Origin: a virus
Direction: 5' to 3' (one strand)
Length of the DNA stretch: 57,051 bases
IMG/VR virus record: IMGVR_UViG_3300025168_000102
Coordinates: 1-57,051 of that record
A program made the position numbers and the translations under genes. The notes below the pieces were generated by a model, which had not been told where the DNA came from, did not search any database, and saw only the letters and a list, made by a program, of their open reading frames with translations. Shown in pieces: positions 1 to 57,051 of this stretch (positions are counted from its first letter, which is position 1; each line of letters opens with the position of its first letter).

Positions 1-459
1 ACAGGTGTTCAAGCTACATATTCTTTTGGCACTTATTCGGTTGGTCAAGGCACAGGAATTACTATAGTTGAGAGTGGTGTAGCAGGGTCTTTTGCTATAG
101 GCACAGGCTATACTGTCTCAGGTGATGCTACTGTTAGTCCTACTGAAGTGGGTAGTGTTTCTTCTAGCTTTAGTATTGGCACTTATGATGTAACAGGTGG
201 CATTAGTTTTAGTGTAACTGGCGTTCAAGCTGCAGGAACAACTGGAACAGAATCAGTAACTGAAGGAACAGGTGTTACTGTTGTAGTAACAGGAGTGCAA
301 GGAGCAGGAGCTATTGGTACTGTATCAGTAGCAAGTATGGTCGTAGGTGTGACAGGAATAGAAATAAGTTCGATAATTAATTCTTCGGTAATTTGGCAAC
401 CTATTGTCCCAAGCCAAAGTCCGAAGTGGATTGAAATTGGAAACAGGGACGCTGCTTGA
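1..459 (+). CDS. Beta-repeat virion protein, 5' end cut by window start
   Basis: The frame is open from base 1 to the stop at 457-459, so only the last 152 residues are seen. They are Gly/Thr/Val/Ser-rich with loose repeats (TGVQA, GTxSV, VTGV) typical of beta-solenoid or Ig-like phage surface proteins. The tail ends IWQPIVPSQSPKWIEI. I recall a W-x-x-I-x-P-x-Q-x-x-x-W-x-x-I ending on tail-tip proteins of marine phages, just before fibre genes, and the next gene here is a fibre. Function beyond a structural tail role is inference. Confidence 0.6.
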   Translation, partial: TGVQATYSFGTYSVGQGTGITIVESGVAGSFAIGTGYTVSGDATVSPTEVGSVSSSFSIGTYDVTGGISFSVTGVQAAGTTGTESVTEGTGVTVVVTGVQGAGAIGTVSVASMVVGVTGIEISSIINSSVIWQPIVPSQSPKWIEIGNRDAA

Positions 460-469
460 GGAGTTAAAT

Positions 470-1708
470 ATGGCAAGCACATACACTACTAATTTTGGCA
501 TTGAAGAAATGGGAAGCGGCGACCAGTCTGGCGCATGGGGCGTTACGACTAATTTTAACCTTGATATACTAGATCGTATTGCTGCTTATAAATCTGTAAC
601 AATTTCTAGTACTTCTCATACGTTAACTGTTAGAGAAACTTCTCCTGATAGCGGTACATCTAATGTACAAGATGGGATGTTCCGTGTAATTAAGTTTGTA
701 GATGGTGGTGATATAGGAGGTAATTGCACAGTAACGGTTGCTCCTAACACGACTACAGCTTGGTTTATATTTGAAAATGCATTATCTGCAAGTCGCACTA
801 TAGATATATCTCAGGGTTCTGGTTCTAACGTCACTATCCAAAATGGCAAGAATGTTGTTGTGTATTGTGATGGTGGTGGAGGAACAGCGGCTGTTGCAAA
901 TGCTTTAGGAGATTTGCAGATTGGAACTCTTGAAGTTACTGGAGCAGGAGCTATTGATGGTAATGCTACTGTAGGTGGAACCTTAGGTGTAACGGGTAAT
1001 ACAACTTTAAGCGGAACACTAGGAGTAAGTGCAGCTACAACTTTAAGCACTACTTTGGGTGTTACAAGTTTAATTACAGGAAGTGCAGGGGCTTCTTTGG
1101 ATAAAGAAGATTCTGGAACGACTACAGTGTTATACCCACTTGATGTTAAAAGAACCTCTTCAGGAACTCCTGCTGCTGGCATTGGTGTAGGTATGCAGTT
1201 TATAACTGAAACTGCTGGAGGCAACAATGAAACAGGCGGTGCTATTGAATCTTTAACTACAGATGTTAGTTCTACAGCAGAAGATTTTGATATGGTTTTT
1301 AAAACTATGTTAGCTGGAGCAACTGCTGCAGAAAAGTTAAGAATTAAATCTTCTGGGAAAGTTGCTTTTGCAAATAGCGCTTACGCTAGTGTTCAAGTTA
1401 GTGGTTCTGCCAGTGGTTCAACTGTTTTAGATTTTGATACTTATCAGAATTTTTTCCTAACAGCAGGAGGAAATGTAACCTTGGCTAATCCTACAACGGA
1501 AAGTATTGGTCAATCAGGAGTAATTGTATTTGCTCAAGATGGCACAGGGTCTCGTACTTTGTCTTTAGGTACTCAGTATTACGCACCTAGTGGAACTTTA
1601 ACAATTTCAACTGCGGCTTCAGCAGTTGATATTATTCCTTACTTTGTTTGGGCTGCAGATAAAATCGCACTTGGTACTCCACAATTAGCCTTAGCAAATG
1701 TAACTTAG
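470..1708 (+). CDS. Tail fibre protein with shared C-terminal domain
   Basis: 412 residues. The ATG at 470 has TGAGGAG at 457-463, so I prefer it to the TTG at 404 that overlaps the previous gene. The first 130 residues (GSGDQSGAWG, then a Tyr/Thr-rich strand region) resemble the start of the fibre at 6196 (DGENANTWGQ). A central region of short GT(L/T)GV-type repeats, residues about 150-210, looks like a trimeric fibre shaft. The last 90 residues (NFFLTAG...QDGTGSRTL...AVDIIPYFV) match the C termini of the fibres at 6196 and 54934. Likely a receptor-binding or fibre-shaft protein; the receptor cannot be told from sequence. Confidence 0.6.
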   Translation: MASTYTTNFGIEEMGSGDQSGAWGVTTNFNLDILDRIAAYKSVTISSTSHTLTVRETSPDSGTSNVQDGMFRVIKFVDGGDIGGNCTVTVAPNTTTAWFIFENALSASRTIDISQGSGSNVTIQNGKNVVVYCDGGGGTAAVANALGDLQIGTLEVTGAGAIDGNATVGGTLGVTGNTTLSGTLGVSAATTLSTTLGVTSLITGSAGASLDKEDSGTTTVLYPLDVKRTSSGTPAAGIGVGMQFITETAGGNNETGGAIESLTTDVSSTAEDFDMVFKTMLAGATAAEKLRIKSSGKVAFANSAYASVQVSGSASGSTVLDFDTYQNFFLTAGGNVTLANPTTESIGQSGVIVFAQDGTGSRTLSLGTQYYAPSGTLTISTAASAVDIIPYFVWAADKIALGTPQLALANVT

Positions 1709-1717
1709 GATTTAATT

Positions 1718-2512
1718 ATGTCGGGACCTTTTGGATCAAATCAATTTTTTGGAGTTAGTAGTAGCAGTGATGCATATTCTGTTACTAACTCTTGTATATT
1801 TAATGAAGTTGACAGTTGTTATATGCATCGAACACCAGGTGGTGATGGCAATCGTACAACATGGACTTTAAGTACATGGTATAAAAGAGGTAGGATAGAA
1901 ACTGCTGGTGATTATGATTATAAATGGTTTCTCTTTGCTGATAATACAGGTGGATATGGGGATGGTTTGAGATGGAGAACCTATCAACTTGAATCTACTT
2001 TTACTCCTTCAGGGGCTGACGGATCAGCAGGAAAATTACAAACTACTCAAACTTTTCTCGACTGTGGAGCATGGTATCATCTTGTTCAATCTGTAGATAC
2101 AACTCAAGCTATGTCGTTAAATAGAGTAAAGTTATATGTAAACGGTATTCAAATGTCAAATTTTGGAACTGAAACTTACCCAGCTTTAAATTATGCTAGT
2201 GGTGTTAATAGTACAGACCCTCAACAAGTAGGAGGTTCTCCTAATCGTAGTGGACAATATCAAGATGGATATATGGCTGAAACTATTATGATTGATGGAT
2301 TACAATTACCTCCTAGTAGTTTTGGAGAATATACTTCTACTGGAATTTGGAGGCCTATAGACCCTTCAGGTTTAACTTTTGGTACAAATGGCTTCTATTT
2401 TAAATATAACGATTCGTCTGCATTAGGAACAGATTCTAGCGGTAATGGTAATAATTTTACAACAAGTGGTTTAACAACTGCAAATCAATCAATTGATACT
2501 CCAAGTAGTTAA
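1718..2512 (+). CDS. LamG/concanavalin-like tail protein
   Basis: 264 residues. The core is a LamG-like jelly roll: WTLSTWYKRG, then AWYHLVQSVDTTQAM, LYVNGIQ and the closing GYMAETIMIDG strand (residues about 45-195). It ends GNNFTTSGLTT...DTPSS. The next gene begins with the SPRY-like domain that follows LamG inside the 1023-residue protein, so this protein and the start of its neighbour together make one LamG-SPRY unit divided by a stop. Bases 1775-1961 recur at 56865-57051 with two mismatches. Probably a fibre-borne carbohydrate- or surface-binding protein. The LamG fold is recognised from motif spacing, not a search. Confidence 0.6.
   Translation: MSGPFGSNQFFGVSSSSDAYSVTNSCIFNEVDSCYMHRTPGGDGNRTTWTLSTWYKRGRIETAGDYDYKWFLFADNTGGYGDGLRWRTYQLESTFTPSGADGSAGKLQTTQTFLDCGAWYHLVQSVDTTQAMSLNRVKLYVNGIQMSNFGTETYPALNYASGVNSTDPQQVGGSPNRSGQYQDGYMAETIMIDGLQLPPSSFGEYTSTGIWRPIDPSGLTFGTNGFYFKYNDSSALGTDSSGNGNNFTTSGLTTANQSIDTPSS
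1775..1961 (+). repeat. LamG cassette repeat, copy 1 (copy 2 at 56865-57051)
   Basis: 187 bases match 56865-57051 at a constant offset of 55090 with two differences, at 1798 (A to G, Ile to Met) and 1834 (A to T, silent). The match begins sharply at TATTCTGTTACT; the upstream bases and gene starts are unrelated. Copy 2 runs off the window, so the full repeat length is unknown. Confidence 0.95.
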
Positions 2513-2524
2513 GAGGAAATAAAT

Positions 2525-5500
2525 ATGGTAAGTTACTGTACATGGGATGATAATAATAGACAAGTACCTAACGGTAATACTATTGTATTATCTAAAGGAA
2601 ATTTACAAGCAGTTCAAGGAAGTGCTTCCAATCAAAGTGTAAAATCTACATTCCCATTTCATGGAAAACAATACATAGAAGTAAAAATGATTAGTAATTC
2701 TAGTTCAGTAGGTTCTAGACAAAGTATAGGAATTATAGAGTACAATGCAAATTTAGAGAATGGCTATACCCCAAGTAGTAATTCAACATTTTCAGGAATA
2801 GTTTTCCCTCGTTTAACACCTTATTCAGATGGCAGTGCTGGATCAGTAGGGGCTGATTTAACAGATGGACAAACGATATGTTTAGCTTATTCAGAAGACG
2901 ATCAGAAGTGGTGGTATAGAGTTAATGATGGAGCATGGATTGGAGGGGGTGATCCTACAGTACCAGGTTCAACTCCTTCTGGTACGTTTACATCAGGGAA
3001 AACATATCTTTGGATAAATCATTTATATGATTCTAGTGATGAAAATATAACTGACTTCGGATCAAATAGTTATGCTTATACTCCTCCAAGTGGATATTTA
3101 GCAGTAAACGCAGCTAACTTACCTGCTCCTACAATACCTGATCCTAGTCTTCATTTCTCAGGAATAGGGTATACTGGTAATGGAACTGCTCAACGTATAG
3201 GAAACTTTATTCCATTTACTGATAGTAATACCGTTAGTAATTCTGGTAGATTAGATACAGGTAGCAGTCAATATTTAAGTAAAACTTTTGCAGGAGCAGG
3301 TAATAACAAAATAGGATCAATAAGTTTTTGGATTAAAAGAGGAAAACTTGGTACTGATCAACAACTTTTTCATTGCGGTACTGGTGGTTCAAGTCAAATT
3401 AGATTCAGTGCTAATAATACATTATATTTTCGTTTAGAAGATTCATCAGGAAGTGCAGTAGGGCAAAGAACATCAACTAGAACATTTGAAATGACAGATA
3501 CTTGGTATCATATGTTATTTACTTTTGATTGTGCAGCAGGAACGATGCAAATATATGTTGATGGTCTTGAATTAACTGCGTTTAGTGCCTCCACTGGACC
3601 AAGTGATACTGCTAGTACTTTTAGTTCAGCGGCTGCTCATTATATAGGATCAACTCATGCTCCTGCTGATTATTTAGATGGGTACTTAGCAGAATATGTT
3701 TATGTTGATGGAACTAAATTAACACCTTCTTCTTTTGGTCAGACAGATACTGCAACTAATCGTTGGATACCTAAAGCTATTACAGGTTTAACTTTTGGAA
3801 CTAATGGTTTTTATTTTAATATGGCATCTGGAACTGCTTTAGGAAATGATGTTAGTGGAAATAATAATGATTGGGCAATGAATGGAATGGATACCACGAA
3901 TGGTTCCAATCAGATGTACGATACTCCTACACAAAACTTTCCTACTTATAGCCGTAATAGTGTATTCAGTGATAGTAGCCTTACCGAAGGTAATACTACA
4001 GTTAAATTAGTTACTGCTAATGCAGATAACTGTTCAATTCTACAAGCAGCTATTCCTTCTTCAGGAGTATATTACTGGGAAGTCTTGGCTTTAAATACAG
4101 GCAGTATGTATTTTGGTGTGTCTTACAATGATAACACTTTAAGTGCTAGTGCTTTTAATCAAAGTTGGCTTATTGGAATGAACGGTAAAAGATACGATCC
4201 TTCAACAGGAAGTGGTACAGCTTTATTTGCTTCTTTGTCTGCTGGGGATATGATAGGCATGGCTTACAACGGCAATTTAGGAGCTTTGTATTATTCTATT
4301 AATGGTGCTTGGATGGATGCTGTTGGAGGTCTAGGTAACTCTGCTACCGTTAAAGCAGAAATTGAAGCAGGAACAGCAACTACAAATGCTATTTTTGTAA
4401 ATGTTTTTCAACCTACTTTAGTAGGGGTTAATAACATTACGGCAACAAGTGTATTAATGCCAGCCGTTTTAGATACAAGTTATGGAGCTATGACTACATT
4501 AGGTTCTACTGCTAATACAGGATCATGGATGTACTTAGATAGTGGAGCTTTAACTTTTAATGTAACTGCTGGTGGATTTTTTCAATCAACAACAATACCA
4601 AGTAATGCTGTATCTCTTAGTCAAGATAATTTATTAGCAAGTGAGGCTGGTATAACAGCATTCAATCTAATTAAATCTACAAGTGCAGCAACTAATAATT
4701 TAATTAGTGATAGACTTACTGGACCTAATAAATTTATGACAACAAAAGGACCAGGTGCTACACAACAAGATTCTAATACTGGGGTAGTAAACTCCTTTCT
4801 ACAAGATGGTGTACAGATTGGAGAATATGCTGATATCAATACTGATAATGCTTTATATAATTCTTTTAACTGGGCAGGAGGGGGAGCAGGTGCAACCTCT
4901 TCTCCAGCAGGAACTATAGCTTCAACTGTAACAGTTAATACAACTGCTGGTTTTAGTGTTATTACCTACACAGGAAGTGGAAGTGCAGGTACTATAGGTC
5001 ATGGGTTAGGTGTTGCTCCTGCATGTATTTTGTTAGCAATGAGAAGTAATGCTTATGGTTGGGTTATATACCATCAAGAGTTAGGAAACACTTCATTTAT
5101 TCGTCCCTTCAAACCTGATGCCGTAGTAACAGGTTCTACTTTTTGGAATAGCACAACTCCAATTGCTAATACTTTTAGTGTGGGTACAGATGCAACAGTG
5201 AATGAATCTAGTTCTACATTTGTTGCATTTGCTTTTACAGAGATTGCTGGGTACTCAAAGTTTGGAACTTACATCGGAAATGGAAATGCTGTAGGACCAT
5301 ATATTTATTGTGGTTTTCGGCCTGAACTTGTTATATATAAAAATTCTTCAGCTGCTAGTACTAATTGGATACAGTCAAGTACAGTTGACTATCCAGCAGG
5401 TAATCCTGTAACGAATGCTGTTTTCCCTAATCTAGCTAGTGCTGCATCTTCTAGAGAAATGAGCATTTATTCTAACGGATTTAAAATAACTAATAGTAAT

Positions 5501-5596
5501 TCTGATGCTAATGGAGATGGTAATACTCTTATTTTTATGGCATGGGCAAAATATCCTTTTGGTGGGTCGGGTGTTACACAAGGAACGGCAAGATAA
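2525..5596 (+). CDS. Large modular tail protein: SPRY-like, LamG, SPRY-like, C-terminal domain
   Basis: 1023 residues, start supported by AGAGGAAATAAAT before the ATG. Modules in order: an SPRY/B30.2-like domain at residues about 15-200 (YIEVKM, SIGII, GQTICLAYSEDDQKWWYRVNDG); a LamG-like domain at about 245-420 (SISFWIKRG, TWYHMLFTFD, MQIYVDGLEL, YLAEYVYVDG); a second SPRY-like domain at about 470-640 (YYWEVLALN, FGVSY, GDMIGMAYNG, LYYSINGAW); and a C-terminal domain (SVITYTGSGSAGTIGHGLG, ILLAMRSNAYGWVIYH) of a type I recall from marine phage tails. It is the second half of a tandem LamG-SPRY duplication. Likely an adhesin or fibre; binding specificity unknown. Confidence 0.6.
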   Translation: MVSYCTWDDNNRQVPNGNTIVLSKGNLQAVQGSASNQSVKSTFPFHGKQYIEVKMISNSSSVGSRQSIGIIEYNANLENGYTPSSNSTFSGIVFPRLTPYSDGSAGSVGADLTDGQTICLAYSEDDQKWWYRVNDGAWIGGGDPTVPGSTPSGTFTSGKTYLWINHLYDSSDENITDFGSNSYAYTPPSGYLAVNAANLPAPTIPDPSLHFSGIGYTGNGTAQRIGNFIPFTDSNTVSNSGRLDTGSSQYLSKTFAGAGNNKIGSISFWIKRGKLGTDQQLFHCGTGGSSQIRFSANNTLYFRLEDSSGSAVGQRTSTRTFEMTDTWYHMLFTFDCAAGTMQIYVDGLELTAFSASTGPSDTASTFSSAAAHYIGSTHAPADYLDGYLAEYVYVDGTKLTPSSFGQTDTATNRWIPKAITGLTFGTNGFYFNMASGTALGNDVSGNNNDWAMNGMDTTNGSNQMYDTPTQNFPTYSRNSVFSDSSLTEGNTTVKLVTANADNCSILQAAIPSSGVYYWEVLALNTGSMYFGVSYNDNTLSASAFNQSWLIGMNGKRYDPSTGSGTALFASLSAGDMIGMAYNGNLGALYYSINGAWMDAVGGLGNSATVKAEIEAGTATTNAIFVNVFQPTLVGVNNITATSVLMPAVLDTSYGAMTTLGSTANTGSWMYLDSGALTFNVTAGGFFQSTTIPSNAVSLSQDNLLASEAGITAFNLIKSTSAATNNLISDRLTGPNKFMTTKGPGATQQDSNTGVVNSFLQDGVQIGEYADINTDNALYNSFNWAGGGAGATSSPAGTIASTVTVNTTAGFSVITYTGSGSAGTIGHGLGVAPACILLAMRSNAYGWVIYHQELGNTSFIRPFKPDAVVTGSTFWNSTTPIANTFSVGTDATVNESSSTFVAFAFTEIAGYSKFGTYIGNGNAVGPYIYCGFRPELVIYKNSSAASTNWIQSSTVDYPAGNPVTNAVFPNLASAASSREMSIYSNGFKITNSNSDANGDGNTLIFMAWAKYPFGGSGVTQGTAR

Positions 5597-5621
5597 AATT
5601 AATACATAGGAGAAAGAAACA

Positions 5622-6185
5622 ATGTATGCTATTGTAAAAGCAGATCAAGTTATAAAAATATTAAATGGAGGGCAAGCTTATGTGACAGAAGATGGCACAC
5701 AGCATCCGTCTAATATATTTAAATTGTGGGAAACATCAAAATTAAATGAAATTGGAATCTATCCGATTGAAGAACAAAATTTAAGTTTAGATTCTAAAAC
5801 AGAAATAAGAACAAATACTATAGAATATAAAATTAATTCTAATACTGTTACATCGATTAAATCTAAAAAAGATAGGGATTTTAATGAAGTTAAAATAAAT
5901 GAACTTAAAGATATTAATCAAATACAAAATAATTTACTATCACCTACAGATTGGTATTACATTAGAAAGATAGATAAGTCTACAGCTATTCCCTCTGATG
6001 TTCAAAAGTATAGAGATGATATACGGACAGCAGGAGATAGTATGATTAAAGCTATTACGGATGCATCTGATAAAGAAGCATTTCAAAAACTATATCCAGT
6101 ATGGGCAGTAACTGATGAAGGTGATCAAATTAATACTGGTGGTATATTAGGTATATGGCCTGACTTAAAAGATTATAATTTATAG
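5622..6185 (+). CDS. Putative tail fibre assembly chaperone
   Basis: 187 residues, with TAGGAG 9-10 bases before the ATG. The N-terminal part (IVKADQVIKI, FKLWETSKLNEIGIYPIEE) looks like the small domain found before DUF4376 or Tfa-type fibre chaperones. The C-terminal part is helical (NELKDINQIQNNLLSPTDWYYIRK, AIPSDVQKYRDDIR), the usual 'LspTDWy.iR' helix of phage fibre accessory proteins. It sits between two fibre genes, as such chaperones do. It would act in the host cytoplasm and need not be in the virion. Confidence 0.55.
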   Translation: MYAIVKADQVIKILNGGQAYVTEDGTQHPSNIFKLWETSKLNEIGIYPIEEQNLSLDSKTEIRTNTIEYKINSNTVTSIKSKKDRDFNEVKINELKDINQIQNNLLSPTDWYYIRKIDKSTAIPSDVQKYRDDIRTAGDSMIKAITDASDKEAFQKLYPVWAVTDEGDQINTGGILGIWPDLKDYNL

Positions 6186-6195
6186 GAGATAAAGA

Positions 6196-7320
6196 ATGTC
6201 ATCAACTTATACATCACGGATAAAATTAGAACTACAAGCTGATGGCGAAAATGCTAACACTTGGGGACAACGATTAAATAATAATGTTATTCAATTAGTA
6301 GATGATGCTGTTGCAGCTTATACAACTATTTCAATTGGCAGTGCAAGTTATACACTTACAAATAATGATGGAGCTTCTGATGAAGCTAGAAGTGCAATAT
6401 TAGAATTTACTGGAGTTGTATCTGTATCTATTAATGTTATTATCCCTAGTCAATCTAAATTTTACTTAGTACGAGATAAAACTACTAGACAAAGTAATGC
6501 TTCTTATGTATTACAAACTGCTGGTAATGCAGGAATTAGTCCTCCTGTAAGTTCTCGTGGAATATTTTTCTGTGACGGTGTAAATATCCATCAGTTTAAT
6601 GCTTCTGGTTTAGGGCTTGGAACAGCAGCAGATTTTAATGCTACTAATACTTCTATTACGGCAACGGCTGATGTAGATTCTAGTGGAGGAATTAATGCTA
6701 CCACAATTGTAAGTCTTGATAATGTAACTTTGAGTATAATAGCAGGATATACCATGCATGGTACATCTGTTAAAGCTAATACTCATGTTGTTAGTCGAGA
6801 AACTGCTACAGCTATTACAGTTAATTTAGCTCAAACAATAGCTGATGATACTAACTTAACATTTAAAAATCCTGTAAGTGCTCAAGATATTCCTAATGTT
6901 TCTGTGGCTGATGCTCGTTATGTTCGGGTATCTGCAGCTGATACAATTAGAGGAGCTAAAACATATACAAGTATAAATACTTTTGGTGGTCAAGTTGTTG
7001 GTACTCCTAAGACTGTTACTTATACAACATCTTTAACTTTAGATTTAAATGAAGCTTGTAACTTTATTTGTAGTTTATCAGCTAGTGATGTAAGTATTGG
7101 AAATCCTTCTAATGCTGTACCCGGACAATCAGGAACAATTTATTTAATTCAAAATGTTTCAGGATCACATGCAGCAACATATGGAAGTGCTTGGAAATTT
7201 GTAGGAGCTAGTGTACCTAATTTATCTACAGCAGTTAGTGCAGTTGATCTATTAGTGTATAATGTTCGATCAGCTACAACTATTGATTCTATTATCCTTC
7301 ACAACTTTGGAAGACCTTAA
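6196..7320 (+). CDS. Tail fibre protein (paralogue of 470 in both ends)
   Basis: 374 residues, start supported by TAGGAGATAAAG. The N terminus (KLELQADGENANTWGQRLNNNV, then ISIGSASYTLTNNDG) is the virion-attachment type seen also at 470. The centre contains ADARYVR, a frequent fibre motif. The final 90 residues (NPSNAVPGQSGTIYLIQN...GSAWKFVGA...AVDLLVYNV) are the C-terminal domain shared with 470 and 54934. Likely a second fibre or a distal fibre subunit. Confidence 0.6.
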   Translation: MSSTYTSRIKLELQADGENANTWGQRLNNNVIQLVDDAVAAYTTISIGSASYTLTNNDGASDEARSAILEFTGVVSVSINVIIPSQSKFYLVRDKTTRQSNASYVLQTAGNAGISPPVSSRGIFFCDGVNIHQFNASGLGLGTAADFNATNTSITATADVDSSGGINATTIVSLDNVTLSIIAGYTMHGTSVKANTHVVSRETATAITVNLAQTIADDTNLTFKNPVSAQDIPNVSVADARYVRVSAADTIRGAKTYTSINTFGGQVVGTPKTVTYTTSLTLDLNEACNFICSLSASDVSIGNPSNAVPGQSGTIYLIQNVSGSHAATYGSAWKFVGASVPNLSTAVSAVDLLVYNVRSATTIDSIILHNFGRP

Positions 7321-9471
7321 ATGTCATCTATGGGTTCTAAGTATGTTAAATTAAATTTTAGGCCTGGATTTCATCGGGAGACAACTCGTTATGCCGAAGA
7401 GGGGTCATGGTATGATGGAGATCGAGTTCGATTTAGAGCAGGAAGACCAGAGAATTTAAGAGGGTATTCTCAACTTAGTACAACTTCTTTTTTAGGAAAT
7501 GCCAGAGATTTATTAACATGGTCTGATAACAGCACTCTCAGACATATGGTATTTGGTACAGATAAAAAACTATATACTTATTATACTGATGATGTTATCT
7601 ATGATATAACACCAATCATAACAAAGACTACGGTAGGAGCAGGAAAGATTGGATCAACATCTGGATCAGTTGTTGTTTCTGTTTCTCAAGCTTCACATAA
7701 TTTATCTCAGGGAGACTTTGTATTATTTACTTCAGTCTCAGATGGAAGTGGTGGGACTATAGGAGGATTAAGTTTAAATAATAAAAATTTTCCTGTATCT
7801 TTAGTTGATATAAATAAATTTATTATTGATGCTTCAAGTGCTGCTACAGGAACAGATACAGGCATAGGAACTTTAAATATTCTATTACCTGTAGGAACAT
7901 CTTCTGCTATTCAAGGATTAGGATATGGTGCTGGAGTTTATAATGCAGCATCGGCAGGAACTCCGGGATATACAAGTGTAGCTTTCTCTAATGCATTTAG
8001 TGTGGTTGGTTCTAATACAAATGTAAGTGTAGCTGAAACAGGTCATAGTCACATAGTAGGAAACTTTGTAGAATTTTCAGATGCAACCACAATTGGTGGG
8101 AATGTAGTATTATCTTCTACGGCTCAAGGTGGTCCTATCTTTCAAATAACAAGTATTCAAACCAATGCATTTAGTTTTACATTATCTTCTATAGCTAATG
8201 CAACAAGTGCAGCTACAGGTACAGCAACAGGATTTTTCTTACCTGTATCAATTACAACAACATTAGGATACAGAGCATGGAATGAACAAGCTGATCAAAG
8301 TGGTATTACTTTTGAGATATCTCAATGGAGTTTAGATAATTGGGGTGAAGATATACTTGCTAACCGTAGGGGTGATGGTATATACTATTATAATGTAGAT
8401 GCTAGTTCAACACCTCAAAGAGCTACGATTGTTTCAGCTAATGATGCACCTACAGATGTTAGAAGTATTTTACTAGGAGATAAAAGACAATTAATTGCAT
8501 TTGGTTGTAGTGTCTATGGTGGAGATTATACTCCAATGGCTGTGAGATGGGCTAACTCAGAAGATTTTAATCAGTGGACACCTTCTGCTACTAATACATC
8601 AGGTGATGTTATATTAACAGATGGAACAGAAATTGTAGGGGCAGTTCGTTCACGTAATGCAATTAATGTGTGGACAGATAATTCTCTATGGTTAATGACT
8701 TTTATTGGTGGTAATGACGTTTTTAGTTTTAAACAGATGGGTACGAACTGTGGTTTAATTGCTCCCCATGCATCCGTTGATTTTGATGGTAGAACCTTTT
8801 GGATGGGAGAAGATAATTTCTATGCATTTGATGGTCAAGTAAGAAATTTAGATTGTACAGTAAAAAGATACATTTTTGATAGAATTAATAAAACTAATAA
8901 GGATAAAGTATATGCAGGGATTAATTCAGAGTTTAAAGAAATTGTCTGGTTATACCCCTCAACAGGACAGAATGAGTGTGATAGCTATGTTATCTTTAAT
9001 CCAGTTGAGAATTATTGGGTATATGGATCAGGATTTTGGACTACCTATTCAGATAAAAGTGTTTTTAATAATACTATTACTACAGGTACATCAACTTCTG
9101 GTAATTCTTATTTGTACAATAATGAGCCAGTAAGTATTTATACAGGAACAAACAATACAGCCTTGACATCTTACTTAGAATCTGCTACATTTGAAATAGA
9201 TGATGGATCAAGAATTATGTTTATGGATAGAATGATACCTGATTTTACTATGGATAATAGTGGGACTTTACAATTTAGTATTACTACTAAACAATATCCT
9301 GCAAATACGTCAATAACAAAAGGACCGTTTGAAATTACACCAACAACTAAAAAAGTAGATTTGAGAGCGAGAGGGAGGGAGGCTGCTATCCGAGTTTCAT
9401 GTGATTCGGTAGGAACTTCATGGAGATATGGCTCTCTTCGATTAGCAGTTCAACCAGATGGGATGCGATAA
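7321..9471 (+). CDS. Large tail/stopper protein, possibly P22 gp10-like
   Basis: 716 residues; the ATG directly follows the previous stop. The start KYVKLNFRPGFHRETTRYAEEGSWYDGDRVRFRAG is a hallmark I associate with a conserved marine podophage structural family near P22 gp10 (Phage_stabilise). The rest is beta-rich with NDAPTDVRSILLGDKRQLIAFG, NDSLWLMTFIGG-like and TFWMGEDNFYAFDG strands, compatible with a propeller or hub. There is no tape measure or tail tube in the window, so a short-tail hub or stopper is the sensible role. The exact family assignment is from memory. Confidence 0.5.
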   Translation: MSSMGSKYVKLNFRPGFHRETTRYAEEGSWYDGDRVRFRAGRPENLRGYSQLSTTSFLGNARDLLTWSDNSTLRHMVFGTDKKLYTYYTDDVIYDITPIITKTTVGAGKIGSTSGSVVVSVSQASHNLSQGDFVLFTSVSDGSGGTIGGLSLNNKNFPVSLVDINKFIIDASSAATGTDTGIGTLNILLPVGTSSAIQGLGYGAGVYNAASAGTPGYTSVAFSNAFSVVGSNTNVSVAETGHSHIVGNFVEFSDATTIGGNVVLSSTAQGGPIFQITSIQTNAFSFTLSSIANATSAATGTATGFFLPVSITTTLGYRAWNEQADQSGITFEISQWSLDNWGEDILANRRGDGIYYYNVDASSTPQRATIVSANDAPTDVRSILLGDKRQLIAFGCSVYGGDYTPMAVRWANSEDFNQWTPSATNTSGDVILTDGTEIVGAVRSRNAINVWTDNSLWLMTFIGGNDVFSFKQMGTNCGLIAPHASVDFDGRTFWMGEDNFYAFDGQVRNLDCTVKRYIFDRINKTNKDKVYAGINSEFKEIVWLYPSTGQNECDSYVIFNPVENYWVYGSGFWTTYSDKSVFNNTITTGTSTSGNSYLYNNEPVSIYTGTNNTALTSYLESATFEIDDGSRIMFMDRMIPDFTMDNSGTLQFSITTKQYPANTSITKGPFEITPTTKKVDLRARGREAAIRVSCDSVGTSWRYGSLRLAVQPDGMR

Positions 9472-9746
9472 TGGCAAGGTATCCTGAAGTTTCATCTTTT
9501 ATTATGGTTGATCTAAAAGAAGAAGAGAGCCGTAATATTTATGGTGAATTAAGAAGCTGGAGTGGAGCTTTAATTAATCAACTTGATACTCGTGATACAG
9601 AAATTAATAGTTCCCCAGCCTCACAAGTACTAACTGTAGTTACAGCTACAGATGTTGGATCTCCTTTAGCAGGAAGTATTATCTTTTCTTTAGGAGAAAG
9701 TAAATTTAAAGGGTATAATGGAACAGCATGGCAGGATCTTACATAA
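9471..9746 (+). CDS. Small virion-region protein
   Basis: 91 residues from the ATG at 9471, which overlaps the TAA of the previous gene (TAATG); an upstream TTG/ATG in frame would overlap that gene by over 50 bases. The N terminus is helical (DLKEEESRNIYGELRSWSGALINQLD); the C terminus is LGESKFKGYNGTAWQDLT, a short beta segment common at the end of phage tail-tip or fibre proteins. Role unknown; position suggests the tail or neck. Confidence 0.6.
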   Translation: MARYPEVSSFIMVDLKEEESRNIYGELRSWSGALINQLDTRDTEINSSPASQVLTVVTATDVGSPLAGSIIFSLGESKFKGYNGTAWQDLT

Positions 9747-9967
9747 TGGATATGAATGAATTTTATAATTTTTTAAATGAGAGTACTTATATTAATAATG
9801 TAAATACTGGACAAATTTTAGTACCTGAACTTTCATTAGCATCTCAAGCTTTTAAACCAATGGAGATGGGAGGTCAGGTAAATATTAATAATGTTTATGC
9901 TGAATCAACAAAGAACCAATCAAACTATATGAACCCTAGTAAGTTAAAAGATGGAGAATGGAAATGA
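9746..9967 (+). CDS. Hypothetical protein
   Basis: 73 residues; the ATG at 9746 overlaps the previous TAA. Asn-rich (NINNVYAESTKNQSNYMNPSK), no Cys, no membrane segment. Not recognised. It is translationally coupled to both neighbours, which suggests a virion or assembly role. Confidence 0.6.
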   Translation: MDMNEFYNFLNESTYINNVNTGQILVPELSLASQAFKPMEMGGQVNINNVYAESTKNQSNYMNPSKLKDGEWK

Positions 9968-11037
9968 ATAGAATACCTCCTTTAGGACAAGTAGCTCAAA
10001 CAATGGGCAAAATGGGTAGAGGAGGAGATACGACTCTAGTCCATATGAACCCAGCAGAAGTAAGAGGTTTATCTTCATTAGGTGAACTTAGTTATAACCC
10101 AGTAACAGGCTTACCTGAAGCTTTTAAGTTTAAAGATATTTTACCATATGCAGGATTAGTTGGTGCAGCTTTTGGTTTACCTACATGGGGAGCAGCCATG
10201 TTAGGAGGGGCTGGAACAGCTATTAAAGAAGGAAGTATAGGTAAAGGTTTAATGAGTGGGTTAATGCAATTCGGTGTTGGTCAACTGATGCAAGGTGTAA
10301 CAGGTAAAGGAGTACCTACACCAGATGCAGCAGGTAATCAAGCTATGGATCAATTAGCTAATCCAGGTGTTGGTGCATCAACAGCTATTGATGATCAAAT
10401 GGTTCAACAAATGATGCCTGTAGCTTCTCCTACAATGCAACCACAAACTTTTATGGAAGCTGCTCAAGTTACGGATGAATTTAATCCTGTATCTGCTTTT
10501 AAAGATAGTTTACCTATTGAAGCTAGAAAGGCTATGACAGCAGCTCCTGGAGCTATTTTGGCTGCTGGGATGACAGAGACACCTCCAGAGATGCCTCAGT
10601 TACCAGAACGTAAACCATTTGAAAGACAGCAACAAACATTAGAACGTCCTCAAACAGCACCTCGTCAGGGAGAATCAGAAGAAGAGTTGTTAGCTAGGAT
10701 TGGTAGAGGGGGAGATACGTTCTTTGAAGCCAGTTCTTATTTACCTGCTGCTGAAGGAGGACAGTTAGAAGAAGCTTTTGAAGGAATGGTAGAAGGAGAT
10801 GGTCATGGTATGGAGGATAATAAAATGTTTACTATCCAAGGTGGAGGATTGGCTGCTTTATCACCAAAAGAATATGTCGTACCTGCTGATGTAATGTCTG
10901 GATTAGGTAACGGTAATCCTGATAGTGGAGCCAATATGATGGATGATTTTATTTCTGAGTTTAGAGTAGAAAAATATGGAAGAGATCAACAACCACCTGA
11001 AATAAATGGTAGAAAATTACTAAAGAATCTTGCTTAA
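9964..11037 (+). CDS. Conserved virion/ejection-region protein
   Basis: 357 residues from the ATG at 9964 (ATGA overlap), or 359 from the ATG at 9958. RGGDTTLVHMNPAEVRGL at the start and GRGGDTFFEASSYLPA near residue 240 share the RGGDT motif. Residues about 60-120 are Gly/Ala-rich and hydrophobic (GLVGAAFGLPTWGAAMLGG). The C terminus (EGDGHGMEDNKM, LSPKEYVVPADVMSGLGNGNPDSGANMM) is the 'G.gDGM.D...lS..E.V.PADVVs.LGnG...aG' signature that I recall as widespread in marine phages next to ejection proteins. Biochemical role unknown. Confidence 0.6.
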   Translation: MNRIPPLGQVAQTMGKMGRGGDTTLVHMNPAEVRGLSSLGELSYNPVTGLPEAFKFKDILPYAGLVGAAFGLPTWGAAMLGGAGTAIKEGSIGKGLMSGLMQFGVGQLMQGVTGKGVPTPDAAGNQAMDQLANPGVGASTAIDDQMVQQMMPVASPTMQPQTFMEAAQVTDEFNPVSAFKDSLPIEARKAMTAAPGAILAAGMTETPPEMPQLPERKPFERQQQTLERPQTAPRQGESEEELLARIGRGGDTFFEASSYLPAAEGGQLEEAFEGMVEGDGHGMEDNKMFTIQGGGLAALSPKEYVVPADVMSGLGNGNPDSGANMMDDFISEFRVEKYGRDQQPPEINGRKLLKNLA

Positions 11038-11513
11038 TGTTAATTAGAAAAGCTGAGTTAATAGATATATTTGAAATAACAAATATATTAATTGATGAAA
11101 TGTATTCAGAAGTAGGAATAGGTGAACCAGTTAGATCTAAAGTTTTAGATTATATTACTTTCCTACAAAAAGATGGTATAATATATTTATTAGAAAGTAA
11201 AATAGTTAAAAAAAATGGGGGATTAGAAATAGCAGGAATGATAGGAGCACATATCACTCAATGGTGGTGGTCAAATCAAGATTTTTTATCGGAAGACTTT
11301 ACATTTGTTAGAAAGAAATTTAGAAAAGGTAGATTAGCTTTGAAATTAATGGGTAAGTTAGATGCCTATGCAAAGAAATTAAATATGCCATTAGTTACTG
11401 GTGTATTTAATGATGTACAACATGAAAGAAAAAATAAGTTATTCTCTAAGATATATAAACACTTTGGTTATATTTATCTTGGGGGAGATCTCAAAGTGAT
11501 AGGGAGAGAATAA
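11037..11513 (+). CDS. GNAT-like acetyltransferase
   Basis: 158 residues, ATG overlapping the previous TAA. The pattern fits the GNAT fold: IRKAELIDIFEITNIL (first strand and helix), an IAGMIGAHIT strand, a basic RKKFRKGRLALKLMGKLDAYAKKLNMP stretch at the acetyl-CoA-binding loop and helix position, and a C-terminal GYIYLGGDL. The loop is not a textbook Q/RxxGxG/A, so catalysis is not certain. Such genes often sit between tail and ejection genes in marine podophages. Substrate unknown; modification of a virion or host protein is only a guess. Confidence 0.6.
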   Translation: MLIRKAELIDIFEITNILIDEMYSEVGIGEPVRSKVLDYITFLQKDGIIYLLESKIVKKNGGLEIAGMIGAHITQWWWSNQDFLSEDFTFVRKKFRKGRLALKLMGKLDAYAKKLNMPLVTGVFNDVQHERKNKLFSKIYKHFGYIYLGGDLKVIGRE

Positions 11514-14210
11514 ATGTGTGGAGGAAAAGGTGGTGGTGGTGGCAAACCTCAAGTAGCAGGTACACAAGTAGTCGAACAGAGAACAGAGTTTCCTGAAGAG
11601 ATTAGGCCATTCATTCAAGATATCTTAGAGAAATCACAGGCTAGATTTAACGAACAAAGTGGAAAACCTATGCCTACGTTTCCTGGAGGAACTAAAGCTC
11701 GTATTGCAGAGATGGACCCTTTACAGGAAGAAACTCTAACAGAGTATGATATAGCAAGTAGATCTGGTTTAGCTGGTAGTGGTACAAATTTAGGTTCTGC
11801 TTTACCTTATTATCAAGCTGGATTGTCTGCCCTACAAGATTCTCAACAAGCTTTTGGTCCTCAACAAGCTGCACAGTATATGAATCCCTATCAACAAGCT
11901 GTAGTAGATGTTGCTAAACGTGAAGCTATTAGACAAACTCAACCTACATATCAAGCTATTGGAGATCGGGCTGTATCAACAGGAGGTTTTGGAGGGAGTA
12001 GACAAGCTATAGCTGAGTCTGAATTAAATAGAAACTTACAACAACAGTTATCAGATTTACAAACAAGAGGATCACAGCAAGCTTTTGAACAAGGTAGAAC
12101 TGCATTTGAACAACAGAAAGCTAGAGATGCTGGAGCTTCTTCACGGTACTTTGCTCAAGCTCCCCAAGCTTATCGTCAACAGTTAGCTGAACTATCTGCT
12201 AGGGAAGGTGTAGGTAAAACTAGAAGAGCAGAAGATCAACGAAATAGAAATTTACTGTACGAACAATTTAAAGAAGAGCAGATGTATCCATCTAGAAATT
12301 TAGCTGAGTACCAATCTATTGTTCGAGGATTTCCTTATCAGCCACAGATGTATGAAACAAAACAGAACCTTGCACCAGCACCTGGATTAGGTCAACAGCT
12401 TATGGGTGGTCTAGGTACGGCTGCATCTATCTATGGTGGTATGGGTGGATTTAGTAAAGGTGGATTCGGTAGCTTTGGTCAAGCTGGTGGACAGGTAGGT
12501 GGTCTTGCTAGTTTAGCTAGTGGTGGGCAGATACAAGGTGGGGGGTTTGAGACTCATCAGAATAATATTTATGGTTCTGTTACAGAGGTGTTGGATAAAA
12601 TTGTTACAAATCCAAAATATGAAGAATTTCTACGTACAACAGGTAAAATGACACCAGAGTTAGAAGAGCAAGTAAAAAAACATAAAGTTAAAATGGCAGA
12701 AACTGCTGGTGAAACTATTATTGATGAACAGTATGTGGGAAAAACTGGTCCCTCCGTATCTCAACCCGGATTGGAAGAAGGTCAAAGTACTGTAACAGGT
12801 TTAGAATCTTTAGGTCTTATAAAACCTAAACCTGCACCTGCACCTAAACCTACATCTAAACCTACTGTACAATCTGGTGCTCTTAATGAGGGGCAAATAG
12901 TTACAGGAGGAAGAGGGGATCCAATACTAAAAGGTGGATCAGGTACAGATCTATTAAATATAAAAGTAGGGGATGTAGATGTTACTTCTGCTCTTGAGCA
13001 AAATTTAAAAACATTAACTCAAGGTAAAAGTTATCTTGATGATGCTAAAAACATTCGTGGAAAATTAAATATACTTTCAGATACAATAGGTGATACTGAT
13101 ACACGTATAGCAGATATTAAAACAGGAATTGATGATGCTTATAGCCCAATGGAAGCTTTTCAAACACAGTTTGCAACTGATTTAACAGCCTTTACAAAGT
13201 CTGAAACAGATGCAAATAAAGCTTTTAAAAAAGCTAGAGAATCAGCTATTAATAAACGAGCAGCTACAAAATTAACTAATCTTGAAACTCTAGGTAAAGA
13301 AGCTAAAAAAACAGGGGAAAGAGATGTCATGCAAAATCTTTTCCTTAATATGTTATTACCTATGTCTCTTCAAGCTGGACGAGATCCACAAGGATTTATA
13401 GCTGGAGCTTTAAAAGGTGGACAGGATAATATGACAGCTTTTGTAGATAGATACACTTCTATTAAAGATAAGTATTCTACTGGTAAAGAAAAACGTGCTC
13501 GTGATAAAATGGCTATTGGAGATAAGCAACAATCCGATATCTTTTCTATGCAAGATACATTTGAAAATAGAAGGAAAGACATAGACAAAGAAATGTTTAA
13601 CTTGTCTAATAATAATAATAAATTAATAGCTCAAACAGGAGTAAGCAAACAAACAGAAATAAATAATGCTGATTTAAAAAAATTATCAATGGAAAAGGAT
13701 GCAATGAATACTGTTATTCAAGGGTTAGAATTAGAAAAGAATATAGCTCAAGAGGAGCAAACATTAGCAGGTAATTCTATAAAAGCTATTGCTACTTTAT
13801 TAGATACATTAGGATTAGATTCTAAAGGTACTACACTTAAAAATAAATCTTCTGCTGAACAAGAAAAGATTATGTTAAGTGCTATTGAAAATAAATATAA
13901 ATTTGTTGTAGATAAGCAAACAGGTTCAATGTTTATTGATGGAAAAGCAATTGATAAAAATGATCCTGGGTTCAAAGATATGATTCAAGAATTAAATATA
14001 GCTAGTACTCAATTTAATAATATCTTAAAAGCAGCAGGTAATACAAGTTATCCCCAACAGATTAAAGCTCGTCTTGCTGTTCTAAGTAGGGGAGGAGCAG
14101 GTATAAAAAGTAAACCGATTGATGTTTCTCAGATGAATCAAACTCAGTTAAATGCAATACCCTCTGGTAGTTACATTATAAGAAATGGTAGAACAAGTAG
14201 AAAAAAATAA
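11514..14210 (+). CDS. Large internal virion / ejection protein A
   Basis: 898 residues. It begins MCGGKGGGGGK, a Cys2/Gly start repeated in the ejection candidate at 18623 (MCTGG). Residues 100-270 are Gln/Ala-rich helix (YMNPYQQAVVDVAKREAIRQ, GGFGGSRQAIAESELNRNL), residues about 290-345 are Gly-rich, and the second half is coiled coil. The motif YMNPYQQ followed by GGFGGSRQA is one I associate with podophage internal proteins. It lies first in a three-gene block of very large helical proteins, as in the T7 gp14-16 arrangement. Likely packaged in the capsid and ejected with the DNA. Confidence 0.55.
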   Translation: MCGGKGGGGGKPQVAGTQVVEQRTEFPEEIRPFIQDILEKSQARFNEQSGKPMPTFPGGTKARIAEMDPLQEETLTEYDIASRSGLAGSGTNLGSALPYYQAGLSALQDSQQAFGPQQAAQYMNPYQQAVVDVAKREAIRQTQPTYQAIGDRAVSTGGFGGSRQAIAESELNRNLQQQLSDLQTRGSQQAFEQGRTAFEQQKARDAGASSRYFAQAPQAYRQQLAELSAREGVGKTRRAEDQRNRNLLYEQFKEEQMYPSRNLAEYQSIVRGFPYQPQMYETKQNLAPAPGLGQQLMGGLGTAASIYGGMGGFSKGGFGSFGQAGGQVGGLASLASGGQIQGGGFETHQNNIYGSVTEVLDKIVTNPKYEEFLRTTGKMTPELEEQVKKHKVKMAETAGETIIDEQYVGKTGPSVSQPGLEEGQSTVTGLESLGLIKPKPAPAPKPTSKPTVQSGALNEGQIVTGGRGDPILKGGSGTDLLNIKVGDVDVTSALEQNLKTLTQGKSYLDDAKNIRGKLNILSDTIGDTDTRIADIKTGIDDAYSPMEAFQTQFATDLTAFTKSETDANKAFKKARESAINKRAATKLTNLETLGKEAKKTGERDVMQNLFLNMLLPMSLQAGRDPQGFIAGALKGGQDNMTAFVDRYTSIKDKYSTGKEKRARDKMAIGDKQQSDIFSMQDTFENRRKDIDKEMFNLSNNNNKLIAQTGVSKQTEINNADLKKLSMEKDAMNTVIQGLELEKNIAQEEQTLAGNSIKAIATLLDTLGLDSKGTTLKNKSSAEQEKIMLSAIENKYKFVVDKQTGSMFIDGKAIDKNDPGFKDMIQELNIASTQFNNILKAAGNTSYPQQIKARLAVLSRGGAGIKSKPIDVSQMNQTQLNAIPSGSYIIRNGRTSRKK

Positions 14211-14216
14211 ATATTT

Positions 14217-17200
14217 ATGGCACAATTAGATTTTTCAGATTTTGTTGAAGTAGATACTTCTTCTCCACAAGAGGAAAAGAATAAGGCTATTATTAACCAA
14301 CCTTCATCCACTCTAGATTTTTCAGAGTTTGAAGAGGTAGAAACTTCTTCTGCACAAGAGGAAGAGAATAAGGCTGGTATTAGTCAACCCTCATCTACTT
14401 TAGATTTTTCAGATTTTGAAGAGGTAGAAACTTCTCAACAACAACCTCAACAAGAACAAGTTCAAACATCTTTAGAGATGGATGATCTTGATACGAATAA
14501 AAATTGGTTAAAAAATGCCAAGACTATTTATGAGAATGAAGAGAATGAAACGTGGAAGGGTGATAGCAAATCATTAAGTGATTGGTTTAAAAATAGACAT
14601 TCAGAAATAGGATTTGATATAACAAGCATTGGATCATTAGCTTATCGTGCTGATGACTTTGACGATGACACTAAAAAAGCATGGGTAGATTCAATGGATA
14701 TGTATGAGAATACTGATGCTGATACACTGTCTTTCTTTAGAGCTTTAAAAAATGTAGCTCTTGATCCTACTACTATTGCTTCAGTCGTAGCTACAGCAGG
14801 ATTAGGAACTATAGCTAAAATTGGAGGCACAAGAGCTGCATCATTAGCTGCTAAGTTTACTATGAAAGAACAGTTAAAAAAATCTTTAGCTAAAAGAGTA
14901 GGAGAAGAAACAGCAAAAGAATTTGTAGAGAAGGGAGTAACTAAAGGGATTAGTAAAGAAGTTTTAAAAGGAGCTAGAAAAGAGGCTGCTAAAAATCTTG
15001 GTAAAGCTCAACTAAAAACAGGTGCAGTAGCAGGTGCATTATATAGTGGTGCTGATAATTATGCTAGACAAAAAGCTGATATTAAATTAAGGGATAAGGA
15101 AGATGAAGACTTTGATGCTACTCAATTTGCATTGAGTACTGGATTAGGAGCAGCAGGTGGAGCAATCTTTGGTAGATATCTTCCTAAACTAGGGGAAAAA
15201 TTAGGACGTAAAAAAGCTTTGATGAAACAAGAAGCTTTTGAAAAAGCTGACATGCTTCCACCTGTACAAATAAAAGAAACATCTACAATTATTGAAAACT
15301 TATTACCAGAAGAAATTGTAGCATCAAGAGTTAATAAAGCTCGTGAAGAATTAGAAGTTAATGGAACAGTAGATATTAATCTTCAGGGAAAAAGAACAAA
15401 AACAAAAGCAGAAAGAGATTTAATTAAAGTTCCTAAAAAAACTGATAAAGGTTACCAAACAAAACGAGAACTTAAAGATAATTTATCTGAAGAAGAAGTT
15501 ATAAAAGAATTTGGGTTTCAAGATTTTGAGATTAATAAAGTAGGGCCAAATAAATTTATTGGTAAAAAAACTATTGATACTAAAGTAGATGTTTCTAATC
15601 CAGAAGTAGGACGAACAAAATTTCAAGAACGTATAGCACAGATTAAACGATCTATCTTTGATGATTCAGGATTGGGGGATAAATTTAAAGCTTTACGTAG
15701 TAGGTTTGATGTAGCTCCTCGTGTAATGGAACAGAATATTACTAGAAACTTTAACCGTCTTCAGAATGCCTTGAAAAAAGAACATGAAGGAGAGGTATCA
15801 ACTGAACTATATGAAACTATGGATAAAGCTTTTCGTGGAGATACAGAAGCTTTAGATATCGTAGCTGAACGAACAGGTACAGAAACTGTTAGTGCATTAA
15901 AAGAAATGAGGAATCAAATTCAATCATTACAAAAGAGACTGTTATCAAGTGGGGCTATTAAAGAAGGTTCTGATTTACAATTAAAAATTCAAAAGTCTCT
16001 TGATCCTAATTCTGATACCCCTGATCTTTATGTTACGAGACAATTTGAAGTATATGATAATCCTAATTATAGTCGAGAGTTTGATGCTAGACCAGGATCA
16101 GCTAAGATTAAAGAAAATGCTGGTAAATATATTGAAGGTCAACTAAGAAAACAATATAAAGATTATGATACAGTTAAAAAACAAATAAAAAATTTAGGAA
16201 TAAAATCTTTAAAACAGGAACAACTAGATTTAATAAAAAGATTTGAAGGAGCAGACGGAGAAGTTCAAAACCGTATTAATAGGATTCTTACTTTTAATGA
16301 TGAACAAGATGTAGCCACATTTTTTTCAGATTGGAACCCTATTAAAGGTAAAGCTGCTAGTAAAATCTTAACAAAAAGAGAAAGTATTCCTGATGAGATT
16401 AGGTTATTAATGGGTGAGTATAAAAATCCATTTACTAACTATGCTAATACAGCTATGAAACTAAATCAAACTTTAGCTAATTTTGATTATGAACAAGGGA
16501 TTGCTAAATTAGTAGAAAAAAATGAAATACCTAATGCTAGTAGATTAGCAGGTGGGCCTAGAACAGTAGAATTAGGAAGCAGACTTCCTCAAGTAGGAGG
16601 TGTAAATGATCCTTTAAAAAGAAGACCAGTAGAAGGAACAGACTTTAAAGAACCATTAAAAGGAATCCATGCTACACCTGAAATAGCTTCAGCTATTGAA
16701 ATGGGAAATGAAATAGGTAGAACTCAAAATAAATATATACAACAATTTCTTTTATTACAAGGACATACTCGTTCTGCTAAAACTGTTTGGAGTCCTACAG
16801 CTATTGCTCGTAACTTCTTAGGTGCAGGATGGTCGGCTACAGGTGCTGGTTATCTAAGGCCATCAGCTTTAAAAGGAATGGCTAATGTAGCACGAGGATT
16901 GTCTAATATATCTGATGATAAACTTCAAGATGAAATAGAAAAAGGTATATCATTAGGGTATATACAAAGTGGTACAGACTTAGGAGCTTTTAGGGGAGCA
17001 TTAAAAGATGCAAGTGAAGAATCTTTTTGGAAAATGCAATCTCCTTTATACAGAGAAAAAAATAATATTATTAATAGAGCTAAACAATTAAATACAAGTG
17101 CTGTTAAATTTTATCAATCAATGGATGATATGTGGAAACAGTTTGCTTTTTTAAATGAAAAACAAAATTATAGAAAGGTTCTTGAAGATCAAGGAATTAA

Positions 17201-18623
17201 TCCTGATGAAGTAATTACAACTAGAACCTTTAGGGGTGGTAGTGGTAAGAATATTGAAACAACAAGACTAGATGAATATGCTGCTGAACAAGTTAATAAT
17301 CATATGCAAAATTATGGTGGTGTTCCACAGTTTGTAAGAAGAGCTAGACTATTACCTGCTGCAGACTTTCTTGCTTTTACAACAGAGATTATTCGTACTC
17401 AAAAAAATATTATAAAAAGTTCTTTTAAAGATATGAGAGAGGGTCGAGCTATGATGGCTAAAGGTGAACGTGATGCTCAAGGCCAACTTAAAGGTAAAGC
17501 CCAATTAGCTGTAGGTCAAAGACGATTAGGATCTATGATAGCTGCTCAATCTGTTGCTCCTGCATTAGGGGCTACATCTGCTGTTGTAACAGGACTAGAT
17601 GAGAAAGTTAAGTTAGAAGATGGGAAAGAAGCTCCGTATACCATAAGAGAAGGTATGGCTAAGTTTGATCCTGACTTTGATCAAGGTGCTAGTTATATTT
17701 ATTTAGGAAAACCTAAAGATGGTAAGGGTAAAAAAATTAATATTGATTATATTAATCCTTGGGCTAAAACTCAGCAACCTCTTAAAGCAGCCATAGCAGC
17801 TTACAATAAAGGAGAGTATGTAGATGGGGTAGTTGATGATGTTTTTGATGCAGCTATTATTAATCCTCTTGTAGAAACATTTGGAGTTTCTATGTTAGGA
17901 GAAGCAGCAGCAAATATATTTCAAAATGTAGATCAATTTGGCAGACCGATAACAGGAGAAACAGATACAAGGTTAGAAAAAATAGGTAAGAATATTTCAG
18001 TCTTAGCCCAAGCATTTGAACCAGGATTTGTTAAAACTGGTAGAGATCTAATGACTTCTATGAATTTAGAAGGTCAAGACTTTGGAGTAAGAAAGGGACG
18101 ATCAGGAAGAAGGTTATATCTTAATGATGAATTAGCAGGATTAACAGGAGTTAAGCCAAAGTATTATGATATTAATAAAGCTTTAAGATATAAAGTTAAT
18201 GATGTTATTGGTAATATGTCAGAGGCAGGTAAAATATTTAGTAATGCTGTTGCTCAAATGCAACCTCAAACAGAAGATGAAATTGTTAATGCTTATTCTG
18301 AATCTTTGGAAAAACAATATGCTCAAGCTACGAAATTATTTGAGGTTATTAGTGCAGCTAAAAGTACTGGAATGAATAATGCAGATATCTATAAGGCTAT
18401 GACTTCTGGTGGGTTTTTTCCTAGAGGTATGTCTAATGAAACTCTTCAAAACATGATAAAGAAAGGGGTGTATATTCCTAAACCTCCTATAAGAAGTGAT
18501 ATACTTAAATATCAAGAAATTATTAAAAGAGAAACAGAGCAAGAGCCTAAATTTAAAGATGCAAAAGATAGGTTAATTGAAGTATATAAATCATACGTTG
18601 GTGAGACTACAGGAGAACGATAA
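14217..18623 (+). CDS. Giant internal virion / ejection protein B
   Basis: 1468 residues, the largest gene here. It opens with a tandem 29-residue repeat (LDFSDFVEV, LDFSEFEEV, LDFSDFEEV), acidic and aromatic, like short peptide linkers. The rest is mostly helical: a hydrophobic patch at about 180-200 (IASVVATAGLGTIAKIGG), a basic coiled coil at 220-270, another Gly/Ala patch at about 300-315, then long helices to the end. No lytic transglycosylase motif was found, unlike T7 gp16. Size, helicity and position next to two other ejection candidates suggest a DNA-ejection conduit protein. Confidence 0.55.
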   Translation: MAQLDFSDFVEVDTSSPQEEKNKAIINQPSSTLDFSEFEEVETSSAQEEENKAGISQPSSTLDFSDFEEVETSQQQPQQEQVQTSLEMDDLDTNKNWLKNAKTIYENEENETWKGDSKSLSDWFKNRHSEIGFDITSIGSLAYRADDFDDDTKKAWVDSMDMYENTDADTLSFFRALKNVALDPTTIASVVATAGLGTIAKIGGTRAASLAAKFTMKEQLKKSLAKRVGEETAKEFVEKGVTKGISKEVLKGARKEAAKNLGKAQLKTGAVAGALYSGADNYARQKADIKLRDKEDEDFDATQFALSTGLGAAGGAIFGRYLPKLGEKLGRKKALMKQEAFEKADMLPPVQIKETSTIIENLLPEEIVASRVNKAREELEVNGTVDINLQGKRTKTKAERDLIKVPKKTDKGYQTKRELKDNLSEEEVIKEFGFQDFEINKVGPNKFIGKKTIDTKVDVSNPEVGRTKFQERIAQIKRSIFDDSGLGDKFKALRSRFDVAPRVMEQNITRNFNRLQNALKKEHEGEVSTELYETMDKAFRGDTEALDIVAERTGTETVSALKEMRNQIQSLQKRLLSSGAIKEGSDLQLKIQKSLDPNSDTPDLYVTRQFEVYDNPNYSREFDARPGSAKIKENAGKYIEGQLRKQYKDYDTVKKQIKNLGIKSLKQEQLDLIKRFEGADGEVQNRINRILTFNDEQDVATFFSDWNPIKGKAASKILTKRESIPDEIRLLMGEYKNPFTNYANTAMKLNQTLANFDYEQGIAKLVEKNEIPNASRLAGGPRTVELGSRLPQVGGVNDPLKRRPVEGTDFKEPLKGIHATPEIASAIEMGNEIGRTQNKYIQQFLLLQGHTRSAKTVWSPTAIARNFLGAGWSATGAGYLRPSALKGMANVARGLSNISDDKLQDEIEKGISLGYIQSGTDLGAFRGALKDASEESFWKMQSPLYREKNNIINRAKQLNTSAVKFYQSMDDMWKQFAFLNEKQNYRKVLEDQGINPDEVITTRTFRGGSGKNIETTRLDEYAAEQVNNHMQNYGGVPQFVRRARLLPAADFLAFTTEIIRTQKNIIKSSFKDMREGRAMMAKGERDAQGQLKGKAQLAVGQRRLGSMIAAQSVAPALGATSAVVTGLDEKVKLEDGKEAPYTIREGMAKFDPDFDQGASYIYLGKPKDGKGKKINIDYINPWAKTQQPLKAAIAAYNKGEYVDGVVDDVFDAAIINPLVETFGVSMLGEAAANIFQNVDQFGRPITGETDTRLEKIGKNISVLAQAFEPGFVKTGRDLMTSMNLEGQDFGVRKGRSGRRLYLNDELAGLTGVKPKYYDINKALRYKVNDVIGNMSEAGKIFSNAVAQMQPQTEDEIVNAYSESLEKQYAQATKLFEVISAAKSTGMNNADIYKAMTSGGFFPRGMSNETLQNMIKKGVYIPKPPIRSDILKYQEIIKRETEQEPKFKDAKDRLIEVYKSYVGETTGER
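14226..14440 (+). repeat. Three tandem 87-bp coding repeats
   Basis: Two full 87-bp (29-codon) units at 14226-14312 and 14313-14399 and a partial third from 14400. Each starts TTAGATTTTTCAGA-like and encodes LDFS(D/E)F(V/E)EV(D/E)TS. The period is exactly in frame. Confidence 0.85.
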
Positions 18624-20077
18624 TGTGTACAGGTGGGCAGGATATACCAGCTACAATCAGAGTGGATGGAGGAGTAGAAGATGGGCAATGGAAAACATCC
18701 GATACTTTTAACCCATCATCTAGTGAAGAAACTAGTATAGTAGAATCTTCAGAAGAAGCTACAGAAACAATGGAGCCATCGGCTGGTCTTTATCAACCTG
18801 TGATTGATCGTATCAATACTTTATCTGAAAGACTTCCAGAAAAAATATCTAAAGAAACTACTAATGAGATATCTCCTATGTTCAATAATATAATAAGAAC
18901 GACTGAGCAGGGATTCAGAGGTAATCAAATGGGGTTACGTAGTCTTCAAAACAGGCTTAATATGGGAGGAATAAGACCCAGGATAGATCCTCCTAGACCA
19001 CCATCTAGAGAAAAATATACAGGGCTTGCTGGTAAGGTTGCTATAGATACCTTTAATAAAGGTGGATTTGGTGGTAAAGGTTTTGGATCAGGTCGTAGTC
19101 GTGCTATAGAAAGAGTGAGGCAAGAACAACGCCCACTCTTTAGGAATTCCCCTATATCTACTATATCAACTCCACAAAATTCACCTATGCAACAAGTAAT
19201 GCAACCTCCAGTAACAGATGTACCTAGTAGTATAACTCCTACGACTAGTGCTCAAACAACTAATCCAGGAGATACGTTTAAATTTTTTAATCAACCAGAG
19301 TTTTTAAAAAGTACTTCTAGTATGCAATCTTATAAAAATGGGGGGATTATTGAGGCTCTTATGATGACTCCTATTGGACAGAATGAACTAAAAAAATTAG
19401 CTGTCGGAGGAGTAGTGGGAGGATTAGATACTCTTGTTAGTGGAGGACAACAAACAGGAGCATCCTTAGAAGATATTAGTTTAGGGAAAGCTACCTTCTT
19501 TGAACCATTTACTTATAAGACTAAAGCTAAAGATACATTAGAAAGCATTGAGGAAACTTTAGGAATAACTCCTACTAAGAAAAAAATAATAGAAAACCAA
19601 GAACAATTTGGTGATCATGAGGGTAGAGATGGACCATATAGTGGTCAATCTAATTTTGCTGGTCCAAATGAAGGTGGAGGGTTAGATTATGGAGAAGAAG
19701 AAGAAACAGATTGGGGAGCATTGGGTAGGGGACTTGCAAATGCAGGAAGTGCTGCAGCAACTATTTTTGGAAGTGGTGGTCTAGCTAGCTTATTTTCAGT
19801 TGGGAATGCAATATTTAATAAAGACTCAATAGTGAATAAAGTTAAAGATCATTTAACAAGAAAACCAGATCCTCAACCAGTACAAGTTCAAGGACCACGT
19901 AGTCCTTTTGTAGGGTTTTCAGATGAAGGTATTGGATATGGAACTGGTGGTGGAGATAGTATAGATGTTGGGGGTACTGATCCTGGAGTTGATGCTATGG
20001 GGCAAGCAACAGGTCAAGAAATGGGGGAGGAAGATGATTCTTCAGAACCTGATGCAATGGCTGGAGTAATGATATGA
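18623..20077 (+). CDS. Internal virion / ejection protein C (candidate)
   Basis: 484 residues; the ATG shares one base with the previous TAA. N terminus MCTGGQDIPA parallels MCGGKG at 11514. An acidic Ser-rich N-terminal region is followed by a helix (PVIDRINTLSERLPEKISKETTNEI), a Gly/Arg-rich region, a Pro/Thr/Gln linker, a Gly/Ala hydrophobic patch at about 375-400 (GLANAGSAAATIFGSGGLASL) and an acidic Gly-rich tail. The composition resembles the smaller membrane-interacting ejection proteins of podophages. No specific family was recognised. Confidence 0.5.
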   Translation: MCTGGQDIPATIRVDGGVEDGQWKTSDTFNPSSSEETSIVESSEEATETMEPSAGLYQPVIDRINTLSERLPEKISKETTNEISPMFNNIIRTTEQGFRGNQMGLRSLQNRLNMGGIRPRIDPPRPPSREKYTGLAGKVAIDTFNKGGFGGKGFGSGRSRAIERVRQEQRPLFRNSPISTISTPQNSPMQQVMQPPVTDVPSSITPTTSAQTTNPGDTFKFFNQPEFLKSTSSMQSYKNGGIIEALMMTPIGQNELKKLAVGGVVGGLDTLVSGGQQTGASLEDISLGKATFFEPFTYKTKAKDTLESIEETLGITPTKKKIIENQEQFGDHEGRDGPYSGQSNFAGPNEGGGLDYGEEEETDWGALGRGLANAGSAAATIFGSGGLASLFSVGNAIFNKDSIVNKVKDHLTRKPDPQPVQVQGPRSPFVGFSDEGIGYGTGGGDSIDVGGTDPGVDAMGQATGQEMGEEDDSSEPDAMAGVMI

Positions 20078-20454
20078 ACTGGAAATATTTTACTGAAGAT
20101 GAATTAGCCTGTCAAGGTACAGGTGAATGTGAAATGAACGAAGAGTTCATGGAAAAATTAATTACCTTGAGAGAAGAGTATAATAATCCTATCATTATTA
20201 CGTCAGGGTATAGACACTTAGCTCACAATCAATCTATAGGTGGGGCTAAGAACTCTCCTCATTTATTTGGGAGGGCTGTCGATATCAAAATAGGAGGACA
20301 GAACGCTGTAAAGATTTTAGAACTAGCTTTAAAACATGGGATGACAGGTATAGGTATTAAACAAAGGGGAAAGTATGAAGCCAGATTTATTCATATTGAT
20401 GATATGCCTCAATCGGAAGACCATCCTAGACCTTGGATATGGAGTTATAAATAA
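20074..20454 (+). CDS. M15-family peptidase (endolysin candidate)
   Basis: 126 residues, ATGA overlap with the previous gene. Zinc-binding and catalytic pattern of the M15_3 peptidases: SGYRHLAHN (45-52), then SPHLFGRAVDIKI with His63 and Asp70, and RFIHIDD with His107. N-terminal YFTEDELAC with Cys13 and Cys19. These enzymes cut D-Ala/L-Ala peptide bonds in peptidoglycan. No signal peptide, so export would need a holin. Next to ejection and membrane-protein genes, a late lysis enzyme is the likely role. Confidence 0.85.
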   Translation: MNWKYFTEDELACQGTGECEMNEEFMEKLITLREEYNNPIIITSGYRHLAHNQSIGGAKNSPHLFGRAVDIKIGGQNAVKILELALKHGMTGIGIKQRGKYEARFIHIDDMPQSEDHPRPWIWSYK

Positions 20455-20467
20455 AGGAGTAAAATAA

Positions 20468-21022
20468 ATGGTAATAGCTGAAACTCTAATGGGGGTACAG
20501 CTAGTTCGGTCTGCTATAAAAGGAATTAAGGATGTTATAAATACTTGTGAAGATGTTAGTGAGATTGCTCACCACATAGATAATGTCTTTCATGGTGAAG
20601 AGCAGGTTAACCGAAGGATAGCTGCTAAAAAAAAGAAGCAACAAAAAAAAGGTCAGTGGTATTCTTTTATTGCTTCAAGATTAAAGTCAGATGACGAGGG
20701 AGATGGAACCTCAATTCAAGAAATAGCTCAAGAGCTTATAGAAAAAAAACAAATAGAACAACAACGTAGTGCTCTAGCTCACTTACTTAATAGAAGATTT
20801 GGGGCTGATACGTGGACTTCTATTATGAAAATAAGATTTGAAAGAATTGAAAAACGTAAAGAACAAAGAAAGATAGCCTTACAAAAAGCTAAAGAAGAAG
20901 CTTGGGAAAGAAAAAGATTTTGGAAAAAAACTGGGGAAGAAAGTGGGAAGCTATTGATTATCTTAGGTGTAATAGTTGGAATGTATTATTATATTAGTTA
21001 TGCATGTAAAGGATGTATCTAA
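20468..21022 (+). CDS. Membrane-anchored charged coiled coil, lysis accessory candidate
   Basis: 184 residues, start behind AAAGGAGTAAAATAA. A helical N terminus is followed by very basic Lys/Arg/Gln-rich helices (residues 50-155) and one C-terminal membrane span (LLIILGVIVGMYYYISYA, about 160-178). A tail-anchored basic coiled coil directly after an endolysin could be a holin partner or inner-membrane spanin-like protein, but no family was recognised. Confidence 0.6.
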   Translation: MVIAETLMGVQLVRSAIKGIKDVINTCEDVSEIAHHIDNVFHGEEQVNRRIAAKKKKQQKKGQWYSFIASRLKSDDEGDGTSIQEIAQELIEKKQIEQQRSALAHLLNRRFGADTWTSIMKIRFERIEKRKEQRKIALQKAKEEAWERKRFWKKTGEESGKLLIILGVIVGMYYYISYACKGCI

Positions 21023-21402
21023 TGAGTACTGCTACTAAACGTGATCCTGCTAAGTGGGCAAGAGCTAAAGCTAGAGCAAAGGCTAAGATGGGTGGGAAGC
21101 ATAGTGCTAGAGCTATGCAGTTAGCTACTAAATATTATAAGGATGCAGGAGGTTCATACTCAGGTAAAAAGAAATCTACGAACAAGTTATCTAAGTGGAC
21201 AAAACAGAAGTGGAAAACTAAATCTGGTAAACCTTCTAGTAAAACAGGGGAAAGATATCTACCAGAGAAAGCTATTAAATCTTTATCTTCTAAAGAATAT
21301 GCTTCAACAACTGCTGCAAAACGTAAAGGTACAGCTAAAGGAAAACAGTTTGTTAAACAACCTAAACGAATAGCTAAAAAAACAAAGAGGTTTCGATCAT
21401 GA
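21022..21402 (+). CDS. DUF5872-like basic protein
   Basis: 126 residues from the ATG at 21022 (TAATG overlap; an in-frame ATG at 21013 also exists). Highly basic. KWARAKARAKAK, ARAMQLATKYYKDAGGSY, LSKWTKQKWKTKSGKP, GERYLPEKAIKSLSSKEYASTTAAKRKGT and FVKQPKRIAKKTKRFR match the DUF5872 layout as I recall it from viruses and phages. Probably nucleic-acid binding or a packaged basic protein; no assay-based function known to me. Confidence 0.7.
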   Translation: MSTATKRDPAKWARAKARAKAKMGGKHSARAMQLATKYYKDAGGSYSGKKKSTNKLSKWTKQKWKTKSGKPSSKTGERYLPEKAIKSLSSKEYASTTAAKRKGTAKGKQFVKQPKRIAKKTKRFRS

Positions 21403-21686
21403 CAAAACGTAAAGGTACAATGAAAGGTCATACGATTGGAGGAGGTCAGAAACGTCCTACTAAATCAGGGGCAGGGATGACATCAAAAGGTGTGGCTAAA
21501 TATCGTAGAGATAATCCAGGTAGTAAACTAAAGACTGCTGTTACTGAGAAGAAACCTACAGGTAAACGAGCATCAAGACGTAAAAGTTATTGTGCTAGAA
21601 GTGCAGGTCAGATGAAGAAATTTCCTAAAGCTGCAAAGAATCCTAACTCAAGATTAAGACAAGCTAGAAAAAGATGGAGGTGTTAA
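21399..21686 (+). CDS. DUF6321-like basic protein
   Basis: 95 residues, ATGA overlap. GAGMTSKGVAKYRRDNPGSKLKTAV, then KRASRRKSYCARSAGQMKKFPKAAKNPNSRLRQARKRWRC. The SFCARS/SYCARS motif with a final RWxC is the signature I associate with DUF6321 in marine phages. Very basic with two conserved Cys (about 77 and 95). Follows the DUF5872-like gene, and the pair probably acts together on DNA or RNA. Confidence 0.7.
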   Translation: MTKRKGTMKGHTIGGGQKRPTKSGAGMTSKGVAKYRRDNPGSKLKTAVTEKKPTGKRASRRKSYCARSAGQMKKFPKAAKNPNSRLRQARKRWRC

Positions 21687-21866
21687 ATGGCTAAAGGAGT
21701 AAAACATTATTTTAAAGATGGTACTGAATTTAAGGGACGTATGCATAAGATGCCTAATGGTTCTATGCACTCAGGAGTAAAGCATACAAAATCCAGTAAA
21801 CCAGTTGTGCATTTTAAAGACTTATCAAAAGCTGCTATAAAGAAAAATAAATTAAAGAAGAAGTAA
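21687..21866 (+). CDS. Small basic phage protein (59 aa)
   Basis: A 59-codon gene directly after the previous TAA and ending before the ATG at 21867. Sequence KHYFKDGTEFKGRMHKMPNGSMHSGVKHTKSSK shows the 'HyfkdGt..kG..HkMpdG..hsG..Ht.sSk' pattern that I recall from short conserved marine phage proteins. Basic, no Cys. Coupled position supports it being real. Confidence 0.7.
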   Translation: MAKGVKHYFKDGTEFKGRMHKMPNGSMHSGVKHTKSSKPVVHFKDLSKAAIKKNKLKKK

Positions 21867-22208
21867 ATGGAATTTGGAATCAGAGAACTTATACAATTTG
21901 GTACACTGTTAGCTAGTTTAGCTGGTGCTTTTGCTGTTGTTAAATCCCAACTATCTAGAGTTATCCAAGATATAAAAAATATTGAGAAAGAATTACATGA
22001 ATTAAATACTAGGTTAGATAAGACTGAAGCTGATTCAGCCGTTATGAAACATCAAAACCATGTGTTTGGTACGATCTTATCTCCATCTAATTTAGAAAAG
22101 TTAAATAAAGATATTGCAAAGTTGCAAACAGAAATGGTAGCAACAGATAAAAAATTAGATCAGTTTCATGGGATGCATAATGGAAAACACCCATCTGTTG
22201 CTAACTAA
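21867..22208 (+). CDS. Membrane-anchored coiled coil (holin or spanin-like candidate)
   Basis: 113 residues. One N-terminal membrane segment (LIQFGTLLASLAGAFAVV, about 8-25) then a coiled coil (VIQDIKNIEKELHELNTRLDKTEAD; LNKDIAKLQTEMVATDKKLDQ). Last gene of the rightward arm, two genes after the basic pair and near the M15 peptidase. This N-anchored coiled-coil shape fits an inner-membrane lysis protein, but no family-specific residues are visible. Confidence 0.55.
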   Translation: MEFGIRELIQFGTLLASLAGAFAVVKSQLSRVIQDIKNIEKELHELNTRLDKTEADSAVMKHQNHVFGTILSPSNLEKLNKDIAKLQTEMVATDKKLDQFHGMHNGKHPSVAN

Positions 22209-22218
22209 TTTTTTATAT

Positions 22219-22629
22219 TTATAACTCCCATTTACAACTCTTCATAAGTTTTTGCATTTCTTTCTTGCCTATTATCCTCATAGAATTTTGAATATCATTT
22301 ATTATTTTATCTGTATTTAATATATCATCGTCATTACTTTTATTTCCTCTAACACGAGACAGGATCTCAAGTGCTTTAATAGCACTGTTTGTATGTCCGT
22401 GTCCTTTAGCATAACTGTATTGATTTTCTAATTCAGATATAACATCTACATCTGTAGTCATTTCTTGTTCAGCATCGTAAACTCTTTGTTGAACTTCTGA
22501 GTCTTGTAACAATCTGTACCCTTGGTTATGAGCAGACTTTTCACTATAGCCAGCAGACCTAGCAGCTTCCGTAGCATTACGAGTTAGGATATAATGTTGT
22601 ACAAAAAGTTCTTGTTTATCATTTAACAT
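22219..22629 (-). CDS. terS: Terminase small subunit (Terminase_2 type)
   Basis: 136 residues. LNDKQELFVQHYILTRNATEAARSAGYSEKSAHNQGYRLLQDSEVQQRV is the Terminase_2 helix-turn-helix pattern ('Lt.kq..Fv.eYl...NaT.AA..AGYs...A...G.rLL....V'). TerS recognises packaging sites and recruits TerL. Here it ends the leftward arm, on the opposite strand and about 20 kb from TerL, which is unusual. It overlaps the next upstream gene by one base. Confidence 0.8.
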   Translation of the reverse strand: MLNDKQELFVQHYILTRNATEAARSAGYSEKSAHNQGYRLLQDSEVQQRVYDAEQEMTTDVDVISELENQYSYAKGHGHTNSAIKALEILSRVRGNKSNDDDILNTDKIINDIQNSMRIIGKKEMQKLMKSCKWEL

Positions 22630-22961
22630 TAATGAATCTCAACATTAAAACTTTCACCACAACCACACATTGATTTTACATTAGGATTCTCAACCATAAG
22701 TCGTTGACCAAATAAATCTTTTTTATAATCAACTTCCATACCAGCTAAATATAATACAGACATACCATCAAGAACAAGTACCCCTGAATCTAACTCAAGT
22801 ACGATATCATTATCTGATGGTTTGTAAGTATCTAAAGGTTGCCAATCATAAGTAAATCCTGAACACCCTCCTCCTTTAACTGAGAGTAAGATAGCAGAGT
22901 ATCCATTCTCAGATATGATGGAGGATAAGTGTATGTCAGCTTCTTCAGTTAATGTAATCAT
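22629..22961 (-). CDS. A-type Fe-S cluster carrier (IscA/ErpA/HesB-like)
   Basis: 110 residues. The three cluster-ligating cysteines are present: Cys33 in GGGCSGFTYDW and Cys99/Cys101 in MCGCGESFNV. Length and the start ITLTEEA are normal for A-type carriers, which take 2Fe-2S or 4Fe-4S clusters to target enzymes. Such genes are common in pelagiphages. Possible clients here are the Cys-containing RecB-like nuclease or host enzymes; that link is inference. Confidence 0.85.
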   Translation of the reverse strand: MITLTEEADIHLSSIISENGYSAILLSVKGGGCSGFTYDWQPLDTYKPSDNDIVLELDSGVLVLDGMSVLYLAGMEVDYKKDLFGQRLMVENPNVKSMCGCGESFNVEIH

Positions 22962-23368
22962 TTAGTATACTTCATATTTTCTCTAGCTTTTCCTTTAAAC
23001 TTTTCAGCAGATCTCATAGCTCCTAATCCTAACAAACTTAAAGTTAAACTCATTAATCCTTCGGTAGGTATAATAGGTATAGCCATACCACTTCCACTAA
23101 CAGCCAGCACCCACACAAATACAGGTTGGAAAACAAATTGCCACCCTAAACCAAAGGCACATATCCAAAGAATAGCAGGTCTTGCTCCACTTACAAAAAG
23201 ACTAGGATGTTTTGCACTCTCAATATTAGCTTGAGCTTGGGCTAAATCTAAAGCTATGACTTGTTGTTTTAACTCAGCCTCTAATTTTCTTTTAAGATCC
23301 TTATCTTCTACAAATTTATCTAAGACTTTTCCTGCTACCCCTACAACACTCTCAACTAACCCAAACAT
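22958..23368 (-). CDS. 3TM holin candidate (GTA_holin_3TM-like)
   Basis: 136 residues. N-terminal amphipathic and charged helix (VLDKFVEDKDLKRKLEAELKQQVIALDLAQAQANIESA), then SGARPAILWICAFGLGWQFVF, PVFVWVLAVSGSGMAIPII and LMSLTLSLLGLGAMRSAEK: three membrane segments. 'RPAI.W.C..gl' before a Phe-rich span is the pattern of the GTA_holin_3TM family. It would form lesions in the inner membrane. It is encoded with early leftward genes, away from the M15 endolysin. Confidence 0.7.
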   Translation of the reverse strand: MFGLVESVVGVAGKVLDKFVEDKDLKRKLEAELKQQVIALDLAQAQANIESAKHPSLFVSGARPAILWICAFGLGWQFVFQPVFVWVLAVSGSGMAIPIIPTEGLMSLTLSLLGLGAMRSAEKFKGKARENMKYTK

Positions 23369-23655
23369 TAATAGTCTTCTGGTAAGTTAATAGGTGTAAG
23401 TTTAGGTATAATTGCATCTTCATCTTCTTCCTCTTCTTCTTCATCTTCTTCATCTCTTAACAGATCAATATCAAAATGATCTTCTAAGACACATAGCTTT
23501 TCTTCAGAAGCAGCAATCTTTGTAATCTGTGAATCAACTGCTTGAACAAGATCAGGATGTTCTCCTATTCCTGCTGGGTTATCTAAATACACTTGGATAT
23601 TTGCTTTAGCTATAGCAATATCTGCCTCATATAACTTACGTAATGCATCTAACAT
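23368..23655 (-). CDS. Acidic helical protein
   Basis: 95 residues. Helical N half (LRKLYEADIAIAKANIQVYLDNPAGIGEHPDLVQAVDSQITKIA) and an extreme acidic run (DEEDEEEEEEDED, residues about 68-80). I recall similar 'Y...NPaGIGEHpd' proteins in marine phages without a known function. The acidic tail suggests DNA mimicry or protein binding, which is inference. Overlaps the start of the holin candidate. Confidence 0.65.
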   Translation of the reverse strand: MLDALRKLYEADIAIAKANIQVYLDNPAGIGEHPDLVQAVDSQITKIAASEEKLCVLEDHFDIDLLRDEEDEEEEEEDEDAIIPKLTPINLPEDY

Positions 23656-25931
23656 GGTAACATCTCCTTATAATGTTTAACTTGAGCCATACGAGAAGTT
23701 TCCCATATAGCTTTTACTAATGTATTTTCTCCGTGAACAGAGAACTCCATATCAACATCGTCTCGTTGGAATAACTTCTCACAATCTTGTGCCATTGCAA
23801 GTAGCTCTCCAGTAGTCCAGAATTTATGATCGTCTAAAGTTACATTCATAAACTTAGGTCTTCCATCTTTTTCTTTTTTCTTCTTTCTATTCTCTCTTGG
23901 CTCTGGAATTGTACAATCATACCCAAACAAATGAAATTTTCTAAAGCCAAATGTGTGCATCAAACCTATAGATCTCATAGCTGCACACGTTCCTCCTGTA
24001 ATAAATGTAGTTTCAGATGGGATATTTAAAGACTCATCCAATACCATTGTATTATCTACGATAGGTTTCTGCTTATCTCCCTCTGCTCTTAAAGTTTCTG
24101 AGAATGCATGCCATCCCCATAACCTATCTGTATTCTTTTTAATCAACCGTGTAACTGATGGGTTAGTCATTGAAGCTATAAAGAATATAGTCTTAGGATC
24201 TATCTTACTAAATAAACTATGTCTTACAATTCCATGTGTAGACTTACCACTTAAAGGTCTTGGATCTAGTATAACACATCCCCACGGTTGGAGGCCATGT
24301 TTTAATAGTTGTGGATAAGAATGTTTAACACAAACAATTCTTGTATTCTTTTGACGGCTTAGTTCTTTAACATGATCCCAATCTGTACTGTTCCCTCCAG
24401 AGACAAGAATGGCTGTATCACCATGACCTCTACCTTTCTCTATCCAGTTGGTCATAAGTTTTAAATTCTTTCTTATATTACCTACAATACTTTGATCTGG
24501 AACACAATCTCTAGGGGTAACTTGAATAGGAACTTGCATAACTTTAGTTGTTAATTCTTCGATGGTATCGTCAGTAAGGATAACAGCTAGATGAGTTATC
24601 CCTCCCTCACGTACACGATCACCAGAAGGAAGAACATATTTTCTATGTTTTGTAGCTTCTACAATTCTATTAACTTCTTGAAAGTCAGGATCAACACAGT
24701 TACCTTGATCATCTTGAGTTATAAAATCATCGAACACAAGAACTGGTATGTGTTTTAATTTAGAAAATTCATGCTGTACTGTCCTAGTACTATGGCCCCC
24801 ATCAATGAAAGCCATGTCAGCATTAATGCTATCAGTAAGAGTTTGATTAGTATCTCCTTTAATTAATTCATATGTAAATGTTTTATTCTTCTCTCTCATT
24901 TTCTTTCTAAAAGAACTTAATTGTTTTTGTACGTCAAACTTTTTAGCTATAGGCTTGGCATTTAATTCTTTAATACTTAGCTCTTCATTACCCTCTTCAA
25001 ATAAATCAAAGCCTATATAATGAAAGCTATCTCTATTTTCAAAGGAAGCTAAAGCCATTTCGATAGCTCGTTGCCCTATCCATGTACCTGTTTCCACAAT
25101 AGTTTTAGGTTGGTACTGTCTGATAATATCTGCTATCAAACCATATCTTTTAGCAGCAGCTAAAGGCATAGTCTTTTTTATTTGTTTTCTGTTTCCTTTT
25201 AAGTGCTCCATAAACTCAGTTAAAGGAAAAGATTCAAAAGCTTGTTTACCTTTAGTTAAATCAACAATATCTAAATGACCAGTAAAGTCTTGAACTCTCA
25301 TTCCATGAGCACGATAAATTATCATCAGTCTTTCAAAGACAAATCCATCATGCCACTCACGATAGTTTAAGACTTCACCTGAATCATAAGCTCCTCGTAA
25401 ATCTCCTAGTAAATCTAATGGTGCTCTGTTGTTTAGATTGAATGCCATAAAAGAAGTTTCACTATAAGCAAAATGTTTTCTTCCTAAGAAACCTAACTCA
25501 GCTTTATTATTTAAAAAAGATTCTATATCCTTACCAGAAAAATCTTTCTTTGTAAATGTATCAGCATCCAACCAGATTAACCAACCAGCTTGCTTACTTT
25601 CATCTGCCATTTCAAAAGCTTTATCCGTAAGAGCATAAACTTTATGACAGAATTTAATAGCATCCAGCCTAAAGTTATAGTCAATTTTTTTATTAGCTGT
25701 ACCATCATGTTCTTTATATGTCTCCCTAAAAGCTATCATCTCAGATATAAGATTTAAATTTCTATACTCTATATGATCACACTTAGGTACATCATGTTTA
25801 GAGATATCAAAGTCATGGTAGTATGCTGTTAGTTTTAAACCAGATTTCCAATGTCGAGCTGCAGTCTCTAACATTTTCATAGCATAAGTTTTTAAACCAT
25901 CTTCATTAAAAGAGGTAACGATATTATACAT
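23649..25931 (-). CDS. Three-domain fusion: glycosyltransferase, methyltransferase-like, DUF115-like
   Basis: 760 residues. Domain 1 (about 1-240) resembles a GT-A glycosyltransferase with a DxD at Asp122-Ala-Asp124 (WLIWLDADTF). Domain 2 (about 260-460) is like a class I SAM methyltransferase: VETGTWIGQRA at 279-289 and FIDGGHS at 375-381. Domain 3 (about 500-740) has ILVSGGNSTDWDHVKEL and HLFGYDC, as in DUF115/MptE-like proteins often linked to glycan genes. It overlaps the glycosyltransferase at 25924 by 8 bases. It probably modifies a glycan on the host surface or the virion. Substrates cannot be read from sequence. Confidence 0.65.
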   Translation of the reverse strand: MYNIVTSFNEDGLKTYAMKMLETAARHWKSGLKLTAYYHDFDISKHDVPKCDHIEYRNLNLISEMIAFRETYKEHDGTANKKIDYNFRLDAIKFCHKVYALTDKAFEMADESKQAGWLIWLDADTFTKKDFSGKDIESFLNNKAELGFLGRKHFAYSETSFMAFNLNNRAPLDLLGDLRGAYDSGEVLNYREWHDGFVFERLMIIYRAHGMRVQDFTGHLDIVDLTKGKQAFESFPLTEFMEHLKGNRKQIKKTMPLAAAKRYGLIADIIRQYQPKTIVETGTWIGQRAIEMALASFENRDSFHYIGFDLFEEGNEELSIKELNAKPIAKKFDVQKQLSSFRKKMREKNKTFTYELIKGDTNQTLTDSINADMAFIDGGHSTRTVQHEFSKLKHIPVLVFDDFITQDDQGNCVDPDFQEVNRIVEATKHRKYVLPSGDRVREGGITHLAVILTDDTIEELTTKVMQVPIQVTPRDCVPDQSIVGNIRKNLKLMTNWIEKGRGHGDTAILVSGGNSTDWDHVKELSRQKNTRIVCVKHSYPQLLKHGLQPWGCVILDPRPLSGKSTHGIVRHSLFSKIDPKTIFFIASMTNPSVTRLIKKNTDRLWGWHAFSETLRAEGDKQKPIVDNTMVLDESLNIPSETTFITGGTCAAMRSIGLMHTFGFRKFHLFGYDCTIPEPRENRKKKKEKDGRPKFMNVTLDDHKFWTTGELLAMAQDCEKLFQRDDVDMEFSVHGENTLVKAIWETSRMAQVKHYKEMLPC

Positions 25932-26700
25932 TTACTAATCCTTCATCTATTATTATTTTATCTCGTAGAGCTTTCCACTCATCTACGTATTCGTTTTCAT
26001 TAGTAGTTAATGGTGTCCAATTTGAAAACCAAGGGCCACCTGTTGTAAAATGTACATTCTTAGCTTCAATCTCAGAATTAGAATGACCATCTAACCAGTT
26101 CCATTCTTCATGGATATTACCAATAGGATTTATTGTTTCTCCTATCCATTCAAAGTTATGTAACCACCTACCAGGTTTTGTATTAACATCATCAGGAGTA
26201 AGATTAGCATTAGCTGGATGTCCACAATTCCATAACATAAAACTAGACCAGTTCTTTTTAGAATAATTTTGTTGTATTTGTTGATCCATTTTAAATATAA
26301 CATTATCACTAACAACATAGTCATGCCATATACACGAGACAGCATGTTTAGCTTCAGCATATTTTTCAAACACTTCCATAATGTCTGAACGAACTAACAT
26401 ATCACAGTCCATATAAATAGCTAGTCCTTCATATTGATTTAAATGAGGGACAAGAAACCTAGTAAAACTAAAGTCAGTTGAAAAAGGAAGACCATCACTA
26501 AGATCAATCTTTTGTTTGTTGTCTATAGTTTTATAAGCTCGTCTATATAATCCTATAGCTCTTAAAGCTGATTGATTTAATTTAATAATGTTTAAATTTT
26601 TAAAAGAAGAAGTAGATTTTATAGACTCTACAAGAACTTCAAAAGCTATGTCTTCTCTTTCATCGTACCCTATGTATATTGTAGGGAGCCGTTCATACAT
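25924..26700 (-). CDS. Glycosyltransferase, GT-A fold (GT8-like)
   Basis: 258 residues. IYIGYDEREDIAFEVLVESI (nucleotide-sugar binding start), DFSFTRFLVPHL, then the DxD motif Asp98-Cys-Asp100 in AIYMDCDMLV, and a distal VHFTTGGPW. These fit small GT8-like enzymes. Start behind AAAGGAGATCACA. It is the first gene after the strong promoter at 26734-26762 and leads into the three-domain fusion, so the two form a glycan operon. Confidence 0.75.
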   Translation of the reverse strand: MYERLPTIYIGYDEREDIAFEVLVESIKSTSSFKNLNIIKLNQSALRAIGLYRRAYKTIDNKQKIDLSDGLPFSTDFSFTRFLVPHLNQYEGLAIYMDCDMLVRSDIMEVFEKYAEAKHAVSCIWHDYVVSDNVIFKMDQQIQQNYSKKNWSSFMLWNCGHPANANLTPDDVNTKPGRWLHNFEWIGETINPIGNIHEEWNWLDGHSNSEIEAKNVHFTTGGPWFSNWTPLTTNENEYVDEWKALRDKIIIDEGLVNV

Positions 26701-26721
26701 TGTGATCTCCTTTGTATTACT

Positions 26722-26745
26722 TTATAGTATATAACTATACTATAA
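26722..26745. promoter_or_regulatory. Perfect 10-bp inverted repeat over a -10 box (operator candidate)
   Basis: TTATAGTATA at 26722-26731 and TATACTATAA at 26736-26745 are exact inverted repeats with a 4-base spacer. The right arm covers the -10 box of the leftward promoter at 26734-26762. A dimeric regulator site is the simplest reading; a short RNA hairpin is the alternative. Confidence 0.6.
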
Positions 26746-26762
26746 TTTTTTTAGTTTGTCAA
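26734..26762 (-). promoter_or_regulatory. Sigma70-like promoter for the glycan operon
   Basis: On the minus strand TTGACA (26762-26757, perfect -35), a 17-base spacer, then TATAGT (26739-26734, 5/6). It lies between the ribonucleotide reductase stop and the glycosyltransferase start, and reads into the latter. Confidence 0.8.
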
Positions 26763-26769
26763 CAGTTAT

Positions 26770-28461
26770 TTAACTGCATTCTTTTTGCCCTGTGTCAGGA
26801 TCAATAAAACAAGCTGTACCATCTATCTCTTCTTTAATAGCTGGCTCACTTTTATTTAAGATCCCATATCGTTTCCCTGCAAGCCTGAAGGTAGTAACTC
26901 CTTTTAACTTACCTCTCCATCCTCGTACATATACATCTTTAAATTCTTCAAAGGTTACACTATCCCCTACATTAATAGTTTTAGATACAGCACTATCGAT
27001 GTAAGGTTGGATGGCTATCTGCATTTTAATGTGGTCATCAATGGTTAAGTCTTCAGTTGTCTCAGCTTTAATTTTATGTTGAGCATAAACATAATCTTGT
27101 AACTTAACTATGATAGGACCATTCTCTGTAATTAAAGTACGATCTACTTCATGAGTAAACACAGGTTCAATACCACTACTGATATTGTCAGCCGTAAAAC
27201 TTATTGTTCCTGTAGGAGCAATGCTTGTTAGATGGCTATTTCTTATGCCTTGTTTTGATATTAACTCAATAAGATCTGTTGGAAGTTTCTTTGCAAAGCC
27301 ACTATTAATATAGGATTCTTTTTCATACAAAGGAAACGATCCTTTTTCTTTACCTAAGTTTGAGCTTGTTTCAATAGCAGTATAAGATAAAGTCTTTCCT
27401 ATCTTACGAGTAAACTTAACTGCTTGTTCAGATCCATACCTTAACTTAATTAGAGTAAGGCAATTAGCTAATCCAGTTACCCCTAGTCCCATCCTTCGTT
27501 TGTTCTGAGCCTCAAGTTTTTGTTTAGCTAAAGGATAATTAGTTCTATCAATAACATTATCCATAGCTCTGACAACATGAGGGATGTCTTCTTTAAACTT
27601 ATCAAAATTAAATCTATTGTTAGACACATACTTAATTAGATTAAAGCTTCCTAAAAGACAAGCACCATAAGGAGGTAATGGTTGTTCACCACATGGGTTG
27701 GTAGCTTCAATGGTTTCACAATACTGTAAAGGATTATCATTATTAATCCTATCAATAAATAAAACACCAGGTTCAGCCCACTCCCAATTAGCTCTCATGA
27801 TCTCATCCCATAAAGCTTTAGCATTTATTTCTTTATAGACTTGTCCTTTAAACGTAAGAGAGAAAGGAGTATCTTTAATAACACTTTGCATAAACTCATC
27901 TGTAACTCCAATAGAAATATTAAAGTTAGTAAGTTGATCTTGGTTTTGTTTAGCTCGTATAAACTCTTCAATGTCAGGATGGTCTACACGTAGCACACCC
28001 ATCATTGCTCCTCGTCTGTGACCAGCAGATATAATTGTTCTGCACACAGCATCAAAGATGTGCATAAAAGATACAGGCCCACTAGCAGAGCTATCGAGAG
28101 AAACAATCCTATCACCACTAGGACGTATCCTAGAGAAGTCATAGCCAATGCCACCACCTCTACGCATTGTCTCAGCTGCTTGTGTAGCTTTATCCATGAT
28201 GCTTTCCATACTGTCTTCAATCGTTCCAGATACAAAACAATTGTATGCAGTGACATCTCTTGGACTCCCCATTGCTGATTGTACTCTACCTGCTGGCATA
28301 AACCTTTGATTTAAAAGGATATCTTTAAGTAAAGCTCTATGATCTTGATCATCAGACATAGCCGCAGCATTCCTACTTACTGACTCTTCAAAGCTCTCAT
28401 TAGGTAGTCTATATTTTGTTGCGTGTAGCTCATCACAAACTGGCACTTGTGGACCGTACAT
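26770..28461 (-). CDS. nrdJ: Ribonucleotide reductase, class II (adenosylcobalamin) type
   Basis: 563 residues from the ATG at 28461 (TAATG overlap, AAAGGAG just upstream); a longer in-frame start at 28503 is less likely. Key features: FMPAGRVQSAMG, TAYNCFVSG with the first redox Cys, RRGGGIGYDFSRIRPSG, HRRGAMMGVLRVDHPDIEEFI, the active-site NPCGEQPLPPYGACLLGSFNL (Asn-x-Cys-x-Glu) and APTGTISF. No beta subunit or activase is in the window, which with the HPDI region points to class II. It supplies dNTPs for phage replication. The C terminus (ACFIDPDTGQKECS) is short but keeps two Cys. Confidence 0.9.
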   Translation of the reverse strand: MYGPQVPVCDELHATKYRLPNESFEESVSRNAAAMSDDQDHRALLKDILLNQRFMPAGRVQSAMGSPRDVTAYNCFVSGTIEDSMESIMDKATQAAETMRRGGGIGYDFSRIRPSGDRIVSLDSSASGPVSFMHIFDAVCRTIISAGHRRGAMMGVLRVDHPDIEEFIRAKQNQDQLTNFNISIGVTDEFMQSVIKDTPFSLTFKGQVYKEINAKALWDEIMRANWEWAEPGVLFIDRINNDNPLQYCETIEATNPCGEQPLPPYGACLLGSFNLIKYVSNNRFNFDKFKEDIPHVVRAMDNVIDRTNYPLAKQKLEAQNKRRMGLGVTGLANCLTLIKLRYGSEQAVKFTRKIGKTLSYTAIETSSNLGKEKGSFPLYEKESYINSGFAKKLPTDLIELISKQGIRNSHLTSIAPTGTISFTADNISSGIEPVFTHEVDRTLITENGPIIVKLQDYVYAQHKIKAETTEDLTIDDHIKMQIAIQPYIDSAVSKTINVGDSVTFEEFKDVYVRGWRGKLKGVTTFRLAGKRYGILNKSEPAIKEEIDGTACFIDPDTGQKECS

Positions 28462-28817
28462 TATTTTTTCTCCTTTACTGTGATTAATTTTTTTAAATAC
28501 CATTCAGCTTTCTTTAAATCTTCAATCCCATTTTTATATTTATACCTCCATAAATATTTCATTATATTTCCTTGTAGGTAAGACTCAAATCCCCCATCCA
28601 ATGCAGCTTCAATTGCTTGAATACATTCTATACCATGCTGATTGTAATGAGGTGGAGAGTTTACATTATCTTTATTGGTAGATCTTTCCGTAGTAATAGA
28701 TTTATCCTCCTTCTTATTCTCGACTTGTGTTCTGACTTGATAAGTTGTTGGGCGAACATACGAGTACTTGAAAACTCTACTCCAGCATGATCGCAAACTG
28801 TTATAAAATCTTGACAT
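28461..28817 (-). CDS. DUF3310 (SaV-like) protein; start uncertain, possibly ATT at 28697
   Basis: VNSPPHYNQHGIECIQAIEAAL, NIMKYLWRYKYKNGIEDLKKAEWYLKKL is the DUF3310 domain, often listed as a nucleotide kinase. From the ATG at 28817 the protein has 118 residues and overlaps the upstream gene by 157 bases with a non-conserved Arg/Ser-rich N terminus. AAGGAGGA at 28712-28705 followed 8 bases later by ATT at 28697 gives a 78-residue protein with a normal short N terminus, and no ATG/GTG/TTG lies in that interval. I favour ATT but report the long form. Confidence 0.75.
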   Translation of the reverse strand: MSRFYNSLRSCWSRVFKYSYVRPTTYQVRTQVENKKEDKSITTERSTNKDNVNSPPHYNQHGIECIQAIEAALDGGFESYLQGNIMKYLWRYKYKNGIEDLKKAEWYLKKLITVKEKK

Positions 28818-29026
28818 GTTACCCCCACACTAGCAAAGAACCAAGCTGTAGCTCTTTGTCTCTCATAAGAAATAGTTTCTTCTTCATCTTTAATTTCAGG
28901 TTTACTTGCATCTAGTAATGCTTGTAGTATTACAGCAATAAAAAGACATTGTTCAGGACTCTCTCGTTCTAATTTATTTTCTAAGTTTATAATAAGATTT
29001 AAATTAAATTTAGAGTTCTCACTCAT
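28661..29026 (-). CDS. Conserved phage helical protein
   Basis: 121 residues. PEQCLFIAVILQALLDAS, then ERQRATAWFFASVGVTCQDFITVCDHAGVEFSSTRMFA. The 'R..A..WFF.....t...dF..VCd.Agi' pattern is one I recall from small proteins near phage replication genes; no function known. Overlaps its upstream nuclease gene by 8 bases. Confidence 0.65.
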   Translation of the reverse strand: MSENSKFNLNLIINLENKLERESPEQCLFIAVILQALLDASKPEIKDEEETISYERQRATAWFFASVGVTCQDFITVCDHAGVEFSSTRMFAQQLIKSEHKSRIRRRINLLLRKDLPIKIM

Positions 29027-29375
29027 GGTGATACAGTTTCATAAAATATTCTGCATCAAGAATAACTAATGGTTTTTTATTATTCATTTTAATAAAAGCT
29101 AATGGTTCATAATCATTATGAGACTTAGCTTGATCCATTATATTATAGATACTTGTAAACTTTTCTTGGTTCTTACATTCAATAGAGAAAGGGAAAAGAT
29201 GCCGAACAGAGGAACTTAACTTAACATCTTCTCCCTTTTCTCCCATGATAGCAGTAGTAATCTCTTCATGTAAATCTAACCCATCAGCATTAGGCTTTTG
29301 AAAGATAGATATTAATTGATCTCTTACCCAGTTCTGTAACTTTCTTCCTTTAGCTTTTGCTGAAGATGTTTTCAT
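29019..29375 (-). CDS. PD-(D/E)XK-type endonuclease / resolvase-like
   Basis: 118 residues. SSAKAKGRKLQNWVRDQLISIF start (basic helix), GEKGEDVKLSSSVRHLFPFSIECKNQEKF with Asp in GED and Glu-x-Lys in ECK as the likely metal and catalytic residues, and LAFIKMNNKKPLVILDAEYF. Small nucleases of this type sit with recombination and replication genes in marine podophages and may resolve branched DNA. Specificity unknown. Confidence 0.7.
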   Translation of the reverse strand: MKTSSAKAKGRKLQNWVRDQLISIFQKPNADGLDLHEEITTAIMGEKGEDVKLSSSVRHLFPFSIECKNQEKFTSIYNIMDQAKSHNDYEPLAFIKMNNKKPLVILDAEYFMKLYHHE

Positions 29376-29378
29376 TAG

Positions 29379-30236
29379 TTATCCTTTTACTTCTGGAACA
29401 TCAGGCACTCTTGATACACGAGTAAGATATACTACTCCTCTCTGATATTCAAATGCACGTAGACCATGTCCATTATTACTATCAGACCAACAATCTTTTT
29501 TATAAGCACAGTAAAAACAATTCATACCTAACTTATAATTACCTGACTTCCCTTCTGGAATATCAGGGTGACAACGAGGGGGAGCATCTTTTAATTTAAC
29601 CATGCCTTTTAAATATTCTATTCTTTTTTCTGTGTTTGTTATTTCTAACTCATCCAGAGGCATCCAACATAACTCCCCACTAATCTTATTCATAACTAAG
29701 AAGCCAGCTTCTTTTTCTTTCTCTGCCGTAGCATAAGATGAAAGCTGATCCATATATCCAAAGGGATCATCTTTATATAAAGTCCGATCTTTAAATTTTC
29801 TATAAGATGCAGGAGATGCTGACTTAACATCAACAAGTACTCCATCTATTCGTCCATCTATGTGTCCTTTTACACCAGCTAATGTTGTTTCTTTTTGTAC
29901 ATCGGTAACTTTATGTCCAGCTAAAGCAGTCAGACAAAAAACTAACTCTTCAATTATATGACCATATAAAAACTTTATAGGATCATTATCATTAAGTGGT
30001 TCTTTTTCTACATCTTGAAATTGATACCATAACTGACGGTCAGGATATCCAACATTAGACATACGTAATTTTTTCTTGTGTATATTTTTACCATTAACAG
30101 ATTGAACTAATTGGTTGTGGATATTATATACACAATGACTAATGATATCATATTGTTTTCTTTCATTTAACTTACATCCATGCTCTTCTTTAAAAAGATT
30201 ATAGATGTCTTTTACTACTGTAGTTATTTTTTTCAT
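29379..30236 (-). CDS. RecB/Cas4-like PD-(D/E)XK exonuclease
   Basis: 285 residues. GHIIEELVF, then KGHIDGRIDGVLVDVKSAS (Asp131, Asp136, Lys138: the core D...DxK), YMDQLSSYATAEKEKEAGFLVMNK and a cysteine set Cys222, Cys240, Cys243, Cys249 like the Fe-S clamp of Cas4/AddB nucleases. Acts in DNA end processing or recombination, or nucleotide recycling from host DNA. The IscA-like protein downstream could supply a cluster. Confidence 0.75.
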   Translation of the reverse strand: MKKITTVVKDIYNLFKEEHGCKLNERKQYDIISHCVYNIHNQLVQSVNGKNIHKKKLRMSNVGYPDRQLWYQFQDVEKEPLNDNDPIKFLYGHIIEELVFCLTALAGHKVTDVQKETTLAGVKGHIDGRIDGVLVDVKSASPASYRKFKDRTLYKDDPFGYMDQLSSYATAEKEKEAGFLVMNKISGELCWMPLDELEITNTEKRIEYLKGMVKLKDAPPRCHPDIPEGKSGNYKLGMNCFYCAYKKDCWSDSNNGHGLRAFEYQRGVVYLTRVSRVPDVPEVKG

Positions 30237-30245
30237 GTTAAAAAT

Positions 30246-30288
30246 AGGGAGAGTATATCTTGTAATAGCCTCAACATATACTCTCCCT
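30246..30288 (-). terminator. Rho-independent terminator after the SSB gene
   Basis: A perfect 13-bp stem (AGGGAGAGTATAT at 30246-30258 with ATATACTCTCCCT at 30276-30288) and 17-nt loop. On the minus strand it is followed by ATTTTT. It lies between the single-strand binding protein and the RecB-like gene, so it may reduce read-through and raise SSB mRNA over downstream genes. Confidence 0.8.
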
Positions 30289-30302
30289 CCCCTAGTTAGG
30301 AG

Positions 30303-30785
30303 TTAAATTGAAGAAGAGAAAGGAAGATCTTCTTCAGTCTCATCGGAAGTAAAACCGTCAGGGACAACATCGAATGCATCATCCTCTTCGGTTGTGTACG
30401 GTACTAATTCGGTCACTTGTACCGCACGTAGATCAGCAGAAACGCCAGTTTTTCCACCGAAATTCCACTCAAAGGGTTCATATAATACATTTACTTTAGA
30501 ACCATTACCTACCATAGTATCAGTAATTAATCTCTTCTGAGCATCAACTACATTAGGTGCTCGATTCATAGAGCCTTTTGCATTACGAACCTTTCGTTTA
30601 ATGGTAACAAAATTATCTTTCTCATCACCTTTATTCTTAACAGTTAGCCCATCCTTCTGAGCTTTCTTTTTATTAAGATCATCTAAGTTACCTACATCAA
30701 TTGTCCATACACCGTCTGCATCAAACTTAGTATTAGGTGTGATAACTGATGCCCAATAAGCTGTTCCTGATAATACTTTGCTCAC
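30303..30785 (-). CDS. Single-stranded DNA-binding protein, T7 gp2.5-like
   Basis: 160 residues; starts at GTG 30785 with AAAGGAG 7 bases upstream. SGTAYWASVITPNTKFDADGVWTIDVG, a basic middle (FVTIKRKVRNAKGSMNRAPNVVDA), NVLYEPFEWNFGGKTGVSADLRAVQV, and a strongly acidic C-terminal tail ending EEDLPFSSSI. An OB-fold body with an acidic tail is the mark of gp2.5-like SSBs that contact polymerase and helicase. Confidence 0.8.
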   Translation of the reverse strand: MSKVLSGTAYWASVITPNTKFDADGVWTIDVGNLDDLNKKKAQKDGLTVKNKGDEKDNFVTIKRKVRNAKGSMNRAPNVVDAQKRLITDTMVGNGSKVNVLYEPFEWNFGGKTGVSADLRAVQVTELVPYTTEEDDAFDVVPDGFTSDETEEDLPFSSSI

Positions 30786-30846
30786 TATATTTCTCCTTTG
30801 TTAAGTTGATTAATTAATAACAGGATAACATATTATAAACTATAAA

Positions 30847-31014
30847 TCAAGTGTTATTTTTCTCCTTTCGTTTATTATTGTAATATAATTTCCATGCATC
30901 TTTAAGTAAGTCTTTATCTGACATTTTAGATGCATCTTTTTCTTGCCACTGACGTTCTTTATTTAATTTACGAGTTGTATTAACCCATTTATTTTTTTTA
31001 GGATCGTATGGAAT
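30847..31014 (-). CDS. 55-residue basic protein with ATT start (candidate)
   Basis: After the DNA polymerase stop the minus strand reads AAAGGAGATACTTATT: a strong ribosome site 6 bases from ATT at 31014. The frame gives IPYDPKKNKWVNTTRKLNKERQW...LLKDAWKLYY and stops at TGA 30849-30847. No ATG, GTG or TTG lies between the previous in-frame stop and this ATT. Codon use and the Trp/Tyr/Lys-rich helical sequence look coding, and the gene fills an otherwise 240-base gap. Product unknown. Confidence 0.55.
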   Translation of the reverse strand: MPYDPKKNKWVNTTRKLNKERQWQEKDASKMSDKDLLKDAWKLYYNNKRKEKNNT

Positions 31015-31025
31015 AAGTATCTCCT

Positions 31026-32684
31026 TTAATGAGTGTCAGCCCACGTTTTACCTACCTTATATTCATTGTCAAGTGGGCATTTGACATTTAGAATCTCTTC
31101 AGTTTCTTTCATAGCTATCTTAGTAATAGCACAAAACTTTTCTACATCTTTATTATGTACCTCAAACTGGTACTCATCGTGAACAGATGCTACCAAACGT
31201 ACATCTAAATCTTTTGCATGATCCATCATCTGTACTAACCATTGCTTACAGATGATAGCACCTGCTCCTTGAATAAGAGTATTCAAAGCTGCATGAAAAG
31301 TTCTAATGTGTAGCTGTCTTCCATCTAGTCCTTTAATAATTTTAGACTTAGCAGCTTTATCTACATTAGTTCTTAACTTCTGTAATGCTGGAGCATTTTG
31401 TAGAAAGGTATCAATAAATCTCTGACCACCTGATGAAGATGTATTACATATCTTACCTATCTTAGATGCTCCTGCCCCATAAATTAGGGCATACAAGAAC
31501 GTCTTTGCCTGATCTCTTGTCTCTAAGTTAGCTAACTTTTGATTAGCTGTATGTACATCACCATCAATAACTTCTTTAATGTAATCTTTATCTCCCATGT
31601 AATGAGCCAAGGCTCGTACCTCAAGACCTGAAGCATCTGTTCCAACCAAACTATAATTATCTGGGTCAGATACAGTCCAACACTCTCGACACTCCTTACC
31701 ATAGGGAGAGTAGACAGCAGGGATTTGAGCCATGTTAGGGGTATTGTGGGTCATACGTCCTGTAACTGTAGATAAAGTTTGAACTCTACCATGTACCCTA
31801 CCATTATTATCTACAGCTTTTATCCATTGTTTTATTTGAGACACTCTCTTTTCTAGTAGAAGATACTTAGAAATAAGTTTAGCCTCTGGTAAATCAATTT
31901 TAGATAGTATCTCTTCACTAACTATTACACTACCTTTATCTGTGTACTTACTTGGTTCCCAACCTAATGATATTAATCGTTGAGCAATTTGTTTTCGGGA
32001 ACCTGGATTAAAGTTTTCTATATTATCTTTTAAAGGTTTATTAGTCGTCTTATGATATCTCTTTGTAATGATAGGTTTAAAGACATCTTGTAGTTCCTTC
32101 TCAATTTTAAAAGCTTCATCACTAAAAGTATTCATTAACAACATAGCTTTCTGTTCATCTAAAGCAAACCCATTCTTCTCTTGTTGAGTTACAATAGTTC
32201 TTATCTTATGTTCTAACTTAATAGATCTCTTAGAGAGTAAGTGAGATTGTTTAGATAGATAATTAACTAACTTAAAGGTAACATCTACATCTCTATTACA
32301 ATACTTTAACATATCAGATGTATAGTTAGTGAAGTCTTTAGGTGGAGTATCTTTAGGGAAACCTAAACGATCTCCCCAAGATCCTAAACTATTTCCTTTA
32401 TCTATAATTGGATTAAGAAGTTGAGTTAGTATTAAAGTATCAACAACTTTATCCCAATTAATATCTGCATCAGTTAGTCTATTTATTATTGGCTGATCAA
32501 AACCTAAACCATTATGCATATAAAATTTATCTACTGTCTTAGCAAACTTAGGAAAAGATGTATAACATTCTTGTTGTACAAACTCATTTACTTTATTTGT
32601 TTTAATATCTCTTGCTACAATACAATGTATTTTAGTAGCATCAAGAGCATCTGTTTCTATATCTAGTATTACTCCTGTACTCAT
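31026..32684 (-). CDS. DNA polymerase, family A
   Basis: 552 residues. 3'-5' exonuclease: Asp8/Glu10 (LDIETD), Asn58-Asp63 (NGLGFD), Tyr128/Asp132 (YCNRDVD). Polymerase: motif A Asp350 (GTDASGLEVRALA), motif B Lys394 (KTFLYALIYGAG), motif C His502-Asp-Glu (SVHDEYQFEV). Tyr398 aligns with E. coli Pol I Phe762, a residue tied to virulent phages when Tyr or Phe. Shorter than T7 gp5. It copies the genome with the primase-helicase and SSB encoded next to it. Confidence 0.93.
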   Translation of the reverse strand: MSTGVILDIETDALDATKIHCIVARDIKTNKVNEFVQQECYTSFPKFAKTVDKFYMHNGLGFDQPIINRLTDADINWDKVVDTLILTQLLNPIIDKGNSLGSWGDRLGFPKDTPPKDFTNYTSDMLKYCNRDVDVTFKLVNYLSKQSHLLSKRSIKLEHKIRTIVTQQEKNGFALDEQKAMLLMNTFSDEAFKIEKELQDVFKPIITKRYHKTTNKPLKDNIENFNPGSRKQIAQRLISLGWEPSKYTDKGSVIVSEEILSKIDLPEAKLISKYLLLEKRVSQIKQWIKAVDNNGRVHGRVQTLSTVTGRMTHNTPNMAQIPAVYSPYGKECRECWTVSDPDNYSLVGTDASGLEVRALAHYMGDKDYIKEVIDGDVHTANQKLANLETRDQAKTFLYALIYGAGASKIGKICNTSSSGGQRFIDTFLQNAPALQKLRTNVDKAAKSKIIKGLDGRQLHIRTFHAALNTLIQGAGAIICKQWLVQMMDHAKDLDVRLVASVHDEYQFEVHNKDVEKFCAITKIAMKETEEILNVKCPLDNEYKVGKTWADTH

Positions 32685-32685
32685 A

Positions 32686-33183
32686 TTAATCTCCTATATT
32701 TATTAACTCAGCTTTATCTAATGGAACTTTATAAAAGTATTCTCCTTTTGGTACTGCTCGATTAGGAACTTCAATTACAGGACTTGATTGGACAACTCTA
32801 CCATCCATCTTCCATGCCTGTTTACAATCTTTTCTTATGATATAAAAAAAGAATCTTGCATTCTCATCTTTATTATAAACCATATCAATTAATCTAGCTT
32901 TCCTAAAAGGAATATTAACATCTCTCCATCCTGTAGGCCACTCTCCTTCCCACATAAACTTCATCTCTACTTCATGATGTTCTGTAACAGGAGGATGGTT
33001 AGGATGATTTAGATGTGGTAAAGGTGGATTAGAAAGTATATCTACACCATAGTTTTCTTTTGGTATATGAACTTTATGACCTAAACTCGTTAGGTATTTA
33101 CTAATACATTCTTTAGCTAGTGGGTCTGCTTTTCTATACAAAGCAGGGTTAAATTTTTTACGTTTACTAGAAGGGTATTTCAT
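32686..33183 (-). CDS. PD-(D/E)XK nuclease-like protein
   Basis: 165 residues from the ATG at 33183 (AGGAGAAGATA upstream), overlapping the helicase end by 17 bases. An in-frame start at 33228 is possible. FNPALYRKADPLAKECISKYLTSLGHKV, NYGVDIL (Asp) and HHEVEMKFMW (Glu-x-Lys) make the PD-(D/E)XK signature, and RFFFYIIRKDCKQAW follows as the next strand. Located between helicase and polymerase. Probably a recombination or repair nuclease. Confidence 0.65.
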   Translation of the reverse strand: MKYPSSKRKKFNPALYRKADPLAKECISKYLTSLGHKVHIPKENYGVDILSNPPLPHLNHPNHPPVTEHHEVEMKFMWEGEWPTGWRDVNIPFRKARLIDMVYNKDENARFFFYIIRKDCKQAWKMDGRVVQSSPVIEVPNRAVPKGEYFYKVPLDKAELINIGD

Positions 33184-34822
33184 TATCTTCTCCTGTTGTT
33201 TGTCGTTCACCATCAAAAGGATTTTCAATGGCAGTCATCCTACCTGTCTCAGAATTATAATAAAGGTGAGTAGCTACACCAGTGTCACCTGTATATCTAT
33301 TCTTTAAGATTCTTATTACAGTAGTGTTAGCTTCGGTTGGGTCTTCACTCTGTTGGTTACGTTCTAAAGCTATGACGGCATCTGATAGATGACCGATTGA
33401 AGCTGACCCTCTAAGATGGGACAACGTAACTTCCTTACCCTCTTCAAAACCTTTATCACCACCTCGTCTACGTAAGTGAGAGACTAATAACAATCCTATG
33501 CCTGTCTCTTCTACAAGAGAACGTAGCTTGGTCATCAATACATCAATGGACTTACGTTCATCACCAAAGTCTTCTTGACCTGAGACTAATATAGATAAGT
33601 GATCTAACATAATCCACTTGCAGTCTAAAGCTCGTGCCATGTATCGTACCCTACCTAGTATCTCGTCATTAGATATAGAACCAAAGTGATCGAAAGCAAA
33701 CAACCTACCAGTACCTAGAGTAGCTTTCTCCCACTCATTCAGTTGCTCACGATTGAATTGATCTCTGATCTCCTTAATATATAATCGAGCATCAGCTTCA
33801 ACCGACATGATATTAAAAGCAGTGTTCCTAATGTTCTCTTCAAGAGCTAGGATACCTATGTTATCTTCTGTACTCTTGAGTATATGATGCATTAACTCTC
33901 TGATAATACTAGACTTTCCCATACCAGAACCTGAAGTAAAAGTTACTAGCTCTCCAGTTCTCATACCATAAAGTTTATCATTCAATCCTTCCCAAGGATA
34001 TAAACAAGTATCACAGAAGTCTTCTTCATATAACTTAGATCCAATGTCACGTAGGTTAATGATACCAGCAGGGGTGTAAGGTGCAGCTGACCACCATGCT
34101 CGTGTAAATTCTACACGTTTTCCTAAGTTAAGATATTCATTAGGATCTTTAAACTCTAACTTTACTATCCTAGCTTTCTGTGGTTCAAACAGTTCAGCAA
34201 CTTTAGCACTAGCCTTACGTCCAGCATCGTCATTATCAAAACAGATAACAACATTGTCAAAAGAATTTAAATACTCTAGATTCTTTTTACAGTCACGTAC
34301 TGCACCCCCAGCACCTGTCTTAATTGATACACATGGATACATAGAACCTGTCAATTCATAAACTGACATAGCATCTATCTCACCCTCACATAAAGTAATA
34401 TATTGTGCAGATTTAGGATTGAATAATTGCTGTCCAAACAACTGACCTGATTGTAAATCTCCTTCAGTAAAGAAATTCTTAGGGTTAGTCTGCCTAACTT
34501 TATTAGCCACATGACAGTTATCTTTATCAAAGTAAGGATAAATATGTTTGTTAGCTTGAACTGTAACTCCATACTTTTTTGCTGTATCTAAAGATAGACC
34601 TCGATCAGATATAGCTTTGCTTTCTCCTTTACTCAATACATTATTAATAACCCCTTTGATTGGAGCTTGTTGTGTTCTCTCCATGTAATCATCTCCTTTC
34701 TCATGACCATATGTTTCACATTTGTAGCAGTACCAGTGTCCATCTTCATATAGAACTCTAGCTTCTTCAGCCCCACATTCATCATGTGGCAACCGATCTT
34801 TAACAATAGAATTTTGGCTCAT
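33167..34822 (-). CDS. Primase-helicase, T7 gp4-like
   Basis: 551 residues from the ATG at 34822 (GAGAGGGAAC upstream); a longer start at 34870 is unlikely because the zinc motif begins at once. Order: zinc ribbon His13-x2-Cys16 and Cys32-x2-Cys35; TOPRIM (LCEGEIDAMSV, VVICFDNDDAG); RecA-like DnaB helicase with Walker A TSGSGMGKSS, Walker B IMLDHLSIL, HLRRRGGDKGFEEG, LRGSASIGHLSDAVIALERN. It primes and unwinds at the fork. Ends within the next gene. Confidence 0.93.
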   Translation of the reverse strand: MSQNSIVKDRLPHDECGAEEARVLYEDGHWYCYKCETYGHEKGDDYMERTQQAPIKGVINNVLSKGESKAISDRGLSLDTAKKYGVTVQANKHIYPYFDKDNCHVANKVRQTNPKNFFTEGDLQSGQLFGQQLFNPKSAQYITLCEGEIDAMSVYELTGSMYPCVSIKTGAGGAVRDCKKNLEYLNSFDNVVICFDNDDAGRKASAKVAELFEPQKARIVKLEFKDPNEYLNLGKRVEFTRAWWSAAPYTPAGIINLRDIGSKLYEEDFCDTCLYPWEGLNDKLYGMRTGELVTFTSGSGMGKSSIIRELMHHILKSTEDNIGILALEENIRNTAFNIMSVEADARLYIKEIRDQFNREQLNEWEKATLGTGRLFAFDHFGSISNDEILGRVRYMARALDCKWIMLDHLSILVSGQEDFGDERKSIDVLMTKLRSLVEETGIGLLLVSHLRRRGGDKGFEEGKEVTLSHLRGSASIGHLSDAVIALERNQQSEDPTEANTTVIRILKNRYTGDTGVATHLYYNSETGRMTAIENPFDGERQTTGEDNEIPF

Positions 34823-34878
34823 GTTCCCTCTCTTTCCAGCCATCGTATCATAAACTAAAGTAAAATACAATAGTTATT

Positions 34879-35064
34879 TTACCTATCTTCAAAACATTTT
34901 TGGATAACATCTTCTACAAAATCTAGCTTATCTGCTATTATTTCTTGTGTTTCTTTTTTAGCTAATCGTTTAGCTTGCTTAGTTGAATAACCTTCATCTT
35001 TATATTCTTGGGTTAATTCTAAGAACATAGAGTCACGTTCTTTATCCCATAAATTTTTAGACAT
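34879..35064 (-). CDS. Small charged helical protein
   Basis: 61 residues: NLWDKERDSMFLELTQEYKDEGYSTKQAKRLAKKETQEIIADKLDFVEDVI. Helical throughout, no Cys before the end. One base from the next gene and just upstream of the primase-helicase. Not recognised. Confidence 0.6.
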   Translation of the reverse strand: MSKNLWDKERDSMFLELTQEYKDEGYSTKQAKRLAKKETQEIIADKLDFVEDVIQKCFEDR

Positions 35065-35065
35065 T

Positions 35066-35251
35066 TCAAAATCCTTTTTCTTTCAACTCTTTAATTTTTA
35101 TATATGCATTTCTTAATTGATCTTGTAATTCTAATACATTTCTTTTAAGAATATCAATCTCTCTTTTACAATCTGTAATTTCATCTTCTTTATTCTCTTC
35201 CATTCTGTCATATATATCACTATTTTGTTTAATCCAATTGTAACTGGGCAT
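35066..35251 (-). CDS. Small coiled-coil protein
   Basis: 61 residues. Heptad-like DITDCKREIDILKRNVLELQDQLRNAYIKIKELKEKG suggests a dimeric coiled coil. Overlaps the SleB-like gene by 23 bases. Not recognised. Confidence 0.6.
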   Translation of the reverse strand: MPSYNWIKQNSDIYDRMEENKEDEITDCKREIDILKRNVLELQDQLRNAYIKIKELKEKGF

Positions 35252-35756
35252 TACTATCGTCCTCCTCTATAAATATATTATAAGATATATCATCATAAAA
35301 TAAATGCTTACCTATTCGAGAGACAAATTCAAATTGCCTAGCCCATTTAGGATTAGCATATGATGCATGATAGTAAGTAGCACCTTGAACATCTTCAAGT
35401 ACAACCCCATCAAGAGCCATATGTGCTACTCGTTTTGCTATAGTTAAAGCTTGTTTGTCTTTCATGATTTCTTTTTTACCATCACACCAATAAGAAAAAG
35501 CACATTGATGTCTCACTGGCATCCCTTTATAATAATGACCGTCTCGTACTACAGTACAAACAGTATCAGGAAACTTTGGATGTCGTACTCTTTCTAAAAT
35601 AACATTAGCTACAGCTAATTGCCCTACGAATTCCTCACTTCTAGCCTCAAAATAAATAGCTTCAACGAGACAATCCATCTCATTTGACTGAGCTTCTTTT
35701 GATATTCCTATCAGAATAAAACATACTAAAACTTGTATAAATAAATATGTCTTCAT
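35229..35756 (-). CDS. SleB-like cell wall hydrolase with signal peptide
   Basis: 175 residues from the ATG at 35756 (GGAGGAGTAC upstream; an in-frame TTG at 35768 lies inside that site). Signal peptide YLFIQVLVCFILIGISKEAQS. Then MDCLVEAIYFEARSEEFVGQLAVANVILERV with the Hydrolase_2/SleB Glu (Glu37), and CAFSYWCDGK, GATYYHASYANPKWAR. It cuts peptidoglycan in the periplasm. A secreted hydrolase in the early arm suggests lysis independent of a holin, or a role in wall remodelling. Confidence 0.85.
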   Translation of the reverse strand: MKTYLFIQVLVCFILIGISKEAQSNEMDCLVEAIYFEARSEEFVGQLAVANVILERVRHPKFPDTVCTVVRDGHYYKGMPVRHQCAFSYWCDGKKEIMKDKQALTIAKRVAHMALDGVVLEDVQGATYYHASYANPKWARQFEFVSRIGKHLFYDDISYNIFIEEDDSNAQLQLD

Positions 35757-36052
35757 GTACTCCTCCAATATATTTTAAGTTCTTGATGTTCACCATAGAA
35801 ATTATCTATCCAATCCCCATGTTTAAGGTAGTGTCTCATATGTCGGACATACCCTTCACATGAAGCACGATTAGCTTTAGCTCCAGATAGGTCTTTCCAT
35901 TCTTGTTTTTTATAAGTGGATGCTAACTTTTGATTATGTTGTACCCACTTTAAAACTTTAGTGTAGTGTAGAGGGTAGTCTTTTGGAAGGTTTAAAAGAG
36001 ACAGGTGTATCCCCTTCACTGATAAGCCTTTCCCTATTTTTTTGCCATGCAT
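35753..36052 (-). CDS. Hypothetical protein
   Basis: 99 residues from the ATG at 36052, with AAAGGA 7 bases upstream; a longer start at 36100 is possible. Basic N terminus, then HYTKVLKWVQHNQKLASTYKKQEWKDLSGAKANRASCEGYVRHMRHYLKHGDWIDNFYGEH. Overlaps its upstream neighbour by 95 bases and the SleB gene by 4. Not recognised. Confidence 0.55.
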   Translation of the reverse strand: MHGKKIGKGLSVKGIHLSLLNLPKDYPLHYTKVLKWVQHNQKLASTYKKQEWKDLSGAKANRASCEGYVRHMRHYLKHGDWIDNFYGEHQELKIYWRST

Positions 36053-36269
36053 CTTCAAGTCCTTTAATTTTTTCTTGTGTATACCCAAGCACATCTTCAA
36101 TTAAGATACACCAAGCTATATCTTTTTCTGGATCTGTAAGTTGCTGTTCACTAGCAACGTCACAAAATATTTCTCTTGCTGTCCACCCTTTCTGTGATTT
36201 TCTAGCTGCTTTAATCTTATCTATAAATATACCTATGATACCACTACTAAATTCTATTTCATATTTCAT
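35958..36269 (-). CDS. Hypothetical protein
   Basis: 103 residues: KYEIEFSSGIIGIFIDKIKAARKSQKGWTAREIFCDVASEQQLTDPEKDIAWCILIEDVLGYTQEKIKGLEDAWQKNRE. Mostly helical. Weak TAGGAA 8 bases before the ATG. The 3' third is shared with the next gene in another frame. Not recognised. Confidence 0.55.
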   Translation of the reverse strand: MKYEIEFSSGIIGIFIDKIKAARKSQKGWTAREIFCDVASEQQLTDPEKDIAWCILIEDVLGYTQEKIKGLEDAWQKNRERLISEGDTPVSFKPSKRLPSTLH

Positions 36270-36278
36270 GATGTATTC

Positions 36279-36338
36279 CTATATTATGTACAAAAGAATA
36301 GTTAAGACTGCATTAGTTAATAATATTATTTCTATCAT
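36279..36338 (-). CDS. 19-residue hydrophobic micropeptide
   Basis: Minus strand AAGGAGAGTATT then ATG at 36338, reading IEIILLTNAVLTILLYII and TAG at 36281-36279. Almost wholly a membrane helix. The strong ribosome site, tight fit between neighbours and similarity in kind to the peptides at 39991 and 40090 support it. Confidence 0.5.
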   Translation of the reverse strand: MIEIILLTNAVLTILLYII

Positions 36339-36348
36339 AATACTCTCC

Positions 36349-36537
36349 TTATGTTAAGATGTCAATTGATTTATGTTTAGGGTGACGTATATAAGAACCT
36401 TTCCCTTTCTTAGGTGACTCAATTCCATGTCCCTTCCCTCGTAGATGTGAAGCATAAGGGCTACGTTTCCCTAATGCTTTGTCATATAACTTTACTGCTT
36501 GAAGATACATAATTTTAGCTACTTTCATTGTCCTCAT
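36349..36537 (-). CDS. Small basic protein
   Basis: 62 residues from ATG 36537, or 59 from ATG 36528, which has the better AGGAG spacing. KIMYLQAVKLYDKALGKRSPYASHLRGKGHGIESPKKGKGSYIRHPKHK: basic and Gly-rich C half. Not recognised. Confidence 0.55.
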   Translation of the reverse strand: MRTMKVAKIMYLQAVKLYDKALGKRSPYASHLRGKGHGIESPKKGKGSYIRHPKHKSIDILT

Positions 36538-36724
36538 CTCCTATTGTCTCAGGATGTGGCATTGGTGATCCCTTATAAAAAGGGTTCGGATGCCAAGCAT
36601 CTCTGTCGGTACATATCCATGCTAAGTCTGGTCTTTCAGAACCTCTTTGATAAGCATCGGCTCTGTCCCAATCTGTATCTGTAGCATAGTGAAACTCATT
36701 CTCTTCTTCCCATTGCCTATTCAT
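36515..36724 (-). CDS. Small acidic Trp-rich protein
   Basis: 69 residues: QWEEENEFHYATDTDWDRADAYQRGSERPDLAWICTDRDAWHPNPFYKGSPMPHPE. Overlaps both neighbours by a few bases. Rich in Asp/Glu and aromatics. Not recognised. Confidence 0.6.
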   Translation of the reverse strand: MNRQWEEENEFHYATDTDWDRADAYQRGSERPDLAWICTDRDAWHPNPFYKGSPMPHPETIGDEDNESS

Positions 36725-36971
36725 TTGTATCGTCCTTTCCTATAATCCTAGAGTTTAATCCCTTATCTTTTTGTAAAATTTCCAGTAACATATCTTTAGC
36801 CTCATCCATCCACTCGTCTTCGTAATCTTCCATATCCTGTAGCTCATTTAGATATAGTGAACTTCGTATGCACTCCTTTAAATAGTCATCCATATAGTCT
36901 TCTAAACATACATAGATGTTCTCACAGATATCATTGTATCGATCTTCGGAAACATCTGGATCTAACGACAT
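36717..36971 (-). CDS. Small acidic protein
   Basis: 84 residues with strong acidity (DYMDDYLKECIRSSLYLNELQDMEDYEDEWMDEAKDMLLEIL). It sits 24 bases after the hairpin at 36996-37037 and has AAAGGAG before the ATG. Small acidic early proteins in phages are often inhibitors of host DNA-binding proteins; no direct evidence here. Confidence 0.6.
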   Translation of the reverse strand: MSLDPDVSEDRYNDICENIYVCLEDYMDDYLKECIRSSLYLNELQDMEDYEDEWMDEAKDMLLEILQKDKGLNSRIIGKDDTNE

Positions 36972-36995
36972 TTCATTTCTCCTTTCTACTTAATA

Positions 36996-37037
36996 GTAAC
37001 TAAGTGTAGTTCGTAAGAACTCACTACACTAAGTTAC
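36996..37037 (-). other. Hairpin with conserved 12-nt loop (copy 1)
   Basis: 14 of 15 stem pairs (36996-37010 with 37023-37037) and a 12-nt loop. The central 20-mer TAGTTCGTAAGAACTCACTA (plus strand, 37007-37026) occurs again at 41753-41772. The pair just outside it is G-C here and T-A there. No U-run follows on the minus strand, so it is not a standard terminator. Confidence 0.75.
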
Positions 37038-37039
37038 AA

Positions 37040-37270
37040 TTAGTCTGGTTGTTCTTTACGATTCTTAGCTTCAATTTTTTTTACCTGTCTTCGATGTCTA
37101 GCATCTTTAAGGTTCCACTCACGTTGGAGTTCTAAAATTCTCTCATTCAATACATCTACTGTAGTGTTATATCTTCCACCATCATGATCCATTGAATTAT
37201 ATTTATTTAAGAAGTAAAGTAATTCTTCTTTAAGAATTTTTATCTTTAGTCTTGTTAGATATGGTATCAT
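37040..37270 (-). CDS. Small helical protein
   Basis: 76 residues from the ATG at 37270 (83 from 37291). IPYLTRLKIKILKEELLYFLNKYNSMDHDGGRYNTTVDVLNERILELQREWNLKDARHRRQVKKIEAKNRKE: coiled-coil-like and basic at the end. Not recognised. Confidence 0.55.
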   Translation of the reverse strand: MIPYLTRLKIKILKEELLYFLNKYNSMDHDGGRYNTTVDVLNERILELQREWNLKDARHRRQVKKIEAKNRKEQPD

Positions 37271-37427
37271 AATCACCCCATTCCTTTTCATCTTCCATAA
37301 AACTAATTACCTCATCAAAGCTTTGCCATAAGCTAAGATCATATTCATTTATTCTTTCTTGATAATCTTTAAGAATTCCTATTGTAATATTTTTATAAGA
37401 ATTAATTATATCTTCAAAGTTATTCAT
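37230..37427 (-). CDS. Small acidic protein
   Basis: 65 residues: NNFEDIINSYKNITIGILKDYQERINEYDLSLWQSFDEVISFMEDEKEWGDYD. Overlaps neighbours at both ends. Not recognised. Confidence 0.55.
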   Translation of the reverse strand: MNNFEDIINSYKNITIGILKDYQERINEYDLSLWQSFDEVISFMEDEKEWGDYDTISNKTKDKNS

Positions 37428-37584
37428 GGATTTCTTGATCCTTCCAATTATAAAAGACAGCCTTACGTTTACGTAATTCGTCTGCTGTTATACGTGTTTC
37501 TTTTGTTGACATCGTTGGATACAACTTAGCTTGTTGCTTATCTATTTGTTTATACTTCATCGTTACATTAGATTTATACTTCAT
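37420..37584 (-). CDS. Small basic protein
   Basis: 54 residues from the ATG at 37584 (GAGAGGAGCCTAACT upstream), rather than the longer start at 37611. KYKSNVTMKYKQIDKQQAKLYPTMSTKETRITADELRKRKAVFYNWKDQ. Not recognised. Overlaps the zinc-ribbon gene by 11 bases. Confidence 0.55.
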   Translation of the reverse strand: MKYKSNVTMKYKQIDKQQAKLYPTMSTKETRITADELRKRKAVFYNWKDQEIHE

Positions 37585-37687
37585 AGTTAGGCTCCTCTCT
37601 ACATTCATCACACATTTCTAAGCCATCCCAAGGTGGTTCATCAAGATGGAATTTTTCATTGCAGTTCATACACTCATACTCACCCAT
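37574..37687 (-). CDS. 37-residue zinc-ribbon protein
   Basis: Minus strand TTAAGGAGAAGTAAAG then ATG at 37687; reads GEYECMNCNEKFHLDEPPWDGLEMCDECREEP and stops at TAA 37576-37574. Two CxxC pairs (Cys6/Cys9 and Cys26/Cys29) make a minimal zinc ribbon. It may bind DNA, RNA polymerase or another protein. Confidence 0.75.
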   Translation of the reverse strand: MGEYECMNCNEKFHLDEPPWDGLEMCDECREEPNYEV

Positions 37688-37832
37688 CTTTACTTCTCCT
37701 TAAAAAATATTCCCGAATCTCTTCAATGATAAAGAGTGGGATCTTGTCTACCAAGTCAACTGATAATCCATTTGCTTCGGCTATCATTAAGTCAAGATGA
37801 TAATTGTCTGCTGGAGTTCTTTGTGTGTTCAT
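37680..37832 (-). CDS. 50-residue hypothetical protein
   Basis: ATG at 37832 behind AAAGGAGAAGTAG, adjoining the previous TAG, and ending TGA 37682-37680. NTQRTPADNYHLDLMIAEANGLSVDLVDKIPLFIIEEIREYFLRRSK: one or two helices. Coupled to both neighbours. Not recognised. Confidence 0.65.
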   Translation of the reverse strand: MNTQRTPADNYHLDLMIAEANGLSVDLVDKIPLFIIEEIREYFLRRSKDG

Positions 37833-38012
37833 CTACTTCTCCTTTCTAAAGTTTTTGTTACATCCTTCAGCTTCTATCCACTGACTAACAAGTTTCTCTT
37901 TAAAGGTTTGGTTTTCTTTTTCATTACCACACCCTATAACAATTAGCTTTGATTCCAAATGTTTTCGTTGACCTTCCTCAACTTGTTGCATGATAGTTTT
38001 CTTCATCGACAT
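37833..38012 (-). CDS. Small hypothetical protein
   Basis: 59 residues from the ATG at 38012 (GAGAGGGG upstream; 66 from 38033). KKTIMQQVEEGQRKHLESKLIVIGCGNEKENQTFKEKLVSQWIEAEGCNKNFRKEK. The stop TAG adjoins the next ATG. Not recognised. Confidence 0.55.
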   Translation of the reverse strand: MSMKKTIMQQVEEGQRKHLESKLIVIGCGNEKENQTFKEKLVSQWIEAEGCNKNFRKEK

Positions 38013-38187
38013 AGCCACACCCCTCTCCATCACATAATGATTCAGTTACTCTTGCCATAGCACCACATATATCATCCCACTTAGCATCACGTTCTTCAAC
38101 GTAGTAGTCACTCTTATTATTAAGTACATTCTCTTGATAATCCCACAAAGCTTCCCATATTATATCAAACTCTGGTTGTAAATGCAT
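37978..38187 (-). CDS. Small acidic protein
   Basis: 69 residues from the ATG at 38187 (TAGGAGAATAGGT upstream); an in-frame start at 38223 lacks a site. HLQPEFDIIWEALWDYQENVLNNKSDYYVEERDAKWDDICGAMARVTESLCDGEGCGYVDEE. Acidic, three Cys. Not recognised. Confidence 0.6.
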   Translation of the reverse strand: MHLQPEFDIIWEALWDYQENVLNNKSDYYVEERDAKWDDICGAMARVTESLCDGEGCGYVDEENYHATS

Positions 38188-38197
38188 ACCTATTCTC

Positions 38198-38335
38198 CTA
38201 TTTTTTATCAGTGGTGGCTCCAAATATTTGATCCATTCTATCTAATGTTTCTTTACCAGAAGATGACATCCTATCGTACTCCCAATAGAGATCGTTAATT
38301 AATGCTTTAATTTCATTTGTATCTATAACTCTCAT
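38198..38335 (-). CDS. 45-residue conserved-looking protein
   Basis: ATG at 38335 overlaps the methyltransferase TGA (ATGA); stop TAG 38200-38198. RVIDTNEIKALINDLYWEYDRMSSSGKETLDRMDQIFG. I recall 'LyWEYDRMSSSGqetLd' from short marine phage proteins. Helical, acidic; function unknown. Confidence 0.7.
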   Translation of the reverse strand: MRVIDTNEIKALINDLYWEYDRMSSSGKETLDRMDQIFGATTDKK

Positions 38336-39237
38336 AATAATCCTTTCAAAATATGTTCAATGGTTGCACAACAGAACGAGTTACCTAATGACTTGTACCT
38401 TTGCGTGTTGCTTACACCTTCAGTGTACCCATCAGGTAGCATCATGCATCTCTCACACTCCAGAGGAGTGAGCTTTCTCCATGTTGTCTCACTTGCTAAT
38501 ACTTTAGGTTCACGATGTCCACCTTGCATAGTAGTAAGAGTTGGTCCTTTACCTTTGGGGTGATACACTCTCTTGATACTGTCATGACCTTTGAGATCAG
38601 CATCACCTATATGACACAGCCCCTCGTCACTAAAGACTAACTGTCTTCTGTGCTTTTCAAAGTAAGACTTTAGATTGCCACCCTTAAAGTAATTGGCATC
38701 GATGCAATGAGCTTTATATCTATCTACATAGCCATCTTCTAAGATATCTTGCAGACAAATATCTTCCATCTTTATAGGGGCTATCGGTATATTTGTCCAA
38801 TACAATCTCTTACGAGATGCAGGAGAGTGTTCTGCTGAGTTAATCTCAACAGGTTGAACACCTAGATATTTACTAATAACATCTTGATGTTCTTGCTTCA
38901 TCTTTACGTTCTCAAAGAGAAACCATTTTGGTTTAATCTTATTAAACAAATGAATCCACTCAAAGAATAATCGTGAACGACTATCGTTGAATGCTAATTG
39001 TTTCCCAGCAAAGCTGAAGCCTTGGCAAGGTGACCCTGCTATCATTAGATCCACATTATTAGGTGGACTTTGATTTATTATATCACCCAAATGTATAATA
39101 TCTGGGTGATTTTTCTTTGCTATCTGTATAGCAAATGGATCTATCTCATTAGCATAGTATCGTTCTATTGGTAATCCAATATTTTTACCAGCTTGATAAG
39201 CTGTTCCGATACCATCAAATCCTGAGTGTATTCTCAT
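38332..39237 (-). CDS. DNA cytosine-5 methyltransferase
   Basis: 301 residues. Motif I HSGFDGIGTAYQAG, motif IV GSPCQGFSFAGK with catalytic Cys71, motif VI FENV (108-111), motif VIII SRKRLYW, target-recognition region about 150-255, motif IX RKLTPLECERCMMLPDGYT and motif X SLGNSF. No cognate restriction enzyme is adjacent, so it is an orphan enzyme that may protect phage DNA from host nucleases. Read from the promoter at 39302-39330. Confidence 0.9.
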   Translation of the reverse strand: MRIHSGFDGIGTAYQAGKNIGLPIERYYANEIDPFAIQIAKKNHPDIIHLGDIINQSPPNNVDLMIAGSPCQGFSFAGKQLAFNDSRSRLFFEWIHLFNKIKPKWFLFENVKMKQEHQDVISKYLGVQPVEINSAEHSPASRKRLYWTNIPIAPIKMEDICLQDILEDGYVDRYKAHCIDANYFKGGNLKSYFEKHRRQLVFSDEGLCHIGDADLKGHDSIKRVYHPKGKGPTLTTMQGGHREPKVLASETTWRKLTPLECERCMMLPDGYTEGVSNTQRYKSLGNSFCCATIEHILKGLL

Positions 39238-39259
39238 AATTCTGTTCCCATTCTATTAT

Positions 39260-39303
39260 ATATCTCTAAGAGGTTTCACTACTGTTCAACCTCTAAGAGA
39301 TAT
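39260..39303 (-). other. 16-bp inverted repeat at the start of the methyltransferase transcript
   Basis: ATATCTCTAAGAGGTT (39260-39275) and AACCTCTAAGAGATAT (39288-39303) are perfect inverted repeats with a 12-base loop. The right arm begins inside the -10 box of the promoter at 39302-39330, so it is either an operator or a 5' mRNA hairpin. ATATCTCTTAGAG on the minus strand recurs at 41794-41782. Confidence 0.75.
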
Positions 39304-39330
39304 TATACCTGATTTAAATTGGATTGTCTA
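39302..39330 (-). promoter_or_regulatory. Leftward sigma70-like promoter for the methyltransferase
   Basis: Minus strand TAGACA (39330-39325, 5/6), 17-base spacer, TATAAT (39307-39302, 6/6). It overlaps the end of the Gp88-like gene and precedes the inverted repeat at 39260-39303. Confidence 0.75.
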
Positions 39331-39991
39331 GTAATTCTCCATGTTGAGATATCCTAAGATATCTTAACATATTGAAGTTAGGTATTTGCTCATCACATAG
39401 ATCAGTCTTGAACAGTCTTGAATTCTTTTCAAAGCTTGGTTTCATATTAGTTCTAAACTTAAATGTAGCATGGCTATAACAAGCTTCACATATTCGTTCT
39501 TTAACCTTGGATCGTTTAACAGCCTCATAGATAATATTGTTATCTATCTTTTGACTAAAGTCATAGCATCGTAGACAGTCTTTACACTTTTGACCTGTAC
39601 AATTCTGCTTATCTTTGAAGTCATCTTTTAAGACATTATTAAATACTTTATTAAAGTATTTAGGTATCTTAGTAATTGGTTTGTTAATTATAGGATTACT
39701 ATAAACTAATATTAAATTTCTAGGTTTTGGATGTACCTTAAAGAAACCTTGCACTATGTCTTTTCTCTTTGTCCATAGAGCTATATTAGTCTTTGGATTT
39801 TTACGACATATCTTACAGATATTCTTTAAGTGATTGTTTTCACTATACTTTTTATTGACAAACTTTCCAATAGCTTTAGCTAATTTTGGATTGTGTTGTG
39901 TCAAACAAAATGGATTGGTCAAAGTATTAGAGCCAATAGCTTGAAAGTCTTCAAGCTTTCCATTTAATTTTGAAATGTGTAATTGTTCCAT
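39314..39991 (-). CDS. Gp88-like Cys-rich protein with apparent segment swap
   Basis: 225 residues from the ATG at 39991 (TAATG overlap). Three blocks resemble one marine-phage family, but the order is odd. The N terminus (LHISKLNGKLEDFQAIGSNTL..NPFC) is followed by the late block (NPKTNIALWTKR, NLILVYSNP, CTGQKCKDCLRCY). Then the block I expect in the middle (RICEACYSHATFKFR, YLRISQHGELLDN) closes the protein at residues about 165-225. Cys pairs suggest metal binding. Function of the family is unknown to me. The family order is from memory. Confidence 0.5.
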   Translation of the reverse strand: MEQLHISKLNGKLEDFQAIGSNTLTNPFCLTQHNPKLAKAIGKFVNKKYSENNHLKNICKICRKNPKTNIALWTKRKDIVQGFFKVHPKPRNLILVYSNPIINKPITKIPKYFNKVFNNVLKDDFKDKQNCTGQKCKDCLRCYDFSQKIDNNIIYEAVKRSKVKERICEACYSHATFKFRTNMKPSFEKNSRLFKTDLCDEQIPNFNMLRYLRISQHGELLDNPI

Positions 39992-40074
39992 TACCAAACT
40001 ACTCCTACTGCAAATAATACACCGAATAAAAATAACACAGTTAAAAATTCTTTTATAAATGTTTTTAGTTTCAT
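39991..40074 (-). CDS. 27-residue membrane micropeptide
   Basis: ATG at 40074 behind AAAGGATAATATCTA; reads KLKTFIKEFLTVLFLFGVLFAVGVVW and stops TAA 39993-39991, overlapping the next ATG. Basic start and one membrane helix: a classic single-span micropeptide. Coupled upstream of the Gp88-like gene. Confidence 0.6.
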   Translation of the reverse strand: MKLKTFIKEFLTVLFLFGVLFAVGVVW

Positions 40075-40089
40075 TAGATATTATCCTTT

Positions 40090-40176
40090 CTATTTAAATG
40101 GTGAGAATGATGCCCACAAAGCAACCCCTACTATGACTACACATAGTAGTATTACTATTACGTCTAATATAATCAT
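40090..40176 (-). CDS. 28-residue membrane micropeptide
   Basis: ATG at 40176 behind AAAGGATAATAGGAT; reads IILDVIVILLCVVIVGVALWASFSPFK, stop TAG 40092-40090. One membrane span with a basic C terminus. It precedes the similar peptide at 39991. Confidence 0.6.
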   Translation of the reverse strand: MIILDVIVILLCVVIVGVALWASFSPFK

Positions 40177-40182
40177 ATCCTA

Positions 40183-40455
40183 TTATCCTTTATGTTTATT
40201 AACGATATGTTTTACATCCTGATTAATGCACCATTCATCATAACTATTTAAGAAATTATTAATTTCTTCAATAGATACTTCATTGATTGGAGCACTACAA
40301 ACAGTTTCTACAAAGTCCATAATACTTGTTGGAACTTCTGAATGATCTTGATAATTATGCATAGGTAAATGTCTTTTCTCATTTCTTAACATAATCTTTG
40401 CCACCCTCTCTGGATCGGTTAATGCTTTGTAAATAGTATCTTTTTTATAGGTCAT
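40183..40455 (-). CDS. Hypothetical protein
   Basis: 90 residues from the ATG at 40455 (the GTG just before it is possible; GAGGGG upstream). TYKKDTIYKALTDPERVAKIMLRNEKRHLPMHNYQDHSEVPTSIMDFVETVCSAPINEVSIEEINNFLNSYDEW. Helical. It follows the terminator at 40480-40531. Not recognised. Confidence 0.6.
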   Translation of the reverse strand: MTYKKDTIYKALTDPERVAKIMLRNEKRHLPMHNYQDHSEVPTSIMDFVETVCSAPINEVSIEEINNFLNSYDEWCINQDVKHIVNKHKG

Positions 40456-40479
40456 CACGTTACCCCTCTTTAGTTAAAA

Positions 40480-40531
40480 AATCTACTTAGTCAGTGAGTG
40501 CCTAAAAGACACTCACTTAGCTAAGTAGATT
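40480..40531 (-). terminator. Rho-independent terminator in the early arm
   Basis: Stem of 11 and 8 bp with a small internal loop (40480-40500 with 40510-40531), 9-nt loop, followed on the minus strand by TTTTTAACTA. It overlaps the stop of the gene at 40530, so it ends a short early transcript. Confidence 0.8.
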
Positions 40532-40760
40532 AGGCTACGAACCGATTGTCCATACCCTCTGGTAAGTTATCAATATTCTTGATAACTTTATATGATCCAG
40601 TAGAGTGAAGCACTCTAACAGGTACTCCACCCTCTACAGCTTTGCTGTATGCTTTAGGATCATCAGCTTTGCTTGGAATGTCTTTCCAAGAATTACGAGT
40701 GATTTGCAATTTTGCATTCTTTTTTGGTTTCGTTGTAACGAGTTGTTGTAATGTTGCCAT
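40530..40760 (-). CDS. Small basic protein
   Basis: 76 residues, GGAGG before the ATG. TLQQLVTTKPKKNAKLQITRNSWKDIPSKADDPKAYSKAVEGGVPVRVLHSTGSYKVIKNIDNLPEGM. Basic with beta strands. Flanked by hairpins on both sides, so probably on its own short mRNA. Not recognised. Confidence 0.65.
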   Translation of the reverse strand: MATLQQLVTTKPKKNAKLQITRNSWKDIPSKADDPKAYSKAVEGGVPVRVLHSTGSYKVIKNIDNLPEGMDNRFVA

Positions 40761-40788
40761 GTTAAACCTCCGATGGCTAGGGTTATAA

Positions 40789-40832
40789 GATATACTAACT
40801 TACTTCCTAAGAAGTCAGTAAGTAAGTCTATC
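40789..40832 (-). other. Hairpin with 12-nt loop (variant)
   Basis: 14 of 16 stem pairs (40789-40804 with 40817-40832). On the minus strand the loop is GACTTCTTAGGA; the loops at 36996 and 41731 are GAGTTCTTACGA. Loop positions 3 and 10 change together (G/C to C/G). No U-run follows. Confidence 0.65.
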
Positions 40833-40836
40833 TAAA

Positions 40837-40995
40837 CTATTTCTCCTTTATAAAATCATTAAGTAACTTATCATCACCAATACCATAGTACTTGTACACA
40901 ACAAGTATATGATTAAATGCATACTCTCTTAGATATTGAAGTGATAAATCTTGAACAAACTTATCTGCTCTTTTCTCAAGTGCTGTAGTACTCAT
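40837..40995 (-). CDS. 52-residue hypothetical protein
   Basis: ATG at 40995 behind AAAGGGAAGTAAAT; reads STTALEKRADKFVQDLSLQYLREYAFNHILVVYKYYGIGDDKLLNDFIKEK and stops TAG 40839-40837. Helical, Tyr-rich. Not recognised. Confidence 0.6.
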   Translation of the reverse strand: MSTTALEKRADKFVQDLSLQYLREYAFNHILVVYKYYGIGDDKLLNDFIKEK

Positions 40996-41024
40996 ATTTA
41001 CTTCCCTTTCTTTTCATATCGTTT

Positions 41025-41207
41025 CTAAGAATTTGTTGTTTCCATACAGATGGCAACAAAGTTGCCAAAGATACAGATAACTCCACCAATCAAGGCAAGG
41101 ACTTGCATTTCATTGATAGAGTTACTTGTCAAGACAAAGATCGATCCACCTACCGTACCGATCAAACTAAGACACAAAGTTAAAAAATATAATTTTATCA
41201 TATTCAC
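41025..41207 (-). CDS. Two-span membrane protein
   Basis: 60 residues from GTG 41207 or 58 from ATG 41201. Two membrane helices (LYFLTLCLSLIGTVGGSIFVL and MQVLALIGGVICIFGNFVAIC) with a short loop. An early membrane protein of this size could be a superinfection or membrane-active factor; no family recognised. Confidence 0.6.
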   Translation of the reverse strand: MNMIKLYFLTLCLSLIGTVGGSIFVLTSNSINEMQVLALIGGVICIFGNFVAICMETTNS

Positions 41208-41225
41208 AAACTTTCCTATAAAAGT

Positions 41226-41429
41226 TTAATATAAATCCTCTGGGACAAAAGCATATAATGCTTCATGGATATCATCAAAAGTACCTTGTGGAGTACCAGT
41301 AGTGGTACACCAAACATCAACAGCCCCATCAATTGAACCAATTGATACTTCAGCTTCAAGGTCAGCAGTCTCATCGTTGAGACTAAAAAGATGGTTTAAG
41401 TGTTCAACGTCTATTTTCAAATTGCTCAC
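41226..41429 (-). CDS. First early gene, small acidic protein
   Basis: 67 residues, GTG start at 41429 with TAGGAGATTTGCA upstream. SNLKIDVEHLNHLFSLNDETADLEAEVSIGSIDGAVDVWCTTTGTPQGTFDDIHEALYAFVPED. Acidic, one Cys. It is the first clear gene after the leftward promoters, a place for host-takeover proteins. Not recognised. Confidence 0.6.
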   Translation of the reverse strand: MSNLKIDVEHLNHLFSLNDETADLEAEVSIGSIDGAVDVWCTTTGTPQGTFDDIHEALYAFVPEDLY

Positions 41430-41462
41430 TGCAAATCTCCTATTTAAGGTTATCTATGTTTT

Positions 41463-41495
41463 ATATATCTCTCTCCTAAGTAGGAGAGATATATT
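41463..41495 (-). other. Leader hairpin of the first early gene
   Basis: CTCTCCT/AGGAGAG with a 4-nt loop and ATATAT/ATATAT arms separated by a 2-base bulge. It lies between the promoter at 41502-41530 and the GTG start at 41429. No U-run follows, so a 5' leader hairpin or operator is more likely than a terminator. Confidence 0.6.
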
Positions 41496-41501
41496 AAAAC
41501 T

Positions 41502-41530
41502 TATATAACCTAATGGTTTCATCATATCAA
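41502..41530 (-). promoter_or_regulatory. Leftward promoter for the first early gene
   Basis: Minus strand TTGATA (41530-41525, 5/6), 17-base spacer, TATATA (41507-41502, 4/6), 73 bases before the GTG at 41429. Confidence 0.55.
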
Positions 41531-41770
41531 CTCATCATCCACTCTGGATGAATAAGCTGGGTTCATCAAATCCCGAACCATAAGACTTGGCTGTTGTCTT
41601 AGATATTCTGTAGGAATATCAAAGGCTTGGGAATATCTGGATAGTCTCTGACTATGGCTCAAAGAGTAATACTATAGCCATAGGCTATGAAACTCTCCAG
41701 CTTCATCGTCAAACCAACCAAACTCTATCAATATCTCTTGAGTTTCTACAGTTAGTTCGTAAGAACTCAC
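41522..41770 (-). pseudogene. Amber-interrupted reading frame in the control region
   Basis: From GTG 41770 the minus strand reads SSYELTVETQEILIEFGWFD..EFHSLWL, a TAG at 41674-41672, then in the same frame YYSLSHSQRLSRYSQAF..YLRQQPSLMVRDLMNPAYSS and TGA at 41524-41522. Both parts look protein-like. There is no ribosome site before the GTG, which lies in a hairpin. It could be a decayed gene, a read-through gene or chance. Between 41430 and 42083 no other gene is supported. Confidence 0.35.
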
Positions 41771-41794
41771 TAACTTAGAAACTCTAAGAGATAT
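41731..41794 (-). other. Long hairpin with conserved 12-nt loop (copy 2)
   Basis: Outer arms 41731-41748 and 41776-41794 pair over 18 positions with one bulged base. An inner stem AGTTAGT/ACTAACT carries the same 20-mer TAGTTCGTAAGAACTCACTA as 37007-37026. It starts right after the -10-like TATTCT at 41800-41795. Confidence 0.7.
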
Positions 41795-41824
41795 AGAATA
41801 TCTCTGCTATGTCTTGATTGTCTA
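41795..41824 (-). promoter_or_regulatory. Leftward promoter-like site sharing TAGACAATC with 39302-39330
   Basis: Minus strand TAGACA (41824-41819), 18-base spacer, TATTCT (41800-41795, 4/6), followed by ATATCTCTTAGAG. The same TAGACAATC and ATATCTCTTAGAG occur in the methyltransferase promoter unit. Confidence 0.4.
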
Positions 41825-41825
41825 T

Positions 41826-41873
41826 GGGGGTGGGGGGAAAGATCCGTGGGGGTATATATATATAAACAGGGGG
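41826..41873. other. G-run cluster beside an alternating TA tract
   Basis: Four G-runs of 5, 6, 5 and 5 bases at 41826-41830, 41832-41837, 41848-41852 and 41869-41873, with TATATATATATAAA between the last two. Striking in an AT-rich genome. It could form a G-quadruplex or mark an origin; no direct evidence for either. Confidence 0.5.
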
Positions 41874-41987
41874 TGACATATATTTAAAAAAATACTAGGT
41901 CTTCATCATATTAACTTTTAGATCCGTACCCTAGAGATAAAAAAAGAGATAAAGATACTATATCTTTACCCCCCGGACTATATAGTT

Positions 41988-42016
41988 AGTATAACATATA
42001 TTTTTCTACTTGGCAA
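41988..42016 (-). promoter_or_regulatory. Leftward promoter of the divergent pair
   Basis: Minus strand TTGCCA (42016-42011, 5/6), 17-base spacer, TATACT (41993-41988, 5/6). Its -35 box overlaps that of the rightward promoter. It would transcribe the whole control region into the early arm. Confidence 0.65.
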
Positions 42017-42038
42017 CTATTAAAAAGTATGTTATTAT
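42010..42038 (+). promoter_or_regulatory. Rightward promoter for terminase and portal genes
   Basis: TTGGCA (42010-42015, 5/6), 17-base spacer, TATTAT (42033-42038, 5/6). It lies 46 bases before the first rightward gene. Confidence 0.7.
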
Positions 42039-42083
42039 AGTGTAGTAACAGTATTAATTAAAAAAAAGGGTTAGTAATGTATA

Positions 42084-42386
42084 ATGGTATATGATAGTAA
42101 GGAAGATTCTTTAAGAGAGATGGAGAAACTTATGGACTTAAAGGAAGGTGAGTTAGATAATCAATTTACTCAGCTATCTTCTTTATCTTGTTGTACAGTT
42201 ATAAGTCAAATATTAAAAGAAGTAACAGGAGGATTAGCAGTAGCTCCTGCAGCCTTACAAAGATCTTATAGAGGAGAGAAGATAAGAGATTATGTAACTC
42301 ATGTTATTACTGTACTTATGGATTTACGTTTATTATATTTAGAGGATCATAAAAAGAATGAGAACAGAAGAAAACATAAACATTGA
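42084..42386 (+). CDS. Hypothetical protein before TerL
   Basis: 100 residues. DSLREMEKLMDLKEGELDNQFTQLSSLSCCTVISQILKEVTGGLAVAPAALQRSYRGEKIRDYVTHVITVLMDLRLLYLEDHKK: helical. Overlaps TerL by 29 bases. The place is usual for TerS, but the TerS motif is in the gene at 22219. No good ribosome site at 42084, so a later start (ATG 42120) is possible. Role unknown, perhaps a packaging accessory. Confidence 0.6.
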   Translation: MVYDSKEDSLREMEKLMDLKEGELDNQFTQLSSLSCCTVISQILKEVTGGLAVAPAALQRSYRGEKIRDYVTHVITVLMDLRLLYLEDHKKNENRRKHKH

Positions 42387-43914
42387 TTATGAACAAATAG
42401 AATCATTATTATCATTAAGAACATCATTAGATAATTATTCTACAGCTAAAGCTAATACTAACTTCTTATCGTTTGTTAAACGTACAGCCCCTACCTTAGT
42501 ATCTGATTGGAAGATGGGTAAACATATTGAAGTTATATCAGATAAACTACAAAAGATATTAGATGGGGATATTAAAAGATTAATGGTCTTTCTTCCTCCT
42601 CGTAGTTCTAAATCTGTTATATGTTCTAAGTTATTTCCTGCATGGTATATAGGACAACATCCTAATCATGAAGTATTAACTGTATCTCATAGTGATCAAC
42701 TATCATCTGATTTTGGTAGAGCAGTAAGGGATATTGTTAATAGTGAAGACTTCCAGAATATATTTACAGGTGTAAGTCTTAGACAAGATGTACGTGCGGC
42801 TGGTAAGTGGCAGACAAATCAGAAGGGATCTTATTATGCTGCTGGTGTACGATCACAGATTGCTGGTCGTGGTGCTCACATAGCTATCCTTGATGATGTC
42901 ATGTCTGAAGAAGATTCCTTTAGTGCGGCAGGTAGACGGTATGTAAAGGAATGGTGGCCTTCTGGTTTACGTACTCGTATCATGCCTAATGGTTCAATTG
43001 TTATTATTAATACCCGGTACCATCATGATGATTTATGTGGTTGGTTATTAAAACAAGAACGAGAGATGAAAGATTACGTAACAATTCCTTGGGAGGTTAT
43101 TAAGATACCTGCATGGGTTGATGAAGAAACTTCTGATCTTTTAGATCTTCCTGTTGGGTCATCTTACTTTCCTGAGTGGAAACCAAAAGAATTACTTAAA
43201 ATAGATGAAGAAGAAATCAAAGCTACTAACGGTACAAAGTACTGGGAGTCTCTTTATATGCAGAACCCTACTCCAGAAGAGGGTGGTCTTATTAAAAAGA
43301 AATGGATTGAGTGGTGGCCTCATGAAGATCCACCTGGTTGTGATTTTATTATTCAAACATATGATACAGCTTTCTCCACAAAGACAACTGCTGATTATAG
43401 TGTTATTCAAACATGGGGTATCTTCTATGCTCCTGAACAAACCCATGATGGAATTGAAAGTTCAGAAGCACAATTAATTTTATTAGGGAACCTTCGTGGT
43501 CGTTACGAGTATCCTGAACTCAGACGTATGGCTCAAATGTCTTTTGATGAACACAAACCAGATGTTTGTATAGTAGAGAAAAAAGCTAGTGGTCAATCAT
43601 TAATCCAGGATATGCGTAGGGCTGGTCTACCTGTATTAGACTATACTCCTGATCGAGATAAGATATCCAGAGTCTATGCTGCAACTCCTTCAATGGAAGC
43701 AGGAAGAGTATGGTTTCCTAAAGGAAAGAAATGGGCAGAAGAGTTAGTGGATGAACTGATTGTCTTTCCGAATGGAGCACATGATGACCAAGTAGATGCT
43801 ATGACAATGGCTGTTCATTACATGAAAGATTCTTGGAACTTATTACACCCTGATGATCCTGATGCAGAAGATGAACAAAAAAGTAAAAAAAGAGTTGCCT
43901 ACTGGAACTTTTAA
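42358..43914 (+). CDS. terL: Terminase large subunit
   Basis: 518 residues. ATPase: Walker A-like FLPPRSSKS (78-86), Walker B HIAILDD (174-180), coupling motif IVIINTRYHHDD (214-225). Nuclease: TYDTAFSTK with Asp336, VCIVEKKASGQS, AHDDQVDAMTMA. This is the Terminase_6C-type nuclease layout. It cuts and pumps DNA into the prohead through the portal encoded next. Confidence 0.93.
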   Translation: MRTEENINIDYEQIESLLSLRTSLDNYSTAKANTNFLSFVKRTAPTLVSDWKMGKHIEVISDKLQKILDGDIKRLMVFLPPRSSKSVICSKLFPAWYIGQHPNHEVLTVSHSDQLSSDFGRAVRDIVNSEDFQNIFTGVSLRQDVRAAGKWQTNQKGSYYAAGVRSQIAGRGAHIAILDDVMSEEDSFSAAGRRYVKEWWPSGLRTRIMPNGSIVIINTRYHHDDLCGWLLKQEREMKDYVTIPWEVIKIPAWVDEETSDLLDLPVGSSYFPEWKPKELLKIDEEEIKATNGTKYWESLYMQNPTPEEGGLIKKKWIEWWPHEDPPGCDFIIQTYDTAFSTKTTADYSVIQTWGIFYAPEQTHDGIESSEAQLILLGNLRGRYEYPELRRMAQMSFDEHKPDVCIVEKKASGQSLIQDMRRAGLPVLDYTPDRDKISRVYAATPSMEAGRVWFPKGKKWAEELVDELIVFPNGAHDDQVDAMTMAVHYMKDSWNLLHPDDPDAEDEQKSKKRVAYWNF

Positions 43915-43949
43915 GTGTATACTTATAATTATAAAGTGGAGGATATTAT

Positions 43950-46487
43950 ATGGCAATAGAAAAAAATCCTTATGACACGGATAAGACTAATGTTGTTCCT
44001 ATGAACATGGAAGCAACAGAGGAGTCTTCTGCATCTTTTGAAGTAGAACCAGATGGAGGAGTAACTGTCGATTTAGGATCAGAAGAAATTTTAACTGAAG
44101 AAGATGAGCCTATTGGTTTAGGTGAATGGTACGATGATCTATCTGAACAGATAGACGATGACGAACTAGATGATATTGCAAATCAAGTTTATAACAATTA
44201 TCAAAGTGATAAAGATTCCCGGGGTGAATGGGAAGATATGTTTGAACGAGGGTTTGATCTCTTAGGTTTAAAACTTCAAGATGCAACAGAACCATTTGAA
44301 GGTGCATGTACAGCCGTACATCCTTTACTCATTGAGTCAGCAGTTAAGTTTCAATCAAAAGCTTCTCAAGAATTATTTCCTGCTGGTGGTCCAATTAAAA
44401 CTCAGATCATTGGTAAGCAAACTCCTGAAAGGGAAATGCAAGCTAATCGTGTTAAGGACTTTATGAATTATCAAGTCACTGAACAGATGACTGAATACTT
44501 CGATGAGTTTGAAAGAATGTTATTTCATTTAGCATTAATAGGATCAGCTTTTAAAAAGATTTATTATGATGCAAACTTAAAACGTCCTGTTTCAGAGTTT
44601 GTACCTATTGATCAGTTTTATGTTTCATATTATGCTAGTGATCTTAGAAGGGCTGATCGATACACTCATGTAATCTATCGTAGTCCTAATGATCTTAAAA
44701 GGGATATCGCTGCTGGAATCTATAATGAAATAGATTTACCTCAACCTGGTAATCCTGATCTTAATGCAATGGGAGAGAAGATGAACACTATTTTAGGGTT
44801 CTCTCCCTCTAGTGATAATGATCCACAGTTTACATTACTAGAACAACATTGTTATCTAGATCTTCCTTCACCATTTAATGATCCTGATGGAGTAGCCTTA
44901 CCTTATATTGTTACAATAGAAGAAAGTTCAAAACAAGTTTTAAGTATTCGTAGAAACTTTAACCAAGATGATCCTAGTCGAGAAAAGAAAATACACTTTA
45001 CACACTATAGGTTTGTTCCTGGATTTGGTTTCTATGGGTTTGGCCTAATTCATTTCTTAGGTAATCTGACAATGACTGCTACTGCAGCCATGAGAGCCTT
45101 AGTTGATGCTGGTCAATTTGCGAACTTACCCGGAGGTTTTAAAGCAAAGGGTGTAAGGGTAGTTGGTGACAATGATCCTATCGCTCCCGGTGAGTTTAAA
45201 GAAGTGGAGTCAACTGGTATTGATCTCTCAAAGGCTATTGTTCCCTTGCCATATAAGGAGCCTTCCTCAACTCTTTACCAGATGCTTCAGTTTGTAGCTG
45301 CTGCAGGACAAAGATTTGCCGATAGTTCAGAACAAGTTATTTCTGAAGGATCGTCTTATGGTCCTGTAGGAACGACAATGGCACTGCTTGAAGCATCAAG
45401 CAAGTTCTTTAGTGCAATTCATAAACGACTGCACAAATCTCAGAGAGATGAATTTAGATTGTTAGCTTCAATTGATTATGAATACTTACCATCTAAATAT
45501 CCGTATGAGATTCCTAATGCTGATCAGCAAATATTTAGGAAAGACTTTGATGGTCGAGTTGATGTATTACCTGTCAGTGATCCAAACATTCCTTCAAATG
45601 CTCACCGTATGATGATGGCTCAAATGGCACTTCAACTATCCCAAAACTCACCTCCGGGTATGTTCAATCTTGAAGCATTAAATAGAACAATTCTTAATTC
45701 AGCTAACATGCCTAACATTGAAGAGATACTACCACCTAAACAACAGCCTCGTACTCTTGATCCTGTATCAGATATTATGGCTGCAACAAAAGGAATTCCT
45801 ATTGCTGCTTTTCCAGGTCAAGATCATGAAGCTCATATCAAAGTAAAGATGGCTTATATGCAAGATCCAGCTAATGGGGCTAATCCTATTATGCAAAGAA
45901 TTGTTCCTATACTCCAAGCTAATATTCAAGAACATTCAGTAATGAAGTATCAAGAACAGATGAGTGGAGTAACTCAACAGATGGCTCAAGGTTCTCAAGA
46001 TCCTGCTGTTATTGAACAAGCAATGGCTCAAGCTGCTCAACAGGTAATGCAAGCTAATCAAATGGCTGCTCAAAATATGGGACAGTCTATTGAACAGCAA
46101 ACAATTAACTTACAAAAAGATCAGCTTATGTTAGAGAAAGAAAAGCTTGATATAGAAGCTATGAAAGATGCTGCTGATCTTGAGATTAAAAACCGACAGA
46201 TTACTCTTAAAGAGAGTGAACTTAAAGTTAAAACAATTTCAGAAGGTGCAGTAGCATTAATGAAAAGTGAAGAGAGAGAACAAGATCGAGCTTTACAACA
46301 AACTAACGATACGATAAAAGTTTTAACTGATGTTGCCAAAGCTACATTAGAAGATGAAACAAAAAAACAAATGAAGCTTGCAGGAATTCAAGCTGACTTT
46401 GCTAAACAAGAAATGAAAACTGAACGTGATATAGAACTAGAAAATATTAAAACACATAGAGATGAACGACTAGAAGGAGAGGAGTAA
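43950..46487 (+). CDS. Portal protein, P22-like
   Basis: 845 residues, GTGGAGGATATTAT before the ATG. An acidic N terminus precedes a portal core: ESAVKFQSKASQELFPAGGPIKTQ, RMLFHLALIGSAFKKIYYD, ADRYTHVIYRSPNDLKRD, GFGFYGFGLIHFLGNLTMTATAAMRALVDAGQFANLPGG, EQVISEGSSYGPVGTTMALLEASSKFFSAIHKRLHKSQRDEF. The last 230 residues are Gln/Met-rich helix and coiled coil, like the P22 barrel region. Forms the dodecameric DNA entry vertex. Confidence 0.88.
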   Translation: MAIEKNPYDTDKTNVVPMNMEATEESSASFEVEPDGGVTVDLGSEEILTEEDEPIGLGEWYDDLSEQIDDDELDDIANQVYNNYQSDKDSRGEWEDMFERGFDLLGLKLQDATEPFEGACTAVHPLLIESAVKFQSKASQELFPAGGPIKTQIIGKQTPEREMQANRVKDFMNYQVTEQMTEYFDEFERMLFHLALIGSAFKKIYYDANLKRPVSEFVPIDQFYVSYYASDLRRADRYTHVIYRSPNDLKRDIAAGIYNEIDLPQPGNPDLNAMGEKMNTILGFSPSSDNDPQFTLLEQHCYLDLPSPFNDPDGVALPYIVTIEESSKQVLSIRRNFNQDDPSREKKIHFTHYRFVPGFGFYGFGLIHFLGNLTMTATAAMRALVDAGQFANLPGGFKAKGVRVVGDNDPIAPGEFKEVESTGIDLSKAIVPLPYKEPSSTLYQMLQFVAAAGQRFADSSEQVISEGSSYGPVGTTMALLEASSKFFSAIHKRLHKSQRDEFRLLASIDYEYLPSKYPYEIPNADQQIFRKDFDGRVDVLPVSDPNIPSNAHRMMMAQMALQLSQNSPPGMFNLEALNRTILNSANMPNIEEILPPKQQPRTLDPVSDIMAATKGIPIAAFPGQDHEAHIKVKMAYMQDPANGANPIMQRIVPILQANIQEHSVMKYQEQMSGVTQQMAQGSQDPAVIEQAMAQAAQQVMQANQMAAQNMGQSIEQQTINLQKDQLMLEKEKLDIEAMKDAADLEIKNRQITLKESELKVKTISEGAVALMKSEEREQDRALQQTNDTIKVLTDVAKATLEDETKKQMKLAGIQADFAKQEMKTERDIELENIKTHRDERLEGEE

Positions 46488-46490
46488 CTA

Positions 46491-46685
46491 ATGGGTAAAT
46501 CAACAAATCGTGGGTTATCAGGTAATAATGATCAAAGTGAGTCCGTAGGTAACTTTGATAACATACCTTCTTCAGAATGGTCTGTAAGAGCAAAGAGTGG
46601 GATTACAGATGAGTTTGAAAAAAGTACGTGGGCTATTCCAAACCCTACGAAAAAAACTCGTGAGAATAAAGGACCAGGATTATGA
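46491..46685 (+). CDS. Small hypothetical protein
   Basis: 64 residues: GKSTNRGLSGNNDQSESVGNFDNIPSSEWSVRAKSGITDEFEKSTWAIPNPTKKTRENKGPG. Low complexity, polar. ATGA overlap with the next gene. Probably a small head or assembly protein. Confidence 0.6.
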   Translation: MGKSTNRGLSGNNDQSESVGNFDNIPSSEWSVRAKSGITDEFEKSTWAIPNPTKKTRENKGPGL

Positions 46686-46801
46686 TTGAAGGGATTATAG
46701 CTAAGTTTGAAGCTATGCATTGTAAGTGTGGATTATCTTGTAAGTCTATGTGGGTTGCAGTAGCTGCTTTAATTATATCTATTTGGGCTGCCACATCTTA
46801 A
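46682..46801 (+). CDS. 39-residue membrane peptide with Cys motif
   Basis: ATGA start in the previous stop, TAATG end into the next gene. IEGIIAKFEAMHCKCGLSCKSMWVAVAALIISIWAATS: CxC...C before one membrane span. Coupling on both sides makes it credible. Function unknown. Confidence 0.6.
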   Translation: MIEGIIAKFEAMHCKCGLSCKSMWVAVAALIISIWAATS

Positions 46802-47001
46802 TGGATATTTGGGATGAAGTACTACAATCATATAATAAAGAAATTGATACATTAAAGAATTCGTTAGCATCTGGAAGTATAGAAGACTATGCTCACTATA
46901 GACAGTTAGTCGGGTCTATTAGTGGTATAGAATGGTCACGACAAGAAATAAAAAATATTCTAAAACGTATACAACATTCAGATGATGAAGAGGACTTTTA
47001 A
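46801..47001 (+). CDS. Small acidic helical protein
   Basis: 66 residues from the ATG at 46801 (TAATG); an upstream ATG at 46750 would overlap the membrane peptide. DIWDEVLQSYNKEIDTLKNSLASGSIEDYAHYRQLVGSISGIEWSRQEIKNILKRIQHSDDEEDF. This resembles small 'G.a.dY..Y..l.G.i.G...a...i' head proteins of phages. Not assigned. Confidence 0.65.
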   Translation: MDIWDEVLQSYNKEIDTLKNSLASGSIEDYAHYRQLVGSISGIEWSRQEIKNILKRIQHSDDEEDF

Positions 47002-47421
47002 ATGAGACAACCACCATTAGCAAATGCTATTAAGAATGATGAATGGATTGATTCTATAGAAGGAGAACCAAAGGTTATTAACTTACCAAATATTCCAGGT
47101 TATCATATTCTTGTAAGACCTATGACTGTTAAAGCAAAAACAAAGAGTGGTATCTTTATTCCTGACTCTTTACAAGATGATATTGCTTATCTAACAACTG
47201 TAGGTAAAGTAGAAGTAGTAGGAGAGTTGGCTTATGAAGATAAGAATAAATTTCCTAAAGGAGCTTGGTGTAAAGTAGGGGATCATGTCTGTTATGGTAA
47301 ACATACAGGTCAGAAATTATTTTATGAAGGTCAAAGGTTTATCTTAATCTTTGATGATCAAATATTAATGAGAGTAGATTCTCCTGAAGACTTAGATCCT
47401 ACATTTAATTTAAGTCATTAA
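47002..47421 (+). CDS. GroES-like co-chaperonin
   Basis: 139 residues. GYHILVRPMTVKAKTKSGIFIPDSLQDDIAYLTTVGKVEVVGE, KGAWCKVGDHVCYGKHTGQKLFYEGQRFILIFDDQILMRVD follows the Cpn10 order: first strand, mobile loop with a Gly-Ile-Phe-Ile tripeptide, 'vGkVv.vG', 'vk.GD.V.y', 'l.d..il..v'. An extra 35-residue N terminus precedes it. It probably works with host GroEL in folding the capsid protein, as T4 gp31 does. Confidence 0.8.
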   Translation: MRQPPLANAIKNDEWIDSIEGEPKVINLPNIPGYHILVRPMTVKAKTKSGIFIPDSLQDDIAYLTTVGKVEVVGELAYEDKNKFPKGAWCKVGDHVCYGKHTGQKLFYEGQRFILIFDDQILMRVDSPEDLDPTFNLSH

Positions 47422-47425
47422 AAAC

Positions 47426-47455
47426 TTGCCTACTAGGTAAGTAATAGTGTATAAT
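47426..47455 (+). promoter_or_regulatory. Promoter for scaffold and capsid genes
   Basis: TTGCCT (47426-47431, 4/6), 18-base spacer, TATAAT (47450-47455, 6/6), 48 bases before the scaffold ATG. The palindrome-like ACGTAATACGT follows at about +10. Confidence 0.65.
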
Positions 47456-47502
47456 AAACTTTTAGACGTAATACGTTTGAATCGTCAACAACGGAGTAAA
47501 TT

Positions 47503-48495
47503 ATGAGTGAAGAAAAAGAGATTGAAGTAGAAGAAGTAGAAGAAGCTAGTTGGAATAAAATAGAAGTAGATCCCAAAGAAGATCTTAAAGTAGAGGTTAC
47601 TCAAGAAACAAAAGAAGAAGTAGTAGAAAAAGTTGATACTACTAGTGAAAAAGAAGAGAGTGATACTCCTGAACTAGAGGGGATTGAAACTAAAGGAGCA
47701 GAAAAAAGAATTAGAAAATTAATTCGTCAACGTAAAGAACGTGATGAGGAAATTCAAAATTTAATTCAAGAGAAGAGTCAACTACAATCACAATTACATA
47801 ATAAACAAGATGAAGTTGCTTCAAGTGCTAAACATAATATTGAATTAAATTCTAAACAAGTTGATGATAAAATTGAATTAGCTAGAGCTGCTTACTTAAA
47901 TGCTTTTGATAGTGGAGACAAAGAACAATTACTTCAATCACAAGAAATTTTAAATCAAGCTCAATTTGAAAAACAACGTATTGATGAAGCAAAAGTTGCA
48001 TTAATAAATTATGAAAAGACACAGGCAAATCAAAGAACAGCCCAACAACAACAAGTTCAAGAAAAGCCTGATCCTAGAGCAATGAGATGGGCATCTGAAA
48101 ATGATTGGTTTGGTAAAGATCAAATCATGACTTATGGTGCATTAGAGATAGATAAAGAATTAAAGTCTGAGGGATGGGATCCCAGTGAAGACGAATTTTA
48201 TTTAGAAGTGAATAGTAGACTTCAGAAAACTTTTCCTAATAAATTTGAAGGAAAATCTGAAGAATCAAATTCACAAAGTCGTAAGCAGGAAACGTCACCT
48301 GCTCAAGTGGTTGCTGGTACGTCACGCTCTCCCAGTACTTCCAATAGCCGTAAGGTTAAACTAAGTCAAGAAGACATCCGTTTGGCTAATAAATGGAAGA
48401 TACCACTTGAAGTATATGCTGCCGAAAAGCTTAAAGTCGATAAGGCTGAAGGTGAATATACGAATGTAGCAACCAATAAGCGTGGAGGACAATAA
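47503..48495 (+). CDS. Scaffolding protein candidate
   Basis: 330 residues, CGGAG before the ATG. Very acidic N terminus (residues 1-60, Glu/Val-rich), a long coiled coil (about 65-190: KRIRKLIRQRKERDEEIQNLIQEKSQLQSQLHNKQDE), a linker, then a basic C terminus (SRKVKLSQEDIRLANKWKIPLEVYAAEKLK). This is typical for scaffolds, whose basic C end binds capsid protein. Located between portal and capsid genes with its own promoter. Confidence 0.7.
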   Translation: MSEEKEIEVEEVEEASWNKIEVDPKEDLKVEVTQETKEEVVEKVDTTSEKEESDTPELEGIETKGAEKRIRKLIRQRKERDEEIQNLIQEKSQLQSQLHNKQDEVASSAKHNIELNSKQVDDKIELARAAYLNAFDSGDKEQLLQSQEILNQAQFEKQRIDEAKVALINYEKTQANQRTAQQQQVQEKPDPRAMRWASENDWFGKDQIMTYGALEIDKELKSEGWDPSEDEFYLEVNSRLQKTFPNKFEGKSEESNSQSRKQETSPAQVVAGTSRSPSTSNSRKVKLSQEDIRLANKWKIPLEVYAAEKLKVDKAEGEYTNVATNKRGGQ

Positions 48496-48497
48496 TC

Positions 48498-48986
48498 ATG
48501 GCACGGACAGAATCACGTAGTTCACAAGACAGGGACCATCAAACTAGAGAAGAAGTTTATACATTTGAAGAAGAAGATGCTTTAGCTATCCCACAGGAAG
48601 TAGAAGACAGATTCAAAAATCAAGGTATGACCCTTCGATGGATACGAATTCATATACGAGGCGTTGACGATTATCAAAATGTCGGCAAACGTCAAAGAGA
48701 TGGATGGGTGTTCGTAACACCAGATGAAGTTCCAGAATTGAGTTCAACCTCTATCGTGATGGAGACAGGTCGCTATGCAGGTACGGTTGTTAGGGGGGAT
48801 GTGGCCCTAGCAAAAATGCCAGCAGGTCGTGCGAAAGCGAGACAAGAGCATTATGAGAATAAAGCAAACGAATTAATGAATGCTGTTAACAGCCAATTAA
48901 TGAGTAACAATGATTCTCGTATGCCCATTTTTAATACTAGTAAGTCAACCGTGACTAGAGGAAAAAATCCTAAGTTTCAGGATTGA
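48498..48986 (+). CDS. Conserved head-region protein
   Basis: 162 residues. TLRWIRIHIRGVDDYQNVGKRQRDGWVFVTPDEVPEL, GRYAGTVVRGDVALAKMPAGRAKARQEHYENKANELMNAVNSQLM. I recall this type directly after the scaffold gene in marine podophages. No enzymatic motif. Possibly a head assembly or decoration protein. Confidence 0.6.
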   Translation: MARTESRSSQDRDHQTREEVYTFEEEDALAIPQEVEDRFKNQGMTLRWIRIHIRGVDDYQNVGKRQRDGWVFVTPDEVPELSSTSIVMETGRYAGTVVRGDVALAKMPAGRAKARQEHYENKANELMNAVNSQLMSNNDSRMPIFNTSKSTVTRGKNPKFQD

Positions 48987-49020
48987 TCTTTTAGTTTGAT
49001 TATAGAAAGGAGAAAACTAA

Positions 49021-49614
49021 ATGGATACTAAAGTTTCCGTATTAGGTGGACTCCAACCTGCACGAATATATGGATCTGGTGCTAATAGCACTGGTATGAA
49101 AATATTGCCGATTGCTTCAGGAGATGCTCGTAATATCTTTAAAGGAGATCTCGTAAAGACAAGCTTGGGTAATATTGAACCAGTAAGTGCCGCTGCCGAT
49201 TATGCTGTTGGTGTATTCCAAGGGGTTTATTATGAATCCGATGGAGTTCCAAAGTTTAATCAGTACTGGCCAGCTAATACATCAGCTACTAATATACAGG
49301 CACATGTGATGGCAGATACTGATATGACGTATTATGTCATGGCAGATGCTTCGTGTTCGGCTGGAGATATATACTTAAATTTTGCGTTAACTCTTGGGGC
49401 TGGAAATACTGCTACAGGTATATCTGGATTCGGACTTAAGGCTGCAACCAGGGTGGCAACAACTGCACCAGTTAAAGCAGTTGGTGTTAAAGACATACCT
49501 GGAAATGACATCGATGTTGCTACGGAACGTGCGTTCCCTATTATGGCAGTTAAAATACTGCGTAGTAATATGAATATGTTCGATGTTGCTTCTAGTGTTG
49601 TCGGCCCAATTTAA
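49021..49614 (+). CDS. Head decoration protein candidate
   Basis: 197 residues, AAAGGAGAAAACTAA before the ATG. Beta-rich: VLGGLQPARIYGSGANSTGMKILPIASGDARNIFKGDLVKTSLGNIEPV, AVGVFQGVYYES, FPIMAVKILRSN. Repeated beta strands and position just before the capsid gene suggest a cement or decoration protein. No family confirmed. Confidence 0.6.
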   Translation: MDTKVSVLGGLQPARIYGSGANSTGMKILPIASGDARNIFKGDLVKTSLGNIEPVSAAADYAVGVFQGVYYESDGVPKFNQYWPANTSATNIQAHVMADTDMTYYVMADASCSAGDIYLNFALTLGAGNTATGISGFGLKAATRVATTAPVKAVGVKDIPGNDIDVATERAFPIMAVKILRSNMNMFDVASSVVGPI

Positions 49615-49630
49615 TAAGGGAGGATAAAAA

Positions 49631-50566
49631 ATGGCTATTTCAAGAGCTAGTATTGCCAAAGAACTTCTCCCTGGTCTTAATGCCGTATTCGGTCTTGAGT
49701 ATGGGGAAGTTAATAATGAACATGAGGCTCTCTTTGAAGTCGAGAATTCTGATCGTGCTTTTGAAGAGGAAGTAATGTTCACTGGCTTTGCTACTGCACC
49801 TGTTAAAGGTGAAGGAGCAGCAGTCAGCTACGATACTGCACAAGAAACATACGTTTCTCGTTACACTAACGAAACGGTTGCTCTTGCATTTGCAGTCACG
49901 GAAGAAGCTATGGAAGATAATCTTTATGATACCTTCTCTAAACTTCGTGCTCGTGGCCTTGCTCGTGCAATGGCAAACACTAAGCAAGTGAAAGGTGCTG
50001 ATGTCTTTAATAATGGCTTTAGTACTGCACCTGCTTACGTTGGTGGAGATGGCGTTGCTTTCTTTAGTGCTTCACACCCAACGGTATCTGCTGGAGTACA
50101 GTCGAACCTAGCTGCCGCAGCTGATTTATCAGAAGCCGCACTAGAAACAGTTATAACGAATATTCAAAAGATCAAAGATGATCGTAATATTCTAATTGGT
50201 TCGTCTGCTGTTTCATTGCATATACCACCTGATCTGTGGTCTACTGCTGATCAGATCCTACATTCACCCGGCTCAACTGTTGCTGGTGGAACTGGTGATG
50301 GAACTTATGCCCAGAATAACATTAATGCTATTCGTCACATGGGTATGATTCCTGAAGGTTTCTTTGTGAACCGTAGGTTTACCGATACCAATAACTACTA
50401 CATCAAGACTGATGTACCAAATGGAGCCAAGATGTTTGTACGTGTTCCACTACAAACTAAAATGGAGCCTGATTTTGATACAGGTAATCTTCGATTCAAA
50501 GCTCGTGAGCGTTATAGCTTCGGGTTCTCTGATTGGAGAAGTTACTTTGGAAGTCAAGGTAGTTAA
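49631..50566 (+). CDS. Major capsid protein
   Basis: 311 residues, AAGGGAGGATAAAAA before the ATG. Features of HK97-fold capsids of the Mu gpT-like sort: ELLPGLNAVFGLEYGEV, a long helix (LYDTFSKLRARGLARAMANTKQVKGADVFNNGF), ILIGSSAVSLHIPPDLWSTADQIL, and a C-terminal TKMEPDFDTGNLRFKARERYSFGFSDWRSYFGS, a typical 'd.etg...f..rer...g..dwr' end. A terminator follows at once, as expected for a highly expressed gene. Confidence 0.88.
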   Translation: MAISRASIAKELLPGLNAVFGLEYGEVNNEHEALFEVENSDRAFEEEVMFTGFATAPVKGEGAAVSYDTAQETYVSRYTNETVALAFAVTEEAMEDNLYDTFSKLRARGLARAMANTKQVKGADVFNNGFSTAPAYVGGDGVAFFSASHPTVSAGVQSNLAAAADLSEAALETVITNIQKIKDDRNILIGSSAVSLHIPPDLWSTADQILHSPGSTVAGGTGDGTYAQNNINAIRHMGMIPEGFFVNRRFTDTNNYYIKTDVPNGAKMFVRVPLQTKMEPDFDTGNLRFKARERYSFGFSDWRSYFGSQGS

Positions 50567-50577
50567 TATCTAAAGAG

Positions 50578-50601
50578 AGGGAGAGTGTAAAAGCTCTCCC
50601 T
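50578..50601 (+). terminator. Terminator after the capsid gene
   Basis: AGGGAGAG (50578-50585), 8-nt loop, CTCTCCCT (50594-50601), perfect 8-bp stem followed by ACTCTATTTATTT. The T-run is interrupted, so it is probably partial, allowing lower expression of later genes. Confidence 0.7.
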
Positions 50602-50626
50602 ACTCTATTTATTTGAAAGGAATAAA

Positions 50627-50953
50627 ATGGCTACAAATATTAAAACTGCAACAGTTACAGGCAGTGGACAGCTTATAGATTTTTCTACCTCAACTGTACC
50701 AACTACAGCTACAGGTGGTATGGGAGATGTTATTGCAATAGGTACTCGTATTCTAGGAATTACTGCTGCTGTTACTGGTACATGTAATATCACCGATACT
50801 TTTACTTCTGTTAATACAGCAAAGACTCTTACCCGAATTAAATTTGCTGGAACTCATGATGCTTATTTTGGAGAGCAAGGTGTAAAGTTCTTAGGTAAGA
50901 TTATGGTATCTGCTCCTACATCAGCTTCTACTGTTATGGTATACTATGGTTAA
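50627..50953 (+). CDS. Small beta-rich structural protein
   Basis: 108 residues: NIKTATVTGSGQLIDFSTSTV, GDVIAIGTRILGITAAVTGTCNITDTF, KFLGKIMVSAPTSASTVMVYYG. All beta, no charged helices. AAAGGAATAAA before the ATG. Likely head or neck component. Confidence 0.6.
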   Translation: MATNIKTATVTGSGQLIDFSTSTVPTTATGGMGDVIAIGTRILGITAAVTGTCNITDTFTSVNTAKTLTRIKFAGTHDAYFGEQGVKFLGKIMVSAPTSASTVMVYYG

Positions 50954-50955
50954 TT

Positions 50956-51615
50956 ATGCCTAATTATGATTATTTAATTACAGATATAAAGAATACTATA
51001 GAAAATGATTCAACAGAGTTTCAAACTCAGTTGCCTAAAATTGTTAATAAAGCTGAGATTAAATTAACAAATGATTTAGATGATCATGGACTAAATACAA
51101 CAGTATCTCTAGCTGTACCAATTACAAATAATAATCTAACACTTCCTACAGGCACTCGTATTGTCCGTAGTTTTTCTATGATTCAAGATGGGTCAAGAAA
51201 GAATATGTTATTACGTACAATTGATTACGTAAATGATTACTGGCCTGTAAGTGCTAGTGTAGGGTATCCTGTTTATTATGCATATAAAAACAACACTCAA
51301 ATTAAAGTTGTTCCTACTCCTGTGTCTACTTTTGATGGAGAGATTATATATGTATCTAGACCTACGACACTTACATCTACAGGAACCACATCAAATTACT
51401 TTACAGATTTTTGTTACGATGCTTTATTCTCTGCCTGTATGGTTGAGTCTTGTCTATTTATAAAAGATGGTACGGCTACTCAGTTATGGGAAACACAATA
51501 TCAGTATCATATTAATATGTTAAGAAATCAAGCACGTAGAACAAGACAAGATAATATGGCTGTTAATGCTAGTCCTGCTGGTGGACCTGATACATTAATT
51601 AAAGGATCAACCTAA
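50956..51615 (+). CDS. Head-tail adaptor protein candidate
   Basis: 219 residues. YDYLITDIKNTIENDSTEFQTQLPKIVNKAEIKLTNDLD (helical), then GTRIVRSFSMIQDGSRKNMLLRTIDYVNDYWP, VGYPVYYAYKNNTQIKVVPTP, IIYVSRPTTL, CYDALFSACMVESCLFIKDG. This layout is that of phage adaptors placed after the capsid gene. Assignment is by pattern and position. Confidence 0.65.
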   Translation: MPNYDYLITDIKNTIENDSTEFQTQLPKIVNKAEIKLTNDLDDHGLNTTVSLAVPITNNNLTLPTGTRIVRSFSMIQDGSRKNMLLRTIDYVNDYWPVSASVGYPVYYAYKNNTQIKVVPTPVSTFDGEIIYVSRPTTLTSTGTTSNYFTDFCYDALFSACMVESCLFIKDGTATQLWETQYQYHINMLRNQARRTRQDNMAVNASPAGGPDTLIKGST

Positions 51616-51851
51616 TGTCTATTAGTCGATCTAATATAGGACAGGAGATTAAAATGGCAGGAAAGAAAAAGAAACTTAATATTAAAAAAGCTATTAAAAA
51701 ACCTGGAGCATTAAGAAAAGAATTAGGAGTTAAAAAAGGTAAAACAATTTCTGCTTCTAAACTAAATGCTGCAGCTAAGAAAAAAGGTAAACTAGGACAA
51801 AGAGCTAGGTTTGCTCAAACACTACGTAAATTAAATCGGAGGAAAGCATAA
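51615..51851 (+). CDS. Very basic small protein
   Basis: 78 residues from ATG 51615 (TAATG), or 65 from ATG 51654 with GGACAGGAGATTAAA upstream. SISRSNIGQEI is a start I know from other phage proteins. The rest is Lys/Arg-rich (KKKKLNIKKAIKKPGALRKELGVKKGKTISASKLNAAAKKKGKLGQRARFAQTLRKLNRRK). Probably DNA-binding. First of a run of basic proteins to 53553. Confidence 0.65.
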   Translation: MSISRSNIGQEIKMAGKKKKLNIKKAIKKPGALRKELGVKKGKTISASKLNAAAKKKGKLGQRARFAQTLRKLNRRKA

Positions 51852-52033
51852 TGGCTTATACTAAAGACAATTCAAAATTACTTGTGGCAAAACCAACAGG
51901 ACAGGGATTTGGAGCTGCTCATACAGGACCAGCCGTTCATGGACCTATACATGCTATATGTAATGAAGATTATCCTCAAGGAGAAAGTTTTCCTATAGAT
52001 AAAAGTACAGTTTATAAAAGAGAAGGGAAGTAA
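51851..52033 (+). CDS. Small hypothetical protein
   Basis: 60 residues: AYTKDNSKLLVAKPTGQGFGAAHTGPAVHGPIHAICNEDYPQGESFPIDKSTVYKREGK. Gly/His/Pro-rich, one Cys. Overlaps the previous TAA. Not recognised. Confidence 0.6.
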   Translation: MAYTKDNSKLLVAKPTGQGFGAAHTGPAVHGPIHAICNEDYPQGESFPIDKSTVYKREGK

Positions 52034-52034
52034 A

Positions 52035-52793
52035 ATGGTAGGTCAACTTATCAGTAAACTAGCCATGCAAGCAGCTAAAGCTGCAGCAACCCTTTTAAAG
52101 AAACCATCTATTATGGTAGATGATACTAAAAAGTTTGCTGGTAAGTTTGGTAAGAAATTAGCAGAGGAACATTTAGGAAAAGATAGAGTTAAAAAAGCTA
52201 CAGCTTCTACAGCTAAGAAAGCTCAGAAAAAGAAACCTGCTCCTAAACCAAAATCTAAAAAGAAATTTACTAAAAAAGATTTACAGCATATGAGTTCAGC
52301 TGAACGTAAAGAATTTAGTAAATTACGTAAACAACAAGAAGCTGATATGGAGGGTGATTTAAAAACAGCATCTACATCAGGTGGAGATCGACAACAAATG
52401 TTAATACGTCAAGGTAGAAGAAAATCTCCTTTTACTGGTGAAGCTATCCCACGAGGAAGTAATCCACCAAAAGTTAAATATCCTCGTCAAAAACGTAGTA
52501 TAGTAGAACATCCTAGTGGTGAATTAAAATCTAAATCTCGTCTTGGTGAAGATGATATGAGAGAATTTAATCCTAGAGAAAAGATGGAAGAAAAACTTAG
52601 ACCTATGCCACCCGGTACGGCTGATCAAACATTTGAAGCTATGAAAGGTAAAGGTATGGGTCGAGGACAACTAGAAGATATCATGGATCAAGTTATGGGT
52701 GGTGGCCTTACTCTTAAAAAGAAAGGTGGGAAAGTTGGATCACCTCGTGGAGTAGGTAAAGCTCTTCGTGGATTTGGAAAGGTAATATCATAA
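52035..52793 (+). CDS. Basic Lys/Gly-rich virion-region protein
   Basis: 252 residues. Basic helix (LAMQAAKAAATLLKK), KKAQKKKPAPKPKSKKKFTKKDLQHMSSAERKEFSKLRKQQEADMEGD, then a Gly/Lys C terminus (GGGLTLKKKGGKVGSPRGVGKALRGFGKV). The KKGGKV motif recurs in the next gene. Probably binds DNA or a negatively charged partner; function not known. Confidence 0.6.
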   Translation: MVGQLISKLAMQAAKAAATLLKKPSIMVDDTKKFAGKFGKKLAEEHLGKDRVKKATASTAKKAQKKKPAPKPKSKKKFTKKDLQHMSSAERKEFSKLRKQQEADMEGDLKTASTSGGDRQQMLIRQGRRKSPFTGEAIPRGSNPPKVKYPRQKRSIVEHPSGELKSKSRLGEDDMREFNPREKMEEKLRPMPPGTADQTFEAMKGKGMGRGQLEDIMDQVMGGGLTLKKKGGKVGSPRGVGKALRGFGKVIS

Positions 52794-53422
52794 TGGATAA
52801 AAAAATAAAAGATTTAGGTTATGAATATGATGGCCTATTAAAAGGTTATAAACGAGGAGAGCAGAAGAAAGGTACAAAAAGTAAATATTGGCCAGCAATT
52901 AAAGCTCGTGGTGGCAGATGGAAAACAGGAGGACAAGTTATGAAAAAAGGTGGCAGAGTAAAAGTAAAAGAAGTTATGCCAGCTTGGATGAAGGGAATGT
53001 CTGATAAAGAGATTAGAGAAATTTTAGGAGCACCTACATATGATAAAGATGGAGTTCTTCGTCATTCACAAAAACGTAAAAAACTTAAAGTAAAAAATGC
53101 AAAAGATGGAGGTCAAGTTATGAAAAAAGCTGATGGTGGTAAGATGAGTCGTATAGGATTATCTCCTGCTGAAGAATCTCGTTCAGGTACAATGTCTGAA
53201 AAGAAACGTGCTAAGAATATGGCATACGGTGGTAAGGTAAAAAAGTATAGTAAGGGTGGTAAAGTAAATACTAGTCGTGAAAATAGATTAGAAGAACTGG
53301 GTCGAGTTGATGCAGAGAAAGCTCATACAAGTAAAGGTAAACGTAATCTTCGTTCTGAGAAAAAACGTATTGTAAAAGAATTAACTGGTAATAATTTTGT
53401 AGCTTCACATTACGATAGCTAA
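52793..53422 (+). CDS. Basic protein with GGxVMKK / GGKV repeats
   Basis: 209 residues. Repeated segments GGQVMKKGGRVK, GGQVMKKADGGKM, MAYGGKVKKYSKGGKV spread from about 45 to 165. RKNLKV-type basic spacers. I recall such '(A/K)GGKV' repeats near head genes of marine phages but no function. Overlaps both neighbours by one base. Confidence 0.6.
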   Translation: MDKKIKDLGYEYDGLLKGYKRGEQKKGTKSKYWPAIKARGGRWKTGGQVMKKGGRVKVKEVMPAWMKGMSDKEIREILGAPTYDKDGVLRHSQKRKKLKVKNAKDGGQVMKKADGGKMSRIGLSPAEESRSGTMSEKKRAKNMAYGGKVKKYSKGGKVNTSRENRLEELGRVDAEKAHTSKGKRNLRSEKKRIVKELTGNNFVASHYDS

Positions 53423-53553
53423 TGCCTTTTAAATCTAAAAAACAACGAGACTTTCTAAAGATAAATAAACCTAAAATTTATAATAGGTGGAAGACTAAAT
53501 ATGGAACTCAGCCTAAGAAAAATGTTGGTAGGGTAAAAAAGAAAAAGAAATGA
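53422..53553 (+). CDS. 43-residue basic protein (MPFKSKKQ family)
   Basis: ATG overlaps the previous TAA and its TGA overlaps the next ATG. PFKSKKQRDFLKINKPKIYNRWKTKYGTQPKKNVGRVKKKKK. The start 'PF.SkkQr.fl....P.i...w...yg' is a pattern I know from small conserved phage proteins. Very basic. Confidence 0.7.
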   Translation: MPFKSKKQRDFLKINKPKIYNRWKTKYGTQPKKNVGRVKKKKK

Positions 53554-53966
53554 AATACATATTAATATTATTAAGTGTAATGCTAATAGGATGTACAACT
53601 ACTTTAACTAAAGAAGTATCAACTCCTAAAGTTGTAAAACCTTTGGTTTCTAAAAAAGGAACTCCTATAGCTTTTATTTTTGTATCTTGTATATCTTTAG
53701 AGGCAACTAAAAATATTCTAGAGGGGGATAAAATTTCTAAAGTAGAAGCTGCTAAAAGATGGAAAGCACAGGTTGTTAGAGGTTTATGTGGATTACATAA
53801 CCCTCCTGTTTTAGTAGGCTTAGACAAAGTAGAAGTATCGTATATCGATCATGACAAAAAAAAGTCACAGCTTTGGAAAATTAAAGATAGAGATTTATGG
53901 GCATTAGTTGATGAAGACTATGTTAAATATATAGAACCAAAACAATCTACAGGATTGGAAGTTTAA
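53550..53966 (+). CDS. Putative lipoprotein
   Basis: 138 residues, ATGA overlap. KYILILLSVMLIGC gives a lipobox-type signal with Cys15. Then a soluble part with Cys48-containing IFVSCISLEATKNILEGDKISKVEAAKRWKAQVVRGLCGLH. Rightward position and lipid anchor would suit an outer-membrane spanin, but its partner is not evident. Confidence 0.55.
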   Translation: MKYILILLSVMLIGCTTTLTKEVSTPKVVKPLVSKKGTPIAFIFVSCISLEATKNILEGDKISKVEAAKRWKAQVVRGLCGLHNPPVLVGLDKVEVSYIDHDKKKSQLWKIKDRDLWALVDEDYVKYIEPKQSTGLEV

Positions 53967-53984
53967 TGGAATACGAGGATTAGT

Positions 53985-54659
53985 ATGGCACTATCAGGTA
54001 CATATACATTTGATTTAGATATTGATTCCGTTATTCAGGAAGCAATGGAAATGATAGGTGGAGGAGAAATCTTAGGACATGAACCTGCATCTGCAAGAAG
54101 ATCTTTGAATTTGTTATTAACTGACTGGCAAAATCAAGGAGTCTTACTATGGTCTACCGATGTCAGTTCTATTACGGTTACAACCAGTACCACTACTTAT
54201 GATTTAAGTACGGCTACAATTGACGTAATGGAAGCTGTTCTCAACAGAAGTAATACTGACTTGCAAATGACAAGGATATCTTTTGAAGAGTATCTTAAAA
54301 TTCCAGCTAAAGGGCAAACTGGTAGACCATCTCAATTCACGGTTAAACGTAATCAAAGTTATCCTACATTATATGTTTGGCCTCTTCCTGAAAATTCTAC
54401 GGATGTTATTAAAGTAGAACGAATAGGATTTCTTCAAGATATAAATAAATCAGCAGGTCAGAATGCAGATGTACCTAGAAGATTTCTACCATGTTTAACC
54501 ACAGGGTTAGCTTATTATATGTCAATGAAAAGACCAGGCATTGAAGCTACAAGAATAGCTATGTTAAAGACTGTATATAATGAACAATTTAGAAATGCAA
54601 TGGAAGAAGATAAAGAAAGAGCAAGCCTTTACTTTAAACCTAAATTAGGATATGTGTAA
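53985..54659 (+). CDS. Tail adaptor / gp4-gp11-like connector candidate
   Basis: 224 residues. DIDSVIQEAMEMIGGGEILGHEPASARRSLNLLLTDWQNQGVLLWS, then TYDLSTATIDVMEAVLNR, YLKIPAKGQTGRPSQFTVKRN, LYVWPLPENSTDVIKVERIGFLQDI, VPRRFLPCLTTGLAYYMSMKRPG. 'DWqnqGv.LW' and 'RP..f...r....p.l.ywP.P' are the pattern of podovirus head-tail connector proteins (P22 gp4-like). Good by motif, not tested. Confidence 0.65.
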   Translation: MALSGTYTFDLDIDSVIQEAMEMIGGGEILGHEPASARRSLNLLLTDWQNQGVLLWSTDVSSITVTTSTTTYDLSTATIDVMEAVLNRSNTDLQMTRISFEEYLKIPAKGQTGRPSQFTVKRNQSYPTLYVWPLPENSTDVIKVERIGFLQDINKSAGQNADVPRRFLPCLTTGLAYYMSMKRPGIEATRIAMLKTVYNEQFRNAMEEDKERASLYFKPKLGYV

Positions 54660-54937
54660 TGGCTAATAATAAAAATGCATTAGCTATATGTGATACTTGT
54701 GGATTTAGGTATCAACATAGAGTAATGCGTTTAAATAGTTATGGAATGTTAGTTTGTCCTACTGATTGGGATGGAGCTTATAATTTAGTCAATAGCCCAT
54801 TAAATAAATCTCCAAATGTTAGAGATGATCCAAGTATTCGGAATCCTAGACCTGATGTAAATTTAGCAAGTAATACATCTTGGAACACAGATTTAAATGA
54901 GTGGCAAGCTGAAACAAGAGATTGGAATAACATATGA
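54659..54937 (+). CDS. Zinc-ribbon small protein
   Basis: 92 residues. CDTCGFRYQHRVMRLNSYGMLVCPTDWDG: Cys11-x2-Cys14 and a third Cys at about 33, then Asn/Asp/Trp-rich. I recall this 'Cd.CGf.y....m......g..VC...wDG' type next to fibre genes in many marine phages. May brace a tail component through a metal site. Confidence 0.7.
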   Translation: MANNKNALAICDTCGFRYQHRVMRLNSYGMLVCPTDWDGAYNLVNSPLNKSPNVRDDPSIRNPRPDVNLASNTSWNTDLNEWQAETRDWNNI

Positions 54938-56802
54938 GTACATCATTTACAGGAAGACAGATTGCCAATTCATATAAAGAAATTCTTAAAATAGATACGT
55001 CTGTAAATCAAGGAATTATAGGAGCCTTACAAACAATTCAAAGTGGTGATGGATTAGACAGTGCCTTACAACTTTCTGATAGTAGAGTAAATGTTAATGG
55101 AATCTTTACATTAAATGGTGTAGATATAACTGTCGATGCTTCTACTATTAATGCTTTTACAAGTATTACAAATGTTACTGGATTAGTAGCTGTAGCTGGA
55201 GGAAGTGTTTATGGAAGAACCTTAACAGGTGGAAGTGGTATTACTATTTCTAATGCTGCTGGAGGATCAGGTAATCCAACCATAGCTGTTAGTTTAACTG
55301 GTGTTCATATCTCTGCTGCATCAGCACACTTTACTGGAAATGTAACAGCGGCTGAATTTTGGGGGCCAGTTATTGGTAATGTAACTGGAAATCTAAATGG
55401 TAATGTAGATGGTACTCGTGCTCATATTACAGCTAGTATAGGAACAGCTAATTTAGTAGCACAAACAGGAAGTTTTACAACTAAAGTATCAGGAGCTGCA
55501 GCTCAATTTAGTGGGGATGTATCAGTAGCTACTTCTATTTATGCTACTGGGGCTGTTTTTTCAGGAACAGTAAGTGCGGCAAGTTTTGCAGGAGATGGAT
55601 CAGGACTAACCAATGTTCCCTCTTCACTTGGAGGAACAGTAACAAGAATTACGGCTGGAACAGGTATTGGTATAACTGTAGATGGAGTAACGTCTTCGTC
55701 TATTCCTGTAAGTGGTACTGTATTAGTATCAGAAGATCAACCAGGAATTAAAACTTTAGGAACCGTATCTGTAGGAACAGTTGTAGTTAGTACTAAGATA
55801 TCTGCTCCATCAGGAGCCGTAGTAAGATTTAATGGGGATGTGTCTACTAATAATTTATATGCTGCTACAAATGTTTATATTGGTGGATCAGCTATTCCTG
55901 ATGCATCTTTTAGAACTTCTATTAATTCAGTAATAGCTAATACGTCATCAGCTTTAGCTACAAGTATTGGCAACAGTAATACTCTTATAGCAAATACATC
56001 ATCAGCTTTAGCTACGAGTATCGGAAACAGTAATACAAATATAACAACGAATGCTAGTGCCATTACTTCTATTAATGGTGTAATTGGAGATGGTACTGGA
56101 TTTGTAACGGATTCTGAATTAGCTACTGTTTCGGCTGCTCTAGCCACAAGTATAGGAAACAGTAATACTCTTATAGCTAATACATCTTCAGCATTGGCTA
56201 CAAGTATAGGGAATAGCAATACAAATATAACAACGAATGCCAGTGCTATTACTTCTATTAATACTGTTATTGGAACCGTATCAGCAGCTTTAGCAACAAG
56301 TATAGGTAATAGTCGAACTCTTCTAGCTACTACATCTGCAGCTTTAGCTACGAGTATTGGTAATCATTTACCTCTTGCAGGAGGAACAATAACTGGAATT
56401 GTTTCAGCTACTGATGTCTATGTAAGTGCTATAGCAATCGGAGTTAATGCACTCTTAGGTAAAAACTTACATATAGAAAAAGCAGCTGTGGCTGATTTAG
56501 TAAGCTTAACAGATGCAGGTACAGTAGCTGTAGATTTTAATGCTGGACAAAACTTTCATTTAACATTAGCAGACAATAGAGCATTGGGTAATCCTACAAA
56601 TTGTGTAGCAGGACAAGTAGGAAGTATTTTTATTGTTCAAGATGGAACAGGTAGTCGTACATTATCTTATGGAAGTAGTTGGGAATTTATAGGAGGAACG
56701 GCTCCTACTCTAAGCACAGATGCAGCAGCTGTAGATCGTTTAGATTATATTGTAAGAACATCAACGGCTGTTCAATCAATTCTTTCACAAGGGTATAGTT
56801 AA
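54934..56802 (+). CDS. Long tail fibre with coiled-coil repeats
   Basis: 622 residues, ATGA overlap. N terminus SFTGRQIANSYKEILKID, beta shaft (HFTGNVTAAEFWGP, GNLNGNVDG, FAGDGSGLTNVP), then 18-residue repeats (SSALATSIGNSNTLIANT and variants, about residues 325-480) that look like a trimeric coiled coil. The C-terminal domain (about 530-622: NFHLTLADNRALGNP, QDGTGSRTLSYGSSWEFIGG, AVDRLDYIV) is shared with the fibres at 470 and 6196. Confidence 0.65.
   Translation: MSTSFTGRQIANSYKEILKIDTSVNQGIIGALQTIQSGDGLDSALQLSDSRVNVNGIFTLNGVDITVDASTINAFTSITNVTGLVAVAGGSVYGRTLTGGSGITISNAAGGSGNPTIAVSLTGVHISAASAHFTGNVTAAEFWGPVIGNVTGNLNGNVDGTRAHITASIGTANLVAQTGSFTTKVSGAAAQFSGDVSVATSIYATGAVFSGTVSAASFAGDGSGLTNVPSSLGGTVTRITAGTGIGITVDGVTSSSIPVSGTVLVSEDQPGIKTLGTVSVGTVVVSTKISAPSGAVVRFNGDVSTNNLYAATNVYIGGSAIPDASFRTSINSVIANTSSALATSIGNSNTLIANTSSALATSIGNSNTNITTNASAITSINGVIGDGTGFVTDSELATVSAALATSIGNSNTLIANTSSALATSIGNSNTNITTNASAITSINTVIGTVSAALATSIGNSRTLLATTSAALATSIGNHLPLAGGTITGIVSATDVYVSAIAIGVNALLGKNLHIEKAAVADLVSLTDAGTVAVDFNAGQNFHLTLADNRALGNPTNCVAGQVGSIFIVQDGTGSRTLSYGSSWEFIGGTAPTLSTDAAAVDRLDYIVRTSTAVQSILSQGYS
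55915..56370 (+). repeat. Tandem repeat tract in the fibre gene
   Basis: Units with GCTTTAGCTAC(A/G)AGTAT(T/C)GG and GGNAACAGTAATAC recur roughly every 54 bases. The tract encodes ALATSIGNS-type repeats, and a larger unit containing AATATAACAACGAATGC(T/C)AG occurs twice (56038 and 56224). Confidence 0.8.
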
Positions 56803-57051
56803 TGGTTTTTAATAATAATCTTTTAATGGGAGGAGTTGCAGCTTCTTCAGGTGGTGGTGGTGGGTATTCTGTTACTAACTCTTGTATGTTTAATGAAGTT
56901 GACAGTTGTTATATGCATCGAACTCCAGGTGGTGATGGCAATCGTACAACATGGACTTTAAGTACATGGTATAAAAGAGGTAGGATAGAAACTGCTGGTG
57001 ATTATGATTATAAATGGTTTCTCTTTGCTGATAATACAGGTGGATATGGGG
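56802..57051 (+). CDS. LamG-like tail protein, 3' end cut by window end
   Basis: Starts at the ATG overlapping the previous TAA: VFNNNLLMGGVAASSGGGGG then YSVTNSC(M)FNEVDSCYMH..., identical in protein to 1718 except for one residue from the Tyr on. The unique N terminus differs. So each of two fibre genes is followed by a LamG gene with nearly the same body. Runs past 57051. Confidence 0.75.
   Translation, partial: MVFNNNLLMGGVAASSGGGGGYSVTNSCMFNEVDSCYMHRTPGGDGNRTTWTLSTWYKRGRIETAGDYDYKWFLFADNTGGYG
56865..57051 (+). repeat. LamG cassette repeat, copy 2 (copy 1 at 1775-1961)
   Basis: 187 bases, 185 identical to 1775-1961, reaching the last base of the window. The contig may have ended because an assembler could not cross the repeat. 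Confidence 0.95.

Follow-up and report, generated by a model that had tools for sequence, protein, structure and literature searches.

Which product is made, and on which acceptor, by a viral operon that encodes sugar transferases together with a methyltransferase? This question is raised by a locus in the window, a 57,051-nucleotide stretch of viral DNA (IMG/VR record IMGVR_UViG_3300025168_000102, positions 1 to 57,051). The initial annotation described a GT8-like glycosyltransferase overlapping a single protein with glycosyltransferase, SAM methyltransferase-like and DUF115-like domains. Both open reading frames are present on the minus strand, at 25924..26700(-) for the GT8-like protein of 258 amino acids and at 23649..25931(-) for the fusion of 760 amino acids, and they overlap by 8 nt. 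That a single operon combines predicted sugar-transfer and methylation functions is well supported by folds and motifs. The pair is read here, with a probability of about 45%, as a cytosolic machine for making an O-methylated oligosaccharide, most likely on a virion protein.

Domain structure of the fusion protein

The 760-residue protein is supported as a genuine fusion. From its N-terminus, a GT-A glycosyltransferase is followed by a class I O-methyltransferase and then by a DUF115/MptE-Maf domain. An AlphaFold2 model with a pLDDT of 87 gave PDB fold matches in agreement with these three domains (a single-sequence model with a pLDDT of 33.7 was set aside), so that each part of the annotated fusion matches its fold. 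Two of the domains also match Pfam families, and the N-terminal domain has a clear GT-A fold.

The first domain (residues 1-250; 25182..25931(-)) carries the motifs DAD at residues 122-124 and WHDGF at 193-197, both of which are present in all 72 unique three-domain sequences among the relatives. The folds matched in the PDB are those of GT6, glycogenin and PBCV-1 A064R-D1. GT6 ranks best (E 1.6e-8), a likeness at the level of the fold, and GT6 is absent among the Pfam families matched by 24 family members. In the window fusion this domain has no Pfam match, a PDB sequence-profile search found nothing for it, and no sequence-profile match to a known GT family was convincing. Two further matches of the window fusion were taken as chance, namely the top-ranked NCBIfam model, a C-S lyase (E 7e-4, residues 57-168), and L-asparaginase structures matched by the whole protein in the PDB (E 0.3).

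The second domain (residues 256-462; 24546..25166(-)) matches Methyltransf_24 (PF13578) at residues 279-393 with 34.6 bits against a cut-off of 26.3. Its fold matches are TrmR, COMT, CalS11, MycF and SpnH (Z 14-15.5), and the metal-dependent sugar O-methyltransferase structures 3tos, 4xvz and 4ce0 reach a Z of about 14. Sequence-profile searches of the PDB gave weak O-methyltransferase matches, at best E 0.0056 with the whole protein and 0.008 with the domain alone. The SAM motif and the acidic site are intact in the window, with ETGTWIG at residues 280-286, IDGGHS at 376-381 and DD at 401-402. The last pair, presumably a metal ligand as in the methyltransferase family, is kept in 60 of the 72 three-domain sequences.

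The third domain (residues 464-758; 23658..24542(-)) is MptE-like and related to the central domain of Maf. It matches PF01973 (MptE-like/DUF115) at residues 482-675 with 49.2 bits against a cut-off of 34.6, and the relative L020 scores 48.7 bits with the same model. The fold matches in this region are Maf (5mu5, Z 19.2) and Methanocaldococcus jannaschii HPPK (8sd5, Z 14.4; rmsd 3.4 over 196 residues), while the PDB sequence-profile search gave nothing credible. STHG and DPR each occur in 72/72 unique three-domain sequences, and GGTC in 71/72.

The GT8-like partner

The overlapping GT8-like protein has the DxD motif MDCDM, both aspartates of which are invariant in the 21 rows of its alignment, and it matches phrog_28018 at E 7e-45. 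Its PDB matches to the GT8 structure 5gvv and to WbbM are weak (E 0.006-0.008). The GT8 label fits the family in part: nine of the 21 members match PF01501, the best at 2.6e-7, whereas the protein of the window itself matches no GT8 model. In 110/110 fusions, a GT8-like gene is located no more than 600 nt upstream, and it overlaps the fusion in 90. These 110 exclude open reading frames shorter than 500 amino acids, which are fragments at contig ends (for example L026, L027, L030 and L037), and because contigs fetched twice are included, the 81 unique sequences are the fair number.

Conservation, selection and exchange of the methyltransferase

The relatives comprise 72 unique three-domain proteins, down to about 40% identity, and nine unique two-domain fusions; the stop codon between the domains was thus not lost in this contig alone. 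In three pairs of relatives, dN/dS is 0.04-0.10, and purifying selection is seen in all three domains; comparisons with the window itself are near saturation (pN/pS 0.15-0.31). Among 80 contigs selected by their major capsid protein (MCP), the fusion is found in eight of the ten longest, and in all seven of those that reach at least 45 kb. The GT8-fusion pair is therefore near-core in a clade of marine bacterial viruses, most of them uncultured, whose members have a capsid protein at least 66% identical to that of the window. A scan of GTDB genome contigs found no cellular relative (eight pattern matches, none confirmed), and no tRNA was found as a hint of the host.

Within the fusion, the methyltransferase is the changeable part, while the motifs of the GT domain stay fixed. 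Among relatives, it is swapped in frame, it is absent in 9 of the 81 unique fusions, and the DD pair is altered in 12/72 of the three-domain sequences. All three fusions in which the internal copy has lost its motifs have a free-standing methyltransferase homologue upstream; the homologue is intact in L104, lies in two frames in the L082 record and is represented in the L100 record by its last 19 residues, cut by the contig end. In a tree of the GT domain with long-branch outgroups, two-domain forms nest inside three-domain ones, suggesting that the two-domain fusions arose by loss of the methyltransferase, although support at one key fork is 90/65. At the L028 locus, UDP-glucose dehydrogenase, an epimerase, FkbM and C-methyltransferases and a weak GT2 match are added.

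Promoter and gene neighborhood

The initial annotation placed the pair under a strong promoter, TTGACA-17-TATAGT, marked by a palindrome. The sigma-70-type sequence is found at 26734..26762(-), in the gap between the ribonucleotide reductase (RNR) and GT8-like genes. As a bare consensus match it is weak evidence, because 64 such sites occur between 20 and 39 kb (four of them scoring 11/12) against 80.7 expected from shuffles. It gains weight because the same interval in all five close relatives checked holds an unaltered TTGACA, separated by 17 nt from a TAnnnT. The palindrome (26722..26745, strandless; 10-nt arms and a 4-nt loop) is real, overlaps the -10 hexamer and occurs once in the window. 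However, a survey of the 110 nt upstream of GT8 in 19 relatives did not recover its sequence. Some called GT8 starts lie too far upstream for that survey, so the promoter regions of those five close relatives were inspected directly, and the palindrome was not found there either. As a mark of the whole family it is thus rejected. In L002 and L051, the -10 is overlapped by another inverted repeat, shorter (6-nt arms) and of other sequence, that may have arisen by chance given the AT-rich DNA; it is conceivable that the principle of an inverted repeat at this position, rather than its sequence, is kept across relatives.

Downstream, a 95-amino-acid acidic protein (23368..23655(-); phrog_1811) overlaps the end of the fusion, and among the loci compared, related short open reading frames were found only in L051, L122 and L123. 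It is followed by a holin (GTA_holin_3TM; 22958..23368(-)) and the small terminase TerS (22219..22629(-)), which lie downstream in 44 and 58 of the 72 unique three-domain loci, respectively. The ribonucleotide reductase (26770..28503(-)) lies upstream in 47/72. Many contigs are short and their ends contribute to these counts; given the holin and TerS frequencies, the argument from a shared promoter is partial. No structural gene adjoins the pair. Gene content was also compared between nine module-bearing genomes and five phage records (first 50 kb each) for a substrate protein that varies with the module. This comparison was not decisive, as the nine genomes were chosen for the module and belong to one clade with too many clade-specific genes; the five partner records are also absent from whole-record phage matches to the module at E 1e-5.

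Proposed function and alternatives

In the proposed scheme, the GT8-like enzyme and the GT-A domain of the fusion would each add one sugar from a nucleotide-sugar donor. The donors are presumably made by the host, as none of the 46 open reading frames scanned was recognized as a sugar-nucleotide gene. The DUF115 domain would act as a third transferase of the Maf type, and the middle domain would O-methylate a sugar, probably the terminal one. We infer these catalytic activities together with the identities of the sugars and the order of the steps. One promoter could drive the pair along with the late functions holin and small terminase, in which case all would be co-transcribed. The glycan would then be placed on a virion protein in the cytosol, either ahead of particle assembly or while it proceeds, as Maf does for flagellin and A064R for the chlorovirus capsid glycan.

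A virion acceptor is suggested by the folds and motifs, the linkage to GT8, purifying selection, the near-core status, the promoter with its late neighbors, the changeable methyltransferase and the precedents. Several observations weigh on the other side. The L028 cassette would suit LPS or capsule equally, the pair has no structural gene beside it, and DUF115 also matches an enzyme outside the glycosyltransferases, an archaeal HPPK (MptE). The likeness to Maf, moreover, is confined to one domain. If the proposal holds, it provides a testable case of marine phages that use one fused enzyme to decorate virions, or else host cells, with methylated glycans. It also shows within one protein how a capping domain can be exchanged, damaged, deleted or relocated to a gene of its own around an unchanged core for sugar transfer.

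The main rival reading, possible though rather unlikely, is that the same enzymes act on a surface glycan of the host (LPS core, O-antigen or capsule precursor) and alter the receptor against superinfection or against the sticking of progeny to debris. GT8-type transferases are common in LPS synthesis, and the L028 cassette resembles polysaccharide sugar-nucleotide synthesis. Superinfection-exclusion genes, however, are usually patchy, whereas this pair is near-core in its clade. The pelagiphage Mosig (Kyanoviridae) has unfused relatives of both glycosyltransferases beside annotated methyltransferases and a sulfotransferase, and a pelagimyophage survey, as cited in the introduction of PMC9599517, groups phage glycosyltransferases with LPS modification. 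Against this, the strand and neighborhood are often shared with holin and TerS, which would be late for receptor alteration, and no flippase, polyprenyl-carrier enzyme or ligase was found among the 46 open reading frames scanned.

A more elaborate form of the virion reading is speculative and unlikely. It holds that a clade of marine podoviruses has a near-core, self-contained cytosolic machine for protein O-glycosylation, in which a Maf-type DUF115 transferase would start the glycan on a virion protein, the two GT-A enzymes would lengthen it and the O-methyltransferase, as an exchangeable cassette, would cap it. If so, recombination, loss and relocation of the methyltransferase cassette would diversify the surface chemistry of the particles, like the capsid glycans of giant viruses, and the degenerate N-terminal Rossmann domain of Maf may trace to an ancestral methyltransferase.

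It is distinctly unlikely that the DUF115 domain is an MptE-like diphosphokinase, or a non-catalytic scaffold that binds the acceptor for the GT and methyltransferase domains. Such a role is suggested by the M. jannaschii HPPK match over residues 471-734 and by the name of PF01973, which is taken from MptE. The domain nevertheless sits in a GT-methyltransferase protein with a GT gene adjoining, a glycan-gene context that argues against it, as does the placement in the same Pfam family of the central domain of Maf, which is needed for flagellin glycosylation. Conservation of STHG, DPR and GGTC suits catalysis, without saying which.

DNA glycosylation of the T4 kind, in which modified bases of the phage DNA receive sugars, is very unlikely. 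To our knowledge, neither Maf nor any sugar O-methyltransferase has been described with a DNA acceptor. DNA can be a substrate of phage glycosyltransferases, an option named for those of such phages in PMC9599517. However, among the 46 open reading frames scanned there is no dCMP/dUMP hydroxymethylase-type gene (a further 16 or more likely genes, most of them small, lie outside the scan), and the sole DNA methylase, of the C5-cytosine type, is matched in only one of nine related genomes. Of the targets left open by the initial annotation, DNA is thus disfavored, and the virion is only somewhat more likely than the host surface. A chance fusion, whether from loss of a stop codon confined to this contig or from an error of frame, is refuted by the 81 unique fusions, by purifying selection in all three domains and by a separate metagenomic protein (A0A6J7X5Q0; 29% identity over 766 columns), and no supporting evidence for it was found.

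Comparison with known systems

A0A6J7X5Q0, of 714 amino acids from an uncultured Caudovirales phage, appears to be the same protein with all three domains, its fold match reaching E 1.6e-60, and it carries only the automatic name 'Methyltransferase domain containing protein'. In Mosig EXVC030M, adjacent relatives of the GT8-like protein (38%) and of the fusion's GT domain (24%) are encoded within gp188-gp191 as separate, unfused genes, beside annotated methyltransferases that miss the methyltransferase profile of the fusion; nothing within the 12.6 kb examined matched DUF115. In the genome paper on HTVC023P-type phages (PMC9599517), glycosyltransferases come up twice and the term methyltransferase does not occur. 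Covalent glycans have been reported on the major capsid protein of the mycobacteriophages Che8 and Rita, and the related Maravista encodes glycosyltransferases; the excerpts of that report mention no fusion with a methyltransferase or DUF115 (PMC11256854).

Maf/PseD shares the DUF115 domain with the fusion above the Pfam cut-off, and Maf 5mu5 is the best fold match of the whole model, with residues 62-498 aligned to 259-740 (Z 19.2). From this alignment, a Rossmann domain precedes DUF115 in both proteins, the Rossmann match being generic; because the rmsd is 14.7, the arrangement of the domains differs. The NCBIfam PseD matches are partial and lie in domain 3, and the full-length PseD/Maf model NF050051 gave 18-40 bits against a cut-off of 670 in all five DUF115-bearing proteins scanned. 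The Rossmann domain of the fusion keeps its SAM and metal motifs, whereas that of Maf is described as degenerated, and the fusion has an extra GT-A domain. Maf-dependent flagellin glycosylation occurs in the cytosol. Sources for the comparison with known systems, in part, are PMC10149686, PMC9614988, PMC11339370 and PMC4065374.

The initial annotation knew of no described system of this form. This agrees with the phage literature searched, in which titles, abstracts and term searches yielded no description of such a DUF115-glycosyltransferase-methyltransferase fusion. A close described analogue exists, however, in the chlorovirus protein PBCV-1 A064R (GT-GT-MT, 638 amino acids), likewise a single viral polypeptide with two sugar-transferase domains and an O-methyltransferase. 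Its third domain adds a methyl group to the terminal rhamnose, at O-2, in the N-glycan of the PBCV-1 capsid. A064R-D1 has the GT-A fold of domain 1 (2p72/2p73, Z 13.8, 177-180 residues aligned), a likeness at the level of the fold only, because the Z is tied with those of GT6 and glycogenin. The methyltransferase is C-terminal in A064R and central in the order GT-MT-DUF115 of the fusion, whose partner, unlike in A064R, is a separate GT8-like protein in a bacterial host. The fusion may thus be regarded as a phage counterpart to A064R, in which a domain of the flagellin-glycosyltransferase type would be placed in a phage role.

Domain architecture and locus

The fusion (23649-25931, minus strand) encodes a 760-aa protein, which the initial annotation read as a glycosyltransferase (GT), a methyltransferase (MT) and a DUF115 domain joined in one chain, and structure prediction bears this out, with a matching PDB fold for each region. 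Methyltransf_24 and MptE-like both score above their Pfam cut-offs, and no Pfam family matched the N-terminal 250 residues. The AlphaFold2 model, built from an alignment of 47 sequences (46 relatives), has a mean pLDDT of 87.0 and a pTM of 0.52, so the model can be relied on for the individual domains, not for how they are placed relative to one another. Foldseek against the PDB placed GT6 galactosyltransferases at the top (E 1.6e-8); Maf (5mu5) and LARGE1 also ranked among the first ten. A second structure aligner matched residues 1-252 to A064R-D1 of chlorovirus PBCV-1, the GT6 enzyme BoGT6a and glycogenin (Z 13.6-13.8), residues 259-455 to TrmR, COMT and the sugar O-methyltransferases CalS11, MycF and SpnH (Z 14-15.5), and residues 471-734 to archaeal HPPK/MptE (8sd5, Z 14.4); residues 259-740 together matched Maf (Z 19.2, rmsd 14.7). 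Additionally, all five DUF115-bearing proteins scanned are matched in their DUF115 part by PseD, an NCBIfam model for flagellin modification, at E-values from 8.6e-4 (window) to 1.5e-10 (locus L016), with every score far short of the full-length cut-off.

The fusion overlaps by 8 nt a GT8-like gene of 258 aa (25924-26700, minus strand) and also overlaps a 95-aa ORF, which is followed downstream by a holin, an Fe-S cluster biosynthesis protein (22629-22961, PF01521) and the small terminase. Upstream of the GT8-like gene, across a short gap containing TTGACA-17-TATAGT, lies a ribonucleotide reductase (RNR). The opposite strand carries, from 42084, terminase, portal, GroES and capsid genes. Best matches among named records, including HTVC023P, HTVC027P, DSL-LC04, 023Pt_psg01 and CRP-901/902, reach 48-55% for the capsid and 32-41% for the terminase, which places this phage near the HTVC023P-type podoviruses. 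The RNR (26770-28503) is 82-84% identical in four loci (L002, L003, L030 and L031) and about 24% identical in many others, and in L020 an RNR (phrog_367) at the equivalent spot is unmatched by BLAST with that of the window; RNRs of unlike types therefore seem to have replaced one another in place. A C5-cytosine DNA methylase (38332-39237) has a tblastn match in just one of nine related genomes.

Distribution and selection

The fusion is a family and not an accident. When IMG/VR contigs were scanned with the fusion alignment, at least 587 of 598 candidate stretches proved to encode a relative, at a tblastn E of 1e-3 or lower and in some cases perhaps over one domain only; the best 80 were retained. 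Counting fusion ORFs of 500 aa or more, the loci analysed contain 110, which reduce to 81 unique sequences (72 with three domains and nine with two); all 110 have a GT8-like gene within 600 nt upstream, overlapping in 90. Every fusion domain is under purifying selection, with a dN/dS of 0.04-0.10 per domain in three pairs of close relatives; in comparisons with the window, where synonymous sites are near-saturated, pN/pS is 0.15-0.31 across the fusion domains, and GT8 stands at 0.33-0.38. The possibility that a stop codon was lost in this contig alone is discounted by the 72 unique three-domain relatives and by this selection.

For a choice of genomes unbiased by the fusion, the major capsid protein was used as query, 80 loci were kept and the ten longest of their contigs were examined. 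The fusion was matched in eight, including all seven of at least 45 kb (in one, G006, as the two-domain form); the eighth carries the DUF115 end alone, at the contig edge, and the two contigs lacking a match are 31 and 28 kb long. Nine module-bearing genomes share the GT8-fusion pair along with terminase, portal and capsid. Neither gene of the pair was matched in the first 50 kb of HTVC023P, HTVC027P, DSL-LC04, 023Pt_psg01 or CRP-902, and 50,697 phage records yielded two fusion matches at E 1e-5, both limited to the GT domain.

Two assemblies have further features. Contig G007 (15784-17076) encodes, beside a full fusion, a 455-aa second paralogue with GT and MT parts and no DUF115 match, while the 106,894-base contig G019 carries two major capsid genes and is probably a doubled or chimeric assembly.

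A changeable methyltransferase

Sequence comparison shows the MT to be the changeable part of the fusion. At sites where two of the loci L002, L051 and L056 agree against the third, the GT domain pairs L002 with L051 (83 sites vs 36 and 19), as does DUF115 (103 vs 24 and 23), while the MT domain pairs L002 with L056 (96 vs 33 and 29), the result of an in-frame MT exchange by recombination. Every one of the 72 unique three-domain fusions keeps DAD and WHDGF in the GT domain and DPR and STHG in DUF115, and 71 keep GGTC; the MT DD pair is altered in 12, three of which (L082, L100 and L104) have changed SAM and IDGGHS motifs as well.

All three phages with a decayed in-fusion MT have a free-standing MT homologue upstream, and none was seen in the flanking sequence examined at other loci. 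The homologue in L104 (2288-2941) is whole, with motifs intact. Its counterpart in the L082 record (G027:10000-10664, minus strand) shows 89% identity over residues 1-179, and may be broken or misread, since residues 172-217 lie in another frame; in the L100 record (G028:13695-13751, minus strand) the contig end retains the last 19 residues, which are identical. Furthermore, the MT is wholly absent from nine unique fusions, and the GT-domain tree, in which one fork is weakly supported, nests these within the three-domain forms, suggesting that they arose by MT loss.

The upstream promoter

The initial annotation had the pair driven by a strong, palindrome-marked promoter, of which the promoter form recurs in relatives and the palindrome does not. 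On its own, a match to the consensus says little here, as shuffled sequence yields more hits than real sequence. In the window and all five close relatives checked, however, the RNR-GT8 interval (70 to 1481 nt) has a coding-strand site with a score of 10 or more out of 12, in which an exact TTGACA is followed after a 17-nt spacer by TAnnnT; the 57-kb window has 16 sites of this type on the same strand, and the relatives have 2 to 6 in their 9-18 kb. Because the surroundings are alike in L002, L003, L051 and L056, these amount to about three independent observations. No copy of the window palindrome was found around the promoters of the five close relatives or, in 19 relatives, in the 110 nt preceding GT8; in L002 and L051, shorter inverted repeats of different sequence overlap the -10 element.

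Possible targets and known systems

From the predicted activities, GT8 and the GT-A domain would likely add sugars, the Maf-like DUF115 would carry out transfer and the MT would provide a methyl cap. We infer that a virion protein is the likeliest target, given the near-core conservation of the pair, a neighbourhood often shared with holin and terminase, and precedents by analogy: passages in the respective sources describe A064R as acting on the chlorovirus glycan (PMC9614988), Maf-dependent flagellin glycosylation as cytosolic (PMC4065374) and mycobacteriophage capsids as glycosylated (PMC11256854). The alternative that the pair modifies the host surface has in its favour a sugar-nucleotide cassette in locus L028 and what PMC9599517 says of pelagimyophage glycosyltransferases. 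This cassette (L028:3542-8799), directly 3' of a two-domain fusion, comprises genes for a metallophosphoesterase, a weak GT2 match, an FkbM methyltransferase, a UDP-glucose dehydrogenase, an epimerase and a C-methyltransferase. DNA is disfavoured as the target of the pair, as the 46 ORFs scanned hold no gene for base hydroxymethylation. HTVC023P, HTVC027P and 023Pt_psg01, which lack the pair, have annotated 2OG-Fe(II) oxygenases near tail genes, and HTVC027P also has a gene annotated as a glycosyltransferase.

The initial annotation knew of no described system of this form, and for phages literature searches likewise found no GT/MT/DUF115 combination that is near-core and has GT8 as its companion. 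A UniProt protein of apparently equal make-up (A0A6J7X5Q0) bears a generic name. Viral multidomain GT-GT-MT proteins such as A064R, however, are already known, and the fusion differs from them in its DUF115 domain; as far as these searches reach, what is new is the joining of GT and MT to DUF115, in a near-core phage gene accompanied by GT8.
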